57,039 nucleotides of DNA from Opitutaceae bacterium (GTDB lineage Bacteria > Verrucomicrobiota > Verrucomicrobiia > Opitutales > Opitutaceae). How positions within the stretch are numbered: position 1 is the first letter of the stretch; the number at the start of each line of letters is the position of its first letter. The translations under genes and the position numbers were made by a program. The notes below the pieces were generated by a model, which saw only the letters and a list, made by a program, of their open reading frames with translations, ran no database searches and had not been told where the DNA came from. Below are positions 1 through 57,039 of the stretch, in pieces. Where the stretch lies: positions 1 to 57,039 of the forward strand of contig JACMRG010000041.1 in the NCBI GenBank assembly GCA_014376585.1. The letters run 5' to 3'.

Positions 1-87
1 GAAGTTCAGCACCTCCATGCTCACATTGCCCCGCTCAACGGGCAAACTGTCCTGGATTCGTTGCAGATGCGCCTCGGTCAGTTCCAT
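1..87 (-). CDS. IS5-type transposase, N-terminal fragment (runs off left edge)
   Basis: The 29 visible residues begin MELTEAHLQRIQ and contain LPVERGNVS, followed by EVLNF. This is the opening seen in IS5-family transposases, where an (R/I)-P-x-(Q/E)-RGNVS stretch precedes the conserved 'QVLNAILYV' helix. The ATG at 85-87 has an AGGAGG tract immediately upstream (89-94 on the complementary strand), a stronger ribosome site than most genes here, as is common for a transferred element. The DDE catalytic core lies outside the window, so intactness cannot be judged. The element interrupts the restriction endonuclease remnant to its right. Assignment to IS5 is from recall of the family; the subgroup is unknown. 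Confidence 0.75.
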   Translation of the reverse strand, partial: MELTEAHLQRIQDSLPVERGNVSMEVLNF

Positions 88-137
88 TCCTCCTGCCTAC
101 ACTTCTACCCCACTTTGGCAATTGTGTTAACAGGCCC
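1..137 (-). mobile_element. IS5-type insertion sequence, left end with terminal sequence
   Basis: The element consists of the transposase start plus about 50 bp of leader ending at a terminus reading GGGCCTGTTAACAC on the minus strand (124-137). The bases just outside form CTAG (137-140), a typical target for part of the IS5 family (TA or YTAR targets). The other terminus is outside the window, so the inverted repeat and target duplication cannot be confirmed. The terminus supplies the TAA stop of the truncated restriction gene. Confidence 0.6.
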
Positions 138-531
138 TAGGTGATTCTTCACAACATTCTTCGAAGCCGGACTCAGAGCTTGCGACGCGCGATTGGATTT
201 TAATCGCCGCATAAAGTCGGCCTCGTCGAACAACCGCTATGTCCCATTTTTTCTGCGGACGAAAATAGCCCGGCAACGCTGCGTCCCCGCCAACCAAAAT
301 ATCTTCCTTCGTGAAACCTGCACTTCGTATAAGTTCGCATAGCAAGCCCTGTAACCCAACCAACCCAAGTCTGCGCGTCCGGCCATGACAGCTACCGTCA
401 TCTTCGCCTGAAATCGAGGCCCCGAATTTCTCTTTCTCGCTGGAAAGCTGCCAATACCTACCAACGGCCTTTTCCAAGCGCGGATACAGGTGATCCTCGG
501 CACAAGAAAGCGCATCAAATTTCGCAATCAC
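127..531 (-). pseudogene. Truncated and decayed XhoI/PaeR7I-family restriction endonuclease
   Basis: The 134-residue reading frame (GTG start at 531) resembles the N-terminal half of XhoI/PaeR7I-type type II endonucleases (about 245 residues, recognising CTCGAG). The best match is the block ALPGYFRPQKKWDIAVV followed by a beta strand and AIKIQSRV. Intact relatives, as I recall them, read AIE-x-K-SQVGPS there; Glu and Lys of the PD-(D/E)xK site are replaced here by Lys and Gln. Residues after about 120 no longer match, and the last codons (P-R-A-C-stop) lie in the IS terminus. No partner methyltransferase is visible. It is therefore a dead fragment, broken by the IS and with its active site already mutated. 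Confidence 0.75.
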
Positions 532-576
532 AGGGGTTAGGATTCAAACGCCTCAGCTCGAGTCAACGCCTTCACC

Positions 577-1416
577 TCACCCGCCGCGCACCTTCCGTCG
601 AAACTCCGACGGCGTCAGCCCCACCACCTGCTTAAACGCCTTGGAAAAGTGAAACACGTCGCAGAACTCCAGCTCCTCCGCCAGCTCCTTGAACCCGTGG
701 CTTCCTTGATAGAGCGCCGCGCACGCGCGCTCGATGCGCTGGCGTTTTTGGTGCTGCCCCGGTGACACGCCCGTGCGCGCCGCGAACTGTTTCCGGAAAT
801 TATCATAGCTCAGCCCGACCGTGCGCGCCACCTGCTGCGGCGTCGGCCAGCCGCGTTCGCCCGGATTGCCGAGCAACTGCAGCGCCTGCTCCAGCCACGC
901 CTCGCGGTTTCCCCGCGCGTCGGCATTGGCCGCGAGGATGTCGCCCAGCAGATGCAGAACCCGTCCCATCGCCCGCAGCGCCGCGCCCTCACCGTGGCGC
1001 GACTCCGCGCCCACCACTTCCTCAAACCGCCGCCGCCAGTAATCCACCGGTTCCAAGTGCAGCACCGGCCGCTCCGGCGTGAGCAAACCGCGCTCGCGCC
1101 AGAAATCGAATTCCGGGCCATTAAACACAAAGTAGATCTGATTCCACGTGCACCCCTGCTTCGGTCCATACGCGTGCGCCAGCTCCGGCAGGATCAGCAC
1201 GAGATCGCCCTTCACGAGGTCGCGCTTCACCCCGTTCGCGTCGCAGTAATACCCGTCCAGATCCACCATGTAGATTAGGGAGTAACTGCCCAGCACCCGC
1301 ATCGCCTGCGGATCGAGGCCGCGCGCATCCTTCAGCGCGCCCGCCAGCTCCAGCTCGCCCAAGGGCGTGCGCACCGTGCTCGTCAGCCAAGGTTGGGTGC
1401 GAAACGTGGTGATCAT
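577..1416 (-). CDS. AraC-family transcriptional regulator
   Basis: A 279-residue protein with an N-terminal cupin-like effector domain (residues 1-130; 'GYYCD…VKGDLVLILPELAHAYGP' is a typical AraC cupin strand pattern) and a C-terminal pair of helix-turn-helix motifs (about 185-275) ending in the signature FHFSKAFKQVVGLTPSEFRR. The ATG at 1416 is preferred to the TTG at 1428. It is transcribed divergently from the PhyH/ferritin-like/oxidoreductase genes, sharing the 142-bp region 1417-1558, so control of that cluster is likely. The effector is unknown; in related bacteria such regulators often respond to sugars. The family call is firm, the target inferred. Confidence 0.93.
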   Translation of the reverse strand: MITTFRTQPWLTSTVRTPLGELELAGALKDARGLDPQAMRVLGSYSLIYMVDLDGYYCDANGVKRDLVKGDLVLILPELAHAYGPKQGCTWNQIYFVFNGPEFDFWRERGLLTPERPVLHLEPVDYWRRRFEEVVGAESRHGEGAALRAMGRVLHLLGDILAANADARGNREAWLEQALQLLGNPGERGWPTPQQVARTVGLSYDNFRKQFAARTGVSPGQHQKRQRIERACAALYQGSHGFKELAEELEFCDVFHFSKAFKQVVGLTPSEFRRKVRGG

Positions 1417-1558
1417 GGAAAGGCCCAAAATCTACATGCGAAATCCCATTACAACCATTTTGTCTTTTCCGGTTTCGGTGTATCTTCGCTGCGTTACCTC
1501 CCCCCACGCGGACTCCATCCGTCCCGTCCCTCCACCCATTTAAAAAACCACAATTCAC

Positions 1559-2479
1559 ATGAGCACCGCCACCCTTCCCCAAATTTGGTCCTACGGTCAT
1601 CAACTCGACACGAGCGATGAGAAATTCGGCCTCCTCCGCGATTCCTCCGACGCCGAGAGTGATTTCGTCGAACTCCGCCGCCGTTTCGAGACCGATGGCT
1701 ATCTCTACATGAAGGGCTACCTCGACCGCCAGCAGGTCTTGGAAGCCCGCGCCAGCCTCACCGACGGCCTCGCCGGCGCCGGCGTCTTGGACGAAGCCTA
1801 CCCGCGCATCGACGGCATCTGCAAACCCGGCTCCGGTTACGTCTTCAAGCCCGAACTCACCAACAACAATCCCAAGATCCAGGATCTGCTCTACACCGGT
1901 CGCCTCCCCGATTTCTACCGCCAGTTCTACGCCGAAGAAATCCGCCACTACGATTTCACCTGGCTCCGCGCCATCGGCCCCGGCAAGGGCACCAACCCGC
2001 ACTGCGATCTCCCTTACATGGGCCGCGGCACGCACAAACACATGACGTGCTGGCTCCCCTACGGCGATATCTCGTTCGAGCTCGGCGGCCTCATGGTCCT
2101 CGAAGGCTCGCACAAGCGCCTCGATCTCCTCGAGAGCTACGTTTACCGCGACGTCGATGCCTTCTGCGAAAACAAGCCCAAGGACGTCGAGAACGCCAAG
2201 GCCGGCAAATGGGCCTTCACCGGCACGCTCTCGCACAACCCCCCCGCCGTCGTGAACAAGTTCGGTGGCCGCTGGCTCACCACCGAATTTGAAGCCGGCG
2301 ACTTTATCACCTTCGGCATGTTCCTCGTGCACGCCTCGCTCGACAACCGCACCGAGAACCGCCTCCGCATCTCCAGCGACGCCCGCTTCCAACGCGCCAG
2401 CGAGCCCATCGACGAGCGCTGGGTCGGCGTGAATCCTCCCGGCCACACCCTCGCCGGCAAACGCGGCCGCATCTGTTAA
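1559..2479 (+). CDS. Phytanoyl-CoA dioxygenase (PhyH) family protein
   Basis: A 306-residue protein of the Fe(II)/2-oxoglutarate-dependent PhyH family. The iron-binding triad is visible as H148-x-D150 in NPHCDLPYMGRG and H258 in FLVHASLDN; a downstream Arg in RLRISSDARFQ probably binds 2-oxoglutarate. The family hydroxylates small molecules using oxygen and 2-oxoglutarate. It has no signal peptide, so it is cytoplasmic. The ATG at 1559 has no obvious ribosome site. It is the first gene after the divergent AraC regulator and is followed by a ferritin-like protein and a Gfo/Idh oxidoreductase, which suggests a shared small-molecule pathway. Verrucomicrobia and Planctomycetes carry many PhyH paralogues of unknown substrate, so no substrate is offered. 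Confidence 0.9.
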   Translation: MSTATLPQIWSYGHQLDTSDEKFGLLRDSSDAESDFVELRRRFETDGYLYMKGYLDRQQVLEARASLTDGLAGAGVLDEAYPRIDGICKPGSGYVFKPELTNNNPKIQDLLYTGRLPDFYRQFYAEEIRHYDFTWLRAIGPGKGTNPHCDLPYMGRGTHKHMTCWLPYGDISFELGGLMVLEGSHKRLDLLESYVYRDVDAFCENKPKDVENAKAGKWAFTGTLSHNPPAVVNKFGGRWLTTEFEAGDFITFGMFLVHASLDNRTENRLRISSDARFQRASEPIDERWVGVNPPGHTLAGKRGRIC

Positions 2480-2502
2480 ATGGATCTCTCTCTTTAGTCT
2501 TA

Positions 2503-2578
2503 ATCTTTCTCTTTCCCCCTCCGCTTCATTTCGGAACCGGAAACCGAGACCGTTAAGAGCAAGAGGAAAGATAAAGAT
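2503..2578. repeat. Inverted repeat between phyH and ferritin-like genes
   Basis: ATCTTTCTCTTTCC (2503-2516) is matched by GGAAAGATAAAGAT (2565-2578), 13 of 14 bases complementary, with a 48-nt loop. It fills most of the 134-bp gap between two same-strand genes. It could form a long-loop RNA hairpin. There is no T-run, so it is not a standard terminator. Confidence 0.5.
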
Positions 2579-2613
2579 CAGGAATTCCTGCACTTCTTAA
2601 CCTCGCCCCTGCG

Positions 2614-3942
2614 ATGAGCCCCACCGTCTCGACTCCCGTCACCTCACCTCGTCCGGCCTCCGGCCGCATGGCCGCCGTCAATGAGATGGCGCGCCTCCTC
2701 CGCCTGCTCTTCGAGGTCGAGCGTGAATTCCTGCGCACGGTCACCACGCTCATCTACCGCGTCGGCGAGCCCGAGTTGAAATACCTGCTTTGCCAGCACG
2801 CTTGGGAATCCGCGGGTCACGCGCGTTTCCTGCGCGAGCGCGGTCGCGAACTCGCCTCCTTCGGCTCCGCTGAAGCCGTCCGCGAATCTGTGAGGAAACT
2901 CTTCACCGAAGCCGCCGGCACCACTGCGCAAGACTCGCTCGTCCTCACCGCCGGTTTCTACAAAGTCCTCAAGCCCGCGCTCCTCTCCGCCTACCGGTAT
3001 TATCTCAAAGTCACCGACCCGCTCGCCGACTGGCCGTCCAAGAAACTCGTCGAAGAATTCATCGCCGACGAAGAGCGCCACGCCCGGGAAATCGCGCCCT
3101 ACCTCGCCACCACCGACGCCCGCGAGTGGTCGCTCCATCTCACCCAGGCCCTCGACAACCTCGGCGGCTGGCTCGGCCAGGAAACGCGCCTCCCCCTCGC
3201 CGCCAACTACAGCTGGCAACACGAGCAGACGCCTTTTACGCACCCCGCCACCTGCAACCGGGGCAAGTTTCCGGTTTGCTCCAGCGTCTTCAGCCAAGAC
3301 CCCGCCGAGACGCCCATCGTCCGCTCCTGGCTCGTCGATCCCAAGACCGATGCGCGCGTGATTCGTCTCATGGTTTACGTCTGGCTCATGATGGAACTCG
3401 ATGCCGTCGATTACCTCTCGACCATTTTCTTCGACACGCCGCACGCGCCCTTCGACCTCCATCACGATATGGCGCGCCACCTCTGGGATGAGTCCCGCCA
3501 CAGCCAATTCGGCTACCGCCAGCTTCCTAAACTCGGAGTCGATCTCATGACCGTCGAGCACTCCCTCGATCTCTACAACATCCTCGTGCAAATGCCGCCG
3601 CACGAGCGCTACGCGATGATGACGATGGAGTTTGAAGCCGGCAGCTTCCCCACCAAAGCCCTCGTCATGGACCGCATCCGCGAGCTCAACGATTTCGAGG
3701 CCGACACCCTCCTCGCCTTCGACCGCAACGACGAACAGAACCACGTCCGCTACGGTCACCGCTGGCTGCCCGAGATGATGGCCCTCTTCGACGAAAAGCG
3801 TCCCGCCGAAGAATTCGTAAAAGCCACGCAGGAAAAATTCAAAACCTTCGCCGAGATCTACGGCAACAAAACCCCGCACGCGCTCTCGCCCCAGCGACGT
3901 CTCACCGGCGAGAAGATCCTCAAGCTCGCCGGCGTCGCCTAA
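2614..3942 (+). CDS. Ferritin-like di-iron domain protein
   Basis: A 442-residue, helix-rich protein without signal peptide. Three ExxH motifs typical of ferritin-like di-iron bundles are present: E153-x-x-H156 (DEERHA), E293-x-x-H296 (DESRHS) and E374-x-x-H377 (DEQNHV), plus E65-xxx-H69 (WESAGH). Four Glu/His elements spaced in two halves (1-180 and 270-400) suggest either two bundles or one large bundle with two metal sites, about twice the length of a simple ferritin-like protein. The central segment (about 200-250) is rich in aromatic residues and has Cys in HPATCNRGKFPVCSS. It follows phyH on the same strand and is probably co-expressed. The reaction is unknown: an oxygenase or oxidase role is plausible, iron storage unlikely. 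Confidence 0.75.
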   Translation: MSPTVSTPVTSPRPASGRMAAVNEMARLLRLLFEVEREFLRTVTTLIYRVGEPELKYLLCQHAWESAGHARFLRERGRELASFGSAEAVRESVRKLFTEAAGTTAQDSLVLTAGFYKVLKPALLSAYRYYLKVTDPLADWPSKKLVEEFIADEERHAREIAPYLATTDAREWSLHLTQALDNLGGWLGQETRLPLAANYSWQHEQTPFTHPATCNRGKFPVCSSVFSQDPAETPIVRSWLVDPKTDARVIRLMVYVWLMMELDAVDYLSTIFFDTPHAPFDLHHDMARHLWDESRHSQFGYRQLPKLGVDLMTVEHSLDLYNILVQMPPHERYAMMTMEFEAGSFPTKALVMDRIRELNDFEADTLLAFDRNDEQNHVRYGHRWLPEMMALFDEKRPAEEFVKATQEKFKTFAEIYGNKTPHALSPQRRLTGEKILKLAGVA

Positions 3943-4236
3943 AAATTTACCACGACGGAGCGGTTACGCGGCGACGCTCTCACCGCCCGGTCTGTCCGAC
4001 CAGTTTCGCGAGCCGAAGATTATGGCTCATCACCCGGCCGGTCGAATCGACCGCGGGCACGACCGCCTATCGCCCTGAAATTTCTCCGATCCATCGCGCC
4101 CATCCCACGACTATGGGAGCGCCAAGCCTTCTGAATAATCCCAGAATCACGCCTTGCCCGTGGCCCGACCGCCCGCTCTTTTCTGCCTGATGTGTAGCCC
4201 CGCTTCGCGTTCCAGCGCGTCCCGACCCGTCTGCGT
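3943..4236. other. Non-coding gap, no recognised feature
   Basis: 294 bp between the ferritin-like gene and the oxidoreductase. A minus-strand reading frame at 4020-4244 has no recognisable protein character. No terminator, repeat or operator was found. It presumably holds the promoter of the next gene, but no confident -35/-10 pair is visible. Confidence 0.4.
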
Positions 4237-5340
4237 ATGAGCAAAATCTATCGGGCCCTCCTTGTGGGCACCGGCGGCATCGCCGACGCCCATGTCCGCG
4301 CCGCCGAGGCCACCCAAGGTCGGGTCGAGCTCACCGCCGCCGTAGATATCGACGCCGACCGCGTGCGCGCCTTCAGCGACCGCCACAAGCTCGCCGGCGC
4401 CTACACCGATTACGCCGCGGCCTTGAAAGCGGAAAAACCCGACATCGTTTTCATCGCGGCTCCACCCGCGTTTCACGCGTCGATGAGCATCGCCGCCATG
4501 GAAGCCGGGGCGTGGGTGCTCTGCGAAAAGCCCTTCTGCGCCTCGCTCGCCGAACTCGATCCCATCGAGGCCGCCGAGCGCCGCACCGCCAAATATACGT
4601 CGTGCATTTTCCAGATGCGCTTCGCGTCTTCGACCGCGCATCTTCGTCGCCTTTCCGCGCAGGGCCTGCTCGGCCGCCCGCTCGTCGCCATCTGCAACAC
4701 CCTCTGGTTCCGCGACGCCTCTTACTATGCGGTGCCATGGCGCGGAAAGTGGGCCACCGAGCTCGGCGGGCCCACGATGGGCCTCGGCATCCACGCGATG
4801 GATCACCTGCTGCACTTGCTCGGCGAGTGGACCGAAATCCGCGCGATGCCCGCCACGCTCGACCGCGCCATCGAGGTCGAGGACGTTTCCATGGCGATGA
4901 TCCAGTTCGCCAACGGCGCCCAAGCCTCCGTCGTCAACAGCGCCCTCAGCCCGCGCCAAGAGACTTACATCCGGCTCGACTACCAACGCGCCACCGTCGA
5001 GCTCACGCACCTTTACAGTTACACGCGCGAGAACTGGCGCTTCACGCCCGTCTCCGCCACACAGGACGAAGGCGATGCGCTTACGCAGGCCTGGCAGCAT
5101 TTCCCCACCGATGTCGGTTCCACGCACGCCGCGCAACTTGACGCCTTCGTCGCCAACCTCGACGCCAACACCCGCCCGCTCCTGAGCGGCCCCGAAGCCC
5201 GCCACACGCTCGAGCTGCTGACCGCGCTCTACAAAAGCGCGTTCACCGGCTCGCCGGTCACGCGCGGCAGCATCAAGCCCGACGATCCCTACTACCGCGC
5301 CCTCCACGGCGGCGGCACCCCGCGCCGCGCCGCGCGGTAG
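4237..5340 (+). CDS. Gfo/Idh/MocA-family oxidoreductase
   Basis: A 367-residue NAD(P)-dependent oxidoreductase. The N-terminal Rossmann fold begins with VGTGGIADAHV (dinucleotide-binding Gly motif, residues 10-20) and carries the family signature C-E-K-P at 96-99. The C-terminal alpha/beta domain contains GLGIHAMDHLL, with the His expected near the catalytic site. Members oxidise or reduce sugars, inositols and related cyclic polyols. No signal peptide. It lies downstream of PhyH and the ferritin-like gene, though 294 bp away, so it may have its own promoter. The substrate cannot be read from sequence. Confidence 0.92.
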   Translation: MSKIYRALLVGTGGIADAHVRAAEATQGRVELTAAVDIDADRVRAFSDRHKLAGAYTDYAAALKAEKPDIVFIAAPPAFHASMSIAAMEAGAWVLCEKPFCASLAELDPIEAAERRTAKYTSCIFQMRFASSTAHLRRLSAQGLLGRPLVAICNTLWFRDASYYAVPWRGKWATELGGPTMGLGIHAMDHLLHLLGEWTEIRAMPATLDRAIEVEDVSMAMIQFANGAQASVVNSALSPRQETYIRLDYQRATVELTHLYSYTRENWRFTPVSATQDEGDALTQAWQHFPTDVGSTHAAQLDAFVANLDANTRPLLSGPEARHTLELLTALYKSAFTGSPVTRGSIKPDDPYYRALHGGGTPRRAAR

Positions 5341-5409
5341 TCCGCGTCGCGGGGTTTTTGCTCGGAAACCCCTTGGCGTCGCGCGCGGCTCCGCTACTTT
5401 CCGCGCCGC

Positions 5410-7203
5410 ATGCCCAACGAGCCGCTCAACGCTCCCACTCTCCTCGGCTACCTCTGGCGCGCGCGCGGCGCCCTCGCGCCGGGCGTGGGTCTCGCGCTCC
5501 TGCGCAGTCTCGCGATCGCGCCCTGCCCGCTGATCTTCGCACACATTGTCGATCGCTCCGTGCCCGCCGGCGACCCGCGCGGCGTCCTCATCTACACCGG
5601 GATCTTCGCCGCGCTGCTCGGCCTCCACTACGTCTTCTCCGTTCTCGGCGCCAACGAACTCGCCAAGGTCATGGCCCGCCTGATGGTCGAGCTCCGGAGC
5701 CGCATTTTTTTCCGCCTGCAATTCCTCAGCTTCAGCTATCTCGACCGCCAGAAAACCGGCCGCCTGCTTTCGAAATACGCGTTCGATACTCAAAAAATCG
5801 AATCGCTGCTCTACTCCGTTCTCAACCAGTTCCTGCCCGTCATCCTCTACAGCGCCGGCGTATTTCTTGTCCTCGCCTTTCTCAACTGGCGGCTCACCGC
5901 GATCCTCCTCCTCACGCTGCCGCTCTGGGCTTTCGCGAAGTGGCGCTTCTTCCGAAAACTCCAGCACACCAATCACGAGGCGCGCCTCGCGCAGGAAAAA
6001 CTCACCGGCACCGCCAGCGAATTCATCTCCGCCCTCCGCCTCGTGCGCAGCTTCGGCGAGGAGAAACAGGCGGAGCAACTGCTCGACCGCACCAGCGGCG
6101 ACTTCGCGCGCAGTCGCGTGGACCAGTCATGGGTGAGCGCCGTCTTCGGCACGTTCACCTACGTCAGCACGCAGGCTATCGCCGCCCTCGTCGTCGCCGG
6201 CGGCGCGCTGCTCGCCATCCACGGGCAGATGACCATCGGCACCCTCGTTGCCTTCATCGCCGGCCTGCCGGTAATCCTCTCGCCCGTGCAGATGGTGATC
6301 GGCCTGAGCGAGCCGTGGTTCGCCGGTCAGGAAAGCTACGCGAGCATCAAGGAACTCGTGGACTCACCCTACGTCGAGGAATGGCATGGCGCCCGCCGTG
6401 AGACGCGCCTCACCGGTGACATCGTCTTCGACCGCGTCACCTTCACCTACCCCGAGACCGAAAAACGCGTCATCGAATCGTTCTCCCTCACGATCCGTCC
6501 CGGTGAAAACATCGCGTTCGTCGGTCCGTCCGGCTCCGGCAAGAGCACCCTCGCAAACCTGCTGCTCGGCCTCTACGCGCCCACCGCCGGCCGGATCCTC
6601 ATCGACGGTGTGCCGCAGAGCGAATGGGACATGCGCTGGATCCGCCGCCAGATGGCCGTGGTGATGCAGGAAAGCATTCTCCTTTCCGGCACCGTGCGGG
6701 AAAACATCCGCTTCGCCCACGCCACCGCCACCGACGAAGAAGTCCACGCCGCCGCCCGCCTCGCCAACGCCGAAGAGTTCATTTTGAAAATGCCCCAGGG
6801 CTACGAGACGCCCATCGGCGAGCGCGGTATCGCCCTCTCCGGCGGCCAACGCCAACGCCTCGCCATCGCCCGCGCCGTCCTGCGCAACCCGCCCGTGCTG
6901 ATCCTCGACGAGGCGACCTCCGCCCTCGACTACGAGAGCGAGCGCCTCATCCAGCAGGCCCTCGACCGCCTCGCGCAGGGCCGCACCGTCATCACCATCG
7001 CGCATCGCCTCAGCACCATCAAGAACGCCGACCGCATCGTCGTTCTTCGCGACGGCGCTATTCTCGAAGAGGGCGACTACGCCGCACTCCTCGCGCAAGG
7101 CGGCGCCTTCGCCGAGCTCATCACCGCGCAAACCATCGGCGCCGATTTTATCAAAGAGCCCCCAGCCCCCGCGTCCGCTTCATTCGCCCCTTTTTCCCCA
7201 TGA
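5410..7203 (+). CDS. ABC exporter, fused permease and ATPase (MsbA/MDR type)
   Basis: A 597-residue half-transporter. About six membrane helices occupy residues 20-300, followed by the nucleotide-binding domain with Walker A GPSGSGKST (about 372-380), signature LSGGQRQR (about 477), Walker B VLILDEATSALD and the switch His in TIAHRLS. It should work as a homodimer exporting a lipid, peptide or drug. The C-terminal tail is Pro/Ala rich. Its TGA stop overlaps the ATG of the next gene (ATGA at 7200-7203), so the two are translationally coupled. Length and domain order are normal for the family. The cargo is unknown. Confidence 0.95.
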   Translation: MPNEPLNAPTLLGYLWRARGALAPGVGLALLRSLAIAPCPLIFAHIVDRSVPAGDPRGVLIYTGIFAALLGLHYVFSVLGANELAKVMARLMVELRSRIFFRLQFLSFSYLDRQKTGRLLSKYAFDTQKIESLLYSVLNQFLPVILYSAGVFLVLAFLNWRLTAILLLTLPLWAFAKWRFFRKLQHTNHEARLAQEKLTGTASEFISALRLVRSFGEEKQAEQLLDRTSGDFARSRVDQSWVSAVFGTFTYVSTQAIAALVVAGGALLAIHGQMTIGTLVAFIAGLPVILSPVQMVIGLSEPWFAGQESYASIKELVDSPYVEEWHGARRETRLTGDIVFDRVTFTYPETEKRVIESFSLTIRPGENIAFVGPSGSGKSTLANLLLGLYAPTAGRILIDGVPQSEWDMRWIRRQMAVVMQESILLSGTVRENIRFAHATATDEEVHAAARLANAEEFILKMPQGYETPIGERGIALSGGQRQRLAIARAVLRNPPVLILDEATSALDYESERLIQQALDRLAQGRTVITIAHRLSTIKNADRIVVLRDGAILEEGDYAALLAQGGAFAELITAQTIGADFIKEPPAPASASFAPFSP

Positions 7204-7727
7204 AAACCCGCCTCGCCCTCGGTCTTCTCCTCACTCTCACGCTTGGGTCCGCCCTTGCTCGCGCCGACGTCTTCCCCGGCCTCAAAGTCGTCATGACCGC
7301 CGAAGACTACGCCCGCGCCGGCCTCGACAAGCTCACGCCCGACCAGATCGGGGTCATCGACGCCGCGCTCATCCGCCATTTCACCGCCACGGTCAACGTC
7401 GCCGCCGAGCGTCAGGCTGCCACCCAGGTTGACGCCGCGACCACTCAAGCCGTCGCCTCCGAGCGCAAGCGCGGCGTGCTCCAACGCTTCGGCATCCTTT
7501 CGCTCAACAACGATTGGAAAAACGAACCCGTCCTCAAAGCCCGCGCCACCGGCTGGGTCGGCGGCAACCGCTTCGCCCTCGACAACGGCCAGGTGTGGGA
7601 GGGCGCCGAGCCCATCCCGTTCGAACTCGCCGGCCGCGACGTCGAAATCCAGCCCCGGCCCGCCGGCGCTTTCGCACTCAGCATCGAAGGCAAAAACACC
7701 ACCATCCGCGTCCGCCGCGTGAAATGA
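7200..7727 (+). CDS. Small secreted protein of unknown function
   Basis: A 175-residue protein starting with a clear Sec signal peptide (MKTRLALGLLLTLTLGSALARA, cleavage after about residue 22). The mature part has a helical, Asp/Ala-rich segment and then a short beta-rich tail around 'GWVGGNRFALDNGQVWEG' that resembles small SH3-like or OB-like strands. I do not recognise a named family. The start overlaps the end of the ABC exporter gene, so it is probably co-translated and may act in the periplasm with that exporter. Confidence 0.8.
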   Translation: MKTRLALGLLLTLTLGSALARADVFPGLKVVMTAEDYARAGLDKLTPDQIGVIDAALIRHFTATVNVAAERQAATQVDAATTQAVASERKRGVLQRFGILSLNNDWKNEPVLKARATGWVGGNRFALDNGQVWEGAEPIPFELAGRDVEIQPRPAGAFALSIEGKNTTIRVRRVK

Positions 7728-7751
7728 CCCGCCGGCCCGGCGTTCCTCCGC

Positions 7752-8402
7752 TCACTCGCGGGCTTCGTTCAGGGTAAAAACGATCGGCACCTGCATCCGC
7801 GCCGCGACATTGCGCCCGCCCTTTTGGCCCGGGCGAAACGTCCACTTGCTCACCGCCTGCACCGCCGCGGCCTCAAACTCGCGCGGCGAAGAACCCACCG
7901 CCCGCGCCTCGCGCACCGTCCCGTTCGCCTCGACGATGAACTCCACCAGCACCTCGCCGGAAATCCCGCCGCGCTTCATCTCAAACGGATACTGCGGCTG
8001 CGCCTGAAACCGCGCCACGGGAGCGCGGTCGAGCGCGGCTAGGTCAATGATTTCACCCGCGCCTTTTCGAGGCCCGACCCGCTCGGTCGGAATCGGCAGG
8101 GTCTTCGGATCAATCCAGCCTCCGTCGGGGACCACCGTCGGGGGCATGGTGAAACCATCGCTTGGCGCGACGCGTGGCACATCGGCGAGGCGGGGCGCGG
8201 TCACGGTGGTTTCCTTCAACTCCGCCACATCGCCGAGCGGAGGCTCTGGCCCAGGTTCAGCAGGCGTTGTCGGCCACGGGTTCACGGCAATGGTGGGCAC
8301 CGGTTCAATCGCGGGCTGCGGGCGCACCGCGGGGGCGATCAGCGCGAGGGCGGCGTGCGTCCCGAGGGCAATCAAGGCTCCGACGTAGATGTCGTTTCGC
8401 AT
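7752..8402 (-). CDS. TonB-family energy transducer protein
   Basis: A 216-residue protein (ATG at 8402): one N-terminal membrane helix (about residues 5-25), a Pro/Glu-rich periplasm-spanning region (30-120) and a C-terminal TonB domain. The domain shows the typical pattern P-x-YPFEMKRGGISGEVLVEFIV…A…SS…FE-AAVQAVSKWTFRPG. TonB-like proteins pass proton-motive-force energy to outer-membrane receptors such as the one at 26659. ExbB/ExbD genes are not in the window. It lies between the convergent small secreted protein and the peptidase operon, and is probably transcribed alone. The upstream GTG at 8435 is less likely because it precedes the membrane helix with a charged tail. Confidence 0.9.
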   Translation of the reverse strand: MRNDIYVGALIALGTHAALALIAPAVRPQPAIEPVPTIAVNPWPTTPAEPGPEPPLGDVAELKETTVTAPRLADVPRVAPSDGFTMPPTVVPDGGWIDPKTLPIPTERVGPRKGAGEIIDLAALDRAPVARFQAQPQYPFEMKRGGISGEVLVEFIVEANGTVREARAVGSSPREFEAAAVQAVSKWTFRPGQKGGRNVAARMQVPIVFTLNEARE

Positions 8403-8462
8403 GGGTGGAGGGTTGTTCCCCTTACCACGCACCATGCGAACGCTTCTTAGAAACTTTCGGGC

Positions 8463-9305
8463 TCAACCCACCAGCTTCGTCAACTCCGGCACTTCGCCCA
8501 AGGGCAGCTCGCGCACGGTTTCGCCCGCATACAGAAACGCCGGCTTCGCCTCCACGGTCACTTTGCCCGCATGCAACCGCACCGCCGAACCGTTGCCCAC
8601 TCCCAGCACGATCTCGGCCGGATTGATCCTCCGGTAGCCGCGGATCTTTCTCACGCGCGCCTCATACTCAGGCTCGCCCACCACAGGGTGGTGCGGATTA
8701 AAAACGCAGGGGAAAAAACCCAGCGCCGCCTTCGTGGGCACATCGACGACGGGAAAATCATTGGTGCCGCCGATGTTGAGTCCCGCGATATTACAACCGG
8801 CGCTCGAGCCGTTGAATCGCGCGCCCGCGAGGACTTTCTTCCGCAGCAACGCGAATTGCCCCGTATCATACAACGTGCGCAGCAGCAGAAACGTGTCGCC
8901 CCCGCCCACGAAAAACGCCTCCGCCTCCTCGATTTTTTTCAACGCCGCCCGACCCTCGTAGTGATGCAGCGATTCCGCCGCATAACCGTCCGCCGCGAGC
9001 AACGACCGGACTTTTTTCTCCGCGCCATCCCGGTCCGCCGGGATCGAGGCGTGCAGGATCAGCAGGATGTTTTTTTGCGTGCCGTAGTGCAGCTTGTGCG
9101 CCGCGCTCACGGCCGGCAGCAGCCTGCCGTCCTTGGAAATCGTGCCGCCCGTCACCAGCGCCGAGACGCTTCGCGAGGTGAAAAAATTTGGCGGTGCCGG
9201 AAAGGGCGCGCGGTCGGCCGACGCCCCCGCGACGAAACGCGGCAGACCCGCGGCCGCACTCACGGCGGCAATGGTTTTCAGGAATGTGCGGCGGGTGGTC
9301 ATCAT
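8463..9305 (-). CDS. Tat-exported peptidase S51-like (cyanophycinase/PepE type)
   Basis: A 280-residue protein beginning MMTTRRTFLKTIAAVSAAAG, a twin-arginine signal. The mature part matches the class-I glutamine-amidotransferase-like fold of peptidase S51: FFVGGGDTF (about 132-139) and the nucleophile elbow G166-S-S168-AGCN, with Ser168 the likely nucleophile. S51 members cleave Asp-containing dipeptides or the cyanophycin backbone. It is last in the seven-gene minus-strand run, 2 nt after the symporter stop, and so is almost certainly co-transcribed. An exported dipeptidase-like enzyme beside an M28 peptidase and a symporter suggests handling of an acidic peptide or peptidoglycan-like substrate. 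Confidence 0.85.
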   Translation of the reverse strand: MMTTRRTFLKTIAAVSAAAGLPRFVAGASADRAPFPAPPNFFTSRSVSALVTGGTISKDGRLLPAVSAAHKLHYGTQKNILLILHASIPADRDGAEKKVRSLLAADGYAAESLHHYEGRAALKKIEEAEAFFVGGGDTFLLLRTLYDTGQFALLRKKVLAGARFNGSSAGCNIAGLNIGGTNDFPVVDVPTKAALGFFPCVFNPHHPVVGEPEYEARVRKIRGYRRINPAEIVLGVGNGSAVRLHAGKVTVEAKPAFLYAGETVRELPLGEVPELTKLVG

Positions 9306-9307
9306 GT

Positions 9308-11428
9308 TTAGCTGCCGATCAAAAGCACGGCTTTGAAGAAGATCAGGATAAAACCCACCAGACCGCAGCAGCACAGAAAGCCAATCGTGTCCTGCCGGTC
9401 CCATCTCGTGAATTCCCAGTTCGATTTCGGAAACAGCTTCAAGTGATCGTAGCGCGTGGGGTTGCCGTAGCTGGCCTGCACGGCGATGGCGTCTTCTTCC
9501 AGCGTGGCGCCGACGGGCGTCTTCAGCCGCACATAAAAACGGGCGACGCGCTTGGGATCTGTCGGCGCGGTGAGCAGGCTGGCCACGACCAAAATCAAAA
9601 TCGGCAGCAGCGCATCCACCACGTAGCGCGTCGTCATGAGTTGCGCGGCATTAAACCGCGTGACGTCCACGCCGAGCAGCGAGAGGAGATAAACCTCGGT
9701 GCGAAACAGGCCCTTGCCCGCCTTCGGCGAGTTCAAGTCCTTCGGATCGACGCGGACCACACCCTCTTCAAAATAGACCGAGATGGGTTCCGTGCGCACG
9801 GTGCGCTGGATGGGCTCACCCTCAGCCTTGGCGAGGCCCGCAGTGACGTCGGCCGGCGTGGCCTTGGCGGGAACGGTGACCACGCGTTCCTGCGTCATGA
9901 CGGTGAGCGCGGATGAGCGCGCGAGCGCGGCGATATTGGGGACGCTCCACGGAATCACGGCGACGAGGATCAACGTGGCGAGCACCTGCACACGCACCGC
10001 GGTCTCCGTCACCCGCCGCCACAGATAGATCATCGTGATCGGCACGCCCCAAATCACGAGCAGCACGATCGCGAATTTGAGCAGCGCGATGACACTGTTG
10101 AGGTAGAGCCCCACAGCCACGCCCAAGGCGAGCACCAGCGGCACCGTCAGGCGGGCCACAAACACATAATGGGCCTGGGATTTTCCAGAAACCAGCGGCT
10201 CATAAAGATTCTTCACGACGAGGCCGGAGAACACCACCGACTGGGCGCCGAGCCACGCGAGCTTGCCGCCGAGGATGCCGATGATCATCACGCCCACGAG
10301 GCCGACAGGCAGCAACTCGCGCGTGAGCAGACCCCAAACCTGATCGGGATCGGAAAGGTTGGGGCCGAAGACCGCGATCGCGATCAGGCCGCAGTAACAC
10401 CACGCGATGGTGACAAAGCGCTTGCTGAAACCACCCGTGACCGAGCCGAGCCGAGCGGCCAATTCGTTCTTGGCCGAGCCCGCGATGGTCATGTTGGCCT
10501 GCGAGCCCACGATGCCGACGAGCTGGACCAACAGCAGCGCGCCGATGGAATACCACGTGTATTCACTGAGCCCACCGCCGCCGAAGAGATTGAACATCAC
10601 CTCGGGCACCTTCGCGTGCAACGCCTGCACACCCCCGATTTTAACGAGGCCGAAGGGGATGAAAATCACCGAGATTACGATCACGAGCACCGCCTGCACG
10701 GCATCCACGACCGCCGAAGCCTTGAGCCCGCCGAGCATGACGAATATGGCGACCAGCGCGGACGAAACGAGGTAGAACTGGGCCGGCTTCAGGTAGGTGA
10801 CGTAGGGCTGCAGCTCACCGCGTGTGTAGGAGTCACGCAGCAAATCGTAGCGCTGCGCGCTCGCTTCGGCAAGCGGGGCGGCCTGCCGTTGTTTGCGCAG
10901 CTCGACGAATTCACGGTAGTCCGCGACCGACTGCCGCTCCACCTCCGAATAGATCGCCGGCGCCTTGGACATGAGCGGTTGGAGGGTTTTGAGCGCCACT
11001 ACGTTACCGGCCGCGATGCTCACCACGATGATGAGGATCGTAGTGACGGCATAAAACGTGGCGAGAAACCGGCGACCAAAACGGTCTTCAAACAGATCCG
11101 CCATCGTTGTGAGCCGCACGCGGCGGAACCACACGTAGCTGAACCAATAGTAGGGCGTGAGAAACAGCGTGATCAACGCGAGCCACGAGCCGCCTGCGCC
11201 CTGGCGATACACGGAACTCGCCGTCGTCGTGGCCTGACCCGGATCGGTCATGTTGCCGAAATTCAGAAAAAACTGAAACCACTTCCCCAGCGAACGTCCG
11301 CCGAGAAAGAAATCGCCTTCGCCCTTCACGCCGTGGGAGATGACTTTTCCGATCACAAGGACCGCGATGACGTAGAGGACGACGATGGTGGCGTCGAGGG
11401 GATGAAGGCCGAGAATGGTCGAGATCAT
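9308..11428 (-). CDS. Sodium:solute symporter family (SSF) transporter
   Basis: A 706-residue inner-membrane protein with the SSF pattern: an N-terminal helix, GDFFLGGRSLGKW, then GNMTDPGQATTTAS in the Na+-binding region, and about 13 predicted helices. It is longer than a typical SSF protein (about 500-550) because of two inserts: a charged soluble segment at about 155-210 and a Thr/Glu-rich extracytoplasmic segment at about 510-580. It sits 33 bp downstream of the M28 peptidase and 2 bp upstream of the S51 peptidase. It is therefore the likely uptake system for products of the secreted enzymes in this operon. The solute (sugar, amino acid or small acid) is not readable. Confidence 0.92.
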   Translation of the reverse strand: MISTILGLHPLDATIVVLYVIAVLVIGKVISHGVKGEGDFFLGGRSLGKWFQFFLNFGNMTDPGQATTTASSVYRQGAGGSWLALITLFLTPYYWFSYVWFRRVRLTTMADLFEDRFGRRFLATFYAVTTILIIVVSIAAGNVVALKTLQPLMSKAPAIYSEVERQSVADYREFVELRKQRQAAPLAEASAQRYDLLRDSYTRGELQPYVTYLKPAQFYLVSSALVAIFVMLGGLKASAVVDAVQAVLVIVISVIFIPFGLVKIGGVQALHAKVPEVMFNLFGGGGLSEYTWYSIGALLLVQLVGIVGSQANMTIAGSAKNELAARLGSVTGGFSKRFVTIAWCYCGLIAIAVFGPNLSDPDQVWGLLTRELLPVGLVGVMIIGILGGKLAWLGAQSVVFSGLVVKNLYEPLVSGKSQAHYVFVARLTVPLVLALGVAVGLYLNSVIALLKFAIVLLVIWGVPITMIYLWRRVTETAVRVQVLATLILVAVIPWSVPNIAALARSSALTVMTQERVVTVPAKATPADVTAGLAKAEGEPIQRTVRTEPISVYFEEGVVRVDPKDLNSPKAGKGLFRTEVYLLSLLGVDVTRFNAAQLMTTRYVVDALLPILILVVASLLTAPTDPKRVARFYVRLKTPVGATLEEDAIAVQASYGNPTRYDHLKLFPKSNWEFTRWDRQDTIGFLCCCGLVGFILIFFKAVLLIGS

Positions 11429-11461
11429 GGGTAAACGGGGCGGGGTAACGAAGGGAAAGGA

Positions 11462-12856
11462 TTAGAGTGTGGAAGCGCGAGGCAACGGCCAGAGGCCCAT
11501 GGCAGTGAGGCGCGGTTCCAGGCCGAACATTTTAACCAACGTCGCGACCTCGGCCGGAGTGCGGCGCTTCACGGGGAGCGCAGGTTCGTCGGCGAGGAAA
11601 AGCGCGAGCGCGCCGATGGTCGCGGCGGATTCGGCGATCATCTTCGGGTCGCTCTTGTCGAAGGTGTCGGCGAGGTCGTGGTAGTAGCGGTTCACCTCGC
11701 GGTCGATGTGCGCGCCCAGCGTGATCACGCGCACGCCCTCGAGCTGGTAGGGCGTGTGGTCGCTCGCGAGCCACGCGATATTCTTCACGCCCTCGCGCAG
11801 CCGCTCGACCGGGAGCGTCGCCGCGAAGCGCGTGAGCGCGGGCACGAGGGCCTCGTCGCCGCAGGCGTTTACCGAGAGCGGGTAGCCGACCATGTCGAGA
11901 TTCACCATCGCCGCGATGGCTTCGCCGCGCGCGACGTTCGCGGCGTGGCGCGAGCCCCAGAGCCCCTGCTCCTCGCCGTTATACCAGATGAGCTCGATGG
12001 GCCGCAGGCGGTCGGCGGGATGGGCGGCGAGATATTTGGCGAGCGCGAAGAGTTGCGCTAGGCCGACACCGTTATCCATCGCGCCCTGGCCGAGGTCCCA
12101 CGAATCGAAGTGCGCGCCGAGGACAACTTTGTCCGCGGTGCGCCCGGGAAAGCGCACGATGAGATTCATCGTCTCGATGCGCTCGCAGTGCGAACGCGTG
12201 TGTATGCGCACGCGCACCTTCTGTCGGCGCGCGAGGAGGCGGCCGATCCATTTGCCCTCTTCCTGCACGAGGCTGTAAACGGGAATTTTCAACGGTTTGC
12301 CCGAGAAACCGCCGGTGCGGGCGAGCAACTGTCCGCCGCCCTCGCGGTTGATGAAGAGCACGCCCTTCATGCCGCGCTCGACCGCCGCCTTTTCGTAGAA
12401 TCCGCGTGGCACCGAGGTGTTGGCCGCGAGCAGGCCGATTTTTCCGCGCACCTCGATCTTGGCAAAATCCTCGTCGCGGCCCTGGCCAATATCGACGACC
12501 TCGGCCTCGAACGGCGCGTGCGGCTGCGTGTAAGAGAGCGCCGCCACGCGGAGGCGGCGCGGCGAGGGCAAGGGCGCGAGCAAGGTCACTTCGTCGTCAC
12601 CGCGCACCCAGCCCGGCATCGTGAATTTCTGGCGCTCGGGTTTGAGGCCGAGCGCGCTCAGCTCCTTGATGAGTGCTTTCATCGCGCCCTCGCTCGCCGG
12701 GCTGCCCGTGAGCCGCCCGCCGAAATCATCACAGAGCCGGCCGAGCAGTTCGTAAGCGGAGCGATCCGCGAGCAACTCGGTCACCACCGGCAACGGCGCG
12801 GGTTGCGCGACGAGTGAGGCCGAGAAACAGAGGACGACGGCAAGGAGGGTTTTCAT
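11462..12856 (-). CDS. Secreted M28-family zinc aminopeptidase / carboxypeptidase Q-like
   Basis: A 464-residue protein with a Sec signal peptide (1-18) and the co-catalytic zinc site of M28 peptidases: H249 in GAHFDSWD, bridging D261 in AMDNG, general base E295 with ligand E296 in YNGEEQGLWGS, D321 in NLDMVG and H393 in YYHDLADT. The order and the PA-domain-like insertion (about 115-215) resemble plasma glutamate carboxypeptidase. The ATG at 12856 overlaps the preceding stop (ATGA), so it is coupled to the toroid-like gene. It probably trims peptides in the periplasm before symporter uptake. Confidence 0.93.
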   Translation of the reverse strand: MKTLLAVVLCFSASLVAQPAPLPVVTELLADRSAYELLGRLCDDFGGRLTGSPASEGAMKALIKELSALGLKPERQKFTMPGWVRGDDEVTLLAPLPSPRRLRVAALSYTQPHAPFEAEVVDIGQGRDEDFAKIEVRGKIGLLAANTSVPRGFYEKAAVERGMKGVLFINREGGGQLLARTGGFSGKPLKIPVYSLVQEEGKWIGRLLARRQKVRVRIHTRSHCERIETMNLIVRFPGRTADKVVLGAHFDSWDLGQGAMDNGVGLAQLFALAKYLAAHPADRLRPIELIWYNGEEQGLWGSRHAANVARGEAIAAMVNLDMVGYPLSVNACGDEALVPALTRFAATLPVERLREGVKNIAWLASDHTPYQLEGVRVITLGAHIDREVNRYYHDLADTFDKSDPKMIAESAATIGALALFLADEPALPVKRRTPAEVATLVKMFGLEPRLTAMGLWPLPRASTL

Positions 12857-14739
12857 TTCACGCGGTCGGTGATTTTGAGCGTGTTGAAATCGAGCACGCG
12901 CTCTAGCTTGCCGTGCGTGAGGGTAAGCTTGCGGCCCCCGATCTCGGCGTTCAGATACGGGCCCTCGAAGAGTTTCCATTTCGAATAGTCGATCGCGCGG
13001 CCGTCCACGACCGGCGTCTGATCGTAAGTGAACGTGATTTTTTTGCCACGGAGGCTCGTGAACTGCACGGAGGGCGTGGGCTCGAGTTTGAACGTGAGCG
13101 GGAGCGCGTTGATGGCGGCTTGGAAGGCGGCGAAGTCTTTGAATTCACTCACGCTCGCCGCCTGCACGATGGTGCCGTTTTTCAGGTGCGGGCTGGTGAG
13201 CAGGCGGTCGCCGAGATCGAGGCGCGTCTTGGCCCAGCCCGTCGTGTAGTGGAGATATTTAATCCACTCGTAACCGGCGAGCGGACGGTAGGCCAGGTAG
13301 GCGCGACCGCCTTGGGCGAAGATCCAGCCGGATTTGTCCTCGGTAACGTTAAGGAGGTCTTTTGAGAAAAACCCGTTGATGTGCGGAAAGCGTGTGCCGG
13401 CCGGGATGTCGTAGAGCGCGATCACGGTGTCGAGATCTTGGAAGACGCGTTCGTAGGGCGAGCAACCCAGCGTCTTGTCGGGGGAATCGTAGGACGGTTT
13501 ACCCTCGAAGGTGACTCCTTTGATCATCGGTTCGGGGTAGGTGACAAAGGTGGCCATCATGGCCTCGGGCGCGGAGTGCGGATGCAGGGAAAACATCGTG
13601 CTGTGTTTGCCGCGCGGATCGCCCTCCGCCCAGCTTACGTCCCACACGTGCGCCTGGATCGGGTCCATCCGGCCGCCCGTGGTCGAGCCTACGGCGTAAT
13701 CTTTGCGCACGTAATTGGTCTTATAGACCGGCGGCGAGAGTTCATCGCTGTAGCGCCAGAAACGGCGGACACGCGCGCGGTCGCGTTGCAGGTAATCGTC
13801 GGTGCGGTCGGTCGCGATACGGTAGATCACCTCGGGCAGCTCGTAGTTCTTGGCGAGGGGCGCGAAGTAAAGACCCCAACCGCTATAACCCGCAGTGGGC
13901 GGAGTATTGCCGAAGAGGAGCCAGCTGAAATACGACGCCATCGCCTGCCAGCGCTCGATCACCGAGCCTTCGTCGGCGCGCGAATTGGGACCGCGGAGGA
14001 CGCCGTTGAGCGTGCTGACGGCGAGTTCAGCAAAGAACCAGTCGAGCATCATGGTGCCGCGCTGCTTCATCTCGGGGTCCTTGGCCCAGTTGGCGAGGAA
14101 CTGCAGGGGCATGACGTATTCACCGATATAGTTCGTAGGGTTGAACTCGCCCTGCCCCACCGTGGTGGCGAGATCCATCCAGTGGACCAAGTAGGAGCGC
14201 GCCTCGGCAAGATTCTCGGCGGAGGATTTGCCGGAATACCAAGTCTCAGCGGGCTCGTTGGGATAAAGTTCGGCCATGAGGTAGAGCGAAAGGTAATACA
14301 TCGCCCAGTGGTTCTCGGTGTCCCCGCGGAGCTGGCGGGTGGTGCGCCACGCGGTGCGGATCGAGGCCAGGGCTTCGGGCGTGAGCCGGTCGCGACCGAG
14401 GTAGGCGATGCAGACGCTCGGGAACATCCAGAACGGGCCGGTGCCGGGCTCCTTCATCAGCGCGATCACGCGCTGCGAGCAGCCCGGCAGATCTTCCCCG
14501 CGCACGATCTTGGCCGCGATCATCGCGAGATCGAGCTTGGCGGGATCATCGGTCTTGGCGTTGCCGCCGCCGGCCGCCCAAGTGAGGACTTCATCGACGC
14601 GGTGCAGATATTCGGCGCGGCGTTGTTGGGCATCAAGCACCGGTGCGGTCGTGGGCGGCGGTGCTTCGAAGGCGGGTTGCGCCGAGGCGGCGAGGGTAGC
14701 GGCGAAGAAGGCGAATAGAGAAAGAAGCGGGCGTTTCAT
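12853..14739 (-). CDS. Secreted toroid-like protein, copy B (unknown function, possible polysaccharide-active enzyme)
   Basis: A 628-residue protein with a Sec signal (1-20). The first 330 residues are helical, with repeated aromatic/His motifs (RGDTENHWAMYY, GQGEFNPTNYIGEY, GNTPPTAGYSGWG), as in (alpha/alpha) toroid lyases. The last 300 are beta-rich (DPIQAHVWDV, TRFPHINGFF) and end in a small strand domain. This is the layout of several polysaccharide lyases, but I do not recognise a CAZy family. It is closely related along its full length to the protein at 15804-17699; whole motifs are identical. It follows the Asp-box protein by 20 bp and overlaps the M28 gene start. Conserved His in NHWAMYY and QAHVWDV, and Tyr in IGEY, are candidate catalytic residues. 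Confidence 0.85.
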   Translation of the reverse strand: MKRPLLSLFAFFAATLAASAQPAFEAPPPTTAPVLDAQQRRAEYLHRVDEVLTWAAGGGNAKTDDPAKLDLAMIAAKIVRGEDLPGCSQRVIALMKEPGTGPFWMFPSVCIAYLGRDRLTPEALASIRTAWRTTRQLRGDTENHWAMYYLSLYLMAELYPNEPAETWYSGKSSAENLAEARSYLVHWMDLATTVGQGEFNPTNYIGEYVMPLQFLANWAKDPEMKQRGTMMLDWFFAELAVSTLNGVLRGPNSRADEGSVIERWQAMASYFSWLLFGNTPPTAGYSGWGLYFAPLAKNYELPEVIYRIATDRTDDYLQRDRARVRRFWRYSDELSPPVYKTNYVRKDYAVGSTTGGRMDPIQAHVWDVSWAEGDPRGKHSTMFSLHPHSAPEAMMATFVTYPEPMIKGVTFEGKPSYDSPDKTLGCSPYERVFQDLDTVIALYDIPAGTRFPHINGFFSKDLLNVTEDKSGWIFAQGGRAYLAYRPLAGYEWIKYLHYTTGWAKTRLDLGDRLLTSPHLKNGTIVQAASVSEFKDFAAFQAAINALPLTFKLEPTPSVQFTSLRGKKITFTYDQTPVVDGRAIDYSKWKLFEGPYLNAEIGGRKLTLTHGKLERVLDFNTLKITDRVK

Positions 14740-14759
14740 GGCGGGGTCGGCGGCGGGAG

Positions 14760-15779
14760 TTACTTCACGCTCTTGGGCTGGATGAGAAATTTATTCACGA
14801 CCGAGCCGGCGAGTGAATCGGGTTTCCACGTGCGGCCAAAATCGGCGGAGACAAAGAGCGTCGCGCCGACGACACTCGCGTAGAGCTGGCCCGTCGGATC
14901 GACGCCGACGCGACATACGTGATGCGGGTCGGGCAGACCGGCGTTGCGATCAATCCAAGTCTGGCCACCGTCTTCGCTTGCCAGCACGCCGAGGCCCCAA
15001 CTACCGATGGCCAAACGCTGCGGGTGGGTGACGTCGAAGGTGACGTTGTAGAGTGGATGCGTGAGAGGAACGCCGGGGAGTTTGGCCCACGTCACGCCTC
15101 CGTCGGTGGAGCGCCACGCGCCGACGCTTTGGGTGACCGCGAGCCACACCTGCGGATCGTGGGGCGACTGCTGCAGGTCGAGAACCATCTCCTTCGTCGG
15201 CAAAACCTGGCGCCAGAACTCGGCGCCGTCTTCGGTGAGATAGACGCCGCGTTCGCAGCCGAGCAGCACGCGACCGGCACGGGTGCGGTCAACCTGCACC
15301 ACCTGCGCGTATTTGCCGCGGGCGGGCAGGCCGTTCTCGCGGCGCACGAGCGTCTGCGCGCGGTCGGTGGAAGCGGCGAGGCCGTCGGGTAGCGCGAGGT
15401 AAACGTGGTCGGGCGCGTGCGGATCGACGGCAACGTCGCGGGCCTCGGTCATCGTCCAGTCGTTACACATGCGCCACGATTTGCCGCCATCGAGGCTACG
15501 CCAGAGGCCGTTGTTGCCGGTGGTGTAGATGACATTCCGGTCGCGGGGATCGAAGGCGACCGCGCTGATGCCGGTGTCGTTGTAGCCGAGGTGCTGCCAG
15601 TCGCCGGAGGCGGCTCGCTGGAAGATTCCGTTGGTCGTGACGATCTTCGAACCGATGACGTAGTTGCGGTTGATGTTCGCGCAGATGAAAAAATCATAAG
15701 CGGGCACGGCGGCGGCGAAAGCCGCGCTTAGGAGGAAGCCGAGGAGCAGACCGGCGAATCTTGGGGTCGAGGAAACCAT
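14760..15779 (-). CDS. Secreted Asp-box (BNR/VPS10-like) beta-propeller, copy B
   Basis: A 339-residue protein with a Sec signal (1-24). At least four Asp-boxes (S-x-D-x-G-x-T/S-W) are visible: SLDGGKSW, STDGGVTW, SEDGGQTW and SADFGRTW, giving a six- or seven-bladed propeller. No FRIP motif or sialidase Arg triad was seen, so it is not called a sialidase. It resembles the protein at 17725-18765 throughout, including NYVIGSK near the mature N-terminus and P-DHVYLALPDG. It precedes a toroid-like partner in the same order as the other copy. It is probably a binding or scaffolding partner, or the second half of a two-part enzyme. Confidence 0.88.
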   Translation of the reverse strand: MVSSTPRFAGLLLGFLLSAAFAAAVPAYDFFICANINRNYVIGSKIVTTNGIFQRAASGDWQHLGYNDTGISAVAFDPRDRNVIYTTGNNGLWRSLDGGKSWRMCNDWTMTEARDVAVDPHAPDHVYLALPDGLAASTDRAQTLVRRENGLPARGKYAQVVQVDRTRAGRVLLGCERGVYLTEDGAEFWRQVLPTKEMVLDLQQSPHDPQVWLAVTQSVGAWRSTDGGVTWAKLPGVPLTHPLYNVTFDVTHPQRLAIGSWGLGVLASEDGGQTWIDRNAGLPDPHHVCRVGVDPTGQLYASVVGATLFVSADFGRTWKPDSLAGSVVNKFLIQPKSVK

Positions 15780-15803
15780 GGTAAGACGGGGACGAGGAAC
15801 GGT

Positions 15804-17699
15804 TCAGGGCTTCACGCGGTCCGTGATGGTGAGGGTGTTAAAATCCAGCACGCGCTCGAGCGCGCCGTGGGTGATGGTGAGTCTGCGCGAGTCCCTTTCG
15901 GCGTTGAGGTAAGGGCCTTGGAAAAGTTTCCAAGCGGCGTAGTCGATTTTTTTTCCATCAACGACCGGCGCGGCGCCGTAGGTGCACGTGACGGTTTTCC
16001 CGCGGAGGGTTTTGAATGTCACGGTCGGCGTGGGATCAAGCTTCACCTTCAGCGGCAAAGCACGGATTGCGGTTTGGAAGGCGGCGAAGTCCTTGAACTC
16101 GCTCACCGATGCGGCCTGGACGATGGTGCCGTTATTCAGGTGCGGGCTGACCAGGCGTTGGTCGGTGCTGGCCGTGCGCTCACCGGTCCACATGGATTTA
16201 TATTTCATCATCGGCTCCATCGTGTGGGGCGCGAGCGGACGGTAGGCCAGGTAGGTGTCGCCACCGCGCGCGAAGATCCAGCCGGAGCCGTCCTGCGTGA
16301 GGCCGACGAGATCGCCCGAGATGAAGCCGTTGATGTGCGGGAAGCGTGTGCCGGGCGGAATCGCGTAAAGCGCGATGACGGTGTCGAGGTCTTGGAAAAC
16401 CTGCTCGAAGCGCGAACTGCCGAGGAGTTTGTCCGGCGTGTCGTAGGAGGGCTTTCCCTCTTTGGCGACGCCCTTGATCATCTGGTCGGGGAGCTCCGTG
16501 AAATACATCTGCATATCGTAGGCCGAGGAGATCGGGTGCATGGAGAACATCGTGTTGTGCACGCCGCGCGGATCGGCGACAGCCCAGGTGACATCCCACA
16601 CGTGCGCCTGAATCGGATCGCTGATGCCACCCTGATATGAGCCCACCGCGTAGTCGGCGCGCATGTAACTCGTCTTGTAGATCGGCGCCATCGACACATC
16701 GCTGTTGCGCCAGCGGCGGCGCGTGCGCTTCAGGTCGCGTTGGACGTAGTCGGCGTCGCGATCCGTCGCGATCCGGTAGATCACCTCGGGCAGTTCGTAG
16801 TCCTTAGCGACCGCGGCGAAATAGATGCCCCAGCCACCGTAGGCGGCGGTCGGCGGGGTGTTGCCAAACATGATCCAACTGAAGAACGACGCCAGGGCGT
16901 TCCAACGCTCGACGAGCGAGGTGTCGTCGGTGCGGGCGTTGGGGCCACGCAGCACGCCCCGCAGCGTGGTGGAAGCGTGGTCCGCGAGCAGCCAGTCGAG
17001 CATCATGTGGCCGCGCACACGCATGGCGGGGTTTTTCGCCCACGTCGCGAGGTAGAGCATCGGGATCGCATACTCGCCGATGTAGTGCGTGGGGTTGAAC
17101 TCGCCCTGCCCGATCGTGGTCGCCAGGTCCATCCAGTGGATGAGATACTCGCGCGCCTCGGCCAGATTCGCGGCCGAGCTTTTCCCAGAATACCAAGCGC
17201 CCGGCGGTTCGTCGGGATAGAGCTCCGACATCAGATAGAGCGAGGTGTAATACATCGCCCAATGGTTTTCGGTGTCACCGCGCAACTGCAGCGTCGTGCG
17301 CCACGCGGTGCGAATCGCGGCCTGCGCCTCCGGCGTCAACTGGCCACGACCGAGGTAGGCGATGCACGTGGTGGGAAACATCCAGAACGGGCCGCTGCCA
17401 GGTTCCTTCATCAGCGCGATCACACTGCGCGAGCACCGCTCGGCGTCCTCGCGGCGCGCGAGTTTGGCGACGATGACGCCCATGTCGGTGATCAACGGAT
17501 CACCGGGTTTCGCGAGCCCGGCGCGCCAGGTGAGCACTTCGTCGATGCGGTCAAAATAAGCAGCGCGGCGCAGGTCGGCGCGCTGGACCGGTTTGGTGGA
17601 CGGCATGGGACCGGAGAACGATGGCTGGGCCGTTAGCGAAGCGGCGGAAAAACCAACCACGGCGGAGAGAACGGCGAGCGAAAGAAATTTGGTTTTCAT
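15804..17699 (-). CDS. Secreted toroid-like protein, copy A (unknown function)
   Basis: A 631-residue paralogue of the 12853-14739 protein, with a Sec signal (MKTKFLSLAVLSAVVGFSAA); the ATG at 17699 is chosen over an upstream in-frame GTG at 17771 because it opens the signal. It shares the motifs FWMFP-CIAYLGR, RGDTENHWAMYY, GQGEFNPT-YIGEY, GNTPPTA-Y-GWG, ELPEVIYRIATDR, DPIQAHVWDV, VFQDLDTVIALY and TRFPHINGF. Strong conservation in both halves indicates that both copies keep the same fold and probably the same chemistry. It lies 25 bp downstream of Asp-box copy A and 24 bp upstream of Asp-box copy B. Confidence 0.85.
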   Translation of the reverse strand: MKTKFLSLAVLSAVVGFSAASLTAQPSFSGPMPSTKPVQRADLRRAAYFDRIDEVLTWRAGLAKPGDPLITDMGVIVAKLARREDAERCSRSVIALMKEPGSGPFWMFPTTCIAYLGRGQLTPEAQAAIRTAWRTTLQLRGDTENHWAMYYTSLYLMSELYPDEPPGAWYSGKSSAANLAEAREYLIHWMDLATTIGQGEFNPTHYIGEYAIPMLYLATWAKNPAMRVRGHMMLDWLLADHASTTLRGVLRGPNARTDDTSLVERWNALASFFSWIMFGNTPPTAAYGGWGIYFAAVAKDYELPEVIYRIATDRDADYVQRDLKRTRRRWRNSDVSMAPIYKTSYMRADYAVGSYQGGISDPIQAHVWDVTWAVADPRGVHNTMFSMHPISSAYDMQMYFTELPDQMIKGVAKEGKPSYDTPDKLLGSSRFEQVFQDLDTVIALYAIPPGTRFPHINGFISGDLVGLTQDGSGWIFARGGDTYLAYRPLAPHTMEPMMKYKSMWTGERTASTDQRLVSPHLNNGTIVQAASVSEFKDFAAFQTAIRALPLKVKLDPTPTVTFKTLRGKTVTCTYGAAPVVDGKKIDYAAWKLFQGPYLNAERDSRRLTITHGALERVLDFNTLTITDRVKP

Positions 17700-17724
17700 G
17701 GATCGGAGGAGCGCGGCGTTGCGT

Positions 17725-18765
17725 TCACGGCGCCGGCTTGGGCACGAAGACGTAGTTGTAAACGGTGGCACCTTCGAGGCTGGCGACGCCGCGCCACGAG
17801 CGACCGAAGTCGTCGGAGGTGAGCATGGCTTCGCGGTAGAGGCTCACGAAGAGCCTGCCATTACCGGGATCGATGCCGACGCGGAAAGCGGTGTGGTCCG
17901 CCGGCAACCCGACATTGCGTTCCACCCAAGTCTGGCCGCCGTCCTCCGTCGTGAACACGCCGTAAACCCAACTCGAGATCGCCGCACGGCGCGCGTCGGT
18001 GGGATCGAACGCGATATTGTAGATCGCCTCGGCGGTGGGGATCGCGGCCACTTTTCGCCACGTCGCGCCACCGTCGCGGGAAACCTGCAGGCCCTCGGCC
18101 TGCGTCGTCGCATACCAGAGCTTCGGATCGTGCGGGGATTGCTGGATGTCGGTCACCGTCTGGCTGGCCGGAAAGACGCGGCACCAGGATTTGGCGCCGT
18201 TTTCCGTGAGGTAGATGCCCGCTTCACAACCGGCGAACACGCGACCGGCCTTCGTGCGGTCCACGCGGATCGTCTGCGTGTATTTGCCGCGCTCGGGCAG
18301 GCCTTTTTCCTGACGCACCCACGTCGCGCCCCGATCCGTGGTGACGGCGACGCCGTCGGGCAGCGCGAGGTAAACGTGGTCGGGCAGATTGGGATCGATA
18401 CAGACATCTTTCGCCTCGGTCATGTCCCAACTGTTGCCGATACCCCACGTGACGCCGCCGTCCGTCGATTGCAGCACACCGTTGATGCAGACGGCGTAGC
18501 ACCGCCGGCGATCGCGGGGGTCAAACGCGATGTTCAGCACGAAGGGGAAATTGACGCCAAAGTGCTGAAAGGCGCCTTCCGCATCACGGCGATAGACCCC
18601 GCTGTTGGTCACTAGCTTTGAACCGATGACGTAGTTTTTGCTGATCGTGGCGCAGAGATATATGTCATGCGCGGGCGCGGTGGCGTCTGCGGCTTGAAGC
18701 GAAGCGAAGCCGGTCAACAGGGTGCCGAGCGCACAGGACAACAGCAGAGATTTTATTTTCATCAT
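17725..18765 (-). CDS. Secreted Asp-box (BNR/VPS10-like) beta-propeller, copy A
   Basis: A 346-residue protein (ATG at 18765, with a second ATG directly after it) carrying a Sec signal (about 1-25) and Asp-boxes STDGGVTW, TTDRGATW, SRDGGATW, TEDGGQTW and SDDFGRSW. It shares NYVIGSK, TEAKDV-IDP, PDHVYLALPDG and QQSPHDP with copy B. It is the first gene of the seven-gene minus-strand operon, with only 67 bp to the divergent exported RidA gene. That short region should hold both promoters. Its function is probably binding to the polymer attacked by the toroid partner; this is inference. Confidence 0.88.
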   Translation of the reverse strand: MMKIKSLLLSCALGTLLTGFASLQAADATAPAHDIYLCATISKNYVIGSKLVTNSGVYRRDAEGAFQHFGVNFPFVLNIAFDPRDRRRCYAVCINGVLQSTDGGVTWGIGNSWDMTEAKDVCIDPNLPDHVYLALPDGVAVTTDRGATWVRQEKGLPERGKYTQTIRVDRTKAGRVFAGCEAGIYLTENGAKSWCRVFPASQTVTDIQQSPHDPKLWYATTQAEGLQVSRDGGATWRKVAAIPTAEAIYNIAFDPTDARRAAISSWVYGVFTTEDGGQTWVERNVGLPADHTAFRVGIDPGNGRLFVSLYREAMLTSDDFGRSWRGVASLEGATVYNYVFVPKPAP

Positions 18766-18832
18766 GACCTTAAAAATTGAGTTCCGGGGTTGCGGTGCGT
18801 TGCCGGTTGCTCCGGCTTAGGCCGAAACCCTG

Positions 18833-19366
18833 ATGAAAAACTCCCTGCGTCTGCTCCTGACCGCCCTTTGCGCTTTCATCTCCGCCCGTGCGGCGGAGCT
18901 CGCCTCGCCCGAGCAGAAACTCGCGGCGCTGGGCCTCACGCTGCCGGCGGTGCCGGCCGCGGTCGCGAACTACGTGCCCGCCGTGCGCACGGGCAACCTC
19001 GTGTTTCTCGCCGGGCAAATCGCGCGCGGCGCCGATGGAAAATTTATCGCCGGCAAGGTCGGCCGCGAACTCACGGAGGCCCGGGGCGCGGACGCCGCGC
19101 GCACCTGCGCGTTGCAACTGATCGCGGCGCTGAAGGCCGAGGTCGGCGACCTCGCGAAAGTGAAGCGTATCGTGAAGGTGACCGGCTTCGTGAATTGCAC
19201 CGACGACTTCACCACGCAGCCCAGGGTCATCAACGGCGCGTCGGATTTGTTCGTCGCGGTCTTCGGCGAGAAGGGCCGGCACGCACGCGTGGCGCTTGGC
19301 ACCTCGGCGCTGCCCATGGGCGCACCGGTGGAAATCGATCTGATCGCAGAGATCGAGGCCCCCTGA
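18833..19366 (+). CDS. Exported RidA/YjgF/YER057c-family protein
   Basis: A 177-residue protein made of a Sec signal (1-20) and a RidA domain: VFLAGQIARGADGKFIAGKVG, then AARTCALQLIAALKAEVGDLAKVKRIVKVTG split by short loops, and the ligand Arg in ARVALGTSALPMGAPVEID. RidA deaminates reactive imines and enamines formed by PLP enzymes; homologues are normally cytoplasmic. This belongs to the larger two-motif subgroup with longer N-terminal helices. It is divergent from the propeller/toroid operon and convergent with a gene for an exported PLP aminotransferase, which makes a shared periplasmic imine chemistry worth considering. Confidence 0.88.
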   Translation: MKNSLRLLLTALCAFISARAAELASPEQKLAALGLTLPAVPAAVANYVPAVRTGNLVFLAGQIARGADGKFIAGKVGRELTEARGADAARTCALQLIAALKAEVGDLAKVKRIVKVTGFVNCTDDFTTQPRVINGASDLFVAVFGEKGRHARVALGTSALPMGAPVEIDLIAEIEAP

Positions 19367-19383
19367 GCTGGAACCTTGCCGTT

Positions 19384-19441
19384 GTGGGAGGGAGCCTGCT
19401 CGTGGGCTCCGGCCTGAAGTCGCCCGCAAGCAGGCTCCTAC
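19384..19441. repeat. REP-like inverted repeat (GTAGGAGCCTGC type)
   Basis: The right arm (19422-19441) reads GTAGGAGCCTGCTTGCGGGC on the minus strand. The left arm (19384-19407) carries GGGAGCCTGCTCGTGGGC on the plus strand. The pair forms a hairpin between the convergent RidA and aminotransferase genes. The outer GTAGGAGC is shared with the hairpin at 47949-48029. The size (about 20 bp arms), the intergenic position and the variable stem fit REP elements. Confidence 0.7.
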
Positions 19442-19507
19442 GGAGGTCGCTTGGACCGCCTCGAGGGAGCAGCGAGCGGGAGGGCAAAAGCGCGACATGG
19501 CGGATTT

Positions 19508-20800
19508 TCAGAGGTCGCGAACCGAGGCTTTGACGCCGGCGATGACGCGCTCGCACTCGGCGCGGGAGTTGAAGACGTGGGTCGAGATGCGGACCGCGTT
19601 GAGCTTCTGCTCCGTCACAGGCCGACAGCGCAGGTGATGCTCCTTCACGAGATAACTGAAGAGCGTCGAGGCATCGGCGCGAGGGTGGCGGATCGTCGTG
19701 ATCGAACCACGAAGCTCGTCGTGGCGCGGCGTGAGCATCGTGATGCCGTCGATCTTCGCGAGCTCGGTGAGCAGCAGCGTGGCCAGCTCGCGGCCGTGCG
19801 CGGCGATGCGCTCGATGCCGATGCGCTCTTGAAAATGCACGGCCTCGGCGAGACCCGCGATGATGCCGGCGTTGCGCGTGCCGTATTCGTGGCGCGCGGC
19901 GCCATCGACGTATTTGAGTTCACCAGGCAGGAACGGAAGCTCGCCGGAGTGCGCGCCGATCTCGGTGGTGGCGACGGACTCCAGCTTGTCGTGCCGCAGG
20001 TAAAAGAGGCCCGACTCATGCGGCCCGCCGAGCCATTTGTGACCGCTGACCGCGTAGGAATCGCAACCGATGGCATGCAGATTCACCGGAATCATCCCGA
20101 CGGACTGGGCGCCATCGATGTGGAACCAGATGCCGCGCGAAGTCGCGAATTCCGCGATGGCGCGCACGGGCATCACGAGACCGTTGGTGCAAGTGATGTG
20201 GCTGACCTGAATGAGCTTCGTGCGCGGGGTGACGAGCTCGCGGATGCGCGCGAGATTGGCCTCGGGGCCGGCGTTATCGGGTTCGAAAAGTTTCACCTTC
20301 ACGCCGCGCAGTTTCGCCTGGTTGAACCACGGGAAGGAGCCGCCGGGATGCGCGTGGGATTCAAAGATAACCTCGTCGCCCTCGCGCAGCGTGAGACCGG
20401 CGGCGATGATGGAATTGGCCTCGGTGGCGTTGCGCGTGAAACAGATTTCCGAGGGCTTCGCACCAAGGTAGCGCGCGAGCGCCTCGCGGGCCGGCTCGAT
20501 CAACCCAAAGCCGGTTTCGGAATGCTCCTGCAGTTTGAGCATTGTCGAAAACACTTTGTCCAACACCGGCTGCGACGTCGGCCCGAGACCGCCGACGTTC
20601 AGGTAAACCGGATCGTCGAGGAGCGGAAACTGCGCGCGGACGGCGCGCCAATACGCGTCGGCGGACTTTGCGTCGAACGCCGGCAGCACGGGTGCGGCGG
20701 CGGGCGCGGGGCGGGCGGCGCGGGAAACGGTGCCCAGCGCGAGTGCGCCAGCGGCACCCACGCCCAGGTTCTGGAGAAAAGTGCGGCGATCAAGGTTCAT
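19508..20800 (-). CDS. Tat-exported class V aminotransferase (isopenicillin-N epimerase-like)
   Basis: A 430-residue PLP enzyme starting MNLDRRTFLQNLGVGAAGALALG, a twin-arginine signal. The fold-type-I core has TRNATEANS (phosphate-binding region), HIDGAQSVG with the Asp that holds the pyridine nitrogen, and the Schiff-base Lys in SGHKWLGGP. It resembles isopenicillin-N epimerase/cysteine-desulfurase-like enzymes. Its ATG overlaps the stop of the PmoA-like gene (ATGA at 20797-20800), placing it third in an operon with the GH78-like glycosidase. Export of a folded PLP enzyme via Tat is unusual; the substrate is unknown. Confidence 0.9.
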   Translation of the reverse strand: MNLDRRTFLQNLGVGAAGALALGTVSRAARPAPAAAPVLPAFDAKSADAYWRAVRAQFPLLDDPVYLNVGGLGPTSQPVLDKVFSTMLKLQEHSETGFGLIEPAREALARYLGAKPSEICFTRNATEANSIIAAGLTLREGDEVIFESHAHPGGSFPWFNQAKLRGVKVKLFEPDNAGPEANLARIRELVTPRTKLIQVSHITCTNGLVMPVRAIAEFATSRGIWFHIDGAQSVGMIPVNLHAIGCDSYAVSGHKWLGGPHESGLFYLRHDKLESVATTEIGAHSGELPFLPGELKYVDGAARHEYGTRNAGIIAGLAEAVHFQERIGIERIAAHGRELATLLLTELAKIDGITMLTPRHDELRGSITTIRHPRADASTLFSYLVKEHHLRCRPVTEQKLNAVRISTHVFNSRAECERVIAGVKASVRDL

Positions 20801-21669
20801 GGAATGGATCGGAAGGTGAGCGTGTGATCGGCCACGAGTTCCGCCCCGGGCGACAGCTCCAGTTCATGGCCGAACTGCACGGGAAGCGCAGCCAACGGAT
20901 AGCTACGACGCACGAACCACGGCAACGGACCGGGATTGTTTTCGAATTTGATCGTCACTCGGCGGAGCGAGCCGTCGAGCTGACCATGCCACTCCATCCA
21001 ACGCGCCGAGGCCGCGTGCACGGCGGCGACACCTTCGAGGCCGCCCTCGGCGGTGATTTTGATCGTGGGATCGAGGTGATCGTCGAGTAATTCGCGGGCG
21101 CCGCGAAATTGCAGACCGTTATAATGCGAGCCGGCGAGCCCGGCGTAGGAATGCGGATTGCCCAATGAGAGCCTGCGACCGCTGACGTTGACGAGCCGAC
21201 TGAGCCAACGCAGCGACCACGCGGGCGCGGCCGGATCGGCGGCGAGCGTAATGACGAGCGTGCGCTCCTCGTGGAAAAGAATCTCGTCGAGCCGCTGCCA
21301 CGCGAGCGTATGGGCGAGCGTGGCGGTCGTGCCGGCCGCATCCACGGCGAGCGTCGTCCACGCGAGGTGACGCTGCGTGCCGTGGTTATCGAGCGGCTGG
21401 TAGCCCACGCCGGGCAGGCAGGTCGGACCGCCCCAAAAATTGGCGCCGGAGACGTGGTTCAACGTAAAGCTGAGCGCATGGTGCCACGGGTGGTCGTTGG
21501 GGCGGAAGTTGGTGAGCGTGTCACCGGCGAGCGTGTTGACCGGGTGCGCGTAAGGCCGCGGCGACTCGTTCGCCGGCGTCGTCGGGACGTAAACATAGCG
21601 CATCAGCAGCGCGTCACCCGCATAGACGGTGACGGCGGAGCCGGTGGTATGTTCGAGACGCAGCGACAT
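20797..21669 (-). CDS. PmoA-family (DUF6807-like) protein
   Basis: A 290-residue protein with the family hallmark PRPYAHPVNTLAGDTLTNFRP followed by NDHPWHHALSF (about residues 37-68), then SLGNPHSYAG and YNGLQFRG. Despite the name (from methane oxygenase nomenclature), the family is a beta-sandwich related to galactose-mutarotase-like folds. It is common in sugar catabolic loci of Planctomycetes and Verrucomicrobia, often near Gfo/Idh oxidoreductases. No signal peptide. It shares one base with the GH78 stop (TGATG at 21667-21671) and overlaps the aminotransferase start, so the three genes form one operon. Confidence 0.88.
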   Translation of the reverse strand: MSLRLEHTTGSAVTVYAGDALLMRYVYVPTTPANESPRPYAHPVNTLAGDTLTNFRPNDHPWHHALSFTLNHVSGANFWGGPTCLPGVGYQPLDNHGTQRHLAWTTLAVDAAGTTATLAHTLAWQRLDEILFHEERTLVITLAADPAAPAWSLRWLSRLVNVSGRRLSLGNPHSYAGLAGSHYNGLQFRGARELLDDHLDPTIKITAEGGLEGVAAVHAASARWMEWHGQLDGSLRRVTIKFENNPGPLPWFVRRSYPLAALPVQFGHELELSPGAELVADHTLTFRSIP

Positions 21670-24143
21670 CAGATAGCGGAGGCGAGCAGGAAGGTTTCAT
21701 TGAATTTACCGCCGTTGAAACGCCGCGTCGTCGCGGGCACGCCCGGAACTACGACGGTCACGTCGAGGCCGGCGGGCGCGTTGACCACCAGAGCGAAGCC
21801 GCCGTCGGCCACGCGCCACGAAACCTCGATGGGGCCGTGCGGGGTGCATACGCTGCCGGCGGCGTGGGTGAGTCCGCAGCGGTGGGGTGCAACGGTGACG
21901 CGCGCGAAACCGGGCGCCGTCGGCGTGACGCCGAGGATGCGGTTGAGAAATTCCAGCGCGGGATGCGCGGACCACGCGTGGCAGAGCGACCGCCAGTAAG
22001 AATTTTCTTCGACGAAGGTGGCGAGGCCGTAATCAAGCGACTCATACCACGGGCCGAGATGCTGCGGCATCTCATCGTAGCGACCGCTCTTCGCCAACGC
22101 GCTGAAGCCGGTGTGCCACCAGAAAAACGAGCCCGGCGCCAGTTTTTCGTCGTTCGGAAACCGCTTCATGATGGCGGTGCGCTCACGCTCGCCGGCCACG
22201 CCTGCGACGATGGCCCAAGCGTTGCCGTATTGGGAAACTTCGGGGCCTCCGGAACGATCAAAGTAGAGGCCCTCGGACTCACTCCACGTGAGCGCGTGCA
22301 ACACGGGACGGAGGTGCGCGGCTTCGTTCTCCAGCGCGCTGATCTCGTTCGTGTGGCGCGGATCGTTGAGCTGGCGGAGCAGTTCGGCGAGGTCGGCGAG
22401 GCCCTGGATGTATTGCGCGCTGAGGATCGTCGTCGGGCCACCGTCGGCACCGGGCACCACGCCGCGCGGCCACCAGGGGCACCAGTCGGTGATGTTCCAG
22501 AAGGGGAGCTTCGAAGGCAGGCCGCTCGCGTCGGTGTGACGGCGATACCAGTCGAGGACCGCGCGCACGCCGGGCAGCAGGTCGCGCACGGTCGCCGCGT
22601 CGCCGGAGCACATGAAGTAGTCGCGGATATTGGTGATCCAGTGCAGCGACCACGTGGGGATGATCTGCACGAGGCGCGAAGGATAACGGCTTTGCGTGAG
22701 GCCGTCGGAAAGCCGCGACCAGTCGAAGTGATAGAGCGCCTGCCGGCTGAGCCGGTAATCTCCCGTCGCCAGCATCGCGATCTTGGAGGTGATCATCGTG
22801 TCGCCCGCATACTGCATCTGCTCGTAATGCGGGCAGTCTTCAAAGGTCTCGTGCGAGCAGAGCTGCATCGTTTGCAGGCTCGCGGTCCACACCCGGTCGA
22901 GCCGCGCGTCGGACGAGGCAAACGTCGCTGCGATCTGATACGGGTAAGCCGTGTAACGCTGCGTAAATGCGTGCAGCGTGAGCGGCGTCGCGCCGACCTT
23001 GATGCGCAGGCCGACGTAACGGTAGGCGCGCCAGTGCAGCGGTTCGAATTTCTCCGGCTTCGTCACGGTGCCCGTGCCCGCGGGCTCCCAGATATCGCAC
23101 CAACCGGTGATTTTGCCGCGACGATCAAAGGTCCAACTCGTGTTCTCGTCGGCGAAATGCGACGCGAGATTGGCGAGCGATTGTTTTTTGCCGAGCAACG
23201 TCGCCCCGGGCGTGTCCCACGGCAGCCGCAGCGCCTCGGCGTAGATCAGACGCAGCGTTGTGCCCGCGCCGCCCGACACCGCGAGTTGCGGGAATGCGGA
23301 CGTCAGCGTCGCATGATCGAGAATCACTTCGATCTCCGTGCCCGCCGGCAGCGTGACTGCCCGCCCGCTCTCGATCAGATTCAGCCAGCCCTCGGGCGCG
23401 TCCCGCCCACCGGGCACAAACACATCCGTGAACCGATCAATCCGCTCTTCTTCGAGCATCGGAATCATGCGCGGCACGAGGCCGTAGGGGCTCGTCGGGT
23501 CGCGGCGGTTCTCCAACAACTCGGCCTTGAACAACCCATGCGCCTCGGACCATGCCGCGTCATTGAACTCAGGCAGATTCCAGCCGGCCGGGATGAGGCC
23601 TGATACCCGGTGTTCGAAATAGCCGAGATAACCCTCAAACGTTGTGTTCTCGTTCTGAAAACGATGCGCCGTGTCCACCGCCACGCGCCAATTTTTGTCC
23701 GTGCGGAGTTCCGTCACCGCGGCACCGGCCTTGTCGCGCAACGCACCTTCGAGCACAAAGCCGCCGGTGTAGGTCATCACAGAACAGGGCGCACCGAGAA
23801 GCGCCGGCCAGTGAGCGACGCGCGACATGTCGAGCACGGGCGCCGCGAGAACGTTGCGGCCGGCGCGCAGGTGCGGCGCGAGATCGAACGTCTCATAGAA
23901 GTGGTGGTTTACGTCGCCCTTGGCCGGACCGCGCCCGATCAGGTGGCCGTTGCAAAAAAAGAGATAACGGCTGTCGCCCGAAACATGAACCGTCAGCGCA
24001 GAAGCCGCCGGATCGGCGACGTCGAACGTCCGCCGAAACATCCGCACCTGATAATGCGACGGCGACGAGGCCGAAGGCGAAGGAGCGGCGTGCGAGCCTT
24101 CGGGTGACCAAATCCAAACAGCGGAATCCACAAACGGTTTCAT
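21669..24143 (-). CDS. GH78-like glycosidase (alpha-L-rhamnosidase-type six-hairpin enzyme)
   Basis: An 824-residue protein with beta-sandwich modules in the N-terminal half (residues about 30-430; SGDSRYLFFCNGHLIGRGPA is the typical rhamnosidase N-terminal jelly-roll) and a six-hairpin (alpha/alpha)6 barrel from about 430 to 750. The barrel contains FEDCPHYEQMQYAGDT, equivalent to the GH78 catalytic-acid loop (DCPxRxExxxWxGD), and NAWAIVAG. A C-terminal beta domain follows. No signal peptide is evident, so action may be cytoplasmic on imported oligosaccharides. It diverges from the isomerase-like gene across a 296-bp region with repeated TTTCAGA sites. Rhamnose specificity is inferred from the family; some members act on other sugars. 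Confidence 0.85.
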   Translation of the reverse strand: MKPFVDSAVWIWSPEGSHAAPSPSASSPSHYQVRMFRRTFDVADPAASALTVHVSGDSRYLFFCNGHLIGRGPAKGDVNHHFYETFDLAPHLRAGRNVLAAPVLDMSRVAHWPALLGAPCSVMTYTGGFVLEGALRDKAGAAVTELRTDKNWRVAVDTAHRFQNENTTFEGYLGYFEHRVSGLIPAGWNLPEFNDAAWSEAHGLFKAELLENRRDPTSPYGLVPRMIPMLEEERIDRFTDVFVPGGRDAPEGWLNLIESGRAVTLPAGTEIEVILDHATLTSAFPQLAVSGGAGTTLRLIYAEALRLPWDTPGATLLGKKQSLANLASHFADENTSWTFDRRGKITGWCDIWEPAGTGTVTKPEKFEPLHWRAYRYVGLRIKVGATPLTLHAFTQRYTAYPYQIAATFASSDARLDRVWTASLQTMQLCSHETFEDCPHYEQMQYAGDTMITSKIAMLATGDYRLSRQALYHFDWSRLSDGLTQSRYPSRLVQIIPTWSLHWITNIRDYFMCSGDAATVRDLLPGVRAVLDWYRRHTDASGLPSKLPFWNITDWCPWWPRGVVPGADGGPTTILSAQYIQGLADLAELLRQLNDPRHTNEISALENEAAHLRPVLHALTWSESEGLYFDRSGGPEVSQYGNAWAIVAGVAGERERTAIMKRFPNDEKLAPGSFFWWHTGFSALAKSGRYDEMPQHLGPWYESLDYGLATFVEENSYWRSLCHAWSAHPALEFLNRILGVTPTAPGFARVTVAPHRCGLTHAAGSVCTPHGPIEVSWRVADGGFALVVNAPAGLDVTVVVPGVPATTRRFNGGKFNETFLLASAI

Positions 24144-24380
24144 GAAAGAAAGAAATTGAGCGCGCTACTCAGCAAACCCCGCGGCCTAGGTTGGAGAGGC
24201 TTCGTGGGAAGTCCCATTCCGCAATTTTCCGGAAATTTGCCCCTTCACCCCAAACAAGAGTCGTCCATTTGCGCACAAATCTCCCAAAAGCACCCGCCGC
24301 ATGCGCAGTTTCGCCTAAATTGTAGAGACGAAGGGGCGCAGGGGTGGCCGGCGAGGAGCTCATGCGTGGTGCCATGGTGA

Positions 24381-24438
24381 TTTCAGAATCTTCTAGTCAA
24401 TTTTCAGATTTCAATCAGTATTTTCCGTGAAATTTCAG
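24381..24438. promoter_or_regulatory. Cluster of TTTCAGA half-sites, candidate LacI-family operators
   Basis: TTTCAGA occurs at 24381-24387, 24402-24408 and 24433-24439. The last is part of the perfect palindrome TGAAATTTCA (24428-24437), which ends 2 bp before the ATG at 24440. The spacings of 21 and 31 bp are close to two and three helical turns, placing the sites on one DNA face. The same half-sites occur before the LacI gene at 25489. The rest of 24144-24380 between the divergent genes shows nothing recognisable. Confidence 0.55.
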
Positions 24439-24439
24439 A

Positions 24440-25309
24440 ATGAAGCTTTCGCCCTCCCAACCCGCCCCGCGTCTTATTCAGTGCGCCTCGCCTTGGTCGA
24501 TGCACGACTGGCCTTCCCAGGCCCGCGAATGGTCGCTCGACCAGAAACTCAACGCCATTCAGGCCGCTGGTTTCGACGGCGTTTGCGCCTACATTTCTCC
24601 CGAACTGAAGGCGGGCGCTGATCGCCGCGGACTCGTGCTATTGAGCGGTTTCGACTGCGGCGATCTCGCCGTGGCGAAGTCGCGCCTTGAGGCCCAGCGC
24701 GCTCTCGGCGCGCACTTCATTAACATCCAGTTGCTCAACCACGATACGCCACCCATCAAGGCCGCGAGGATGGCTGTAAAGCTCATCCGGCTTTCTCGCT
24801 CGCTCGGGCTGGGCTTGCACATCGAAACCCACCGCGATACCGCGACGGAAACCCCTGAGAAATTCACCGAAATCGCGCGCCTCTACAAAAAAGCCACGCG
24901 TCAAAACATGCCGGTCACGTGGGATCATTCACATTTCGCCGTCTCCAAGCACATAATGCCCAAAGACTACTCCGCGCGACTGCTCGTCTGGCCCGAGTCG
25001 ATCCAGCACTCTCAAATATTTCACCTGCGTCCATTTAACAGCCAACACTGCCAAGTCCCGGTCACCAATGGGCGCGGTCGATCCACCCCGGAATTCCGTG
25101 ATTATCTGACGTTTGTCGAAGACCTTTTCACGCTCTGGCTGCGCGGCCCCCGCCCCGGCAACACCCTCTGGACCTGCCCGGAATTGGGCTGCACTCACGG
25201 CTACCACGTGAGCACAAATCCGCATCCCTGGCCCGACGCCATGGCCGCCCGCACCGCCTTCGCCGGCGCTTGGAGACGCGCCCTCAAACGCGCGGCCCGC
25301 CCCGCCTGA
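24440..25309 (+). CDS. Sugar-phosphate isomerase/epimerase-like TIM-barrel protein
   Basis: A 289-residue protein resembling the xylose-isomerase-like/AP-endonuclease-2 barrel: ALGAHFINIQLLNHD, GLGLHIETHRDTATE (about 126-140, with the metal-binding Glu and His), VTWDHSHFAVS, and a late Glu/His strand. Such proteins interconvert ketoses and aldoses or act on inositol-like compounds. The substrate is unknown. No signal peptide. It is first in a plus-strand series with LacI and the TonB receptor, opposite the GH78 operon. The ATG at 24440 directly abuts a TTTCAGA site and has no ribosome-binding sequence. Confidence 0.8.
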   Translation: MKLSPSQPAPRLIQCASPWSMHDWPSQAREWSLDQKLNAIQAAGFDGVCAYISPELKAGADRRGLVLLSGFDCGDLAVAKSRLEAQRALGAHFINIQLLNHDTPPIKAARMAVKLIRLSRSLGLGLHIETHRDTATETPEKFTEIARLYKKATRQNMPVTWDHSHFAVSKHIMPKDYSARLLVWPESIQHSQIFHLRPFNSQHCQVPVTNGRGRSTPEFRDYLTFVEDLFTLWLRGPRPGNTLWTCPELGCTHGYHVSTNPHPWPDAMAARTAFAGAWRRALKRAARPA

Positions 25310-25443
25310 TTTCCCGGCGGCCGAAGGTCCCATTTTGCCCGCCCCACTCGCGTCCCTACCCGCAGGCACAGATCGGCTCCCGCGCCATCCTGATCCGATC
25401 GGTTCATCTCCATTCGCCAAAAACAAAAACCCTTGACCGCCAC

Positions 25444-25478
25444 CTGAGTTTTCAGCGTATTCTTTCTGAAACTTTCAG
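25444..25478. promoter_or_regulatory. Candidate LacI autoregulatory operators
   Basis: CTGAAACTTTCAG at 25466-25478 is a perfect palindrome around a central C, ending 10 bp before the LacI ATG. CTGAGTTTTCAG at 25444-25455 is a second, slightly shorter site. Both use the TTTCAG half-site seen three times before the isomerase gene. Position and symmetry fit repression of the regulator's own transcription. Confidence 0.6.
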
Positions 25479-25488
25479 GTTACTTCGC

Positions 25489-26538
25489 ATGCCCCCCCTG
25501 CTCATCGCCGATATCGCCCGCAAGGCGAAAGTATCTCCCGCCACGGTTTCGCGCGTCATTAACCAACCGCATCTCGTCGCGCCCGACCGCCTTGAGCGCG
25601 TCCGCTCCGTGATGTCCGCCGCCGATTACGTGCCGACGCCGCTCCATCGCCGTCGTGGCCCGAAGTCCCGTCTGGCCACTCCCAAAAAAATCGCGGTCTG
25701 GTTCGTCGGCGCGAAGAAGAACTCCAGTTTCAATTGGTTTCAGGATCAGCTCCTGCAGACCCAGCACTCCAACGACCGCCAGCGGCTTGAGCTCAGCGTG
25801 CTCTTCACCGATACGCCCGACGACCTGCCCCGCCCGCTCGCTGAACGCCAAGTCGATGGCGTGATTATCCAAGGCATGGAGCCTTCCGCCGCCTGCATGA
25901 GCAAACTCGGCGACCTACCGCACGTGTGGTTCATGACGCGCCGCTCGCAAACCTACGCCGGCGACTACGTCGAGCCCGACAACGACGCCAACGGTCGCCT
26001 CGCCGCCAACTATCTCCACCAGCACGGGCACAAATCCGTCGCGGTCGTCGCCGCCGACACCGGTTACAGCGCCGTCGGTTGGCGCGTTAAAGCCTTCATC
26101 GAACAGGCCAAGGAACTCGGCCTCACCGTCCACAGCATCCTCGGCAAGTCGAAGCCCGTAAACTTCCTCGAGATCGTGCCCGTGCACGATGAGAGCGACG
26201 CGCTCGCCAAACGTTTCTACCAGACGACCCCCCGCCCCACCGGTCTTTACATCCCGGTCGATCATTTTTGCGGATCGCTTTTCCGTTCGATGCGTCTCGC
26301 CGGCCTTAAGTCCGACCGGGATTTCGAAGCCATTCTCGGCAATTACAACCCTGTCATTTACCACAACCTCGACCACCTGCCCCCGGCGCTCGACATCAAT
26401 CTGCCCACGCTCGTGCGGAAGGTCGTGGATCACTTGGTCTGGCGCATCGACAATCCCAAGGTCACCGGCCGCATCGGCATCACCGTTGCGCCCACCCTCG
26501 TGGTCGCCGCGAGCCAAGGCAGCCAGATGATAGCGTGA
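25489..26538 (+). CDS. LacI-family transcriptional regulator
   Basis: A 349-residue protein with the LacI N-terminal helix-turn-helix and hinge: IADIARKAKVSPATVSRVIN (residues 6-25), then VRSVMSAADYVPTP. A periplasmic-binding-protein-like effector domain follows (residues 65-345; DGVIIQGMEP, DNDANGRLAANYLHQHGHKSVAVVA). The ATG at 25489 is chosen because the DNA-binding domain starts there; the longer frame upstream is not protein-like. It probably represses the isomerase, GH78 operon and TonB receptor in response to an imported sugar. The palindromes upstream support autoregulation. Confidence 0.94.
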   Translation: MPPLLIADIARKAKVSPATVSRVINQPHLVAPDRLERVRSVMSAADYVPTPLHRRRGPKSRLATPKKIAVWFVGAKKNSSFNWFQDQLLQTQHSNDRQRLELSVLFTDTPDDLPRPLAERQVDGVIIQGMEPSAACMSKLGDLPHVWFMTRRSQTYAGDYVEPDNDANGRLAANYLHQHGHKSVAVVAADTGYSAVGWRVKAFIEQAKELGLTVHSILGKSKPVNFLEIVPVHDESDALAKRFYQTTPRPTGLYIPVDHFCGSLFRSMRLAGLKSDRDFEAILGNYNPVIYHNLDHLPPALDINLPTLVRKVVDHLVWRIDNPKVTGRIGITVAPTLVVAASQGSQMIA

Positions 26539-26658
26539 GGTTAAGCGCACGCTTCGCCCCGCTCCCCTCACCCCGTTTTTCCACCTCCCTTTTGCCGATT
26601 CTGGGCGCGGCTTTTTCGCCGCCCCAAAACGGAAACGACCAACCCCCACACATAACGT

Positions 26659-29600
26659 ATGAAACCAGAAACCAGCACCGCCTCCCCCAGGACCAAGAAA
26701 TACTTGGTATCCTGTTTGGCCGCGTTGATGGCTGTATCCGCCCCCATGGGCTTTGCAGCCGACAACGATGCCGTGAAGAAGCTACAGGAAGAAAATGCCG
26801 CCCTCCGCAAGCGCCTTGCCGCGCTTGAAGGCAGCACCGCCCCGGCCGCTTCCACGACCACCACGACGACGACCACCGCAGCCGCACCTACATCTGCCGC
26901 CACCCCTCGTGCCGCCACGATGCAAGGCGACGAAGGCGTGCAAACCCTGAGCGCTTTCGAGGTGAAGACCGAGAAAGACTACGGCTACCTCAAGACCAAT
27001 TCCGTCACCGCGACCCGCATCGGAGTTGAGATTCAGCGCACCCCCCTCGCCATCGAGGTGAAGAGCGCCGAATTCCTCGCCGACACGAATACAAATACGA
27101 TCACGGATATCCTGCGCTACACGTCGTCCGGCTCTGGCGACAACGCCTTCCGCATGGCTCGCCCCGCCAACGGCGCGACGCCTCAGGGTAACTTTACCCT
27201 GCGCGGCTTCCAGGTGAATACGCTCCTGCGCAACGGCGTCACCCGTTACGGCTCGTGGAATGTGGATAACGCCGAGCGCGTTGAAATCGTCAAGGGTCCG
27301 GCCGCACTCTTCTTCGGATCGGGCTCGCCAGGCGGTGTCATCAACTACGTCACCAAACAGCCCTCGTTCAGCAAGATTCCCACCACGGTGACCTACAACA
27401 CCGGCACCGATCACAAGACCAAAGTCGTGCTCGATACCAATCAAGCCTTCGGCAAACGCGCCGCCATGCGCATCGTCGGCGGCTGGGAAAATAGCGGCGG
27501 CGACCGTCGCTTCGAATTCGATAAAAATAATAACCTCACCGCTTCCCTGGCCTTCAATCCCTTCGACAGCGGCAAGCTCAAGGTCACCTTCGAGGCCGAG
27601 TTCGTGGACAATAAGTTCAACGAAAATCGCCAGGACTGGTATTTCCCCAGCGGTTGGTTCCAAGCCTACGCGAATCCCAGCCAAGCTCTCATCAACGCCG
27701 CTGGTGTCGGTGTCTCCGGCGCCGCTGATCCCGTCGCCGCCTACCGCGCCCGCATTTTCAACAATGGTGGCGACGCCACTTGGGGTAACGATCTGCGCAC
27801 CGCCTCGGGCGATCTGACTCAGGCCACCTACACCAAGATCATCAAGGGCGCCTACTATACAAACCGCAGCGGTGCCCGCATCCATGACAAGGCGTTCAAC
27901 TATACAGAGCGTGGTGCCTACACCAAAAACGACATCGCCTTGACCTCGGCCACCGTCGAGTCCGCTCCCTTCGACTGGCTCGATGCGCGCTATGTCATCA
28001 CCAAGGACAACTCCCGCTTTGACTCCATTGAAGGCGTCCAGAGCCCCTATGCCGACGGTCGTCTTTTTAACCACCAAATCTCAGCCAGCTCCGGCTATTA
28101 CCGAAAGCTCACCGACCAACAGTTCGATTTGGTTTTCAAGAAGGATATGCTCGGCATCAAGAACAAGATTCTTGTCGGCGGATTCTTTCGGAACCAGATC
28201 CAACAATATAACGCCAACGCCAACGCAGGGACCGCGTTTCCATATTACGCATCGATACCTGGCGCGAGCAATCCCGCAGGCAATCCCGGCGGCACCTACA
28301 ACAATCCTAATCCGTTGGCGGCCTCTCTCTACATCGGCGGCACATTCGCACCGAATGTCCAGATTTCCAATAACGTCCCGGTCAACCAAGTCATCAAAGA
28401 CCGCTTTGGCGTGATCAAAACGGTTCAGCAGGTCTTCACCCAATGGGATCCTGGCTTTGAAACTCAGCCTGATATTTCGCCGCTCGCGGTGATCAATCGT
28501 GCCGTTCTCGATGGCTACAAAACTCAGGATCAAGCCGGCTACCTCAATTATCAGGGCCAGATGCTCGACGACCGCCTCACCGTCATCGGTGGCGTCCGTC
28601 GCGAGATGCACCGCGACTCCGGCCAATATGCTACGACGAATTTCCCCTATTTCGCCCCTCCACCCTACGCCTTCACCGATCAAGTTGCCTATCCGCCCAG
28701 CGTTTACGGTTATAGCCCAAGTTATGCCGGTGACCGCGACGGCAACTTCTCTCGCATCGCCGGCACCTCTTGGATGGGCGGTCTCTCCTACGCGATTAAG
28801 AAAGATATCAATATCTACACTTCGGTAAGCAAAATCTATAATCGCAACGGTGCGACCAATGCGGGCGGCTTCTCCGTCCTCGACGTGCCCGACTGGTATA
28901 CCGCTGCCAAGGCCAATCTCGGCGCCACGCCTTTCGTATATAACGGCAAGACGATCAATTCGGTCACTGATCTCTTCTCCGCTCTTCACGATGTTGGCGC
29001 GGATGTGCTCATCAAACCCGAGACCGGCCAAAACGTCGAACTCGGCGTCAAGACCGCCCTTTGGGACAACCAACTCGTCGGCACCTTCTCGCTCTTCCAC
29101 ATGTATCGCGTGAACCGCCGCGTTGACGACCCCACGCGGGTGGCCAACGAGCCCCTCAACGGCGTGAATAACTATCAATACTTCGGCCAGCCCGGCACCG
29201 TTAACAGCAGCGGCTTCAACTTCACCGGTGGTCGCCTCCTCCGCTGGCGCACGGTCGGCCAGAAGGATGTCATCGAGGGCGCCGATGCCGAAGTCACGTG
29301 GACCCCGCGCCGCAATTTCCAGACCGTGATCAACGGTGCCTGGATGTGGACCGCCGAGACCGTCAACGCTCCGACCGTCAACAAGCCCGGCTCCGCCGCC
29401 TACAACGCCGCCTCCGCCGTCTCCAAAATCGCGAGCGATATTTACTACGGCGCGCGCCTCGAAAACGTGCCCGAGTTCCGCCTCAACTCGTTTAGCAAAT
29501 ACACCTTCACTGAAGGCTTGGTCCGCGGTCTCTCAGTCGCGGTCGGCACCCGCTATTCGTCGAAGATGGTCCTCTCCCGTTCGGTGGCTTGGAACCCGCT

Positions 29601-29790
29601 CACCAACGGATTCCAATCGGGCAATTACTTGGTCTTCGATTCCAGCATCAGCTACCCATGGGAAGTGGGCGGGTATAAACTCACCACATCGTTCAACGTG
29701 CAGAATATCACCGACAAGACTTACTTCGAAGGCGGCACCGCCGCCTCCCCGGGTCGTCAGGTATTTCTTAGCAACACGCTGAAGTTCTGA
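26659..29790 (+). CDS. TonB-dependent outer-membrane receptor (FhuE/siderophore-receptor-like)
   Basis: A 1043-residue receptor. After the signal peptide (about 1-33) come a short coiled coil (VKKLQEENAALRKRLAALEG, about 38-57) and a Thr/Ala-rich linker, then a TonB-box-like segment (TLSAFEVKTEKD). The plug domain has SVTATRIGVEIQRTPLAIEV, the repeated ITDILRY and NFTLRGF, and ERVEIVKGPAALFFGSGSPGGVINYVTK. A 22-strand barrel ends with the C-terminal Phe (NTLKF). The extra N-terminal coil is typical of Opitutaceae receptors and differs from enterobacterial ones. It follows LacI by 120 bp and is closed by a strong terminator. The ligand may be an oligosaccharide rather than a siderophore, judging from the neighbours. 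Confidence 0.93.
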   Translation: MKPETSTASPRTKKYLVSCLAALMAVSAPMGFAADNDAVKKLQEENAALRKRLAALEGSTAPAASTTTTTTTTAAAPTSAATPRAATMQGDEGVQTLSAFEVKTEKDYGYLKTNSVTATRIGVEIQRTPLAIEVKSAEFLADTNTNTITDILRYTSSGSGDNAFRMARPANGATPQGNFTLRGFQVNTLLRNGVTRYGSWNVDNAERVEIVKGPAALFFGSGSPGGVINYVTKQPSFSKIPTTVTYNTGTDHKTKVVLDTNQAFGKRAAMRIVGGWENSGGDRRFEFDKNNNLTASLAFNPFDSGKLKVTFEAEFVDNKFNENRQDWYFPSGWFQAYANPSQALINAAGVGVSGAADPVAAYRARIFNNGGDATWGNDLRTASGDLTQATYTKIIKGAYYTNRSGARIHDKAFNYTERGAYTKNDIALTSATVESAPFDWLDARYVITKDNSRFDSIEGVQSPYADGRLFNHQISASSGYYRKLTDQQFDLVFKKDMLGIKNKILVGGFFRNQIQQYNANANAGTAFPYYASIPGASNPAGNPGGTYNNPNPLAASLYIGGTFAPNVQISNNVPVNQVIKDRFGVIKTVQQVFTQWDPGFETQPDISPLAVINRAVLDGYKTQDQAGYLNYQGQMLDDRLTVIGGVRREMHRDSGQYATTNFPYFAPPPYAFTDQVAYPPSVYGYSPSYAGDRDGNFSRIAGTSWMGGLSYAIKKDINIYTSVSKIYNRNGATNAGGFSVLDVPDWYTAAKANLGATPFVYNGKTINSVTDLFSALHDVGADVLIKPETGQNVELGVKTALWDNQLVGTFSLFHMYRVNRRVDDPTRVANEPLNGVNNYQYFGQPGTVNSSGFNFTGGRLLRWRTVGQKDVIEGADAEVTWTPRRNFQTVINGAWMWTAETVNAPTVNKPGSAAYNAASAVSKIASDIYYGARLENVPEFRLNSFSKYTFTEGLVRGLSVAVGTRYSSKMVLSRSVAWNPLTNGFQSGNYLVFDSSISYPWEVGGYKLTTSFNVQNITDKTYFEGGTAASPGRQVFLSNTLKF

Positions 29791-29826
29791 TCCGTTTCCT
29801 GTTCGTGAGAGCCTGAATCGCAAAAA

Positions 29827-29856
29827 GGGCGGAGACGAAAGTCTCCGCCCTTTTTT
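29827..29856 (+). terminator. Intrinsic terminator of the TonB receptor gene
   Basis: A perfect 10-bp GC-rich stem (GGGCGGAGAC / GTCTCCGCCC) with a GAAA tetraloop is followed by six T. It lies 36 bp after the receptor stop codon. This is the clearest rho-independent terminator in the window. Confidence 0.93.
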
Positions 29857-29967
29857 ACGCCCGACGCCCGAGAAATCCGCAAACTGGCGCGATTCCTTTT
29901 TCGGTGTAGTTCGCCGGGGTCGCCAGCTTGCTCGCGCTCCCGCGTTCGACTGGTTTTTCTTCTATTC

Positions 29968-32028
29968 GTGTTCGCGTCCCTCCGCTCACTCCGCTCCTTC
30001 GCCGGCCTCGCGACCGACTCCACTTACCTCTGGCCGCGCTGGCTGGTGCTCCGCGCCATCGGCCTCGTCTTTCTCGTGGTCTTCGCCGGCATCATCCGCG
30101 AAAGCCCCGCCCTCGTCGGACCCGGCGGCCTCGCCCCGCTCGCCGATTTCTTCTCCCGGCTGGCCTTCGCCGTCCCCCACTCCGTCTCCGCGTTTTTGCG
30201 CGCACCCAGCCTCTTCTGGCTCGGCCACGGCGCGACCGCGATCACGGTCGTGGCATGGGGCGGATTCGCCGCTGCGCTCGCGCTCGCGCTCAACCTCTGG
30301 CCGCGTCTCGCGCTCTTCGGCTGCTGGGCAGCGCTACTCTCATTTGTGACCACGTGGCAGATTTTTTCCGCGACCCAAGTTGACCAATTGATGCTCGAGA
30401 CGGCTCTACTCGCCATTCCCTTCGCCCCCGCCGGTCTTCATCCTGGACTCGGTGCCCGGTCCGCCCCTCGCCCCATCGCTGTCTTCATGCTGCGCTGGCT
30501 GCTCTTTCGCGTGATGTTCGAATCCGGCCTCATCAAGCTCCTCGCCGGTGACCCACGCTGGTTCAACCTCACCGCGCTCGACGTCCTCTACGAGACCGCC
30601 CCGTTTCCCACGATCCTAGGCTATCTCGATCACCAACTCCCCCACGCCTGGCACGTCGGTGAAATCGCGCTCACCTTCGCCGCCGAACTCGTCGCGCCTT
30701 TGCTCGCCCTCTTTGGCGGTCGCCGCGGTCGCTGGTGCGCGTTCATCACCTGGACCATCTTCCAAACCGGGATCCAGCTCACCTGTAATTTCGGCTGGCT
30801 CAACACGGCCTCGATCGCCCTCGGCCTCGTCCTACTCGACGACCAGATGCTTGCCGCCGCCGTCACTCGCCTGCGATTAACCCGGTTCGCTTCCTTCTTT
30901 ATCGCCCTCGCTCCTCCCCCCGCCGCCAGGCCGCTCGCCCCATGGCGACTTCACTCCCTCCGCGCCGCACTCTGCGGGCACTTTGGCCTCACGCTTTTCT
31001 CCATCGTCCACGTCTGCTCCGGCGCGCTGAAGCCCAACCGGCCTGAGTCGCCGCTGCCCGCTGCCGTGCAACTCTTCGCCGGTTTCCGTAGCGCCAACGC
31101 CTATACGCTTTATGGCGCGCTCCTCCCCTATCGCTTCACCGTCGAGTTCGAAGGCTCCAATGACGGCGGCACCACCTGGCGCCCCTTCGATTACCGCTAC
31201 CAACCCCAGCGCAAAACCCAGCTCAGCCCGTTCATCGCACCTCACTACCCTCGCTTCGAAGCGACGCTCCAAGTCCTGGGCAACGCCACCGAGCCCTCGC
31301 CTCTCTTCCACGTCGTCGCCGCCCATCTGCTTCTCCGCACTCCTGTCGTCATGGCTCTTTTCGACGGCGATCCGTTTCCCGACCGCGCCCCCGGAGTCAT
31401 CCGTTTTCGCGGCCACCACTTTACTTTCACCGATCTCCCGACCCGACGCGCGACCGGCTGCTACTGGCATAAAAATTACGAGCGCGACTACCTGCCGGTC
31501 ATGTTTCTAGACGACCACGGTGCCGTCGCGGCGGCGACCTCGCCCCTCGATGAACTCCGCGCTTACGCCCTTCATGGCAACCGCGCCGTGCAGCACCGGC
31601 TCGGCACGATCTTCGCCTACGGTGAAGGCGTCCCGCGCGACCCCGCCGAAGCCGCGCGCTGGTTCCGACGGGCTGCCGATCAAGGCGATGCGCCTTCGCA
31701 ATTTTTCCTCGGCCTTTGTTACGCCAAAGGCGACGGCGTCCCTCAAAATCACGCCACCGCCGCCAGTTTCTACCGACAAGCCGCGCTGCAAGAAAACGTT
31801 CCCGCCCAAGTCAACCTCGGCTTCCTCTATGCGCGAGGCGAAGGCGTTCCGAGGGACGACGCCGAAGCGCTCGCATGGTTCACGCTGGCCGCGCGATCCG
31901 GCACCAAGGAGGCCGTGAAGGTTTATAACTCATTTGCGGCCCGCGCCGGCCCCGCGACGACCGCCGCCGCCCTTGAGCGCCGCGAAATCCTAGCCGCCGA
32001 AATCGCCACCCATCAGCCGCGCCCGTAA
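29968..32028 (+). CDS. Lipase maturation factor (LMF1)-like membrane protein with Sel1-like repeats, copy A
   Basis: A 686-residue protein, GTG start. Residues 1-320 contain about eight membrane helices with the LMF1-family pattern: TYLWPRWLVLRAIGLVFLVVF, AFMLRWLLFRVMFESGLIKL, GDPRW-NLTALD, YETAPFPT, and W-F--TQLTCNFGWLNTASIAL-like segments. A soluble domain with the 'FEGSNDGGTTW-PFDYRY' module follows (about 385-480), also found in LMF proteins. Residues about 540-660 form Sel1-like repeats (GDAPSQFFLGLCYAKGDGV, VPAQVNLGFLYARGEGV). In animals LMF1 folds lipases in the ER; bacterial roles are unknown. It is followed 15 bp later by a paralogue and then a multihaem cytochrome. A Sel1 fusion is not part of the canonical family. 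Confidence 0.85.
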   Translation: MFASLRSLRSFAGLATDSTYLWPRWLVLRAIGLVFLVVFAGIIRESPALVGPGGLAPLADFFSRLAFAVPHSVSAFLRAPSLFWLGHGATAITVVAWGGFAAALALALNLWPRLALFGCWAALLSFVTTWQIFSATQVDQLMLETALLAIPFAPAGLHPGLGARSAPRPIAVFMLRWLLFRVMFESGLIKLLAGDPRWFNLTALDVLYETAPFPTILGYLDHQLPHAWHVGEIALTFAAELVAPLLALFGGRRGRWCAFITWTIFQTGIQLTCNFGWLNTASIALGLVLLDDQMLAAAVTRLRLTRFASFFIALAPPPAARPLAPWRLHSLRAALCGHFGLTLFSIVHVCSGALKPNRPESPLPAAVQLFAGFRSANAYTLYGALLPYRFTVEFEGSNDGGTTWRPFDYRYQPQRKTQLSPFIAPHYPRFEATLQVLGNATEPSPLFHVVAAHLLLRTPVVMALFDGDPFPDRAPGVIRFRGHHFTFTDLPTRRATGCYWHKNYERDYLPVMFLDDHGAVAAATSPLDELRAYALHGNRAVQHRLGTIFAYGEGVPRDPAEAARWFRRAADQGDAPSQFFLGLCYAKGDGVPQNHATAASFYRQAALQENVPAQVNLGFLYARGEGVPRDDAEALAWFTLAARSGTKEAVKVYNSFAARAGPATTAAALERREILAAEIATHQPRP

Positions 32029-32043
32029 AATCCGTCTAGCTCA

Positions 32044-34188
32044 ATGCGCTCCGCCCGTTCCAGCCCAGCTCCGTCGCATCTCTCCTCGCTGCTTAAGCCA
32101 GGATATGGGCTGTGGCTCACCGTTCGCGAATTCTCCGGGTTCGCCGCCAACGCGACCTATCTCTGGCCGCGTTGGCTCGTGCTACGGGCCGTCGGCTTCG
32201 TTTTCCTCTTCGTTTTTTCCGGTATCATTGTCGAAAGTCGCGCACTCATCGGGCCAGACGGCATCGTCCCTCTCGATGAATTTTTTCGGCAATTGCGCGG
32301 GCTGTTCCCTGGCGCGGCAGACGCCCTCATCTCCGCTCCGACGCTCTTTTGGCTGAGCACCGCCCCCGCCTTCATCACTACCCTCGCTTGGGGCGGGCTC
32401 GTCGCCGCCGCCGCGCTCTGCCTGAATCTCTGGCCGCGCCTCGCCCTCGCCGCCTGCTGGCTTTTCTTTCTCTCGTTCGCCTCTACTTGGCGCGTCTTTT
32501 CCCCGGCGCAGCTCGATAACCTCATGCTCGAGGTCGCGCTCCTCTGCCTGCCCTTCGCTCCGGCCGGCTTCCGCCCCGGTCTTGGCGCCACATCGCCGCC
32601 CCGCCCGCTCGCGCTCTTTATGGTGCGTTGGCTCCTCTTCCGCGTGATGTTTGAATCCGGTGTCGTGAAACTCGTCGCCGGCGATCCGCACTGGCGCGAC
32701 CTCACCGCGATGGAGGTCATGTATGAGACCAGCCCGTTCCCCACCCTCCTCGGCTATTGGGATCACCATCTCCCCCACGTCTATCACCTCTTCGAAATCG
32801 CCCTCACCTTCGCCGCCGAGCTCGCCGCGCCGCTCCTCGCCGTCTTTGGCGGTCGCCGCGGACGCTGGATCGCGTTGCTCACGTGGACCGTGTTTCAAAT
32901 CGGCATCCAGCTCACGAGCAACTTTGGCTGGCTCAACACCGCCTCGCTCGGCCTCGGCTTGCTCCTCCTCGACGACCAGATGCTCGCCAGCGTCACCACC
33001 CGCCTAAAACCCTCCGGACTCTCCGCTCGCCTCACCTTGCCTATCTGTCCACCGGTCTCAGCCCCGAGCCGCGCTTGGCGCAGCCGCGTGCTCGGCCTCG
33101 CCCTCTGGACGCACTTCGCGCTCTCGATCGTATTTCTCGCCAAAGCCTGCGGCCTCCCCCTGCCCGCGGCCCTCACCGCGCCAGTCAGACTCGTCTCCGA
33201 GTTTCGCAGCGTGAACGAATACTCACTCTACGCCACGTTCGTGCCCGACCGCTTTCAGGTCGAATTCGAAGGTTCCAACGATGCCGGCCGCACTTGGCGC
33301 ACCTTCGATTATCGTTACCTCCCGCAACATCCGGATCAAATCACGCCCTTCATCGCCCCTTGGTTCGCCCGCTTCGAAGCTACCCTCCAGATCGCTGCGT
33401 GGAACGGCAGGAAATCCCCCGTTGTCCCCGTCGTCGCCTCTCACCTCCTCACGCGCAATCCCGATGTGATGCGCCTCTTCCGCACCGATCCATTCCCCGA
33501 CCGGCCGCCCACGATCATCCGGATGCGCGGCTATCGCCTCACCTTCACCGATCTCGATACCTACCGCCGCACCGGCCGTTTTTGGCACAAGGAACTCGTC
33601 GGCGATTACTTGCCGGCACTCTGGCAAAACGAGCGCGGTGAAATCGCGGAGTTCAGCCTCGCGCCCGCCGACACCGCACTCAGGTCCGGTAACTTCTCGG
33701 CAGCCCTCTCGTTTCTTGAGCAACAATTTGCCCTCGGTAACCTCGACGCCGGACTCCGCCTCGCCGACTTCTATGCCCGCGGCCTCGGCCTGCGCCCCGA
33801 TCCCGCCAAAGCTTTTGCCCTCTTCTCCGATCTCGCCTCGCGTGGTGAACTTTCGGCGATTCACAACCTCGCCACGTGCCACGAATACGGGATCGGCACG
33901 CCCAGCGATCTCGCGCGAGCCGCGACCCTTTACCGCACCGCAGCCGATCTCGGCTACACGCTCTCCTACTACAATCTCGGGGCGATGCACGCGCTGCAAA
34001 AAATCACTCCACCCGACGATGTCCGCGGACTCGCCCTGCTGCTTCGCGCCCGCTCCCGCTCCCGCGGCGACGATCCTATCGCCCGCTTCATCCTTGAGGA
34101 TCGCTCCGGTCACCGGCAGCGCCTGCTTGATCGCATGACGCCCGCCGCCATCGCGCTCGCCCATGAACAAGCCACTCGCCGGCCCTGA
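32044..34188 (+). CDS. LMF1-like membrane protein with Sel1-like repeats, copy B
   Basis: A 714-residue paralogue of the previous gene with the same three-part layout: membrane domain (about 30-340; TYLWPRWLVLRAVGFVFLFVF, MVRWLLFRVMFESGVVKLVAGD), beta-rich domain (FEGSNDAGRTWRTFDYRYLP) and C-terminal Sel1-like repeats (NLDAGLRLADFYARGLGL, SAIHNLATCHEYGIGT, TLSYYNLGAMHALQ). The membrane domains are very alike, while the repeat regions have diverged more. The 15-bp spacing implies one transcript. Tandem retention suggests distinct partners or a heteromer. Confidence 0.85.
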   Translation: MRSARSSPAPSHLSSLLKPGYGLWLTVREFSGFAANATYLWPRWLVLRAVGFVFLFVFSGIIVESRALIGPDGIVPLDEFFRQLRGLFPGAADALISAPTLFWLSTAPAFITTLAWGGLVAAAALCLNLWPRLALAACWLFFLSFASTWRVFSPAQLDNLMLEVALLCLPFAPAGFRPGLGATSPPRPLALFMVRWLLFRVMFESGVVKLVAGDPHWRDLTAMEVMYETSPFPTLLGYWDHHLPHVYHLFEIALTFAAELAAPLLAVFGGRRGRWIALLTWTVFQIGIQLTSNFGWLNTASLGLGLLLLDDQMLASVTTRLKPSGLSARLTLPICPPVSAPSRAWRSRVLGLALWTHFALSIVFLAKACGLPLPAALTAPVRLVSEFRSVNEYSLYATFVPDRFQVEFEGSNDAGRTWRTFDYRYLPQHPDQITPFIAPWFARFEATLQIAAWNGRKSPVVPVVASHLLTRNPDVMRLFRTDPFPDRPPTIIRMRGYRLTFTDLDTYRRTGRFWHKELVGDYLPALWQNERGEIAEFSLAPADTALRSGNFSAALSFLEQQFALGNLDAGLRLADFYARGLGLRPDPAKAFALFSDLASRGELSAIHNLATCHEYGIGTPSDLARAATLYRTAADLGYTLSYYNLGAMHALQKITPPDDVRGLALLLRARSRSRGDDPIARFILEDRSGHRQRLLDRMTPAAIALAHEQATRRP

Positions 34189-34236
34189 AAAATACCTTTC
34201 AACGCGCGCCGCCGAGAAATACTTTGAGCATATCCC

Positions 34237-36165
34237 GTGGCCAATCGCACTTCTAACCCCGCTCGCATCGGCTCCCGTTTTTTTCCGACCTCGTGGTGGT
34301 CCCGCCTTGGGTTATTTGCCCTGGTTTGGGTGGTCGGCGGGACCACGCTTTCCCTACTTTACTCCGACGTCGCGCGCGCCGCGCCCTCGAACCGGCCGGT
34401 CCAGGTCCCCGTCGCCGCCGATCACGTTTCCTCCGCTTCCTGCCGCTCCTGCCACCCCGGAAATTACGCGAGTTGGCACGCCTCGTTTCACCGCACGATG
34501 ACCCAGGTCGTCGCTCCGGGCACCTCAGCGACCGAGCTTGACGGACTGGAACTCACCCACGCCGGCCTCGACTACCGCATCCACCAAAACGAAAAAAAAT
34601 ACTTTGTGCGAACTAAGCCGCACGGCGCCCCGGCTACCGACCTCGGGCCTCCACAGCAGATCACGCTCAGCACCGGTTCGCACACGCTCCATGTTTATTG
34701 GCTTGAGACCGGCGACGGCCGCACCCTCGGACAGTTTCCCTTTGCCTACATCATCGCCGAGAAAAAGTGGGTGCTCGTAAAAGATACGTTCCTCGCCCCG
34801 CCCGGCCCGCAGGAAATCTACGGCAAAGGCGACTGGAACTCCGCCTGTCTCAACTGCCACACTACTCAGCCCCGCGCACGCCTCACCCCCGGCACCGCCA
34901 CCTTCGACACGCAGGTTTCAGAATTTGGGATTTCATGTGAAGCCTGTCACGGCGGCGGCCGCGACCACATCGCCGCCAACCGCAATCCCCTCCGCCGCTT
35001 CGCGCTTCACCTCTCGGGCGAACCCGACACTACCATCGCCAACCCCGCGCGTATGGATGGCCCAACCTCTTCGCTCGTCTGCGGTCAATGTCACTCGATC
35101 TGGATGTTTAACACCCCCACCGATCAACTCGCGTTCATGCGCGACGGCGGCAAGTTCCGCGCCGGCCAGGCTCGCCTCGACCTCCGTTGGGTCGCCCAGC
35201 CCCACGGCACCGATCATCCGCTGGAGCGCGCGTCGCTCGCCCAGACGGATCCGCATTTCTTCGGGGATCAATTCTGGGGCGATGGCCAAGTGCGCGTCAT
35301 CGGCCGCGAACTCAATGGCGCCATGGCCTCGCCCTGTTTCAAAGGCGGAAAATTTTCCTGCCTTTCCTGCCATCAGATGCATCCCTCAAAAACGGACGCG
35401 GCCGCGCTCGAAACCTGGCGCACCAACGACCAGATGAAACCGGATATGGAGTCGAATCAGGCCTGCTCACAATGCCACGAAAAACTGAAATCTAATCTCA
35501 CCGCGCACACTCACCACGCCGAAGAATCCTCCGGCAGCAGTTGTTACAACTGCCATATGCCGCACACGATTTATGGCCTGCTGAAAGCCACGCGTAGCCA
35601 CCAGATCACGTCACCCACCGTCCGCGAAAGCACCGACCACGGCCGCCCCAACGCCTGCAACCTCTGCCATCTCGATCAGCCCCTCGCCTGGACCGCTGGC
35701 AAGCTTTCCGCCTGGTATGGCCAGAAAGCTCCTGAGCTTGACGCCGATGACCGCGCTATCGCCGCCGGGGCGAAATGGATCCTCCGAGGCGACGCCGGCC
35801 AACGCGCCCTCGTCGCTCTGAGCATGGGCTGGGCTCCCGCCCAAAAAGCCGCCGGCACCGACTGGCTCTATCCCTACCTCATCTTCGAGCTAAACGATCC
35901 CTACGCCGCCGTCCGCTTCGGCGCGTGGAAATCGCTTCAAACCCTTCCGGGCTTCGAAAGCCATGCCTTCGACTATACCATCGACGACGCCCGGCAAAAA
36001 AACGCCCTCGATCAAGCCTACCGCAAATGGTGGTTTGAAGTGCGCAACCAAAAGGGAGGCTATCGTCGCGAGACGATCCTCGAGTCCACCGGCATATTTC
36101 GGCAGGACGTTTTCGACCGCCTGCTTGATCAACGCAGCAAAAAGAAAATGACCATCGTCGAATGA
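34237..36165 (+). CDS. Octahaem c-type cytochrome, exported
   Basis: A 642-residue protein (GTG start) with a membrane/signal segment (about 22-48) and eight CxxCH haem-binding motifs: CRSCH (69), CLNCH (~204), CEACH (~234), CGQCH (~282), CLSCH (~375), CSQCH (~409), CYNCH (~436) and CNLCH (~474). Extra His residues (HTHHAEE, HTIYG) may serve as distal ligands. The C-terminal 150 residues have no Cys and look HEAT-like (DPYAAVRFGAWKSLQTLPGF). It is periplasmic and could carry electrons or act on an N/S compound, but it does not show the CxxCK of nitrite reductases. It lies 48 bp after LMF copy B, the same orientation, probably the same operon. Confidence 0.92.
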   Translation: MANRTSNPARIGSRFFPTSWWSRLGLFALVWVVGGTTLSLLYSDVARAAPSNRPVQVPVAADHVSSASCRSCHPGNYASWHASFHRTMTQVVAPGTSATELDGLELTHAGLDYRIHQNEKKYFVRTKPHGAPATDLGPPQQITLSTGSHTLHVYWLETGDGRTLGQFPFAYIIAEKKWVLVKDTFLAPPGPQEIYGKGDWNSACLNCHTTQPRARLTPGTATFDTQVSEFGISCEACHGGGRDHIAANRNPLRRFALHLSGEPDTTIANPARMDGPTSSLVCGQCHSIWMFNTPTDQLAFMRDGGKFRAGQARLDLRWVAQPHGTDHPLERASLAQTDPHFFGDQFWGDGQVRVIGRELNGAMASPCFKGGKFSCLSCHQMHPSKTDAAALETWRTNDQMKPDMESNQACSQCHEKLKSNLTAHTHHAEESSGSSCYNCHMPHTIYGLLKATRSHQITSPTVRESTDHGRPNACNLCHLDQPLAWTAGKLSAWYGQKAPELDADDRAIAAGAKWILRGDAGQRALVALSMGWAPAQKAAGTDWLYPYLIFELNDPYAAVRFGAWKSLQTLPGFESHAFDYTIDDARQKNALDQAYRKWWFEVRNQKGGYRRETILESTGIFRQDVFDRLLDQRSKKKMTIVE

Positions 36166-36343
36166 ACCGCAGCCGGTCATTTTTGCCTCTTATTTTAAGC
36201 GCGGTAAAAAAATCTAGTCTGGTTTCAGCCCGCAATTTCTTGGCGGAAATCCCGCTCGTATTTCCCCCGGTTCTTCTCGTCTGCTAAACACCGGTCGTTC
36301 TCTCACCAGCAACTAAGTCCATTAAAAAAGATTCTCTACCCCC

Positions 36344-36766
36344 ATGCATGCCTCCGACCGACATCTCCGCTTTGGCTGGTGGTCCCTCCTTGTTTACCTC
36401 GTGCTCGGCCTCCTCCTCGAAGCCCTTCACGGCTTTAAGCTAGGGTGGTATCTCGACGTCGGCGTAGAAATGCGTCGCCTGATGTTCACCCTCGCCCACG
36501 CGCACGGCACCCTTCTCGCCGTGGTCAACATTGCCGCCGGCCTCACGCTCCGTGTCATTGGCGCCCGCGAACTGAAGCGCGCCGCCTCTCGTGCTCTTCT
36601 TTGGGGTTCCGTGCTCCTGCCCGCCGGTTTTTTTCTTGGCGGTCTCGTCATCCACGATGGTGACCCCGGCCTCGGAGTGATGCTCGTGCCCATCGGGGCA
36701 CTATGTTTGCTTTGTGGTGTAGCCGGCGTCGCCCGCAGCCTCACGGTCGCAGTCGCAAAGAAGTGA
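36344..36766 (+). CDS. Small four-helix membrane protein, unknown
   Basis: A 140-residue protein with four hydrophobic segments (about 12-28, 50-68, 82-100, 108-128) and the motif FTLAHAHGTLLAVVNIAAG between helices 1 and 2; HAHG-type motifs occur in a small conserved membrane family of Planctomycetes and Verrucomicrobia. The motif could bind metal or haem. It starts 178 bp after the cytochrome. An AT-richer patch around 36180-36230 may be its promoter, but no clear boxes can be named. Function unknown. Confidence 0.75.
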   Translation: MHASDRHLRFGWWSLLVYLVLGLLLEALHGFKLGWYLDVGVEMRRLMFTLAHAHGTLLAVVNIAAGLTLRVIGARELKRAASRALLWGSVLLPAGFFLGGLVIHDGDPGLGVMLVPIGALCLLCGVAGVARSLTVAVAKK

Positions 36767-36827
36767 GCTGAGTTCGGGCAGAGATTCCTATTTCCGCAGC
36801 CCGCCGCAGAGCGTTACTTCGTGCATC

Positions 36828-37355
36828 ATGACTACCCAGGAAGCCTTCAATTCCGCGAGTAACTCCGGCTTCAACGATCTCCAACTTGTTCTCCAGCTTT
36901 GTGAAAAACGGGGGCCGTATTGCGTGATCGGTGACTTGGCCGTGAACACCTACGTGCGCCCTGTTTACACCCTCGACGCCGATCTCGTCGTCGCCACCCA
37001 CCGGTTGCCAGAAGTCAGCGAAGCCCTGGTGAACCTTGGTTTCAAGATTGAGGAGGAAACCTGGTCGCTCAACGCCCAGCAACCCGGCAGCGAACTACGT
37101 ATCCAGTTCACCAAGGACCCTCGCTACCAAGATTTCCTCGCCACCACCCAACCTGCGCAAGTGCTCGGCTGTCCCGCGCTCGTCGCCTCGCTCGATAATC
37201 TCATTCACGGAAAATCATTGGCTTGGTCTGATCCTAAACGGCGTCTTTCCAAACGAAAAAAAGATGAGGCCGACCTCATCCGTATCGGCGAAACTTACCC
37301 CGAAAAAATCCCGCTCCTGCCGGCCGATATTCGCCGGCAGCTCGACTCGGTCTGA
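36828..37355 (+). CDS. Nucleotidyltransferase-fold protein
   Basis: A 175-residue soluble protein resembling the nucleotidyltransferase (NTase) superfamily: YCVIGDLAVNTY (related proteins usually read CVIGGLAV-), then VYTLDADLVV with the Asp-x-Asp pair expected to bind metal, and SKRKKDEADLIRIGE near the C-terminus. Such single-gene NTases are frequent, sometimes as parts of AbiEii/MNT-type toxin-antitoxin pairs, but no partner such as HEPN or AbiEi lies beside it. Gly to Asp in the first motif may weaken activity. Confidence 0.7.
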   Translation: MTTQEAFNSASNSGFNDLQLVLQLCEKRGPYCVIGDLAVNTYVRPVYTLDADLVVATHRLPEVSEALVNLGFKIEEETWSLNAQQPGSELRIQFTKDPRYQDFLATTQPAQVLGCPALVASLDNLIHGKSLAWSDPKRRLSKRKKDEADLIRIGETYPEKIPLLPADIRRQLDSV

Positions 37356-37418
37356 CATCCCCAAACGCGTTCAGTCGCGTTGTTCGCGGGCAAAAAAACC
37401 CTTTCGCCCCACCCCGTC

Positions 37419-38624
37419 TCACGACACCGGCGCCAGCGTCTCCGCCACCGGCGTCCGATACGCCTTCAACGCCGGCACGGCGCCGCCCAGCGCGCACAGC
37501 GCGATCATCGCCAGCGGGCAGATCCACAGCACCGGGTGCATCGAAGTTACATCGAGCACCACGCCCGTCTGCACTCGGATCACGCTCGCGATACCCGCCA
37601 GCAGCGCGAAATAAACTCCATACCCCGCCACCGCGCCGAGCAGCCCGATGCTCGCCGCCTCCGCCACCACCGCGCCGAAAATCGTCCGCCGCCGCGCGCC
37701 GAGTGCACGCAGAATCGCGAGGTCACGCTGCCGTGCGCTCATCGAATTATAAATACTCGCGAGCACCGAGCCCGCCGCCACCAGCGCCACGAGGTAGGCG
37801 ACGAGCGCGAGAACCCGATCAAACCACGAAATTTTCCCAAAAAGCTCCGTCATGATCGCGCCCACCGGATAGGCGAGGGTCATGCGGTTGCCCTGTTTGT
37901 TGATCATCATGTCGAGCATGAAGCCCGCCGTCGCCGCGCGTAGTTGGATCAGCACTGCGCTCACATCGGTCGCCGCGCGTGGGTCGTGGCCGCTCATCGT
38001 CTGCACACCCTTGATCGGAATCCACACCACCTTGTCCGCCGGCGTGTTCGTCGGCGCGAGCACTCCCGTCACCTTGAAAACTTCCGCGTGCTGGTTCTTC
38101 TCGTCGAAGGCGAGCCCGTGAAACGGATTGAACGTGGCGCCCACTTTCAGCCCCAACCGATCCGCCGCAAAACTCCCCACCACCGCCTCGCGTTCGCCGG
38201 GGGCAAAAATCTTCCCGCCCGCTTCCACCGCGTAGTTTTTTCCCGCCGCATACTCCACGTCGGAGAACAGCTCCGGAATCGTCCCCACGATCCGGTAGCC
38301 GCGGAGGTTGTCGCCCACGGCGATCGGAATCGCCGTTTTCACCGCGGGATGCTTCCGAATCGTTTCGTAGTCCGTCCACGCGAGATTTCCCGGCGACGCC
38401 TCCAGATGGAAAATCGCATTGAGCACCAACTGCAGTTTTGAACTTCGCGCGCCGAGCACGGCGTCAAACGTCGTCGAGGTGGAAACAAACGCCGCCTGCG
38501 CCTGGGTCTTCACCATCCACACCGTCATGAGCAAGCCGCACGCAAGCGCGATGCTGCCCGCCGTGATGAGCGTCGAGAGCGCATGCTGCCGCAGCGAGCG
38601 ATAGATGATGAGCGGGAGCGTCAT
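37419..38624 (-). CDS. ABC transporter permease, FtsX/LolC/MacB type
   Basis: A 401-residue membrane protein with one N-terminal helix (17-37), a large extracytoplasmic domain (about 40-260) and three C-terminal helices (about 265-390), the standard MacB/FtsX layout, with ARQRDLAILRALGARRRTIFG in the cytoplasmic loop. It is the partner of the ATPase encoded directly upstream; start and stop overlap as ATGA at 38621-38624. It probably works in lipoprotein release or mechanotransmission across the envelope. No periplasmic adaptor gene is adjacent. Confidence 0.93.
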   Translation of the reverse strand: MTLPLIIYRSLRQHALSTLITAGSIALACGLLMTVWMVKTQAQAAFVSTSTTFDAVLGARSSKLQLVLNAIFHLEASPGNLAWTDYETIRKHPAVKTAIPIAVGDNLRGYRIVGTIPELFSDVEYAAGKNYAVEAGGKIFAPGEREAVVGSFAADRLGLKVGATFNPFHGLAFDEKNQHAEVFKVTGVLAPTNTPADKVVWIPIKGVQTMSGHDPRAATDVSAVLIQLRAATAGFMLDMMINKQGNRMTLAYPVGAIMTELFGKISWFDRVLALVAYLVALVAAGSVLASIYNSMSARQRDLAILRALGARRRTIFGAVVAEAASIGLLGAVAGYGVYFALLAGIASVIRVQTGVVLDVTSMHPVLWICPLAMIALCALGGAVPALKAYRTPVAETLAPVS

Positions 38625-39295
38625 GTCTTCTTTGAAACCGCTTCGTTGATCACCGCAAAGTCCTGCATGCCTTCAAATTGCCCGAGCACCCCGTCGTCGT
38701 GGCTCACGAGCAGAAGCGCCGCGCCGTTTTCCCGACACACTTCGCGAATGAGCGCGAGCGCCTCCCGCGAACTCACGCGGTCAAGATTGCCCGTGGGCTC
38801 GTCGGCCAGCACCAGTTTCGGCCGGTTCGCCAGCGCCCGCGCCACCGCCACGCGCTGCTGCTGCCCCGTGGAAAGTTGCCGCGGAAAATGCCCGAGCCGA
38901 TGTGACAGGCCCACGCGCCCCAACACCTCGATCGCGTGCGCCTTGTCCGCACCGCGCGGGCCAAAGCTCATCCCGAGCAGCACGTTTTCCAGCACCGTGT
39001 AGCCTTGGAGCAGATTAAACGTTTGAAAAATATAACCGAGCTTGTCCGCCCGCAGCCGGTCGCGTTTCGCTTCGGGCAACGCCGCCATATCGACCCCGTC
39101 GATCTTCACCCGCCCGCCGTCCGCGGCGAGGATGCCGGCGATCAGATGCAGAAACGTCGTCTTGCCCGAGCCGCTCTCGCCGCGGAGCGCCCGTTGCTCA
39201 CCCGCCGCCAGCGCAAACTGCGGCACCCGCACGATCTCCACCCGCCCGCCCTCCGGCGTGGTGAATGATTTGGTGAGATCAGCAACCGTCAGCAT
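38621..39295 (-). CDS. ABC transporter ATPase, LolD/MacB type
   Basis: A 224-residue ATPase: Walker A GESGSGKTT (about 40-48), Q-loop FQTFNLLQGYTV, signature LSTGQQQRVAVARAL (note LSTGQ rather than LSGGQ), Walker B LVLADEPTGNLD and H-loop SHD. The ATG at 39295 fits the beginning of the domain; an upstream in-frame start at 39370 would add an unlikely extension. It pairs with the overlapping FtsX-type permease. Confidence 0.93.
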   Translation of the reverse strand: MLTVADLTKSFTTPEGGRVEIVRVPQFALAAGEQRALRGESGSGKTTFLHLIAGILAADGGRVKIDGVDMAALPEAKRDRLRADKLGYIFQTFNLLQGYTVLENVLLGMSFGPRGADKAHAIEVLGRVGLSHRLGHFPRQLSTGQQQRVAVARALANRPKLVLADEPTGNLDRVSSREALALIREVCRENGAALLLVSHDDGVLGQFEGMQDFAVINEAVSKKT

Positions 39296-39423
39296 GGCGA
39301 CACGGTGACCAGACGGCGTGCGGAGCCAAACGTTTCGTGCGAAATTCTGCGCGGGCCGTCCGGACACCAAAAAGGCGTGGATCAGTCCGAGACTCGCCCA
39401 CGCCTTGTTCGGTTCAGGTCAGC

Positions 39424-41130
39424 TCACTCCGATTTTTTCTTGGTCGGGCGCGGGCGCCGTGCACCCTTCTTTTCACCGTCGGCTTCTTCGCCTTCGCCAC
39501 CCGCGAACTTCGAGGCCTTCGCGTTGACCCACAGCTCGTCCTTGGCGTTTTTGTTGAGCCAGAAGATTTCCCCGGCGTGCTCGATGAACACCGGTTTCTG
39601 CCGCGCCTTCTCCGGCACTTTCAGACCCGCGTTGAGCAACGCGCCCAGCAGATCGTCCGGCGACTTCGCGAGATCCTCCGCCACGCGGTCGAGTTTGCCC
39701 GCGAAACCACCGGTCTTGGTTTCTTTCAACAGCAGCCGCACGCCGCTCAGCACATTGGCCGGCGCGGGTGGCGGCGGGATCGCCGCGACCGCCGCGACAA
39801 ATCCCGGCGTGGCGGGAGCTGCGCCCCCAGGCTCAGACGCCCCTGTAGACGCCCCCGTCGCCGCCGATTCCTGCGCCGTCGGCAACGGGATCGGCTGGCC
39901 CTTCTCGTCAAATTGCTCGCGACCGTTGATCCACACGCCGCCGCGTGAATCCTGATTCAACCACCACACGTGCTCGCCGATCTCGACATAGACCGGCTGA
40001 TCCGTCGGCGCCGCGGGGAGCACCATGCCGAGCTTGGCGAATTCCGCCATCAAATCGGGTTCACCGCACCGCAGCCCCCGCGCGAGAAACGTCATGCTCC
40101 CCGAGCCGCCCGGCCCGCGCCGATTGCGCCGCATCAGCGGACGCACGCGGTCCAGCAAATCCGTTCCCGCCGCCGGGGGGCCACTCACCGTAGCCGGTGC
40201 CGCGGGCGCAGGGGCCGCAGGCACATCTGCATCGGCATTTGCCACCAGCTTCGCCGCTTCGCGCGGCTTCGGCACAAACACCGGCGCATCCGGCCGGCGC
40301 GACGGCGTGTCGCTCATCTCCGCCGGCTGCTGGGCTTGCGGTTGGGGCTGATTCCGCGGCGATTGCGCCGGTGCGGGCGCCTCGCCCTCCGGCGCGGCGA
40401 ACGGCGTGGCCTTCACCATCCGGAATACCGGACGCGGCTTCTCCTTCGTATTGATCCAGAGCTCGCCGCGGCGGTTGATGTTCACCCAATAAACATCGCC
40501 GTCGTATTCGACGTAGGCCGACGGCGCATCCTCGTCGTCCGGCACCACGAAACCGCATTCCTTGAGCGCGCCGATCACGTCGGCATCGCTGAAATCCCAC
40601 TTCTTCGCGAGAAAATCCACGCCGACCGACATACCCGGTCCGCGTTGATTGCGGCGCATATGCGGCTTCATCGCGTCGAAGAACGAGGGCAGCTCTTCCT
40701 CTGCGCCCAGCTGGTCCCACTCGTCTTTCGCGTGCTCCTCGTCGGGCGCATCGGGATCGTGGTCGCGCTCGGTGTCGCGCAGCTTGCGGAAACTGTCTTC
40801 CGGCGCGGCCTTGTCGGCCGGCGGGTCGATCTTCTCTTCCATGCCCGCGGGCGCAGCGCTCGTCGCGCTCTTGAATTTGTTTTCGAACTCCGCACGCAGC
40901 TTGTCGGCCTCGGTCTTCGCCGCCGCCGCGACCGCGTCTTCGAGCGTCCAATCGCGTTGCGTCGTGCGCCGCGCGAGGCCGTTAAAAGCCAGGATGTTAT
41001 CCGGCTGAATTTGAAACGAAACGATCTCCCAGTCTTCTTTGCCGAGATCGTTCAGAAATTTCTCCATGAGCGCCGGCGAGGCGAATCCGCCCCGGCCGCT
41101 CGTGATCATCTTATATTCCCAGAGTGCCAT
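39424..41130 (-). CDS. DUF4177-like N-terminus plus three copies of an unnamed domain
   Basis: A 568-residue cytoplasmic protein with no membrane segment. Residues 1-62 resemble DUF4177 (WEYKMITSG…KEDWEIVSFQ). Three repeats follow at about 152-230, 326-405 and 461-540. Each has an R-R-rich start (MRRNQRGPG, MRRNRRGPG, LLKETKTGG), a helix pair (FLAKKWDFSDADVIGALKECGF), and a beta hairpin of pattern YVE-DGDVYWVN-RRGELWIN. They are joined by Pro/Ala-rich linkers, and the tail is Lys/Arg-rich (RRPRPTKKKSE). Repeats 1 and 2 are closer to each other than to 3. Basic residues and a winged-helix-like length suggest nucleic-acid or peptide binding; this is speculation. Confidence 0.8.
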   Translation of the reverse strand: MALWEYKMITSGRGGFASPALMEKFLNDLGKEDWEIVSFQIQPDNILAFNGLARRTTQRDWTLEDAVAAAAKTEADKLRAEFENKFKSATSAAPAGMEEKIDPPADKAAPEDSFRKLRDTERDHDPDAPDEEHAKDEWDQLGAEEELPSFFDAMKPHMRRNQRGPGMSVGVDFLAKKWDFSDADVIGALKECGFVVPDDEDAPSAYVEYDGDVYWVNINRRGELWINTKEKPRPVFRMVKATPFAAPEGEAPAPAQSPRNQPQPQAQQPAEMSDTPSRRPDAPVFVPKPREAAKLVANADADVPAAPAPAAPATVSGPPAAGTDLLDRVRPLMRRNRRGPGGSGSMTFLARGLRCGEPDLMAEFAKLGMVLPAAPTDQPVYVEIGEHVWWLNQDSRGGVWINGREQFDEKGQPIPLPTAQESAATGASTGASEPGGAAPATPGFVAAVAAIPPPPAPANVLSGVRLLLKETKTGGFAGKLDRVAEDLAKSPDDLLGALLNAGLKVPEKARQKPVFIEHAGEIFWLNKNAKDELWVNAKASKFAGGEGEEADGEKKGARRPRPTKKKSE

Positions 41131-41248
41131 AAATTTTTTTGCTTAAAAACGCTAGGCACGATGATTCCCAAACCCCGCCCGGCTTGCCGAGCCAAATCGC
41201 GCAACTTCACCTCCACCCGCCCTCTGCCAAGCGCCGCACAGCTTGCCG

Positions 41249-42391
41249 TCAGCCGCGCAAGACATGCGGCACGAACCGGCTGAGATTCCCCGTGATCCGG
41301 CGCGTGTCCTCGCGCACCCCCAACCCGCAGGCCTCGTGGTTGACGATCCACACACCGCACACGGGCCGGTTGCCCGCGTGCACCGGAATCGGCGCCAAAG
41401 CCTGGAAAACGTAGCCCTCCTCGCCGTAGTCACCGCCATTCTCCTCGACCGTGCGTCCGCCTTCGACCACCGCGACGTTCGCGCCTTCTCGGCTTAGCCG
41501 CGGCTTCTTCACATAACTCGCCCGCGAACCCGCCAAGTCGACAAACGGCCCCGGCGATTCAAACGTGGGCAACAAATTCGGATGCTCAGGAAACAACTCC
41601 CAGAGCACCGGCAACAAGCCCTTGCTGCTCAGCAGAAATTTCCACGCCGGCTCGATAAACAGGTTCGGCGCGCGCTCCAAATGCTCGGCAAAGGGCTCGT
41701 GCCACATCCATTCCCATGGATAAAGTTTGAACAGCGCCTCCACGGGCGCGTTCGCCTGATCGACGAAGCGCCCCGCGCCCGGGTCCCAGCCGAGTTCGTT
41801 GATCGCCGTCCACTGCGCCGCAAAGCCCGCCTGCGCGCACGTGTCGGCGAGATACGCCAGCGTCTGCTCGTCTTCCGGCAGATCTTTCACGCCGGCGAAA
41901 TGCACTTTCTCGCTTGCGACGTGGCGCCACGCCTCGATCAAACGCTCGTGGATCGAGTTGAACTGGTCGCCATCCGGGAAACGTTCCTTGAGCCAGTGCC
42001 ACTGCACGACCGCCGCCTCGATGAGGGCCGTCGGCGTGTCGGCATTGTATTCGAGCAGCCTCGGCGGCGTCACGCCGTCGTAGGCGAGATCGAAACGGCC
42101 ATACACGCTCGGATCGTCGCGGTCCCAAGAGGCGAGGATCGCCGGCACCGCCTTCGCCGGAATGCCCAATCGCGACCACCAGCCGCGATCAATCACGACC
42201 TGCGCCGCTTCGATGCACAGCGCGTTCAGCGCGTTGCCCGCGGCCTCAAGTTCATCGACCTCGCGCGCGCTGAATTCGTAGTAGGCACTCTCATCCCAAT
42301 ACGCCCCCGTGTCGTGCGTGTGATAGGTGAAGCCGAGCGCCTCGACCTGCGCGCGCCAGTTCGCCCGCGGCAAAATCTCATGACGTTTCAT
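41249..42391 (-). CDS. Glutathionylspermidine synthase-like ATP-grasp protein (YjfC/YgiC type)
   Basis: A 380-residue protein resembling the C-terminal synthetase domain of E. coli Gss and the single-domain homologues YgiC/YjfC: YYEFSAREVDELEAA near the N-terminus, LLEYNADTPTALIEAA (about 122-137), WEWMWHEPF, LLSSKGLLPVLWELFPEHPNLLP, YVKKPRLSREGANV and YVFQALAPIPVHAG. Such enzymes form amide bonds using ATP, but the substrates of the single-domain members are not settled. It lies 1 nt after the preceding stop, third in an operon with a DUF350 membrane protein and a small linker protein. Confidence 0.92.
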   Translation of the reverse strand: MKRHEILPRANWRAQVEALGFTYHTHDTGAYWDESAYYEFSAREVDELEAAGNALNALCIEAAQVVIDRGWWSRLGIPAKAVPAILASWDRDDPSVYGRFDLAYDGVTPPRLLEYNADTPTALIEAAVVQWHWLKERFPDGDQFNSIHERLIEAWRHVASEKVHFAGVKDLPEDEQTLAYLADTCAQAGFAAQWTAINELGWDPGAGRFVDQANAPVEALFKLYPWEWMWHEPFAEHLERAPNLFIEPAWKFLLSSKGLLPVLWELFPEHPNLLPTFESPGPFVDLAGSRASYVKKPRLSREGANVAVVEGGRTVEENGGDYGEEGYVFQALAPIPVHAGNRPVCGVWIVNHEACGLGVREDTRRITGNLSRFVPHVLRG

Positions 42392-42392
42392 C

Positions 42393-42926
42393 TCAGGAAA
42401 TGCTCGGCCGCGACGAATGCCCGAAACCGCCGCGGATCACCGGGCCGGCTTTTGCCTTTGCGCCCGCGTTGGCGCGCTGCACCGCTTCGGCCGAGGGCTG
42501 CGACGACTGTTGGCGCGCAAATGCACTCACGCCCGCGCCCGCGCCCGCACTCCCGCCACCGCCGCGCGGCACAGACCCGCCCGTGCGGGCGAGCGCGCGT
42601 TGCTCGACTTCGTCTTCCTGCGCCGCGTTGCGCCACCCGCCGCCGCGATACCAGCCACGCCCGCTTTCATAGTGGTTAAACGGCAGCAGAAACCACCCGT
42701 GATACGGCGCGTGATAATAGCCCGCGCCGGGCAGAAAATGGTTGTTCGGGTAAACCGTCTCGGCGTTGACCGTCTCCGGCTGCGCCGCCTCTCGGCGATC
42801 CGCCGTGCGCGCGCACTGCGTCACGCCCAGCACGACCGGCAGGCCCACCGCGCCCGCCGCGATCAGCAGCGGCGTAAGGACGGCGCGCGACATGCGCGGA
42901 CGCTGCCCAAGATTATAGTCGCTCAC
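42393..42926 (-). CDS. Small Gly/Ala-rich membrane-anchored protein, YjfM/YgiB position
   Basis: A 177-residue protein with one hydrophobic segment (about 14-36) and a C-terminal half rich in Gly, Ala, Ser and Arg (GGGGSAGAGAGVSAF). The middle contains an aromatic stretch (NHFLPGAGYYHAPYHGWFLLPF). In E. coli the YgiB/YjfM (DUF1190) proteins sit between DUF350 and the synthetase-like gene and are similarly low-complexity, envelope-located. Position supports a functional equivalent, while sequence similarity is weak. The start overlaps the DUF350 stop (ATGA at 42923-42926). Confidence 0.75.
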   Translation of the reverse strand: MSDYNLGQRPRMSRAVLTPLLIAAGAVGLPVVLGVTQCARTADRREAAQPETVNAETVYPNNHFLPGAGYYHAPYHGWFLLPFNHYESGRGWYRGGGWRNAAQEDEVEQRALARTGGSVPRGGGGSAGAGAGVSAFARQQSSQPSAEAVQRANAGAKAKAGPVIRGGFGHSSRPSIS

Positions 42927-43189
42927 CCCACAATGGCCGCCGCGACGATGATGCAGACGCCGATGATCACGGCGGCACCCACCAAAGCAGCTGCGACATT
43001 ACGGTTCTCAACGATCTCCTTGTGCAGTTCACCCGGCGTGCAGAGGTCGAAGATCTTGTAGCCGACCACGGCGAGCCCGATGCCCAGCAGTGAAAAAATC
43101 ACGACGTAGAAAATCGCCTGCCCAAGCGACGTCGCATGCCAGTCAACGCCGGCGACCTGCGCCAGCGGAAGAAGAACGGGGAATTTCAT
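42923..43189 (-). CDS. DUF350-family membrane protein (YjfL type)
   Basis: An 88-residue protein with two helices (about 24-46 and 64-87) and the DUF350 loop YKIFDLCTPGELHKEIVENRNVAAALVGAAV split across them. It is the first gene of a three-gene operon (DUF350, small linker protein, glutathionylspermidine-synthase-like). The same order occurs as yjfL-yjfM-yjfC in E. coli. Function unknown; the conserved acidic/Asn residues in the loop may be functional. It is half the length of two-repeat DUF350 proteins. Confidence 0.88.
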   Translation of the reverse strand: MKFPVLLPLAQVAGVDWHATSLGQAIFYVVIFSLLGIGLAVVGYKIFDLCTPGELHKEIVENRNVAAALVGAAVIIGVCIIVAAAIVG

Positions 43190-43290
43190 AGGATTGAAGA
43201 GGACGAACGCCGCCGACCATGCACCGGCCCGTCCGCGCGTAAATCACAACCTCCGCCCGTGGAAAGAAATCCGTGCGTCCCACCCCCGGC

Positions 43291-44424
43291 TCACTTCGTC
43301 ACCACTGCCAGAAAATGCTCGAGCGCATACGTCGCCAACTGCGCGCTCGGCCCCGCGAGATTGTATTCAAACGCGTGCGTCGCCCACGGCAGCGCCACAT
43401 ACGCGTGCGGCACGTGCGCATCCGTGAGCTTGCCGTCGAGCCGCACGCTGTGCCGATACCACACCAGCGTGTCGATCGTCCCGTGAACCATCAGCGTGGG
43501 CGGCGAACCACGCCGCGAGCGCTGATGCCCGCTCGCGCTCTCATAGTTTGCCTTCGCCGCCGCCGGCGGGCCACCGAGATACTGCCGCATCAGCGCCGGC
43601 GATTTCAAAATATCGTCCTCCCGCGCGTAGGTGTAGGCAAAAAACATGTCGTGCGGCGCGTAGAACGACACCAGCCCGCGGATCGCCGGATCTTCCGATC
43701 CGTAGGCCACCGCCGACGCGATCTGCCCGCCCGCACTCCGCCCAAACAACACCAGCCGCGTCGCATCCACGCCCAACTCCGCCGCGTGCGCCTTCACATA
43801 CGCCATCGCCGCCAGCGTGTCGTCGCGCTGCGCCGGCCAGATAAATTTTGGCGCCAGCCGGTAATCGATCGCCACGACCGCATACCCGAGCCGCGCGAGC
43901 CAGTGGTTGAACTCGGGAAGCTGCTCACGATCCCCGCTGTCCCAACCGCCGCCATGAATCACGATCACACACGGCGCCGCCGTCCCCTTCACCGCACGGT
44001 AGAAATCGAGCTTTAGCCCCGGTGCAAACTCCCGCATCTCCACCGCCACCGGTTTCACCGCCGCGCTAAAATAGTTGCCCACCGCAAACGCCGCGCGCAC
44101 CGGCGCCACGCCGCCAAACGCCTTCACCAGTTCGCCGGGCAACGTCGCACCTATCCGCCGCGCGTGCATCGTCGGCTTCAGCAACAGTCCCGCCGCGACC
44201 ACGCTCACCACCACCGTCACCCCCGCCACCGCGCCGTGCCCCGCCCGCGCGCACCACGCCGCGATTCCCAGCAGCAGCGCCGCGACCGCCAGCCAGTGCC
44301 CAAACTCCCCCGCGAACAACGCCAGCTTCCAATTCGACCAATCCGGCGAACGAAAAAACGTGAGCGCACCCAGCGCGGCGAATACCGCCGACAGCAGGAG
44401 GAGAGAAAAACGCACCATGCCCAT
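43291..44424 (-). CDS. Membrane-anchored or secreted alpha/beta hydrolase (acetyl-esterase-like)
   Basis: A 377-residue protein with three or four N-terminal hydrophobic segments (1-105) and a C-terminal alpha/beta-hydrolase domain: oxyanion-hole motif IHGGGWDSG (about 153-161), nucleophile FGRSAGGQ (about 225), acid Asp in MVHGTIDTL and His in LPWATHAFEYN. This is the hormone-sensitive-lipase/BD-FAE-like group that deacetylates small esters or sugars. The ATG at 44424 is favoured over the in-frame extension. It is divergent from the Lgt-like gene across 192 bp. Confidence 0.88.
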   Translation of the reverse strand: MGMVRFSLLLLSAVFAALGALTFFRSPDWSNWKLALFAGEFGHWLAVAALLLGIAAWCARAGHGAVAGVTVVVSVVAAGLLLKPTMHARRIGATLPGELVKAFGGVAPVRAAFAVGNYFSAAVKPVAVEMREFAPGLKLDFYRAVKGTAAPCVIVIHGGGWDSGDREQLPEFNHWLARLGYAVVAIDYRLAPKFIWPAQRDDTLAAMAYVKAHAAELGVDATRLVLFGRSAGGQIASAVAYGSEDPAIRGLVSFYAPHDMFFAYTYAREDDILKSPALMRQYLGGPPAAAKANYESASGHQRSRRGSPPTLMVHGTIDTLVWYRHSVRLDGKLTDAHVPHAYVALPWATHAFEYNLAGPSAQLATYALEHFLAVVTK

Positions 44425-44616
44425 GACTACGCCGAGAGGCCGCAAAAAGGCGCACCTGGCGAAAATATTCTTCCGCCCGCCCTTCGCCAGGCTCGCTCGT
44501 TTTTCGTTCCCCGCGCCCGCAACCATTGCCACGTCAACCGTCGCGGCCTTCGCCATAACCACGCTTGCGCCAGCCTTTTCGCGCGTTGTGCTCGCTTCGT
44601 TCCCGGCGCGCCCGCG

Positions 44617-45393
44617 ATGACGTTTCCCTTCCACCTTGATCTGTTCGGCCTGCGGCTCCACCCGCACCTCGTCCTCGAATCCCTCGCCTACTTCGTCGGC
44701 GCCCGCGTCTATTTCGCCCTGCGCCGCCGCGCCGCCGAAACCCCTCTGCCCTTGGAAACCAACCTCTGGCTCCTCGTCGGCGCCGCCTTCGGCGCGTGGG
44801 CCGGCTCCAAGCTCCTCGCCTGGGCCGAATCCCCGCAACACTACCTCGCACTCGCCGCCGCCGCCCCCGCCGCGCTCCTCGGCGGCAAGACCATCGTGGG
44901 GGGCCTGCTCGGCGGCTGGGCGGGCGTCGAACTCGCCAAAAAATTCACCCGCGTCACCCGCTCCACCGGCGATGTCTTCATCTGGCCCCTCGCGCTCGGC
45001 ACCGCCATCGGCCGCGTCGGTTGCTTTCTCACGGGCCTCGCCGATCGCACCTACGGCGTCGCGACCTCGCTCCCGTGGGGGGTCGATTTCGGCGACGGAC
45101 TCCGCCGTCATCCCACCCAGCTCTACGAATCTCTCTTCGTCCTCACGCTCGCGACCGCCCTTACCCTCGCCACGCGCCGCCGCGCCCTCCCCACCGGCGC
45201 CCGCTTCCGCCTCTACTTCGCCGGCTATTTCCTTTTCCGCTTCGCCATCGAATTCCTCAAACCCCGCGAAACCCCGTTCCTCGCCCTCAGCGCCATCCAG
45301 TTCGCCAGCCTCCTCGGCGCCGCCCTCGCCCTCCTGACCATCCGCCACCTCGGGCCCTCTGCCCCAATCGAAAATCGGCAATCGCCAATTTAA
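44617..45393 (+). CDS. Divergent Lgt-like (prolipoprotein diacylglyceryl transferase family) membrane protein
   Basis: A 258-residue membrane protein. It retains GRVGCF (Lgt Arg143), RHPTQLYE, and FRFAIEFL with Arg and Glu equivalent to E. coli R239 and E243. However, the SFHGGLIG motif reads TIVGGLLG (His103 becomes Val) and GRLGNFINGE reads GRVGCFLTGL (Asn146 becomes Cys, Glu lost). His103 and Asn146 are, from memory, needed for lipoprotein modification, so this is probably not the housekeeping Lgt. Eleven bases separate its stop from a Tes-like radical SAM gene. A lipid-tail substrate for both is a reasonable inference. Confidence 0.82.
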   Translation: MTFPFHLDLFGLRLHPHLVLESLAYFVGARVYFALRRRAAETPLPLETNLWLLVGAAFGAWAGSKLLAWAESPQHYLALAAAAPAALLGGKTIVGGLLGGWAGVELAKKFTRVTRSTGDVFIWPLALGTAIGRVGCFLTGLADRTYGVATSLPWGVDFGDGLRRHPTQLYESLFVLTLATALTLATRRRALPTGARFRLYFAGYFLFRFAIEFLKPRETPFLALSAIQFASLLGAALALLTIRHLGPSAPIENRQSPI

Positions 45394-45404
45394 AATCCAA
45401 TCCC

Positions 45405-46808
45405 ATGGACCGCTCCTATCTCTTCGCCGAACTCACCAACAGCCTTTGCTCAAAATGCCTCCGCAAGGTCGAGGCCAAGGTCGTCTATCAGGACGACAAG
45501 GTCTTCCTCCTCAAAAACTGCCCCGATCACGGCCCCGAGCGTGTCCTCATCTCCACCGACGTCCCCTACTACAAACTCAGCCGCGCCACCCTGAAGCCCG
45601 GCCAGATGCCCGCCCACTTCAACACCCCCACGCGCTTCGGCTGTCCCTACGACTGCGGCCTCTGCCCCGACCATGAGCAACACTCCTGCCTCACCCTCGT
45701 CGAGATCACCGACCAGTGTAATCTCCAGTGCCCGATCTGCTACGCCGAGTCTTCGCCGAAGCGCCAGACCCACCGCTCCCTCGACCACGTTGAGCTCATG
45801 CTCGACGCCGTCGTCCGCAACGAAGCCGAGCCCGACATCGTCCAGATCAGCGGCGGCGAGCCCACGATCCACCCGCAGTTTTTTGAAATCCTCGACGCCG
45901 CCAAACGCCGCCCGATCAAGCACCTCATGGTGAACACCAATGGCGTCCGCATCGCGCAGGACGCCGCCTTCGCCGCCCGCCTCGCCACCTACCAACCCGG
46001 CTTCGAACTCTACCTCCAGTTCGACTCCCTACGCGCCGCACCGCTGCACGAACTCCGCGGCGCCGACCTCCGCGACATCCGCCGCCGCGCCCTCGACCGC
46101 CTCAACGAGCTCAACCTCTCCACCACCCTCGTCGTCACCCTCAAAAAAGGCCTCAACGACGACGAGATCGGCGAAATCATCGACTTCGCGCTCAAGCAAC
46201 GCTGCGTGCGCGGCGTCACCTTCCAGCCCATCCAGGACGCCGGCCGCACCGAGGACTTCGACCCCGCCCGCGACCGCCTCACCCTCGCCGAGGTCCGCCA
46301 AAACATCCTCGCCCAATCCCCCGTCTTCAAACCCGCCGACATCATCCCCGTCCCCTGCCACCCCGACTGCCTCGCCATGGGTTACGCGCTCAAGCTCGAC
46401 GGCAAAGTCATCCCCCTCACCAGCCTCATCCCGCCCGAAACCCTCCTCAAAGCCGAAGGCAGCAACCTCGTCTTCGAACGCGACCCCGCCCTCCGCGCCG
46501 AGGTCTTCAAACTCTTCTCCACCGCCCACTCGCCCGAGTCCGCGACGATCGCGCTCCGCCAGCTCCTCTGCTGCCTCCCGCTCATCAAAGCCCCGCCCGC
46601 GATCACCTACGAAAACATCTTCCGCGTCCTCGTGATCCAGTTCCTCGACGCCCATAACTTCGACGTCCGCAGCGTGAAAAAATCCTGCATCCACATCGTC
46701 CACCCCGACGGCCGCATCATCCCCTTCGACACGTTTAACCTTTTCTACCGCGACGGCAAAGAAGCCCGCCTCCGCGAACTCCAGGCGATGCACGATTCAA
46801 AAACCTGA
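45405..46808 (+). CDS. Cys-rich radical SAM enzyme, COG1964/tetraether-synthase (Tes)-like
   Basis: A 467-residue enzyme with the radical-SAM cluster C105-xxx-C109-xx-C112 in EITDQCNLQCPICYAE, the SAM-binding ISGGEPT, and additional Cys: C15/C18/C39 (rubredoxin-like CSKC…NCPDHG), C80/C84/C87 (GCPYDCGLCPDH) and C-terminal CHPDC, CC and SC. This layout matches the family of archaeal Tes (joins lipid tails to form tetraethers). It follows an Lgt-like membrane protein by 11 bp and precedes a small three-helix membrane protein by 17 bp, so the three are likely one operon with a membrane-lipid substrate. Substrate and reaction are inferred; the radical-SAM call is firm. Confidence 0.9.
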   Translation: MDRSYLFAELTNSLCSKCLRKVEAKVVYQDDKVFLLKNCPDHGPERVLISTDVPYYKLSRATLKPGQMPAHFNTPTRFGCPYDCGLCPDHEQHSCLTLVEITDQCNLQCPICYAESSPKRQTHRSLDHVELMLDAVVRNEAEPDIVQISGGEPTIHPQFFEILDAAKRRPIKHLMVNTNGVRIAQDAAFAARLATYQPGFELYLQFDSLRAAPLHELRGADLRDIRRRALDRLNELNLSTTLVVTLKKGLNDDEIGEIIDFALKQRCVRGVTFQPIQDAGRTEDFDPARDRLTLAEVRQNILAQSPVFKPADIIPVPCHPDCLAMGYALKLDGKVIPLTSLIPPETLLKAEGSNLVFERDPALRAEVFKLFSTAHSPESATIALRQLLCCLPLIKAPPAITYENIFRVLVIQFLDAHNFDVRSVKKSCIHIVHPDGRIIPFDTFNLFYRDGKEARLRELQAMHDSKT

Positions 46809-46825
46809 AGCCGCCTCCACCCGAC

Positions 46826-47119
46826 ATGACGTTCAACGACCCCGAATTTCCACCGCGCGACAACGCTGCCGAAATTAAATCCGGTCGCCTCATCATCGCT
46901 GGCTTCATCACTGGTGCCGTGCCTTGGCTCTTGACCCTGGTCCCACAGAAAAACTACGGCCAAATTCCTTTCCTCATCGTCTCGTGTTTCATCGTTCCGG
47001 TCCTCGCCGGCATCTTGGCGCTCGTCCCGCGGACCCGCAAATTCGGCCTCGGCCTCCTGCTTGCCTCCGGCCTCGGCTGGCTCGTCCTCGCCGCCATCTG
47101 CGGCGGCGTCTTCCGCTGA
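46826..47119 (+). CDS. Small membrane protein, unknown
   Basis: A 97-residue protein with three hydrophobic stretches (about 24-40, 48-66, 73-92), a charged N-terminus (MTFNDPEFPPRDNAAEIKSGR) and short polar loops. No family is recognised. It begins 17 bp after the radical SAM gene and is probably part of the same transcript. Its codon use resembles its neighbours. Confidence 0.7.
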   Translation: MTFNDPEFPPRDNAAEIKSGRLIIAGFITGAVPWLLTLVPQKNYGQIPFLIVSCFIVPVLAGILALVPRTRKFGLGLLLASGLGWLVLAAICGGVFR

Positions 47120-47238
47120 ACCAGCTCAGACCCCCAGCGAGTGTAACGTATCATGTGACACTTCCCGCGCCACCCCCCGCCCGCGTTTTTGCATTCCCCG
47201 CGCCGCGCCCGCGCCCCAACCTTCCGCGCTCCTCACCC

Positions 47239-47949
47239 ATGCGCCGCCTCGACCAACTCCTCGCCAACCTCGGTTACTGCTCCCGCAGTGAAGCCCGCGA
47301 TTGGACCGACTCCGGCACCGTCCTCGTCCGCGGCGAGCCCGCCGACGGCCCGTCCCAAAAAGCCCACGCCGCCGATGTCCGCGTCGAGGGCGCGCCGCTC
47401 GACCACCCCGACGGCCTCATTCTCCTCCTGCACAAACCCCTCGGCCTCGTCTGCTCCCACGAACTCCGCGAAGGCCCCAACATCTACACTCTCCTCCCCG
47501 CGCGCTGGCAGCGCCGCAATCCCGTCATCACCAGCATCGGCCGCCTCGATAAAGATACCTCCGGCCTCATCCTCCTCACCGACCAGAGCGCCCTCGTGCA
47601 CCGCCTTACTTCGCCGAAGCACAAGGTCCCCAAAATCTACCGCGCCACGCTCGGCGCCGATCTCACGCCCGCCCGCGCCGCGGAAAGCGCCACCCTCTTC
47701 GCCGCCGGCACGCTCATCCTCCCCGACGAGACCACGCCCTGCGCCCCCGCCGCCCTCACCCTGATCTCGCCTCGCGAGGTCGAGCTCACGCTCACCGAAG
47801 GTCGCTACCACCAAGTCCGCCGCATGTTCGCCTGGGTCGGCTACGAAGTCGTCGCGCTCCACCGCACCCACTTCGGCGCGCTCGACCTCGGCGATCTCAA
47901 ACCCGGCACCTGGCGCGAGCTGCCCCTCGATTTCTTCGCCACCCCGTAG
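47239..47949 (+). CDS. rsuA: 16S rRNA pseudouridine synthase, RsuA/RluE-like
   Basis: A 236-residue protein: an S4-like RNA-binding start (MRRLDQLLANLGYCSRSEARDW), catalytic-loop motif IGRLDKDTSGLILLT (catalytic Asp about residue 105), KIYRATL and the C-terminal EGRYHQVRRMFAWVG. Length and domain order match RsuA, which modifies U516 of 16S rRNA; RluB/RluE-type specificity cannot be excluded. It is cytoplasmic and its stop lies inside a REP-like hairpin. Confidence 0.92.
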   Translation: MRRLDQLLANLGYCSRSEARDWTDSGTVLVRGEPADGPSQKAHAADVRVEGAPLDHPDGLILLLHKPLGLVCSHELREGPNIYTLLPARWQRRNPVITSIGRLDKDTSGLILLTDQSALVHRLTSPKHKVPKIYRATLGADLTPARAAESATLFAAGTLILPDETTPCAPAALTLISPREVELTLTEGRYHQVRRMFAWVGYEVVALHRTHFGALDLGDLKPGTWRELPLDFFATP

Positions 47950-48029
47950 GAACAAATTTATTTGCGATCCGCGCCCCTCCCTCGTCCGCGCTCCGCCCAC
48001 CGAAAAACCGTCGCAAATAAATTTGCTCC
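47949..48029. repeat. REP-like hairpin, AAATTTATTT variant
   Basis: GGAACAAATTTATTTGCGA (47949-47967) is matched by TCGCAAATAAATTTGCTCC (48011-48029), 18 of 19 complementary, with a 43-nt spacer. The outer 'GTAGGA' (47946-47951) matches the hairpin at 19384-19441, whose stem is otherwise different. It lies between rsuA and yhbY and includes the last base of the rsuA stop codon. Confidence 0.8.
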
Positions 48030-48072
48030 CACCCTCGCCTTCACCCGCCCGGACCTCCTTCCTTTCCCCCAC

Positions 48073-48384
48073 ATGGAAAACCTCCCGCTCACCGGCGCAC
48101 AGAAATCCAAGCTCCGCGCCCTTGGCCAAAAACTCGACGCCACCATCAAGGTCGGCAAAGAGGGCCTCACGCCCGCGTTCTTCACCGAGTTGAGCCGCGC
48201 CCTCCGCGCCCGCGATCTCATCAAGCTCCGCTTCGGTGGCGAGATCGACCGCCCCGCTCGCAGCGCGTTCACGATTCAGATCGAGACCGAGGGTCACTGC
48301 ACGTGCGTCGGCGCCGTCGGCCATACCGCGCTTTTCTACAAAACCGCCGGCGATCCCTCCAAGTCCTCGCTCCCCGCCGAGTGA
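48073..48384 (+). CDS. yhbY: YhbY/CRS1-CRM domain RNA-binding protein
   Basis: A 103-residue single-domain protein with the CRM pattern: LTGAQKSKLRALGQKLDATIKVGKEGLT at the N-terminus (split by short turns), LSRALRARDLIKLRF, and a final Tyr/Gly region. YhbY binds pre-50S ribosomal particles. The ATG at 48073 gives the usual length. It is 123 bp after rsuA with the REP hairpin between; both genes are ribosome-related, so co-transcription is plausible. Confidence 0.9.
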   Translation: MENLPLTGAQKSKLRALGQKLDATIKVGKEGLTPAFFTELSRALRARDLIKLRFGGEIDRPARSAFTIQIETEGHCTCVGAVGHTALFYKTAGDPSKSSLPAE

Positions 48385-48392
48385 TCCGAAAG

Positions 48393-48448
48393 GTGGCACG
48401 GGCGTCTCGCCCGTGTGATTGCCGGCATGGGCGAGACGCCCATGCCAC
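48393..48448. repeat. GTGGCA…GGGCGTCTCGCCC inverted repeat
   Basis: GTGGCACGGGCGTCTCGCCC (left arm from 48393) is paired with GGGCGAGACGCCCATGCCAC (right arm to 48448). Each arm is itself nearly palindromic (GGGCG-TCT-CGCCC). This class recurs in many Verrucomicrobia and Planctomycetes genomes, from recall. It separates the convergent yhbY and PQQ-propeller genes and could serve as a bidirectional terminator or as a mobile repeat. Confidence 0.7.
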
Positions 48449-48506
48449 TACGAAACGCCCCGTCCCCGCGCTCCGTGGATCGCGCTCTCAGCTCTCAACT
48501 TCCCAA

Positions 48507-50291
48507 TCACAGCTGATACGCCACGACCGTATCCTTGTCCTTGAAGAAAAAAATTCGGTCGGTCGCGTCGTCCACCTGGTATTCGGGCTCCTTGGTGCCG
48601 AGGATGAGTTTCTTCGTCGCCTCGCCCGCGCCCATGTCGATGCCGAGCAGGCCCACGCCTTTTTGTTTTCCGTCCTCGACGTTGGTCAGCACGTAGGTGC
48701 GCATGACCGTGCCGGCGGTCGCGTTGGCGCGCTTCGCGGCGTAAACGTTGTAGTTGTCGAGGCCGCCGTGGATCGTGCTCACGCCGCTGCTGTAACCGCT
48801 GCTGCCGACGCCGCCGCCGGCCGCCACCTGTGCGTTGCCCATCACGCCCTGCGTCGCCGCGAGCGCAAACATCGCCGCCCCCGCAAGCCCGCCGCCCGGC
48901 GCCGGATAATACGTGGACCACTTGATGGCCTTCGCCACGGGGTCGAACGACATGATGTGCTGCTTGCCCTGGATCACGATGGTCCCGTCGCGGCGGTGGA
49001 TCGCCACCGGCACGTCGAGGCGCGCCTTACTTTGCGCGAAGCCCGCCTTCGCCAAACCCGAGATTCCGCCCAAGGCGCCGAGACCGAGCTGCGCGACTTC
49101 ACCGCCGCCCATCTTGCGTTTAAACTCGATCGGCACGCGGAATTTTTCCACGGCCACGGTGCCCGCCACGTCGAGTGCGTAGAGATTGTAGGCATCGGCA
49201 AACATCACCGCGTTCAGCTCGGGCAACACCATCAGATTGGTCAGGCCTTCCTTCACGCCGTCGGTGCCGAAGACATCTTTGCCCGTCGCCGCGTCGAGCG
49301 CGACCACGCCGAGCGGGAGGCGCAGCACGACGTCCTTGCCGTTGGAGAAATTGCCGCCGAAGCGCATGAACACCTTGTCGCCGATGGGCTCGATCTGCCC
49401 CACGATCGCGTTGTCGCGCGCCTTCAAGAGGCCCGCGTATTTGGAGATGCGCTCACTCTTCCAGAGCGTCGCGCCGGTGTTTTTATCGACCGCGTAAACG
49501 CTGCCGCCACCCGCACCGTAAATGCGGTCGCCCGCGATGCGCAGCGGCGCGTAGGCCTTCTTGATGCCCGCGTCGCCCTTCGGAAATTCCACGCCCCACC
49601 TGACCGCACCCGTGTTGAGATCGACGCAGTGGATGCCGAGGTAGGGCACGTAGAGCGCGTCACCCTCGATCACCGGCTCATGATAACCGGAGAGATCCAT
49701 CTGCGGCACGAAACTGAACATCCCGATCTTGTCCGCCGGATAAAGCGTCACGCCACCGCTCTTGGCGAACTTCGAGCGCCAGCGTTCTTTGCCGGTCTCC
49801 AAATCGTAGCTCACGAAAAACACGCCCGCGCTGTCCGCACTGCCGTCGCCAAACACATTCAGCACGAGCACCACCATGTTCTTCGCCGGCACCGGGATCG
49901 TGCCCATGTATTGCGCCATCACCTCGGGCGTCGTCCACACGGTTTTGCCCGTGAGGTAGTCCACGAGGTGCAGCGTGAATTTCGTGCCCATGAACCCGTC
50001 CGACGTATTGCACAGCAACCACGGCGTGCCGCTGATCTCACGCGCGTTGAACGCCGTCGTCTTTTTAAATTCATCGCGCCGCCACATCTCCGTGCCGGTC
50101 TCGGGATCGATGCACACCACCGCCGACGGCGTGCCGACGAGCAGCGTGCCGAGTTCCGTGAGCGAGTGCCACTTGGCGTTTTCTTTGAGCGGGATGGACC
50201 AGAGCTGTTTGCTCTCGGCAAACACCGGGAGCGCGGCCAGCCAGAACGCGAGCGCAAGAAGCGCGAAACGGGACAGGGATAATTTTTTCAT
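48507..50291 (-). CDS. Secreted PQQ-type beta-propeller protein
   Basis: A 594-residue protein with a Sec signal (1-25) and repeated PQQ-type blades: [61 protein letters not shown] and [15 protein letters not shown] Gly/Ala-rich stretch (about 466-510) interrupts the last part of the propeller. No quinoprotein catalytic residues or CXXCH are seen, so a structural or binding role is more likely than a dehydrogenase. It is transcribed alone, divergent from the amidohydrolase; the 225-bp gap at 50292-50516 contains no identified site. Confidence 0.88.
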
Positions 50292-50516
50292 GGGAAGCGG
50301 AAGCGCAAAAACTGGATGCCCCCGCCCTCCACCCCGCAAGCCCGCGCCCGCCGCGCCCCTACGCATTCGTGCGTATCCCGGCGCACGCGATCCCAAGCCT
50401 CAAAAATCCGCGTGAAAAAATCACGCGCGCTTCCCCGCGCCACCCACCCGTAGACCACCGCCCTCTTCCGCGGCTTTTGGCGTGCTCCGCGCGTCCCGTC
50501 CGGCACCTTTCTCTTC

Positions 50517-51806
50517 ATGCGTCTCCTCCGCCTGCTTCCCCTCGCTTGCGCACTCGTCGCCAGCCTTGCTCCGCTCACCGCCAAGACCCTCATCCACGCC
50601 GGCTCACTCATCGACGGCCGCGCCGACACTCCGCAAAAAACCGTCACCCTCGTCATCGACGGCGACCGCATCACCGCCATCACCCCCGGCTACACCGCAC
50701 CCGCCGCCGGCGACACCGTCATCGAACTCAAAAACGCCACCGTCACTCCCGGCTGGATCGACTGCCACGTCCACCTCGACCAACAAAATTCTGCCACCAG
50801 CTACGCGGAGCGCGGGACGCTCAACCCCGGCGACTTCGCCCTCCGCGCCGCCTACTATGGCAGGAAAACCCTTCTCGCCGGCTTCACCACCGTCCGCGTT
50901 CTCGGCGACAACACCGGCTCCTCCATCGCCCTCCGCAAGGCCATCGCCGCCGGCCAGATCGACGGCCCGCGCATCATCACCGCCGGCAAATCCATCGCCA
51001 CCACCGGCGGCCACGCCGATCTCACCAACGGCCTTTCCCGCGAACTCATGCGCGACCCCGGCCCCCTCGAGGGCGTGATCAACGGCGCCGACGAAGCCCG
51101 CAAAGCCGTCCGCCAGCGCTACAAGGAAGGCTCCGATTGCATCAAAATCACCGCGACCGGCGGCGTGCTCTCGCTCGCGGTCAACGGCCAGAATCCCCAA
51201 TTCACCCCCGAGGAACTCCGCGCCATCATCGAGACCGCCCACGAATACGGCCTCAAAGTCGCCGCCCATGCCCACGGCACCGAGGGCATGAAACGCGCCG
51301 TCGAGGCCGGCGTCGATTCCGTCGAGCACGGCACTTACATGACCGATGAGGTCATCGCGCTCATGAAGCAGCACGGCACCTACTACGTGCCCACGATCTA
51401 CGCCGGCCGCTTCGTCGCCGACAAAGCCAAGATCGACGGCTACTTCCCCGCCGTCGTCCGCCCCAAAGCCGCCGCCATCGGACCGCTCATCCAAGCCACG
51501 TTCCAACACGCTTACGAATCCGGCGTGAAGATCGCCTTCGGCACCGACATGGGCGTCGGCCCCCACGGCGACAACGCCCGCGAGTTCCTCTACATGACCG
51601 AAGCCGGCATGCCCCCGATGGTCGCCTTCAAATCCGCCACCATCGAAGCCGCCAAACTCCTCGGCGTGGAAAAAGACACCGGCACCCTCGAACCCGGCAA
51701 GTTTGCCGACCTCGTCGCCCTCCCCGGCGACCCGCTCGCGGACATGACGCTCGTGCTCACCCCCAGCTTCGTGATGAAAGCCGGCATCGTTTATAAAAAA
51801 CTGTAA
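50517..51806 (+). CDS. Exported amidohydrolase (imidazolonepropionase/prolidase-like, COG1228)
   Basis: A 429-residue protein with a Sec signal (1-22) and amidohydrolase metal ligands: DCHVHLD (H-x-H), carboxylated Lys in [10 protein letters not shown], His in AAHAHG and EHGTYM, and Asp in GTDMGVG. The C-terminal [14 protein letters not shown] is the usual closing strand. Close relatives are annotated as Xaa-Pro dipeptidases or arginine/lysine carboxypeptidase-like enzymes. It is exported, so probably attacks peptides or acyl amino acids in the periplasm. The gene debris from 51813 starts 6 bp after its stop. Confidence 0.9.
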
Positions 51807-51812
51807 CCGCGG

Positions 51813-53945
51813 ATGTCCGTTTTTTCGGTTTGCCCCCGGACCGCGTTTCCCGCGATCCGCCGCCCGTGGTGCGTGCGCGGTATTTCGCTCACGGTCGCGC
51901 TCTTCATTGGCCCCGCTCTTTTCGCCGCCCCCGAACCCGAGGTCGGCGCGCCGCTGGTCCGTGCCTTCAAACCCCGCTAATACCAACGCAGTCCCGCCGT
52001 CGCTCGCGTGCGGCCTCACCCCGCCACCGGTAAACTCCTTATCGCCGGCACTTTCCTCCACATCTGCAACGGCACCGCCTGGACCGCTCTCCAAACCGAC
52101 ACGCCCGGCGCGCGCTGCCCCGCCCCCGACACCAGCGGTCGCGCGTGGCTCGGCGGCGTCGACCAACTCGGCTACGCCGAACGCGACGCCCTCGGCGCCT
52201 GGCGCTTCCAACCGCTCTCCGAAAAACTCCCCGCCGGGCACCGCAAACTCGGCCGCATCCGGGACTGTGTCGTCCAACCCGACGCCGTGTGGTTCGCACG
52301 GATACCAAAGTCATTCGCTGGCAGGCCGGCGCCTTCCGCGTCTGGACGTTTCCCGGCACCGGCACATTCCTCGGCGCGGGCGGCCAACTTTTTTCCCAAC
52401 TCAAAAACCAGGCCCTGTGCCGTTGGGACGGCACCGAATCCCGCGAGCTCAGCCGCGATCCCCTCGTCGCCGGCCCGTCCGTGATGCGGCTCTACCCCGC
52501 CGAGGCCGGCACGCTCCTAGGCATGAATTCCGCCGGCGGTTTCTTCCGCCTGCGCGACACCCAGGTCGAGCCCGTCGCCCCCGCGTTCAAAGCCACCCTC
52601 GGCAGCGCCCGCCTCATCTGCGCCCTCCCGCGCCCGCGCGGCGGCTGGTATGCCGGCACGGATCGCGCCGGTGTTTTGGTGACCGATGCCGACGGATAAC
52701 TGGTCCGTCGCCTTGATAAATCTGCGGGCGTTACCGAAAGCCCGATGATGGATCTCGCCCTCGATCGCGACGGAGCCCTCTGGGCTGCCACCCTCTCGGG
52801 ACCGTTTCAAATCGCGCAGCCCGAGGGCGCCACGTTCTTCGGCGAAGCGCAGGGTGTGCCGCAGGGATTCAGCCAGGGCCTCGCCCGCCATCAGCGGCAC
52901 CTCTACCTCGGCACACCCACCGGCCTGCTCCAACTCGTTCCCGCCACCGCCGAGACGCCCGCCAAGTTTCACCCGGTCGCCGGCCCCCGCGCTCTACCTA
53001 AAAACCCTCGCCCGGCCTGATGGTCTCCGGCTCACCCACGCCCTCGGGCTCACCCGGTTTCACGACGGACAATTCACTGCGCTCGTCACCGCCGATGACT
53101 CCAATCCGCTCACCGCCATCGCCGCGAGCGCCGACGCCCGCTGGCTTTTCGTGGGCCGGCGCGCCGGCCTCATCATCTAAGCGCGCGAAGGCGATGCCGT
53201 GCGCGAGGTCCGCCACTTCCCCGCACTCGGCCAGGTGCGCACGGTGCACGTCGATGCCGATGGCACCGTCTGGGTCGGCACCTATTCCCGCGGCATCCAC
53301 CGCGTGCAACCCGGCCCCGCGCCCGCGCTTTGGGCCGAGCCCATCGACACCACCTTCGATCAAGCGCACGGCAACCTCGCAAGCGGCAGTGACTCCGTTT
53401 ATGCGGTGCCGACCTCTCTCGGGCCGCTCCTCCACCCCGAGCGCGGAGACGTGCGGTTCGATCCCATCGCGCAACGCTTCATCCCCGAAACCCATTTCCA
53501 ACAAGCCGGTCAGCTCATCTCCGCCCTCGGCATGGGCGATGCCGCCGATGGCGACGCGTGGGGCAGCGCCAACTTCAGCGAGGCCGAGAGTCTGCCGCTC
53601 TACGGTCGCTTTCGCGGCACCGCCTTCGAGCCGGCACCCACTCCCGTGCAGGAATCGCTCGGGCCGATCGACGGCGGTCCGCTCCTCATCGAAGGCGCCG
53701 GCGCCGACGAAATCGTGTGGCTGAAAACCATTGAAGGTCTCATCCGCCTTCGCCCCGCCGCACTCGTCGCCAAACCCGCCGCGTGGTCCACCCAACTCAC
53801 CCACTTCGAAGCCGCCGGCTTGGATCAGCCCCTCGCCGCCGCCAGCGCGCGTTTCCGTTATTCGCGTCAGCCTTACGCCTTCGCTTTTCAAACCGCCCAC
53901 CTCGCACCGGGCGCGCACGTCGAATACAATTCGAATCCGGCGATT
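51813..53945 (+). pseudogene. Broken ligand-binding sensor (beta-propeller plus Y_Y_Y domain), paralogue of the 55105 gene
   Basis: The remnant begins with an ATG and signal-like segment at 51813 and then carries blades such as ICNGTAWTAL, WLGGVDQLGYAE, GTPTGLLQLVP and FHDGQFTALVTAD, ending with a Y_Y_Y-type start (RFRYSRQPYAFAFQTAHLAPG). It is broken by stops TAA at 51978-51980, 52697-52699 and 53178-53180, and by frameshifts near 52290-52305 (frame 0 to 2) and 52980-53000 (frame 2 to 0). Coherent protein continues across each. Sequence is lost at about 53930, where it joins an unrelated fragment. An intact relative with the same order follows at 55105. The gene is dead unless recoded. Confidence 0.85.
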
Positions 53946-54247
53946 CGATCACCATCGATCAGGTCGAATCCACGAAGCCCACCCCGGGCGGCGCCGAGCA
54001 GCTGATCGTTCGGGGCCACTATCAACCGCGCAGTCGCCCCAAAGCAAAGCTCAGCCTGTTTGTGACGACAAGAGGACCCTCAGGCGTGACTACCATCGAC
54101 CCGAACCAAACAATGGAGATCATGGCGGGTGACGGCACCTTTGAACTTAAGAACGCCCATGGCGGCGAGGGCTCGCCACGCGTCAGCTTCTATCAATTCC
54201 CCTACGGAAACTCTTTCGGCGGCGTTTACTTCGCTCCGCAGTCGTAG
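53935..54247 (+). pseudogene. C-terminal fragment of an unidentified secreted protein
   Basis: In a different frame from the preceding remnant, about 100 residues are readable: FESGDSITIDQVESTKP, QLIVRGHYQPRSRPKAKLSLFV, FELKNAHGGEGSPRVSFYQF and GGVYFAPQS, then TAG at 54245-54247. It looks like a beta-rich C-terminal domain of secreted Opitutaceae proteins. No start codon or N-terminus is present; it was probably joined here by deletion. Confidence 0.5.
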
Positions 54248-54322
54248 ACCCCGCTGATCTGGACCCTGGCGATCCGCAACCCGGGCTTGCTCGAAACTTA
54301 CGTGCCAGCAGACGTCTTCTTC

Positions 54323-54517
54323 ATGAATGAGCTGATTTTCGAAATCACACAGGAAGCCGACGGCGGTTTCGTCGCCGAAGCGCTCGGCGAAAGCATCATC
54401 ACCCAGGCCGATACCTTGGAAGAACTCCGCGCCAACGTGCGCGAGGCGGTCACCGCATTTGATTTTGATCAGCCCGCGCCCGCGCGCGCTCGCCTGCACT
54501 CCAAGCACCGCGTTTAG
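54323..54517 (+). CDS. HicB/UPF0150-like small protein, orphan antitoxin-like
   Basis: A 64-residue protein (ATG at 54323) with a HicB-like fold: MNELIFEITQEADGGFVAEALGESIITQADTLEELRANVREAV split over a beta hairpin and helix. Such proteins act as antitoxins or are lone regulators. HicA-type toxins normally lie next to them, but none is visible on either side, and it sits between two pseudogenes. It may be an intact leftover or lacking its partner. The C-terminal tail is short and basic. Confidence 0.7.
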   Translation: MNELIFEITQEADGGFVAEALGESIITQADTLEELRANVREAVTAFDFDQPAPARARLHSKHRV

Positions 54518-54582
54518 CCCGCTGCGTTCCACCCCCACCCCTCCGCGCGCGACGATCACCCCCGCCGCGCGTCAACCTTCCG

Positions 54583-55023
54583 ATGCCGGCCAATCGCTCG
54601 ATGCCAGACTGTGCGGTGATCCCCGTGCTGGCCCACCCCGATGTCGGCGAGGCGATCACGTGGTTGTGCGCCACGTTTGGTGTCACCGTGCGGCTGCGTA
54701 TCTGCGACCACCGAGCCCAACTCCTATTCGGGCCGGCCGCCGTCGTCGTGGCCCGGGGCCTCCCGCCAAAAACCCTCGTCGCCGACCTCCCCACCCATGC
54801 GCTCACCCATTGGATCATGCTGCGCGTGCCCGACCTCCCTCTTCACTACGCGCACGCCGTGTCGCGCGGCGCCCGCATCATCCAGCTGCCGCAGACGTTT
54901 CCCTACGGAGAAAAATAATACACCGCCGAAGATATCGGCGGCCACCTGTGGACGTTCTCCCAAACCGTCGCCGACACCGATCCCGCGTCATGGGGCGGCG
55001 TGCTGTCGGTTCGCTCCGGCTAA
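54583..55023 (+). pseudogene. VOC-superfamily (glyoxalase/bleomycin resistance-like) protein with premature stop
   Basis: A 147-codon reading frame: MPANRSMPDCAVIPVLAHPD, EAITWLCATFGVTVRL and YGEK before an in-frame TAA (54916-54918), then YTAEDIGGHLWTFSQTVAD and SWGG to the normal stop at 55021. Intact VOC proteins of this type, as I recall them, read YGERQYGAEDLEGHHWLFS, so the stop replaces a Gln codon (CAA to TAA). Otherwise the frame is uninterrupted. A recent single-base lesion is the simplest reading. Confidence 0.75.
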
Positions 55024-55104
55024 AACCCCGCACCCACTACGCGCTTCCGCGTAACGACTCGTCGCGCGGTTGACGCCTTTCCGTCGCCTCCGTCTCGTTG
55101 TCGC

Positions 55105-57039
55105 GTGCCCCGCACCTGCTCCCGCGCCCCGCGCGTCCGCCCCGCTTCACTTTCGTGCCTGCTCGTTTTCGGCCTCCTGCTGCCGCGCGTGCTCGCCGCC
55201 GAAGCCAGCCCGCCACCCGACGAAACCGGCCGGCCCGTCTTCCGCAATTTCCGCCCCACCGATTACCGCGGCCATCCCCAAGTTTACAGCCTCGTCACCG
55301 CACCCAACGGTCTCGTTTACCTCAGCAGCGAGCAGGGCATCAACGAATTCGACGGCATCCGCTGGCGCCACCTCTCCGTGCCCGTCTCCATGGTCTTCGC
55401 CCTGCAGGCGACGCCCGGGGGCCGCGTGTGGCTCAGCGGTCAGGACGAGTTCGGCTACTTCGCGCCCACCGCCGCCGGCGAACTCACCTATCGCTCCCTC
55501 ACCACGCAGCTCCCCGCCGAGTTGAAACCCGCCGGTCGCATACGCTCGCTCGTCGTGATGGGCGACACCGCGTATTTCTCCACCGGCCGCCGCCTGGTTC
55601 GCTGGCAGGAGGGCCGCACGCACATCTGGGAGTTGGAACGCAGCTCGCCCCGCCTCCACGCCGCCGGTCGCACGCTCTACCTCCACGCCGCCGGTCGCGG
55701 CCTGCTCCGTGTCGAGGGGGATCAACTCGTGGCCGTCAGCACCGCCGAGCCGTTTCTTCAAAACACCGACTCCGCCCTCTTCCCCCTCGCCGACGGCCGC
55801 TTCCTCGCCGTCCTCCCGAAATCCGGATTCTTCCAACTCGACCCCGCCACCGGCGCCCTCACGCCCTGGGCCACGCCCGCCGCCGCGCTGCTGCGTGATA
55901 CGCGCGTCACCGCCTCGGCCCGTCTGCGCGATGGCTCCTTCGTCATCGGCACGCAGACCATCGGCCTCGTCATCCTCTCCGCCGACGGCACGCGCGTGCG
56001 CCGGCTCGACCGCACCACCGGCCTGTTGGACAACGTCGTCCTCAGCCTCGCGCCCGACCCCGCCGGCGGTCTCTGGGTCGGCTACAACACCGGCGCCGCC
56101 CGCGTCGAACTCGACTCACCCGTCTCCGTGTTCGACGGCAACAACGGTCCCGCCGCGGGCACCATCGACTGCTGGGGCCGCCACGAGGGCACCCTTTACG
56201 CCGGCGCGTTCGACGGTCTCTGGCGCCTCGTGCCCGGCGATCCCACCACCGGCGCGGGCGCGCATTTCGTCAAAGACCCGCGCTCCCTGCCCAACGTCTT
56301 CGCCATCGAGCCCCTCGACGACGATACGCTCATCGCCGCCGGCGGCGGCCTCGGCCGTCTCCGCGCCGACCGCATCGAGCCCCTCCTCGACTGCGGCGCC
56401 AACGCCCCCTTCTGCCTGGTCGTTTCGCGCGTGGTGCCTGGTCGTGTTTATCTCGGCGGTCAGCTCGGCCTCACGGTCGCGCAAAAAACTCCCGCCGGTT
56501 GGATCAAGCTCGCCGAGTTTCACCACCTCGGCGACATCCACACCGCCGCCGAGCAGGCCGACGGCACGCTCTGGCTCGCCACCTACTCCCGCGGCTTCTG
56601 GGAAATCCCGCGCGCCCACACGATCACCGACTGGGCCGCCGTCAAACCCACCCAGTTCTACAAAGACTGCGGCCTGCCCGCGTCGATCAACTGGACGGCG
56701 GTTTTCGACGCCCCCGGCGGCGCAAGCCTGTTCACCGACAAAGGCTCCTACCGGCTCGATCCCACCGGCACGCGCTTCATCCTCGAAGACCGTTTCCCGA
56801 TCCCCGGCGAATCCCGCCCCGCGATCTACCCGCTCGTGCGCGCCGCCAACGGCGACGGCTGGGCCACCGTTTACACGACCTCCACTTTGGAGACCGATTA
56901 CCCGTTCGGTCGGTTTAAAAATTCCCCCGCCGCGCTCGCCTCCGCTCCGCCCGCATCTGCGCCCACCCCCGTCTGGCAACCCGCCCCCGCCGCCGCGCTC
57001 GCCGAGATCGGCTTCGCCGGCGCCGCCGTCATGGCGCTC
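55105..57039 (+). CDS. Ligand-binding sensor protein, two-component-type, N-terminal part (runs off right edge)
   Basis: 645 codons open to the window edge from GTG 55105. The signal sequence (about residues 15-34; LSCLLVFGLLLPRVLAAEA) is followed by beta-propeller blades (YLSSEQGINEFDGIRWRHL, VWLSGQDEFGYFAP, GGLWVGYNTGAARVEL, TLWLATYSRGFW). This is the reg_prop-type sensor found N-terminal to Y_Y_Y, histidine kinase or other output domains in the hybrid sensor family. The last residues may approach the next sensor block. The output domain is outside the window. It resembles the broken remnant at 51813 in order and motifs, indicating tandem paralogues, one decayed. Confidence 0.85.
   Translation, partial: MPRTCSRAPRVRPASLSCLLVFGLLLPRVLAAEASPPPDETGRPVFRNFRPTDYRGHPQVYSLVTAPNGLVYLSSEQGINEFDGIRWRHLSVPVSMVFALQATPGGRVWLSGQDEFGYFAPTAAGELTYRSLTTQLPAELKPAGRIRSLVVMGDTAYFSTGRRLVRWQEGRTHIWELERSSPRLHAAGRTLYLHAAGRGLLRVEGDQLVAVSTAEPFLQNTDSALFPLADGRFLAVLPKSGFFQLDPATGALTPWATPAAALLRDTRVTASARLRDGSFVIGTQTIGLVILSADGTRVRRLDRTTGLLDNVVLSLAPDPAGGLWVGYNTGAARVELDSPVSVFDGNNGPAAGTIDCWGRHEGTLYAGAFDGLWRLVPGDPTTGAGAHFVKDPRSLPNVFAIEPLDDDTLIAAGGGLGRLRADRIEPLLDCGANAPFCLVVSRVVPGRVYLGGQLGLTVAQKTPAGWIKLAEFHHLGDIHTAAEQADGTLWLATYSRGFWEIPRAHTITDWAAVKPTQFYKDCGLPASINWTAVFDAPGGASLFTDKGSYRLDPTGTRFILEDRFPIPGESRPAIYPLVRAANGDGWATVYTTSTLETDYPFGRFKNSPAALASAPPASAPTPVWQPAPAAALAEIGFAGAAVMAL

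Follow-up and report, generated by a model that had tools for sequence, protein, structure and literature searches.

Co-Conserved Lgt-like, Tes-like, and Small Cys-Tail Membrane Proteins in Bacteria Suggest a Route of Lipid Attachment or Remodelling on Tiny Membrane Proteins

The window, i.e., the whole stretch of 57,039 nucleotides of Opitutaceae DNA that was analysed, carries three closely spaced genes on the same strand:

44617-45393, + strand: Lgt-like polytopic membrane protein P0002, 258 aa (ATG at 44617, stop codon ending at 45393)
45405-46808, + strand: Tes/TrsS-like radical SAM (rSAM) enzyme P0001, 467 aa (ATG at 45405, stop codon ending at 46808)
46826-47119, + strand: small membrane protein P0003, 97 aa, a candidate lipid acceptor

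The gaps are those described in an earlier note on this DNA, 11 bp from the P0002 stop codon to the P0001 ATG and 17 bp from P0001 to P0003. What that note had observed was borne out in every detail, and the features proved to be family-wide, reaching beyond P0002 and P0001 of the window. P0003, which the earlier note only mentioned, is treated here as the third component of the cassette.

A genome scan kept the best 80 loci, whose rSAM enzymes were 59-71% identical to P0001. These loci spanned at least nine phylum-level groups of bacteria, and the hosts included Paenibacillus, Chitinophaga, Hymenobacter, Flavobacterium, and cyanobacteria. Linkage in related genomes, which the earlier note had put at stake, persisted across Bacillota, Bacteroidota, Acidobacteriota, and others: in 71 of the best 80 loci, no more than about 4 kb separated an Lgt-like gene from the rSAM gene, and in 53 the estimated distance was at most 105 bp. 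Five of the nine genomes without an rSAM-linked Lgt carried the same type elsewhere, and the cassette-type Lgt was not found in the other four of the best 80 genomes (G410, G411, G412, and G416). The linkage of the two genes is more than chance. The Lgt and rSAM distance matrices were also correlated (r = 0.77 over 72 pairs, a value reached in none of 1000 permutations). This is only supporting, as common ancestry of the hosts would also give such a correlation.

Clustering of the neighbours in the best 80 loci recovered the rSAM enzyme in 77 and the Lgt in 63, and every other cluster in at most 11. The next four were small-protein clusters, in 11, 9, and 9 loci, and a generic ABC-transporter ATPase, in 10 loci at scattered places; a ribosome-binding factor A cluster (sequences read by eye) occurred in 8. 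Clusters besides the rSAM, Lgt, and small proteins, each present in no more than 10 of the best 80 loci, were rejected as components. At least one small protein, by HMM or Cys-tail match, was present in 59 of the best 80 loci, and 12 loci had two to eight. The automatic criteria gave none in 21 loci; some of these were contig ends, one (L118) has a small protein by eye, and seven (L070, L075, L082, L090, L099, L110, and L146) had none despite nearly 10 kb on both sides.

P0002 matched the Pfam LGT model at 93.4 bits (gathering cut-off 24.9) and scored below the cut-off of all six NCBIfam Lgt models that matched, including TIGR00544 (48.5 bits, cut-off 118.9) and the best of them, NF000778 (59.7 bits, cut-off 334). 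Its AlphaFold2 model (pLDDT 93.7, pTM 0.90) has the Lgt fold, as the sole PDB fold match at E <= 0.001 was E. coli Lgt 5azb (E 7e-8, TM 0.64, rmsd 5.5). In an alignment of 73 rows, comprising P0002 and 72 cassette relatives and numbered by E. coli K-12 Lgt, the donor-side residues were retained, with R143 in 72/73, Y235 and R239 each in 73/73, and E (40) or D (33) at the E243 position in every row. P0002 itself has R133, Y204, R208, and E212 at these four positions, in agreement with the Arg143-, Arg239-, and Glu243-type residues previously claimed for it. The claimed losses also stood: P0002 has V94 at the H103 position and C136 at the N146 position, and the nearby Glu (E151) is gone. The larger alignment exposed no hidden equivalents, as the H103 position was never His (V 47, M 12, L 7, I 6, A 1), the N146 position was Cys in 72 rows and Val in one, and E151 was not conserved (E in 8/73). 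The Lgt signature GRLGNFINGELWG, with N146 and E151, is accordingly absent from the cassette proteins of this alignment. The family instead conserves H17, E21, E105, K108, D119, T145, D160, and K215, which E. coli Lgt lacks. A normal Lgt, scoring 200 bits and having HGG, N146, and E151, is encoded on another contig of the same genome. The change of N146 to Cys is shared by other GCC-motif paralogues of Lgt and is therefore not special on its own.

Excerpts from a study of E. coli Lgt (PMC4728403) assign donor handling to the R143/R239 network, propose lipobox binding for the HGGL motif, and describe mutants at H103 and E151 as inactive. By residue comparison, the Lgt-like enzyme keeps this donor network and has the HGGL side changed. 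As the corresponding E. coli mutants are inactive, the chemistry of the cassette protein may differ or be lost. P0002 is not classed as Lgt proper.

Tes is a radical enzyme that joins archaeal membrane lipids. P0001 has a rubredoxin-type site (C15, C18, C39, H42), an N-terminal auxiliary cluster (C80, C84, C87, H90), and a radical SAM cluster (C105, C109, C112), and its Cys clusters correspond to those seen in tetraether synthase structure 7TOL (phmmer E 5e-63). These ligands, together with C318, C389, C390, and C428 of the C-terminal domain, were unchanged in 81/81 cassette sequences. The P0001 model (pLDDT 85.2, with residues 353-397 below 50) showed the full-length Tes fold, matching 7tol over 505 columns (TM 0.81, E 1e-36); besides 7tol, only 7tom exceeded TM 0.43 among the 50 matches listed. 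P0001 scored 271 bits against the Tes model NF045702 (cut-off 450), and its best NCBIfam match, TrsS (NF045646), reached 323.8 bits over residues 11-452 (cut-off 490). Archaeal Tes Tyr459 aligned with I431 of P0001, C470 aligned with D442, and Met439 fell in a gap or opposite Val. Met439 and Tyr459 were reported to be fully conserved in 1000 archaeal Tes homologues and were one of our criteria for the Tes family; since the Y459F/L and M439A variants of MJ0619 remain active, according to excerpts from PMC9433317, these residues are a family test and not an activity test. The earlier assignment of P0001 to the tetraether-synthase type thus held for the Cys clusters and the full fold, and failed for the Tes cut-off and the Tyr459 and Met439 equivalents. 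P0001 is not classed as Tes proper. In 15 cassette genomes, the Tes model matched the cassette enzyme at E 1e-20 or better, below the curated cut-off, in 15/15, and a single match exceeded that cut-off, to another gene in one of these genomes. Searches for bacterial Tes homologues are used to guess the sources of branched tetraether lipids, and loose searches of this kind can catch the cassette enzyme.

The last hydrophobic stretch of P0003 ends in ...LVLAAI-C92-GGVFR, and C92, near the C-terminus, was the only position unchanged throughout 32 aligned small membrane proteins. P0003 matched no Pfam or NCBIfam family at its cut-off, and ten small proteins searched against both came near no cut-off. 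The lipo-invert C-terminal domain (NF058595) was rejected as a different family, with P0003 at 10.4 bits against a cut-off of 37; among 22 cassette genomes, only that of one acidobacterium gave a match above the cut-off, and the term "lipo-invert" was not found in the literature searched. A small-protein HMM, seeded with 7 Bacillota proteins and run for 4 rounds at E<0.01, matched 41 of the 8543 ORFs searched, 39 of them at most 2.5 kb from the rSAM gene on the same strand and the other two in an array at locus L101. A Cys fell within the last 15 residues in 48 of the 49 small proteins kept, and one of the eight copies in the L101 array had no Cys at that place. With a Cys-tail ORF pattern written after this family had been seen, 58/1187 ORFs near the cassette matched and 1/2788 far from it (Fisher p 6e-30); with a relaxed pattern the counts were 70/1333 and 3/2642. 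Across 16 whole genomes, all 16 profile matches (in 11 genomes) lay inside cassettes, most of them the profile's own rows.

The residue at -2 to the tail Cys was G, A, S, or T in 48/48 small proteins, and the mean number of K/R residues fell from 2.5 in the stretch preceding the helix to 0.18 beyond the Cys, so the tail Cys is predicted to lie outside by the positive-inside rule. The lipobox pattern [LVI][ASTVI][GAS]C belongs to an N-terminal signal peptide. It occurred in only 3/48 tails, and an N-terminal signal peptide with lipobox does not describe the small proteins, whose Cys is C-terminal. The order of charge, hydrophobic stretch, and Cys is nevertheless that of a lipoprotein signal peptide, and 15/49 small proteins end in His. 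Both would suit a scheme in which signal peptidase II cuts before the lipidated Cys and frees a C-terminal lipopeptide of 5-15 residues, which could be a membrane-bound or shed signal molecule. However, the -1 residue was T, V, I, or L in 24/48, which is poor for signal peptidase II, and no recurring peptidase cluster was seen among the neighbours listed (names read by eye); we regard such processing as very unlikely.

The presence of several small candidate precursors beside the rSAM gene in the 12 multi-copy loci would also be expected of a RiPP-like system, in which the rSAM enzyme would introduce a Cys-based (e.g., thioether) or C-C link into the small protein, with the Lgt-like protein serving as a membrane scaffold or exporter whose catalysis has changed. 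The radical SAM peptide maturases SuiB and SkfB were indeed the next fold matches of P0001 by E-value among the matches listed, but these matches were partial (TM 0.34-0.38 against 0.81 for Tes), and no SPASM or RiPP-recognition domain was reported for P0001 by Pfam. A protein that served merely as a scaffold would not be expected to retain the Lgt donor residues so well, and rSAM enzymes are cytosolic whereas the Cys is predicted outside. A RiPP-like role is unlikely.

Diverged sister Lgt-rSAM pairs were accompanied by a Cys-tail protein in 8/9 cases (two of the eight by eye; one pair actinobacterial), and sister locus L026 had only a 52-residue ORF antisense to a called gene. In two sister genomes in which Lgt and rSAM lie apart, no Cys-tail protein was found by either gene, contrary to our prediction. 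Plasmid records gave 10 distant rSAM matches, and four regions, three of them annotated, were inspected. Only one of the three annotated regions, on a Mycobacterium branderi plasmid, had an Lgt-family gene near the rSAM gene; in the Mycolicibacterium and Haloarcula regions a methyltransferase adjoins it. In the unannotated Persicobacter region, the protein directly upstream of the rSAM gene was Lgt-like by eye, and no small protein was seen among the called genes.

Some sister cassettes also carry a PEMT/ICMT-type methyltransferase (L022, L023, and L026 by Pfam, L024 by clustering), which fits remodelling of membrane lipids. The Tes-like enzyme would then join or alter the tails of free phospholipids, the Lgt-like enzyme would move a diacylglyceryl-type group from one lipid or head group to another, and the small protein would be an accessory membrane subunit. 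The full-length Tes fold with all N-terminal and radical SAM ligands kept, the kept Lgt-type donor site, and the two phospholipids bound by Tes (in excerpts from PMC9433317) point the same way. Remodelling leaves the single invariant C-terminal Cys and the multiple copies of the small protein unexplained, however, and P0001 does not reach the Tes cut-off, making this reading a somewhat doubtful one.

The reading that we prefer, at a probability of roughly 45%, is that of a self-contained three-gene cassette for peptide lipidation, with a Tes-like radical step after lipidation. The co-conservation of the genes, the residue changes, the Cys tail, the multiple small-protein copies, and the fold similarity are the observations from which we infer its donor, acceptor, topology, step order, and radical product. 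The Lgt-like enzyme would bind a phospholipid, probably phosphatidylglycerol, through the kept R143/Y235/R239/E243 site, and would move the diacylglyceryl group onto the invariant C-terminal Cys of the small protein. This Cys would lie where the last hydrophobic helix meets the outer face of the membrane, which is also where Lgt acts. We propose that a different acceptor, a C-terminal Cys with a small -2 residue instead of an N-terminal lipobox, accounts for the replacement of the usual lipobox-side residues (HGG with H103, N146, and E151). The Tes-like enzyme may then abstract a hydrogen and couple or rearrange either the lipid tail now attached or the peptide next to it. In a quite improbable variant, it would fuse the omega end of an acyl chain on the lipidated outer-face Cys to another tail in mid-bilayer, a "membrane staple" whose product, made by one conserved cassette, would be a protein anchored by a membrane-spanning lipid. 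The earlier note had envisaged a system that modifies or joins membrane lipids or attaches a lipid. Lipid attachment is now favoured, as the cassette brings its own candidate acceptor in the small proteins with an invariant C-terminal Cys, and modification or joining of membrane lipids is less so, as P0001 does not reach the Tes cut-off and lacks the Tyr459 and Met439 equivalents.

The joint occurrence of these genes in many phyla suggests an undescribed route of lipid attachment or remodelling on tiny membrane proteins. If our preferred reading is true, it would be a second bacterial route of protein lipidation, for the C-terminal Cys of tiny membrane proteins, coupled to Tes-like radical chemistry and present in many ordinary genera. 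It would also give a function to genes named only "prolipoprotein diacylglyceryl transferase family protein" and "radical SAM protein". No description of a cassette of Lgt-like, Tes-like, and Cys-tail proteins was found in the literature searched, which left subscription papers mostly outside, and nowhere in it were radical SAM, prolipoprotein diacylglyceryl transferase, and tetraether treated together. Papers naming both diacylglyceryl transferase and radical SAM did not, in the portions available, concern this cassette, and a preprint on DAG-RiPPs (PMC12636315), itself available in part, was the only apparently relevant work among the matches listed.

Compared with Lgt (PF01790, 5azb), the cassette protein shares the fold, the GR...RHPTQLYE...R...E core, and the donor-site arginines. 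Unlike Lgt, it lacks H103, N146, and E151, has Y26 replaced (aligning with H17 or E21), has its own conserved H17, E21, E105, K108, and D160, and falls below the six matching NCBIfam cut-offs. P0001 is like Tes/GDGT-MAS (MJ0619, 7TOL/7TOM; NF045702) in its full-length fold and its rubredoxin, N-auxiliary, and radical SAM ligands, whereas it scores below the cut-off, has no Tyr459, Met439, or C470 equivalents, and has a different invariant Cys set in the C-terminal domain. The TrsS radical SAM (seleno)protein (NF045646) is its best NCBIfam match, also below the cut-off, and the P0001 frame is open without a selenocysteine codon. The bacterial membrane-spanning lipid synthase Mss, compared by description only, is said in excerpts from PMC13274423 to conserve the Tes catalytic architecture; free lipids are its proposed substrates, with Ger as its proposed partner. 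The DAG-RiPPs of the van der Donk preprint (PMC12636315), as far as its excerpts describe them, resemble the proposed product in that a modified small peptide is also given a diacylglyceryl group, which for the cassette would follow from our reading. DAG-RiPPs use the ubiquitous lipoprotein pathway, an N-terminal lipobox, and MNIO enzymes, whereas the cassette has a dedicated Lgt paralogue, a Tes-like rSAM enzyme, and a C-terminal Cys.

The Lgt-like gene, the Tes-like radical SAM (rSAM) gene and a gene for a small membrane protein are arranged head to tail, and the 11-bp (Lgt to rSAM) and 17-bp (rSAM to small protein) spacers reported in the earlier note were reproduced by the gene coordinates:

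44617-45393, + strand: Lgt homologue P0002 (Pfam LGT, 93.4 bits)
45405-46808, + strand: radical SAM enzyme P0001 (Pfam Radical_SAM and HMPTM N-terminal zinc ribbon)
46826-47119, + strand: 97-residue membrane protein P0003 (no Pfam match over cut-off)
47239-47949: S4/pseudouridine synthase gene, next after P0003 and left out of the cassette

Elsewhere in the window, on the - strand (41249-43189), a row of genes comprised a glutathionylspermidine-synthase-like gene, an uncharacterised 177-residue ORF and a DUF350 membrane protein.

When 84,980 species genomes were scanned, 584 loci were confirmed, of which the best 80 were used; these are the best matches to P0001 rather than a random sample, with best-segment identities of 59-71%. 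Judged by record titles, they were distributed among Bacteroidota (41), Bacillota (15), Acidobacteriota (7), Pseudomonadota (7), Planctomycetota (4), Melainabacteria (2), Cyanobacteriota (2), Myxococcota (1) and Elusimicrobiota (1). The Lgt-rSAM linkage seen in the window was conserved in these relatives, as an Lgt-like gene lay within about 4 kb of the rSAM gene in 71 of the 80 loci. By tblastn with P0002, it was upstream, on the same strand and within 3 kb in 67, with an estimated gap of at most 105 bp in 53 (many overlap), and 3-4 kb upstream or downstream in four more (L075, L082, L102, L133). No Lgt-like gene was found nearby in the other nine; the contig ended less than 320 bp upstream in five (L091, L097, L111, L138, L143), while four had room upstream, yet gave no tblastn match to P0002 there (L087, L090, L104, L115). 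Five of these nine genomes carried a cassette-type Lgt elsewhere, two had only GCC-type or other Lgt paralogues, and two had no Lgt at E 1e-6. The gene-level association is strong. The close form of the cassette was confined, among the 387 genomes from the window's phylum, to that of the window itself and one other of its family (rSAM 79%, Lgt 62% identity). A same-genus genome and the other same-family genomes listed gave no rSAM match, and the cassette is thus patchy within the phylum.

Alignment of 73 cassette Lgts with E. coli Lgt bore out the residue changes claimed for P0002: the position of H103 was never His, and N146 was Cys in 72/73. The donor-side residues R143, Y235, R239 and E243 (as E or D) were retained in 72-73 of the 73, in agreement with the Arg143-, Arg239- and Glu243-type positions noted earlier. 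Y26 was replaced (its counterpart was H17 or E21, according to which alignment was used), and family-specific residues were present at H17 (71/73), E21 (70/73), E105 (73/73), K108 (73/73), D119 (71/73) and D160 (72/73). According to a study of E. coli Lgt, mutation of H103, E151, R143, Y26, R239 or E243 inactivates the enzyme, the lipid donor is held by an R143/R239 network, and binding of the lipobox peptide is proposed for the HGGL motif (PMC4728403). In the cassette Lgts, the donor half was thus retained and the proposed acceptor half altered. The AlphaFold2 model of P0002 was confident (pLDDT 93.7), and E. coli Lgt was its only PDB fold match at E <= 0.001. A second Lgt, on another contig of the window's genome, was of the normal type and retained the HGG motif as well as N146 and E151.

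P0001 matched the tetraether synthase of structure 7TOL by sequence (E 5e-63), by profile (E 4e-101) and, as a predicted model, in full-length fold (TM 0.81). Rubredoxin-site, N-terminal auxiliary-cluster and radical SAM-cluster ligands were all invariant in 81/81 cassette rSAMs, so the Tes-type Cys clusters recognised earlier held across the family. The C-terminal domain differed from archaeal Tes: Tyr459 corresponds to I431, Met439 to a gap or Val, and C470 to D442 in P0001, while C318, C389, C390 and C428 are invariant in the cassette enzymes. P0001 scored below the curated cut-offs for Tes (271 against 450) and TrsS (324 against 490). The Tes model matched the cassette rSAM in 15/15 cassette genomes, always under cut-off; another gene exceeded the cut-off in the L100 genome (573 bits), and another in the L099 genome outscored the cassette rSAM while staying under it (328 bits). 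A quick 49-row tree (window, its same-family relative, 36 of the 80 loci and 11 others) placed the cassette rSAMs in a single clade (SH-aLRT 98), with a program warning of long outgroup branches. Using loose thresholds, Zeng et al. counted 456 Tes homologues in bacteria, for which they proposed a part in branched tetraethers; the accessible portion of that paper makes no mention of Lgt neighbours (PMC8941075).

The ORFs downstream of the rSAM gene were mutually dissimilar save for a Cys near the end. An HMM seeded with seven Bacillota proteins and run iteratively against the 8543 ORFs from 82 loci gathered 41 ORFs at E<0.01, of which 39 were on the rSAM strand within 2.5 kb and two belonged to the L101 array. 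That array (Holophagae bacterium, 11238-15727) consists of eight tandem small membrane proteins 3' of the rSAM gene, seven with a C-terminal Cys. A threshold of E<0.1 and a distance limit of 5 kb left 49 proteins; 48 of them had a Cys in the last 15 residues, preceded at -2 by G, A, S or T in 48/48. It was the sole invariant column in an alignment of 32 small proteins, corresponds to C92 of P0003, and is predicted from charge distribution to lie outside the membrane. A Cys-tail pattern, devised after the family had been seen, occurred in 58/1187 nearby + strand ORFs versus 1/2788 distant ones (Fisher p 6e-30), and a relaxed version in 70/1333 versus 3/2642. At least one small protein was found by HMM or pattern in 59/80 loci, with two to eight in 12; the 21 loci lacking one by these means include L118, which has one by eye. 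The 32-row profile gave 16 matches in 11 of 16 whole genomes, all at cassette places; most were rows of the profile itself, so the informative point is that nothing else matched. Among the five genomes without a match, L126, L142 and L145 do have Cys-tail proteins, which the profile missed, and L099 and L110 have none by HMM or pattern. Being several and diverse yet sharing a single fixed Cys, the small proteins are inferred to be substrates and not subunits. Separately, the L099 genome (an acidobacterium) gave 12 matches over cut-off, at L148 and other places, to the lipo-invert C-terminal domain NF058595.

Distant rSAM genes in the window's phylum (28-37% identity) were likewise paired with Lgt homologues, which lay within ~5 kb in 10 of 17 rSAM-matching genomes, the window's and its same-family relative included; the Lgts of the other eight pairs carried a GC...GCC motif. 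Cys-tail proteins accompanied 8/9 sister pairs: L022, L024, L027, L029 (two), L030 and L161 (two), and by eye L023 and L032. At L026 the only candidate was a short ORF on the strand opposite a called gene. None was found at L025, L028 or L031, where no Lgt was nearby, or beside the unlinked Lgt of the L028 and L031 genomes. A PEMT/ICMT-type methyltransferase was present at L022, L023 and L026 (Pfam) and L024 (grouped with these by clustering). At L161 (2256-5449), a Mycobacterium branderi plasmid carries an rSAM gene distantly related to P0001 (32% identity) together with an Lgt-family gene and a tandem pair of Cys-tail membrane proteins. Lgt paralogues at L177-L181 and L187 have GRxGC...GCCxG instead of GRxGNFINGE; GRxGC...GCCxG also marks the sister-cassette Lgts. 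In the window's phylum, L025 (344-9334) holds two Tes-like rSAM genes within a fatty-acid/polyketide-like cluster (SDR reductases, ketosynthases, a FabZ-like dehydratase and a nitroreductase, read from translations), with no Lgt or Cys-tail protein. On an actinobacterial (L158, 4971-7339) and a haloarchaeal plasmid (L160, 4001-6111), a Tes-like rSAM gene adjoins a methyltransferase-domain gene, with no Lgt annotated in the opened stretches around it.

As a hypothesis for the chemistry, our best reading is Cys lipidation followed by radical chemistry. The Lgt-like enzyme would lipidate the C-terminal Cys of the small membrane protein, as suggested by the known reaction of Lgt, the retained donor site, the altered acceptor site and the predicted placement of the invariant Cys on the side where it would be needed. 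The Tes-like enzyme might then act on the lipid, the peptide or both, a guess from its fold likeness to Tes, which couples terminal carbons of lipid tails via a carbon-sulfur intermediate (PMC9433317).

No description of the cassette was found in the literature searched. We rated it a new kind of system, as neither enzyme qualifies for membership of the families it resembles and the candidate acceptors gave no match to any named family. On a stricter view, it may be a variation on lipidated-peptide systems. In DAG-RiPPs (PMC12636315), a modified peptide is lipidated by the general lipoprotein pathway, whereas the cassette has a dedicated Lgt and carries its Cys at the opposite end.
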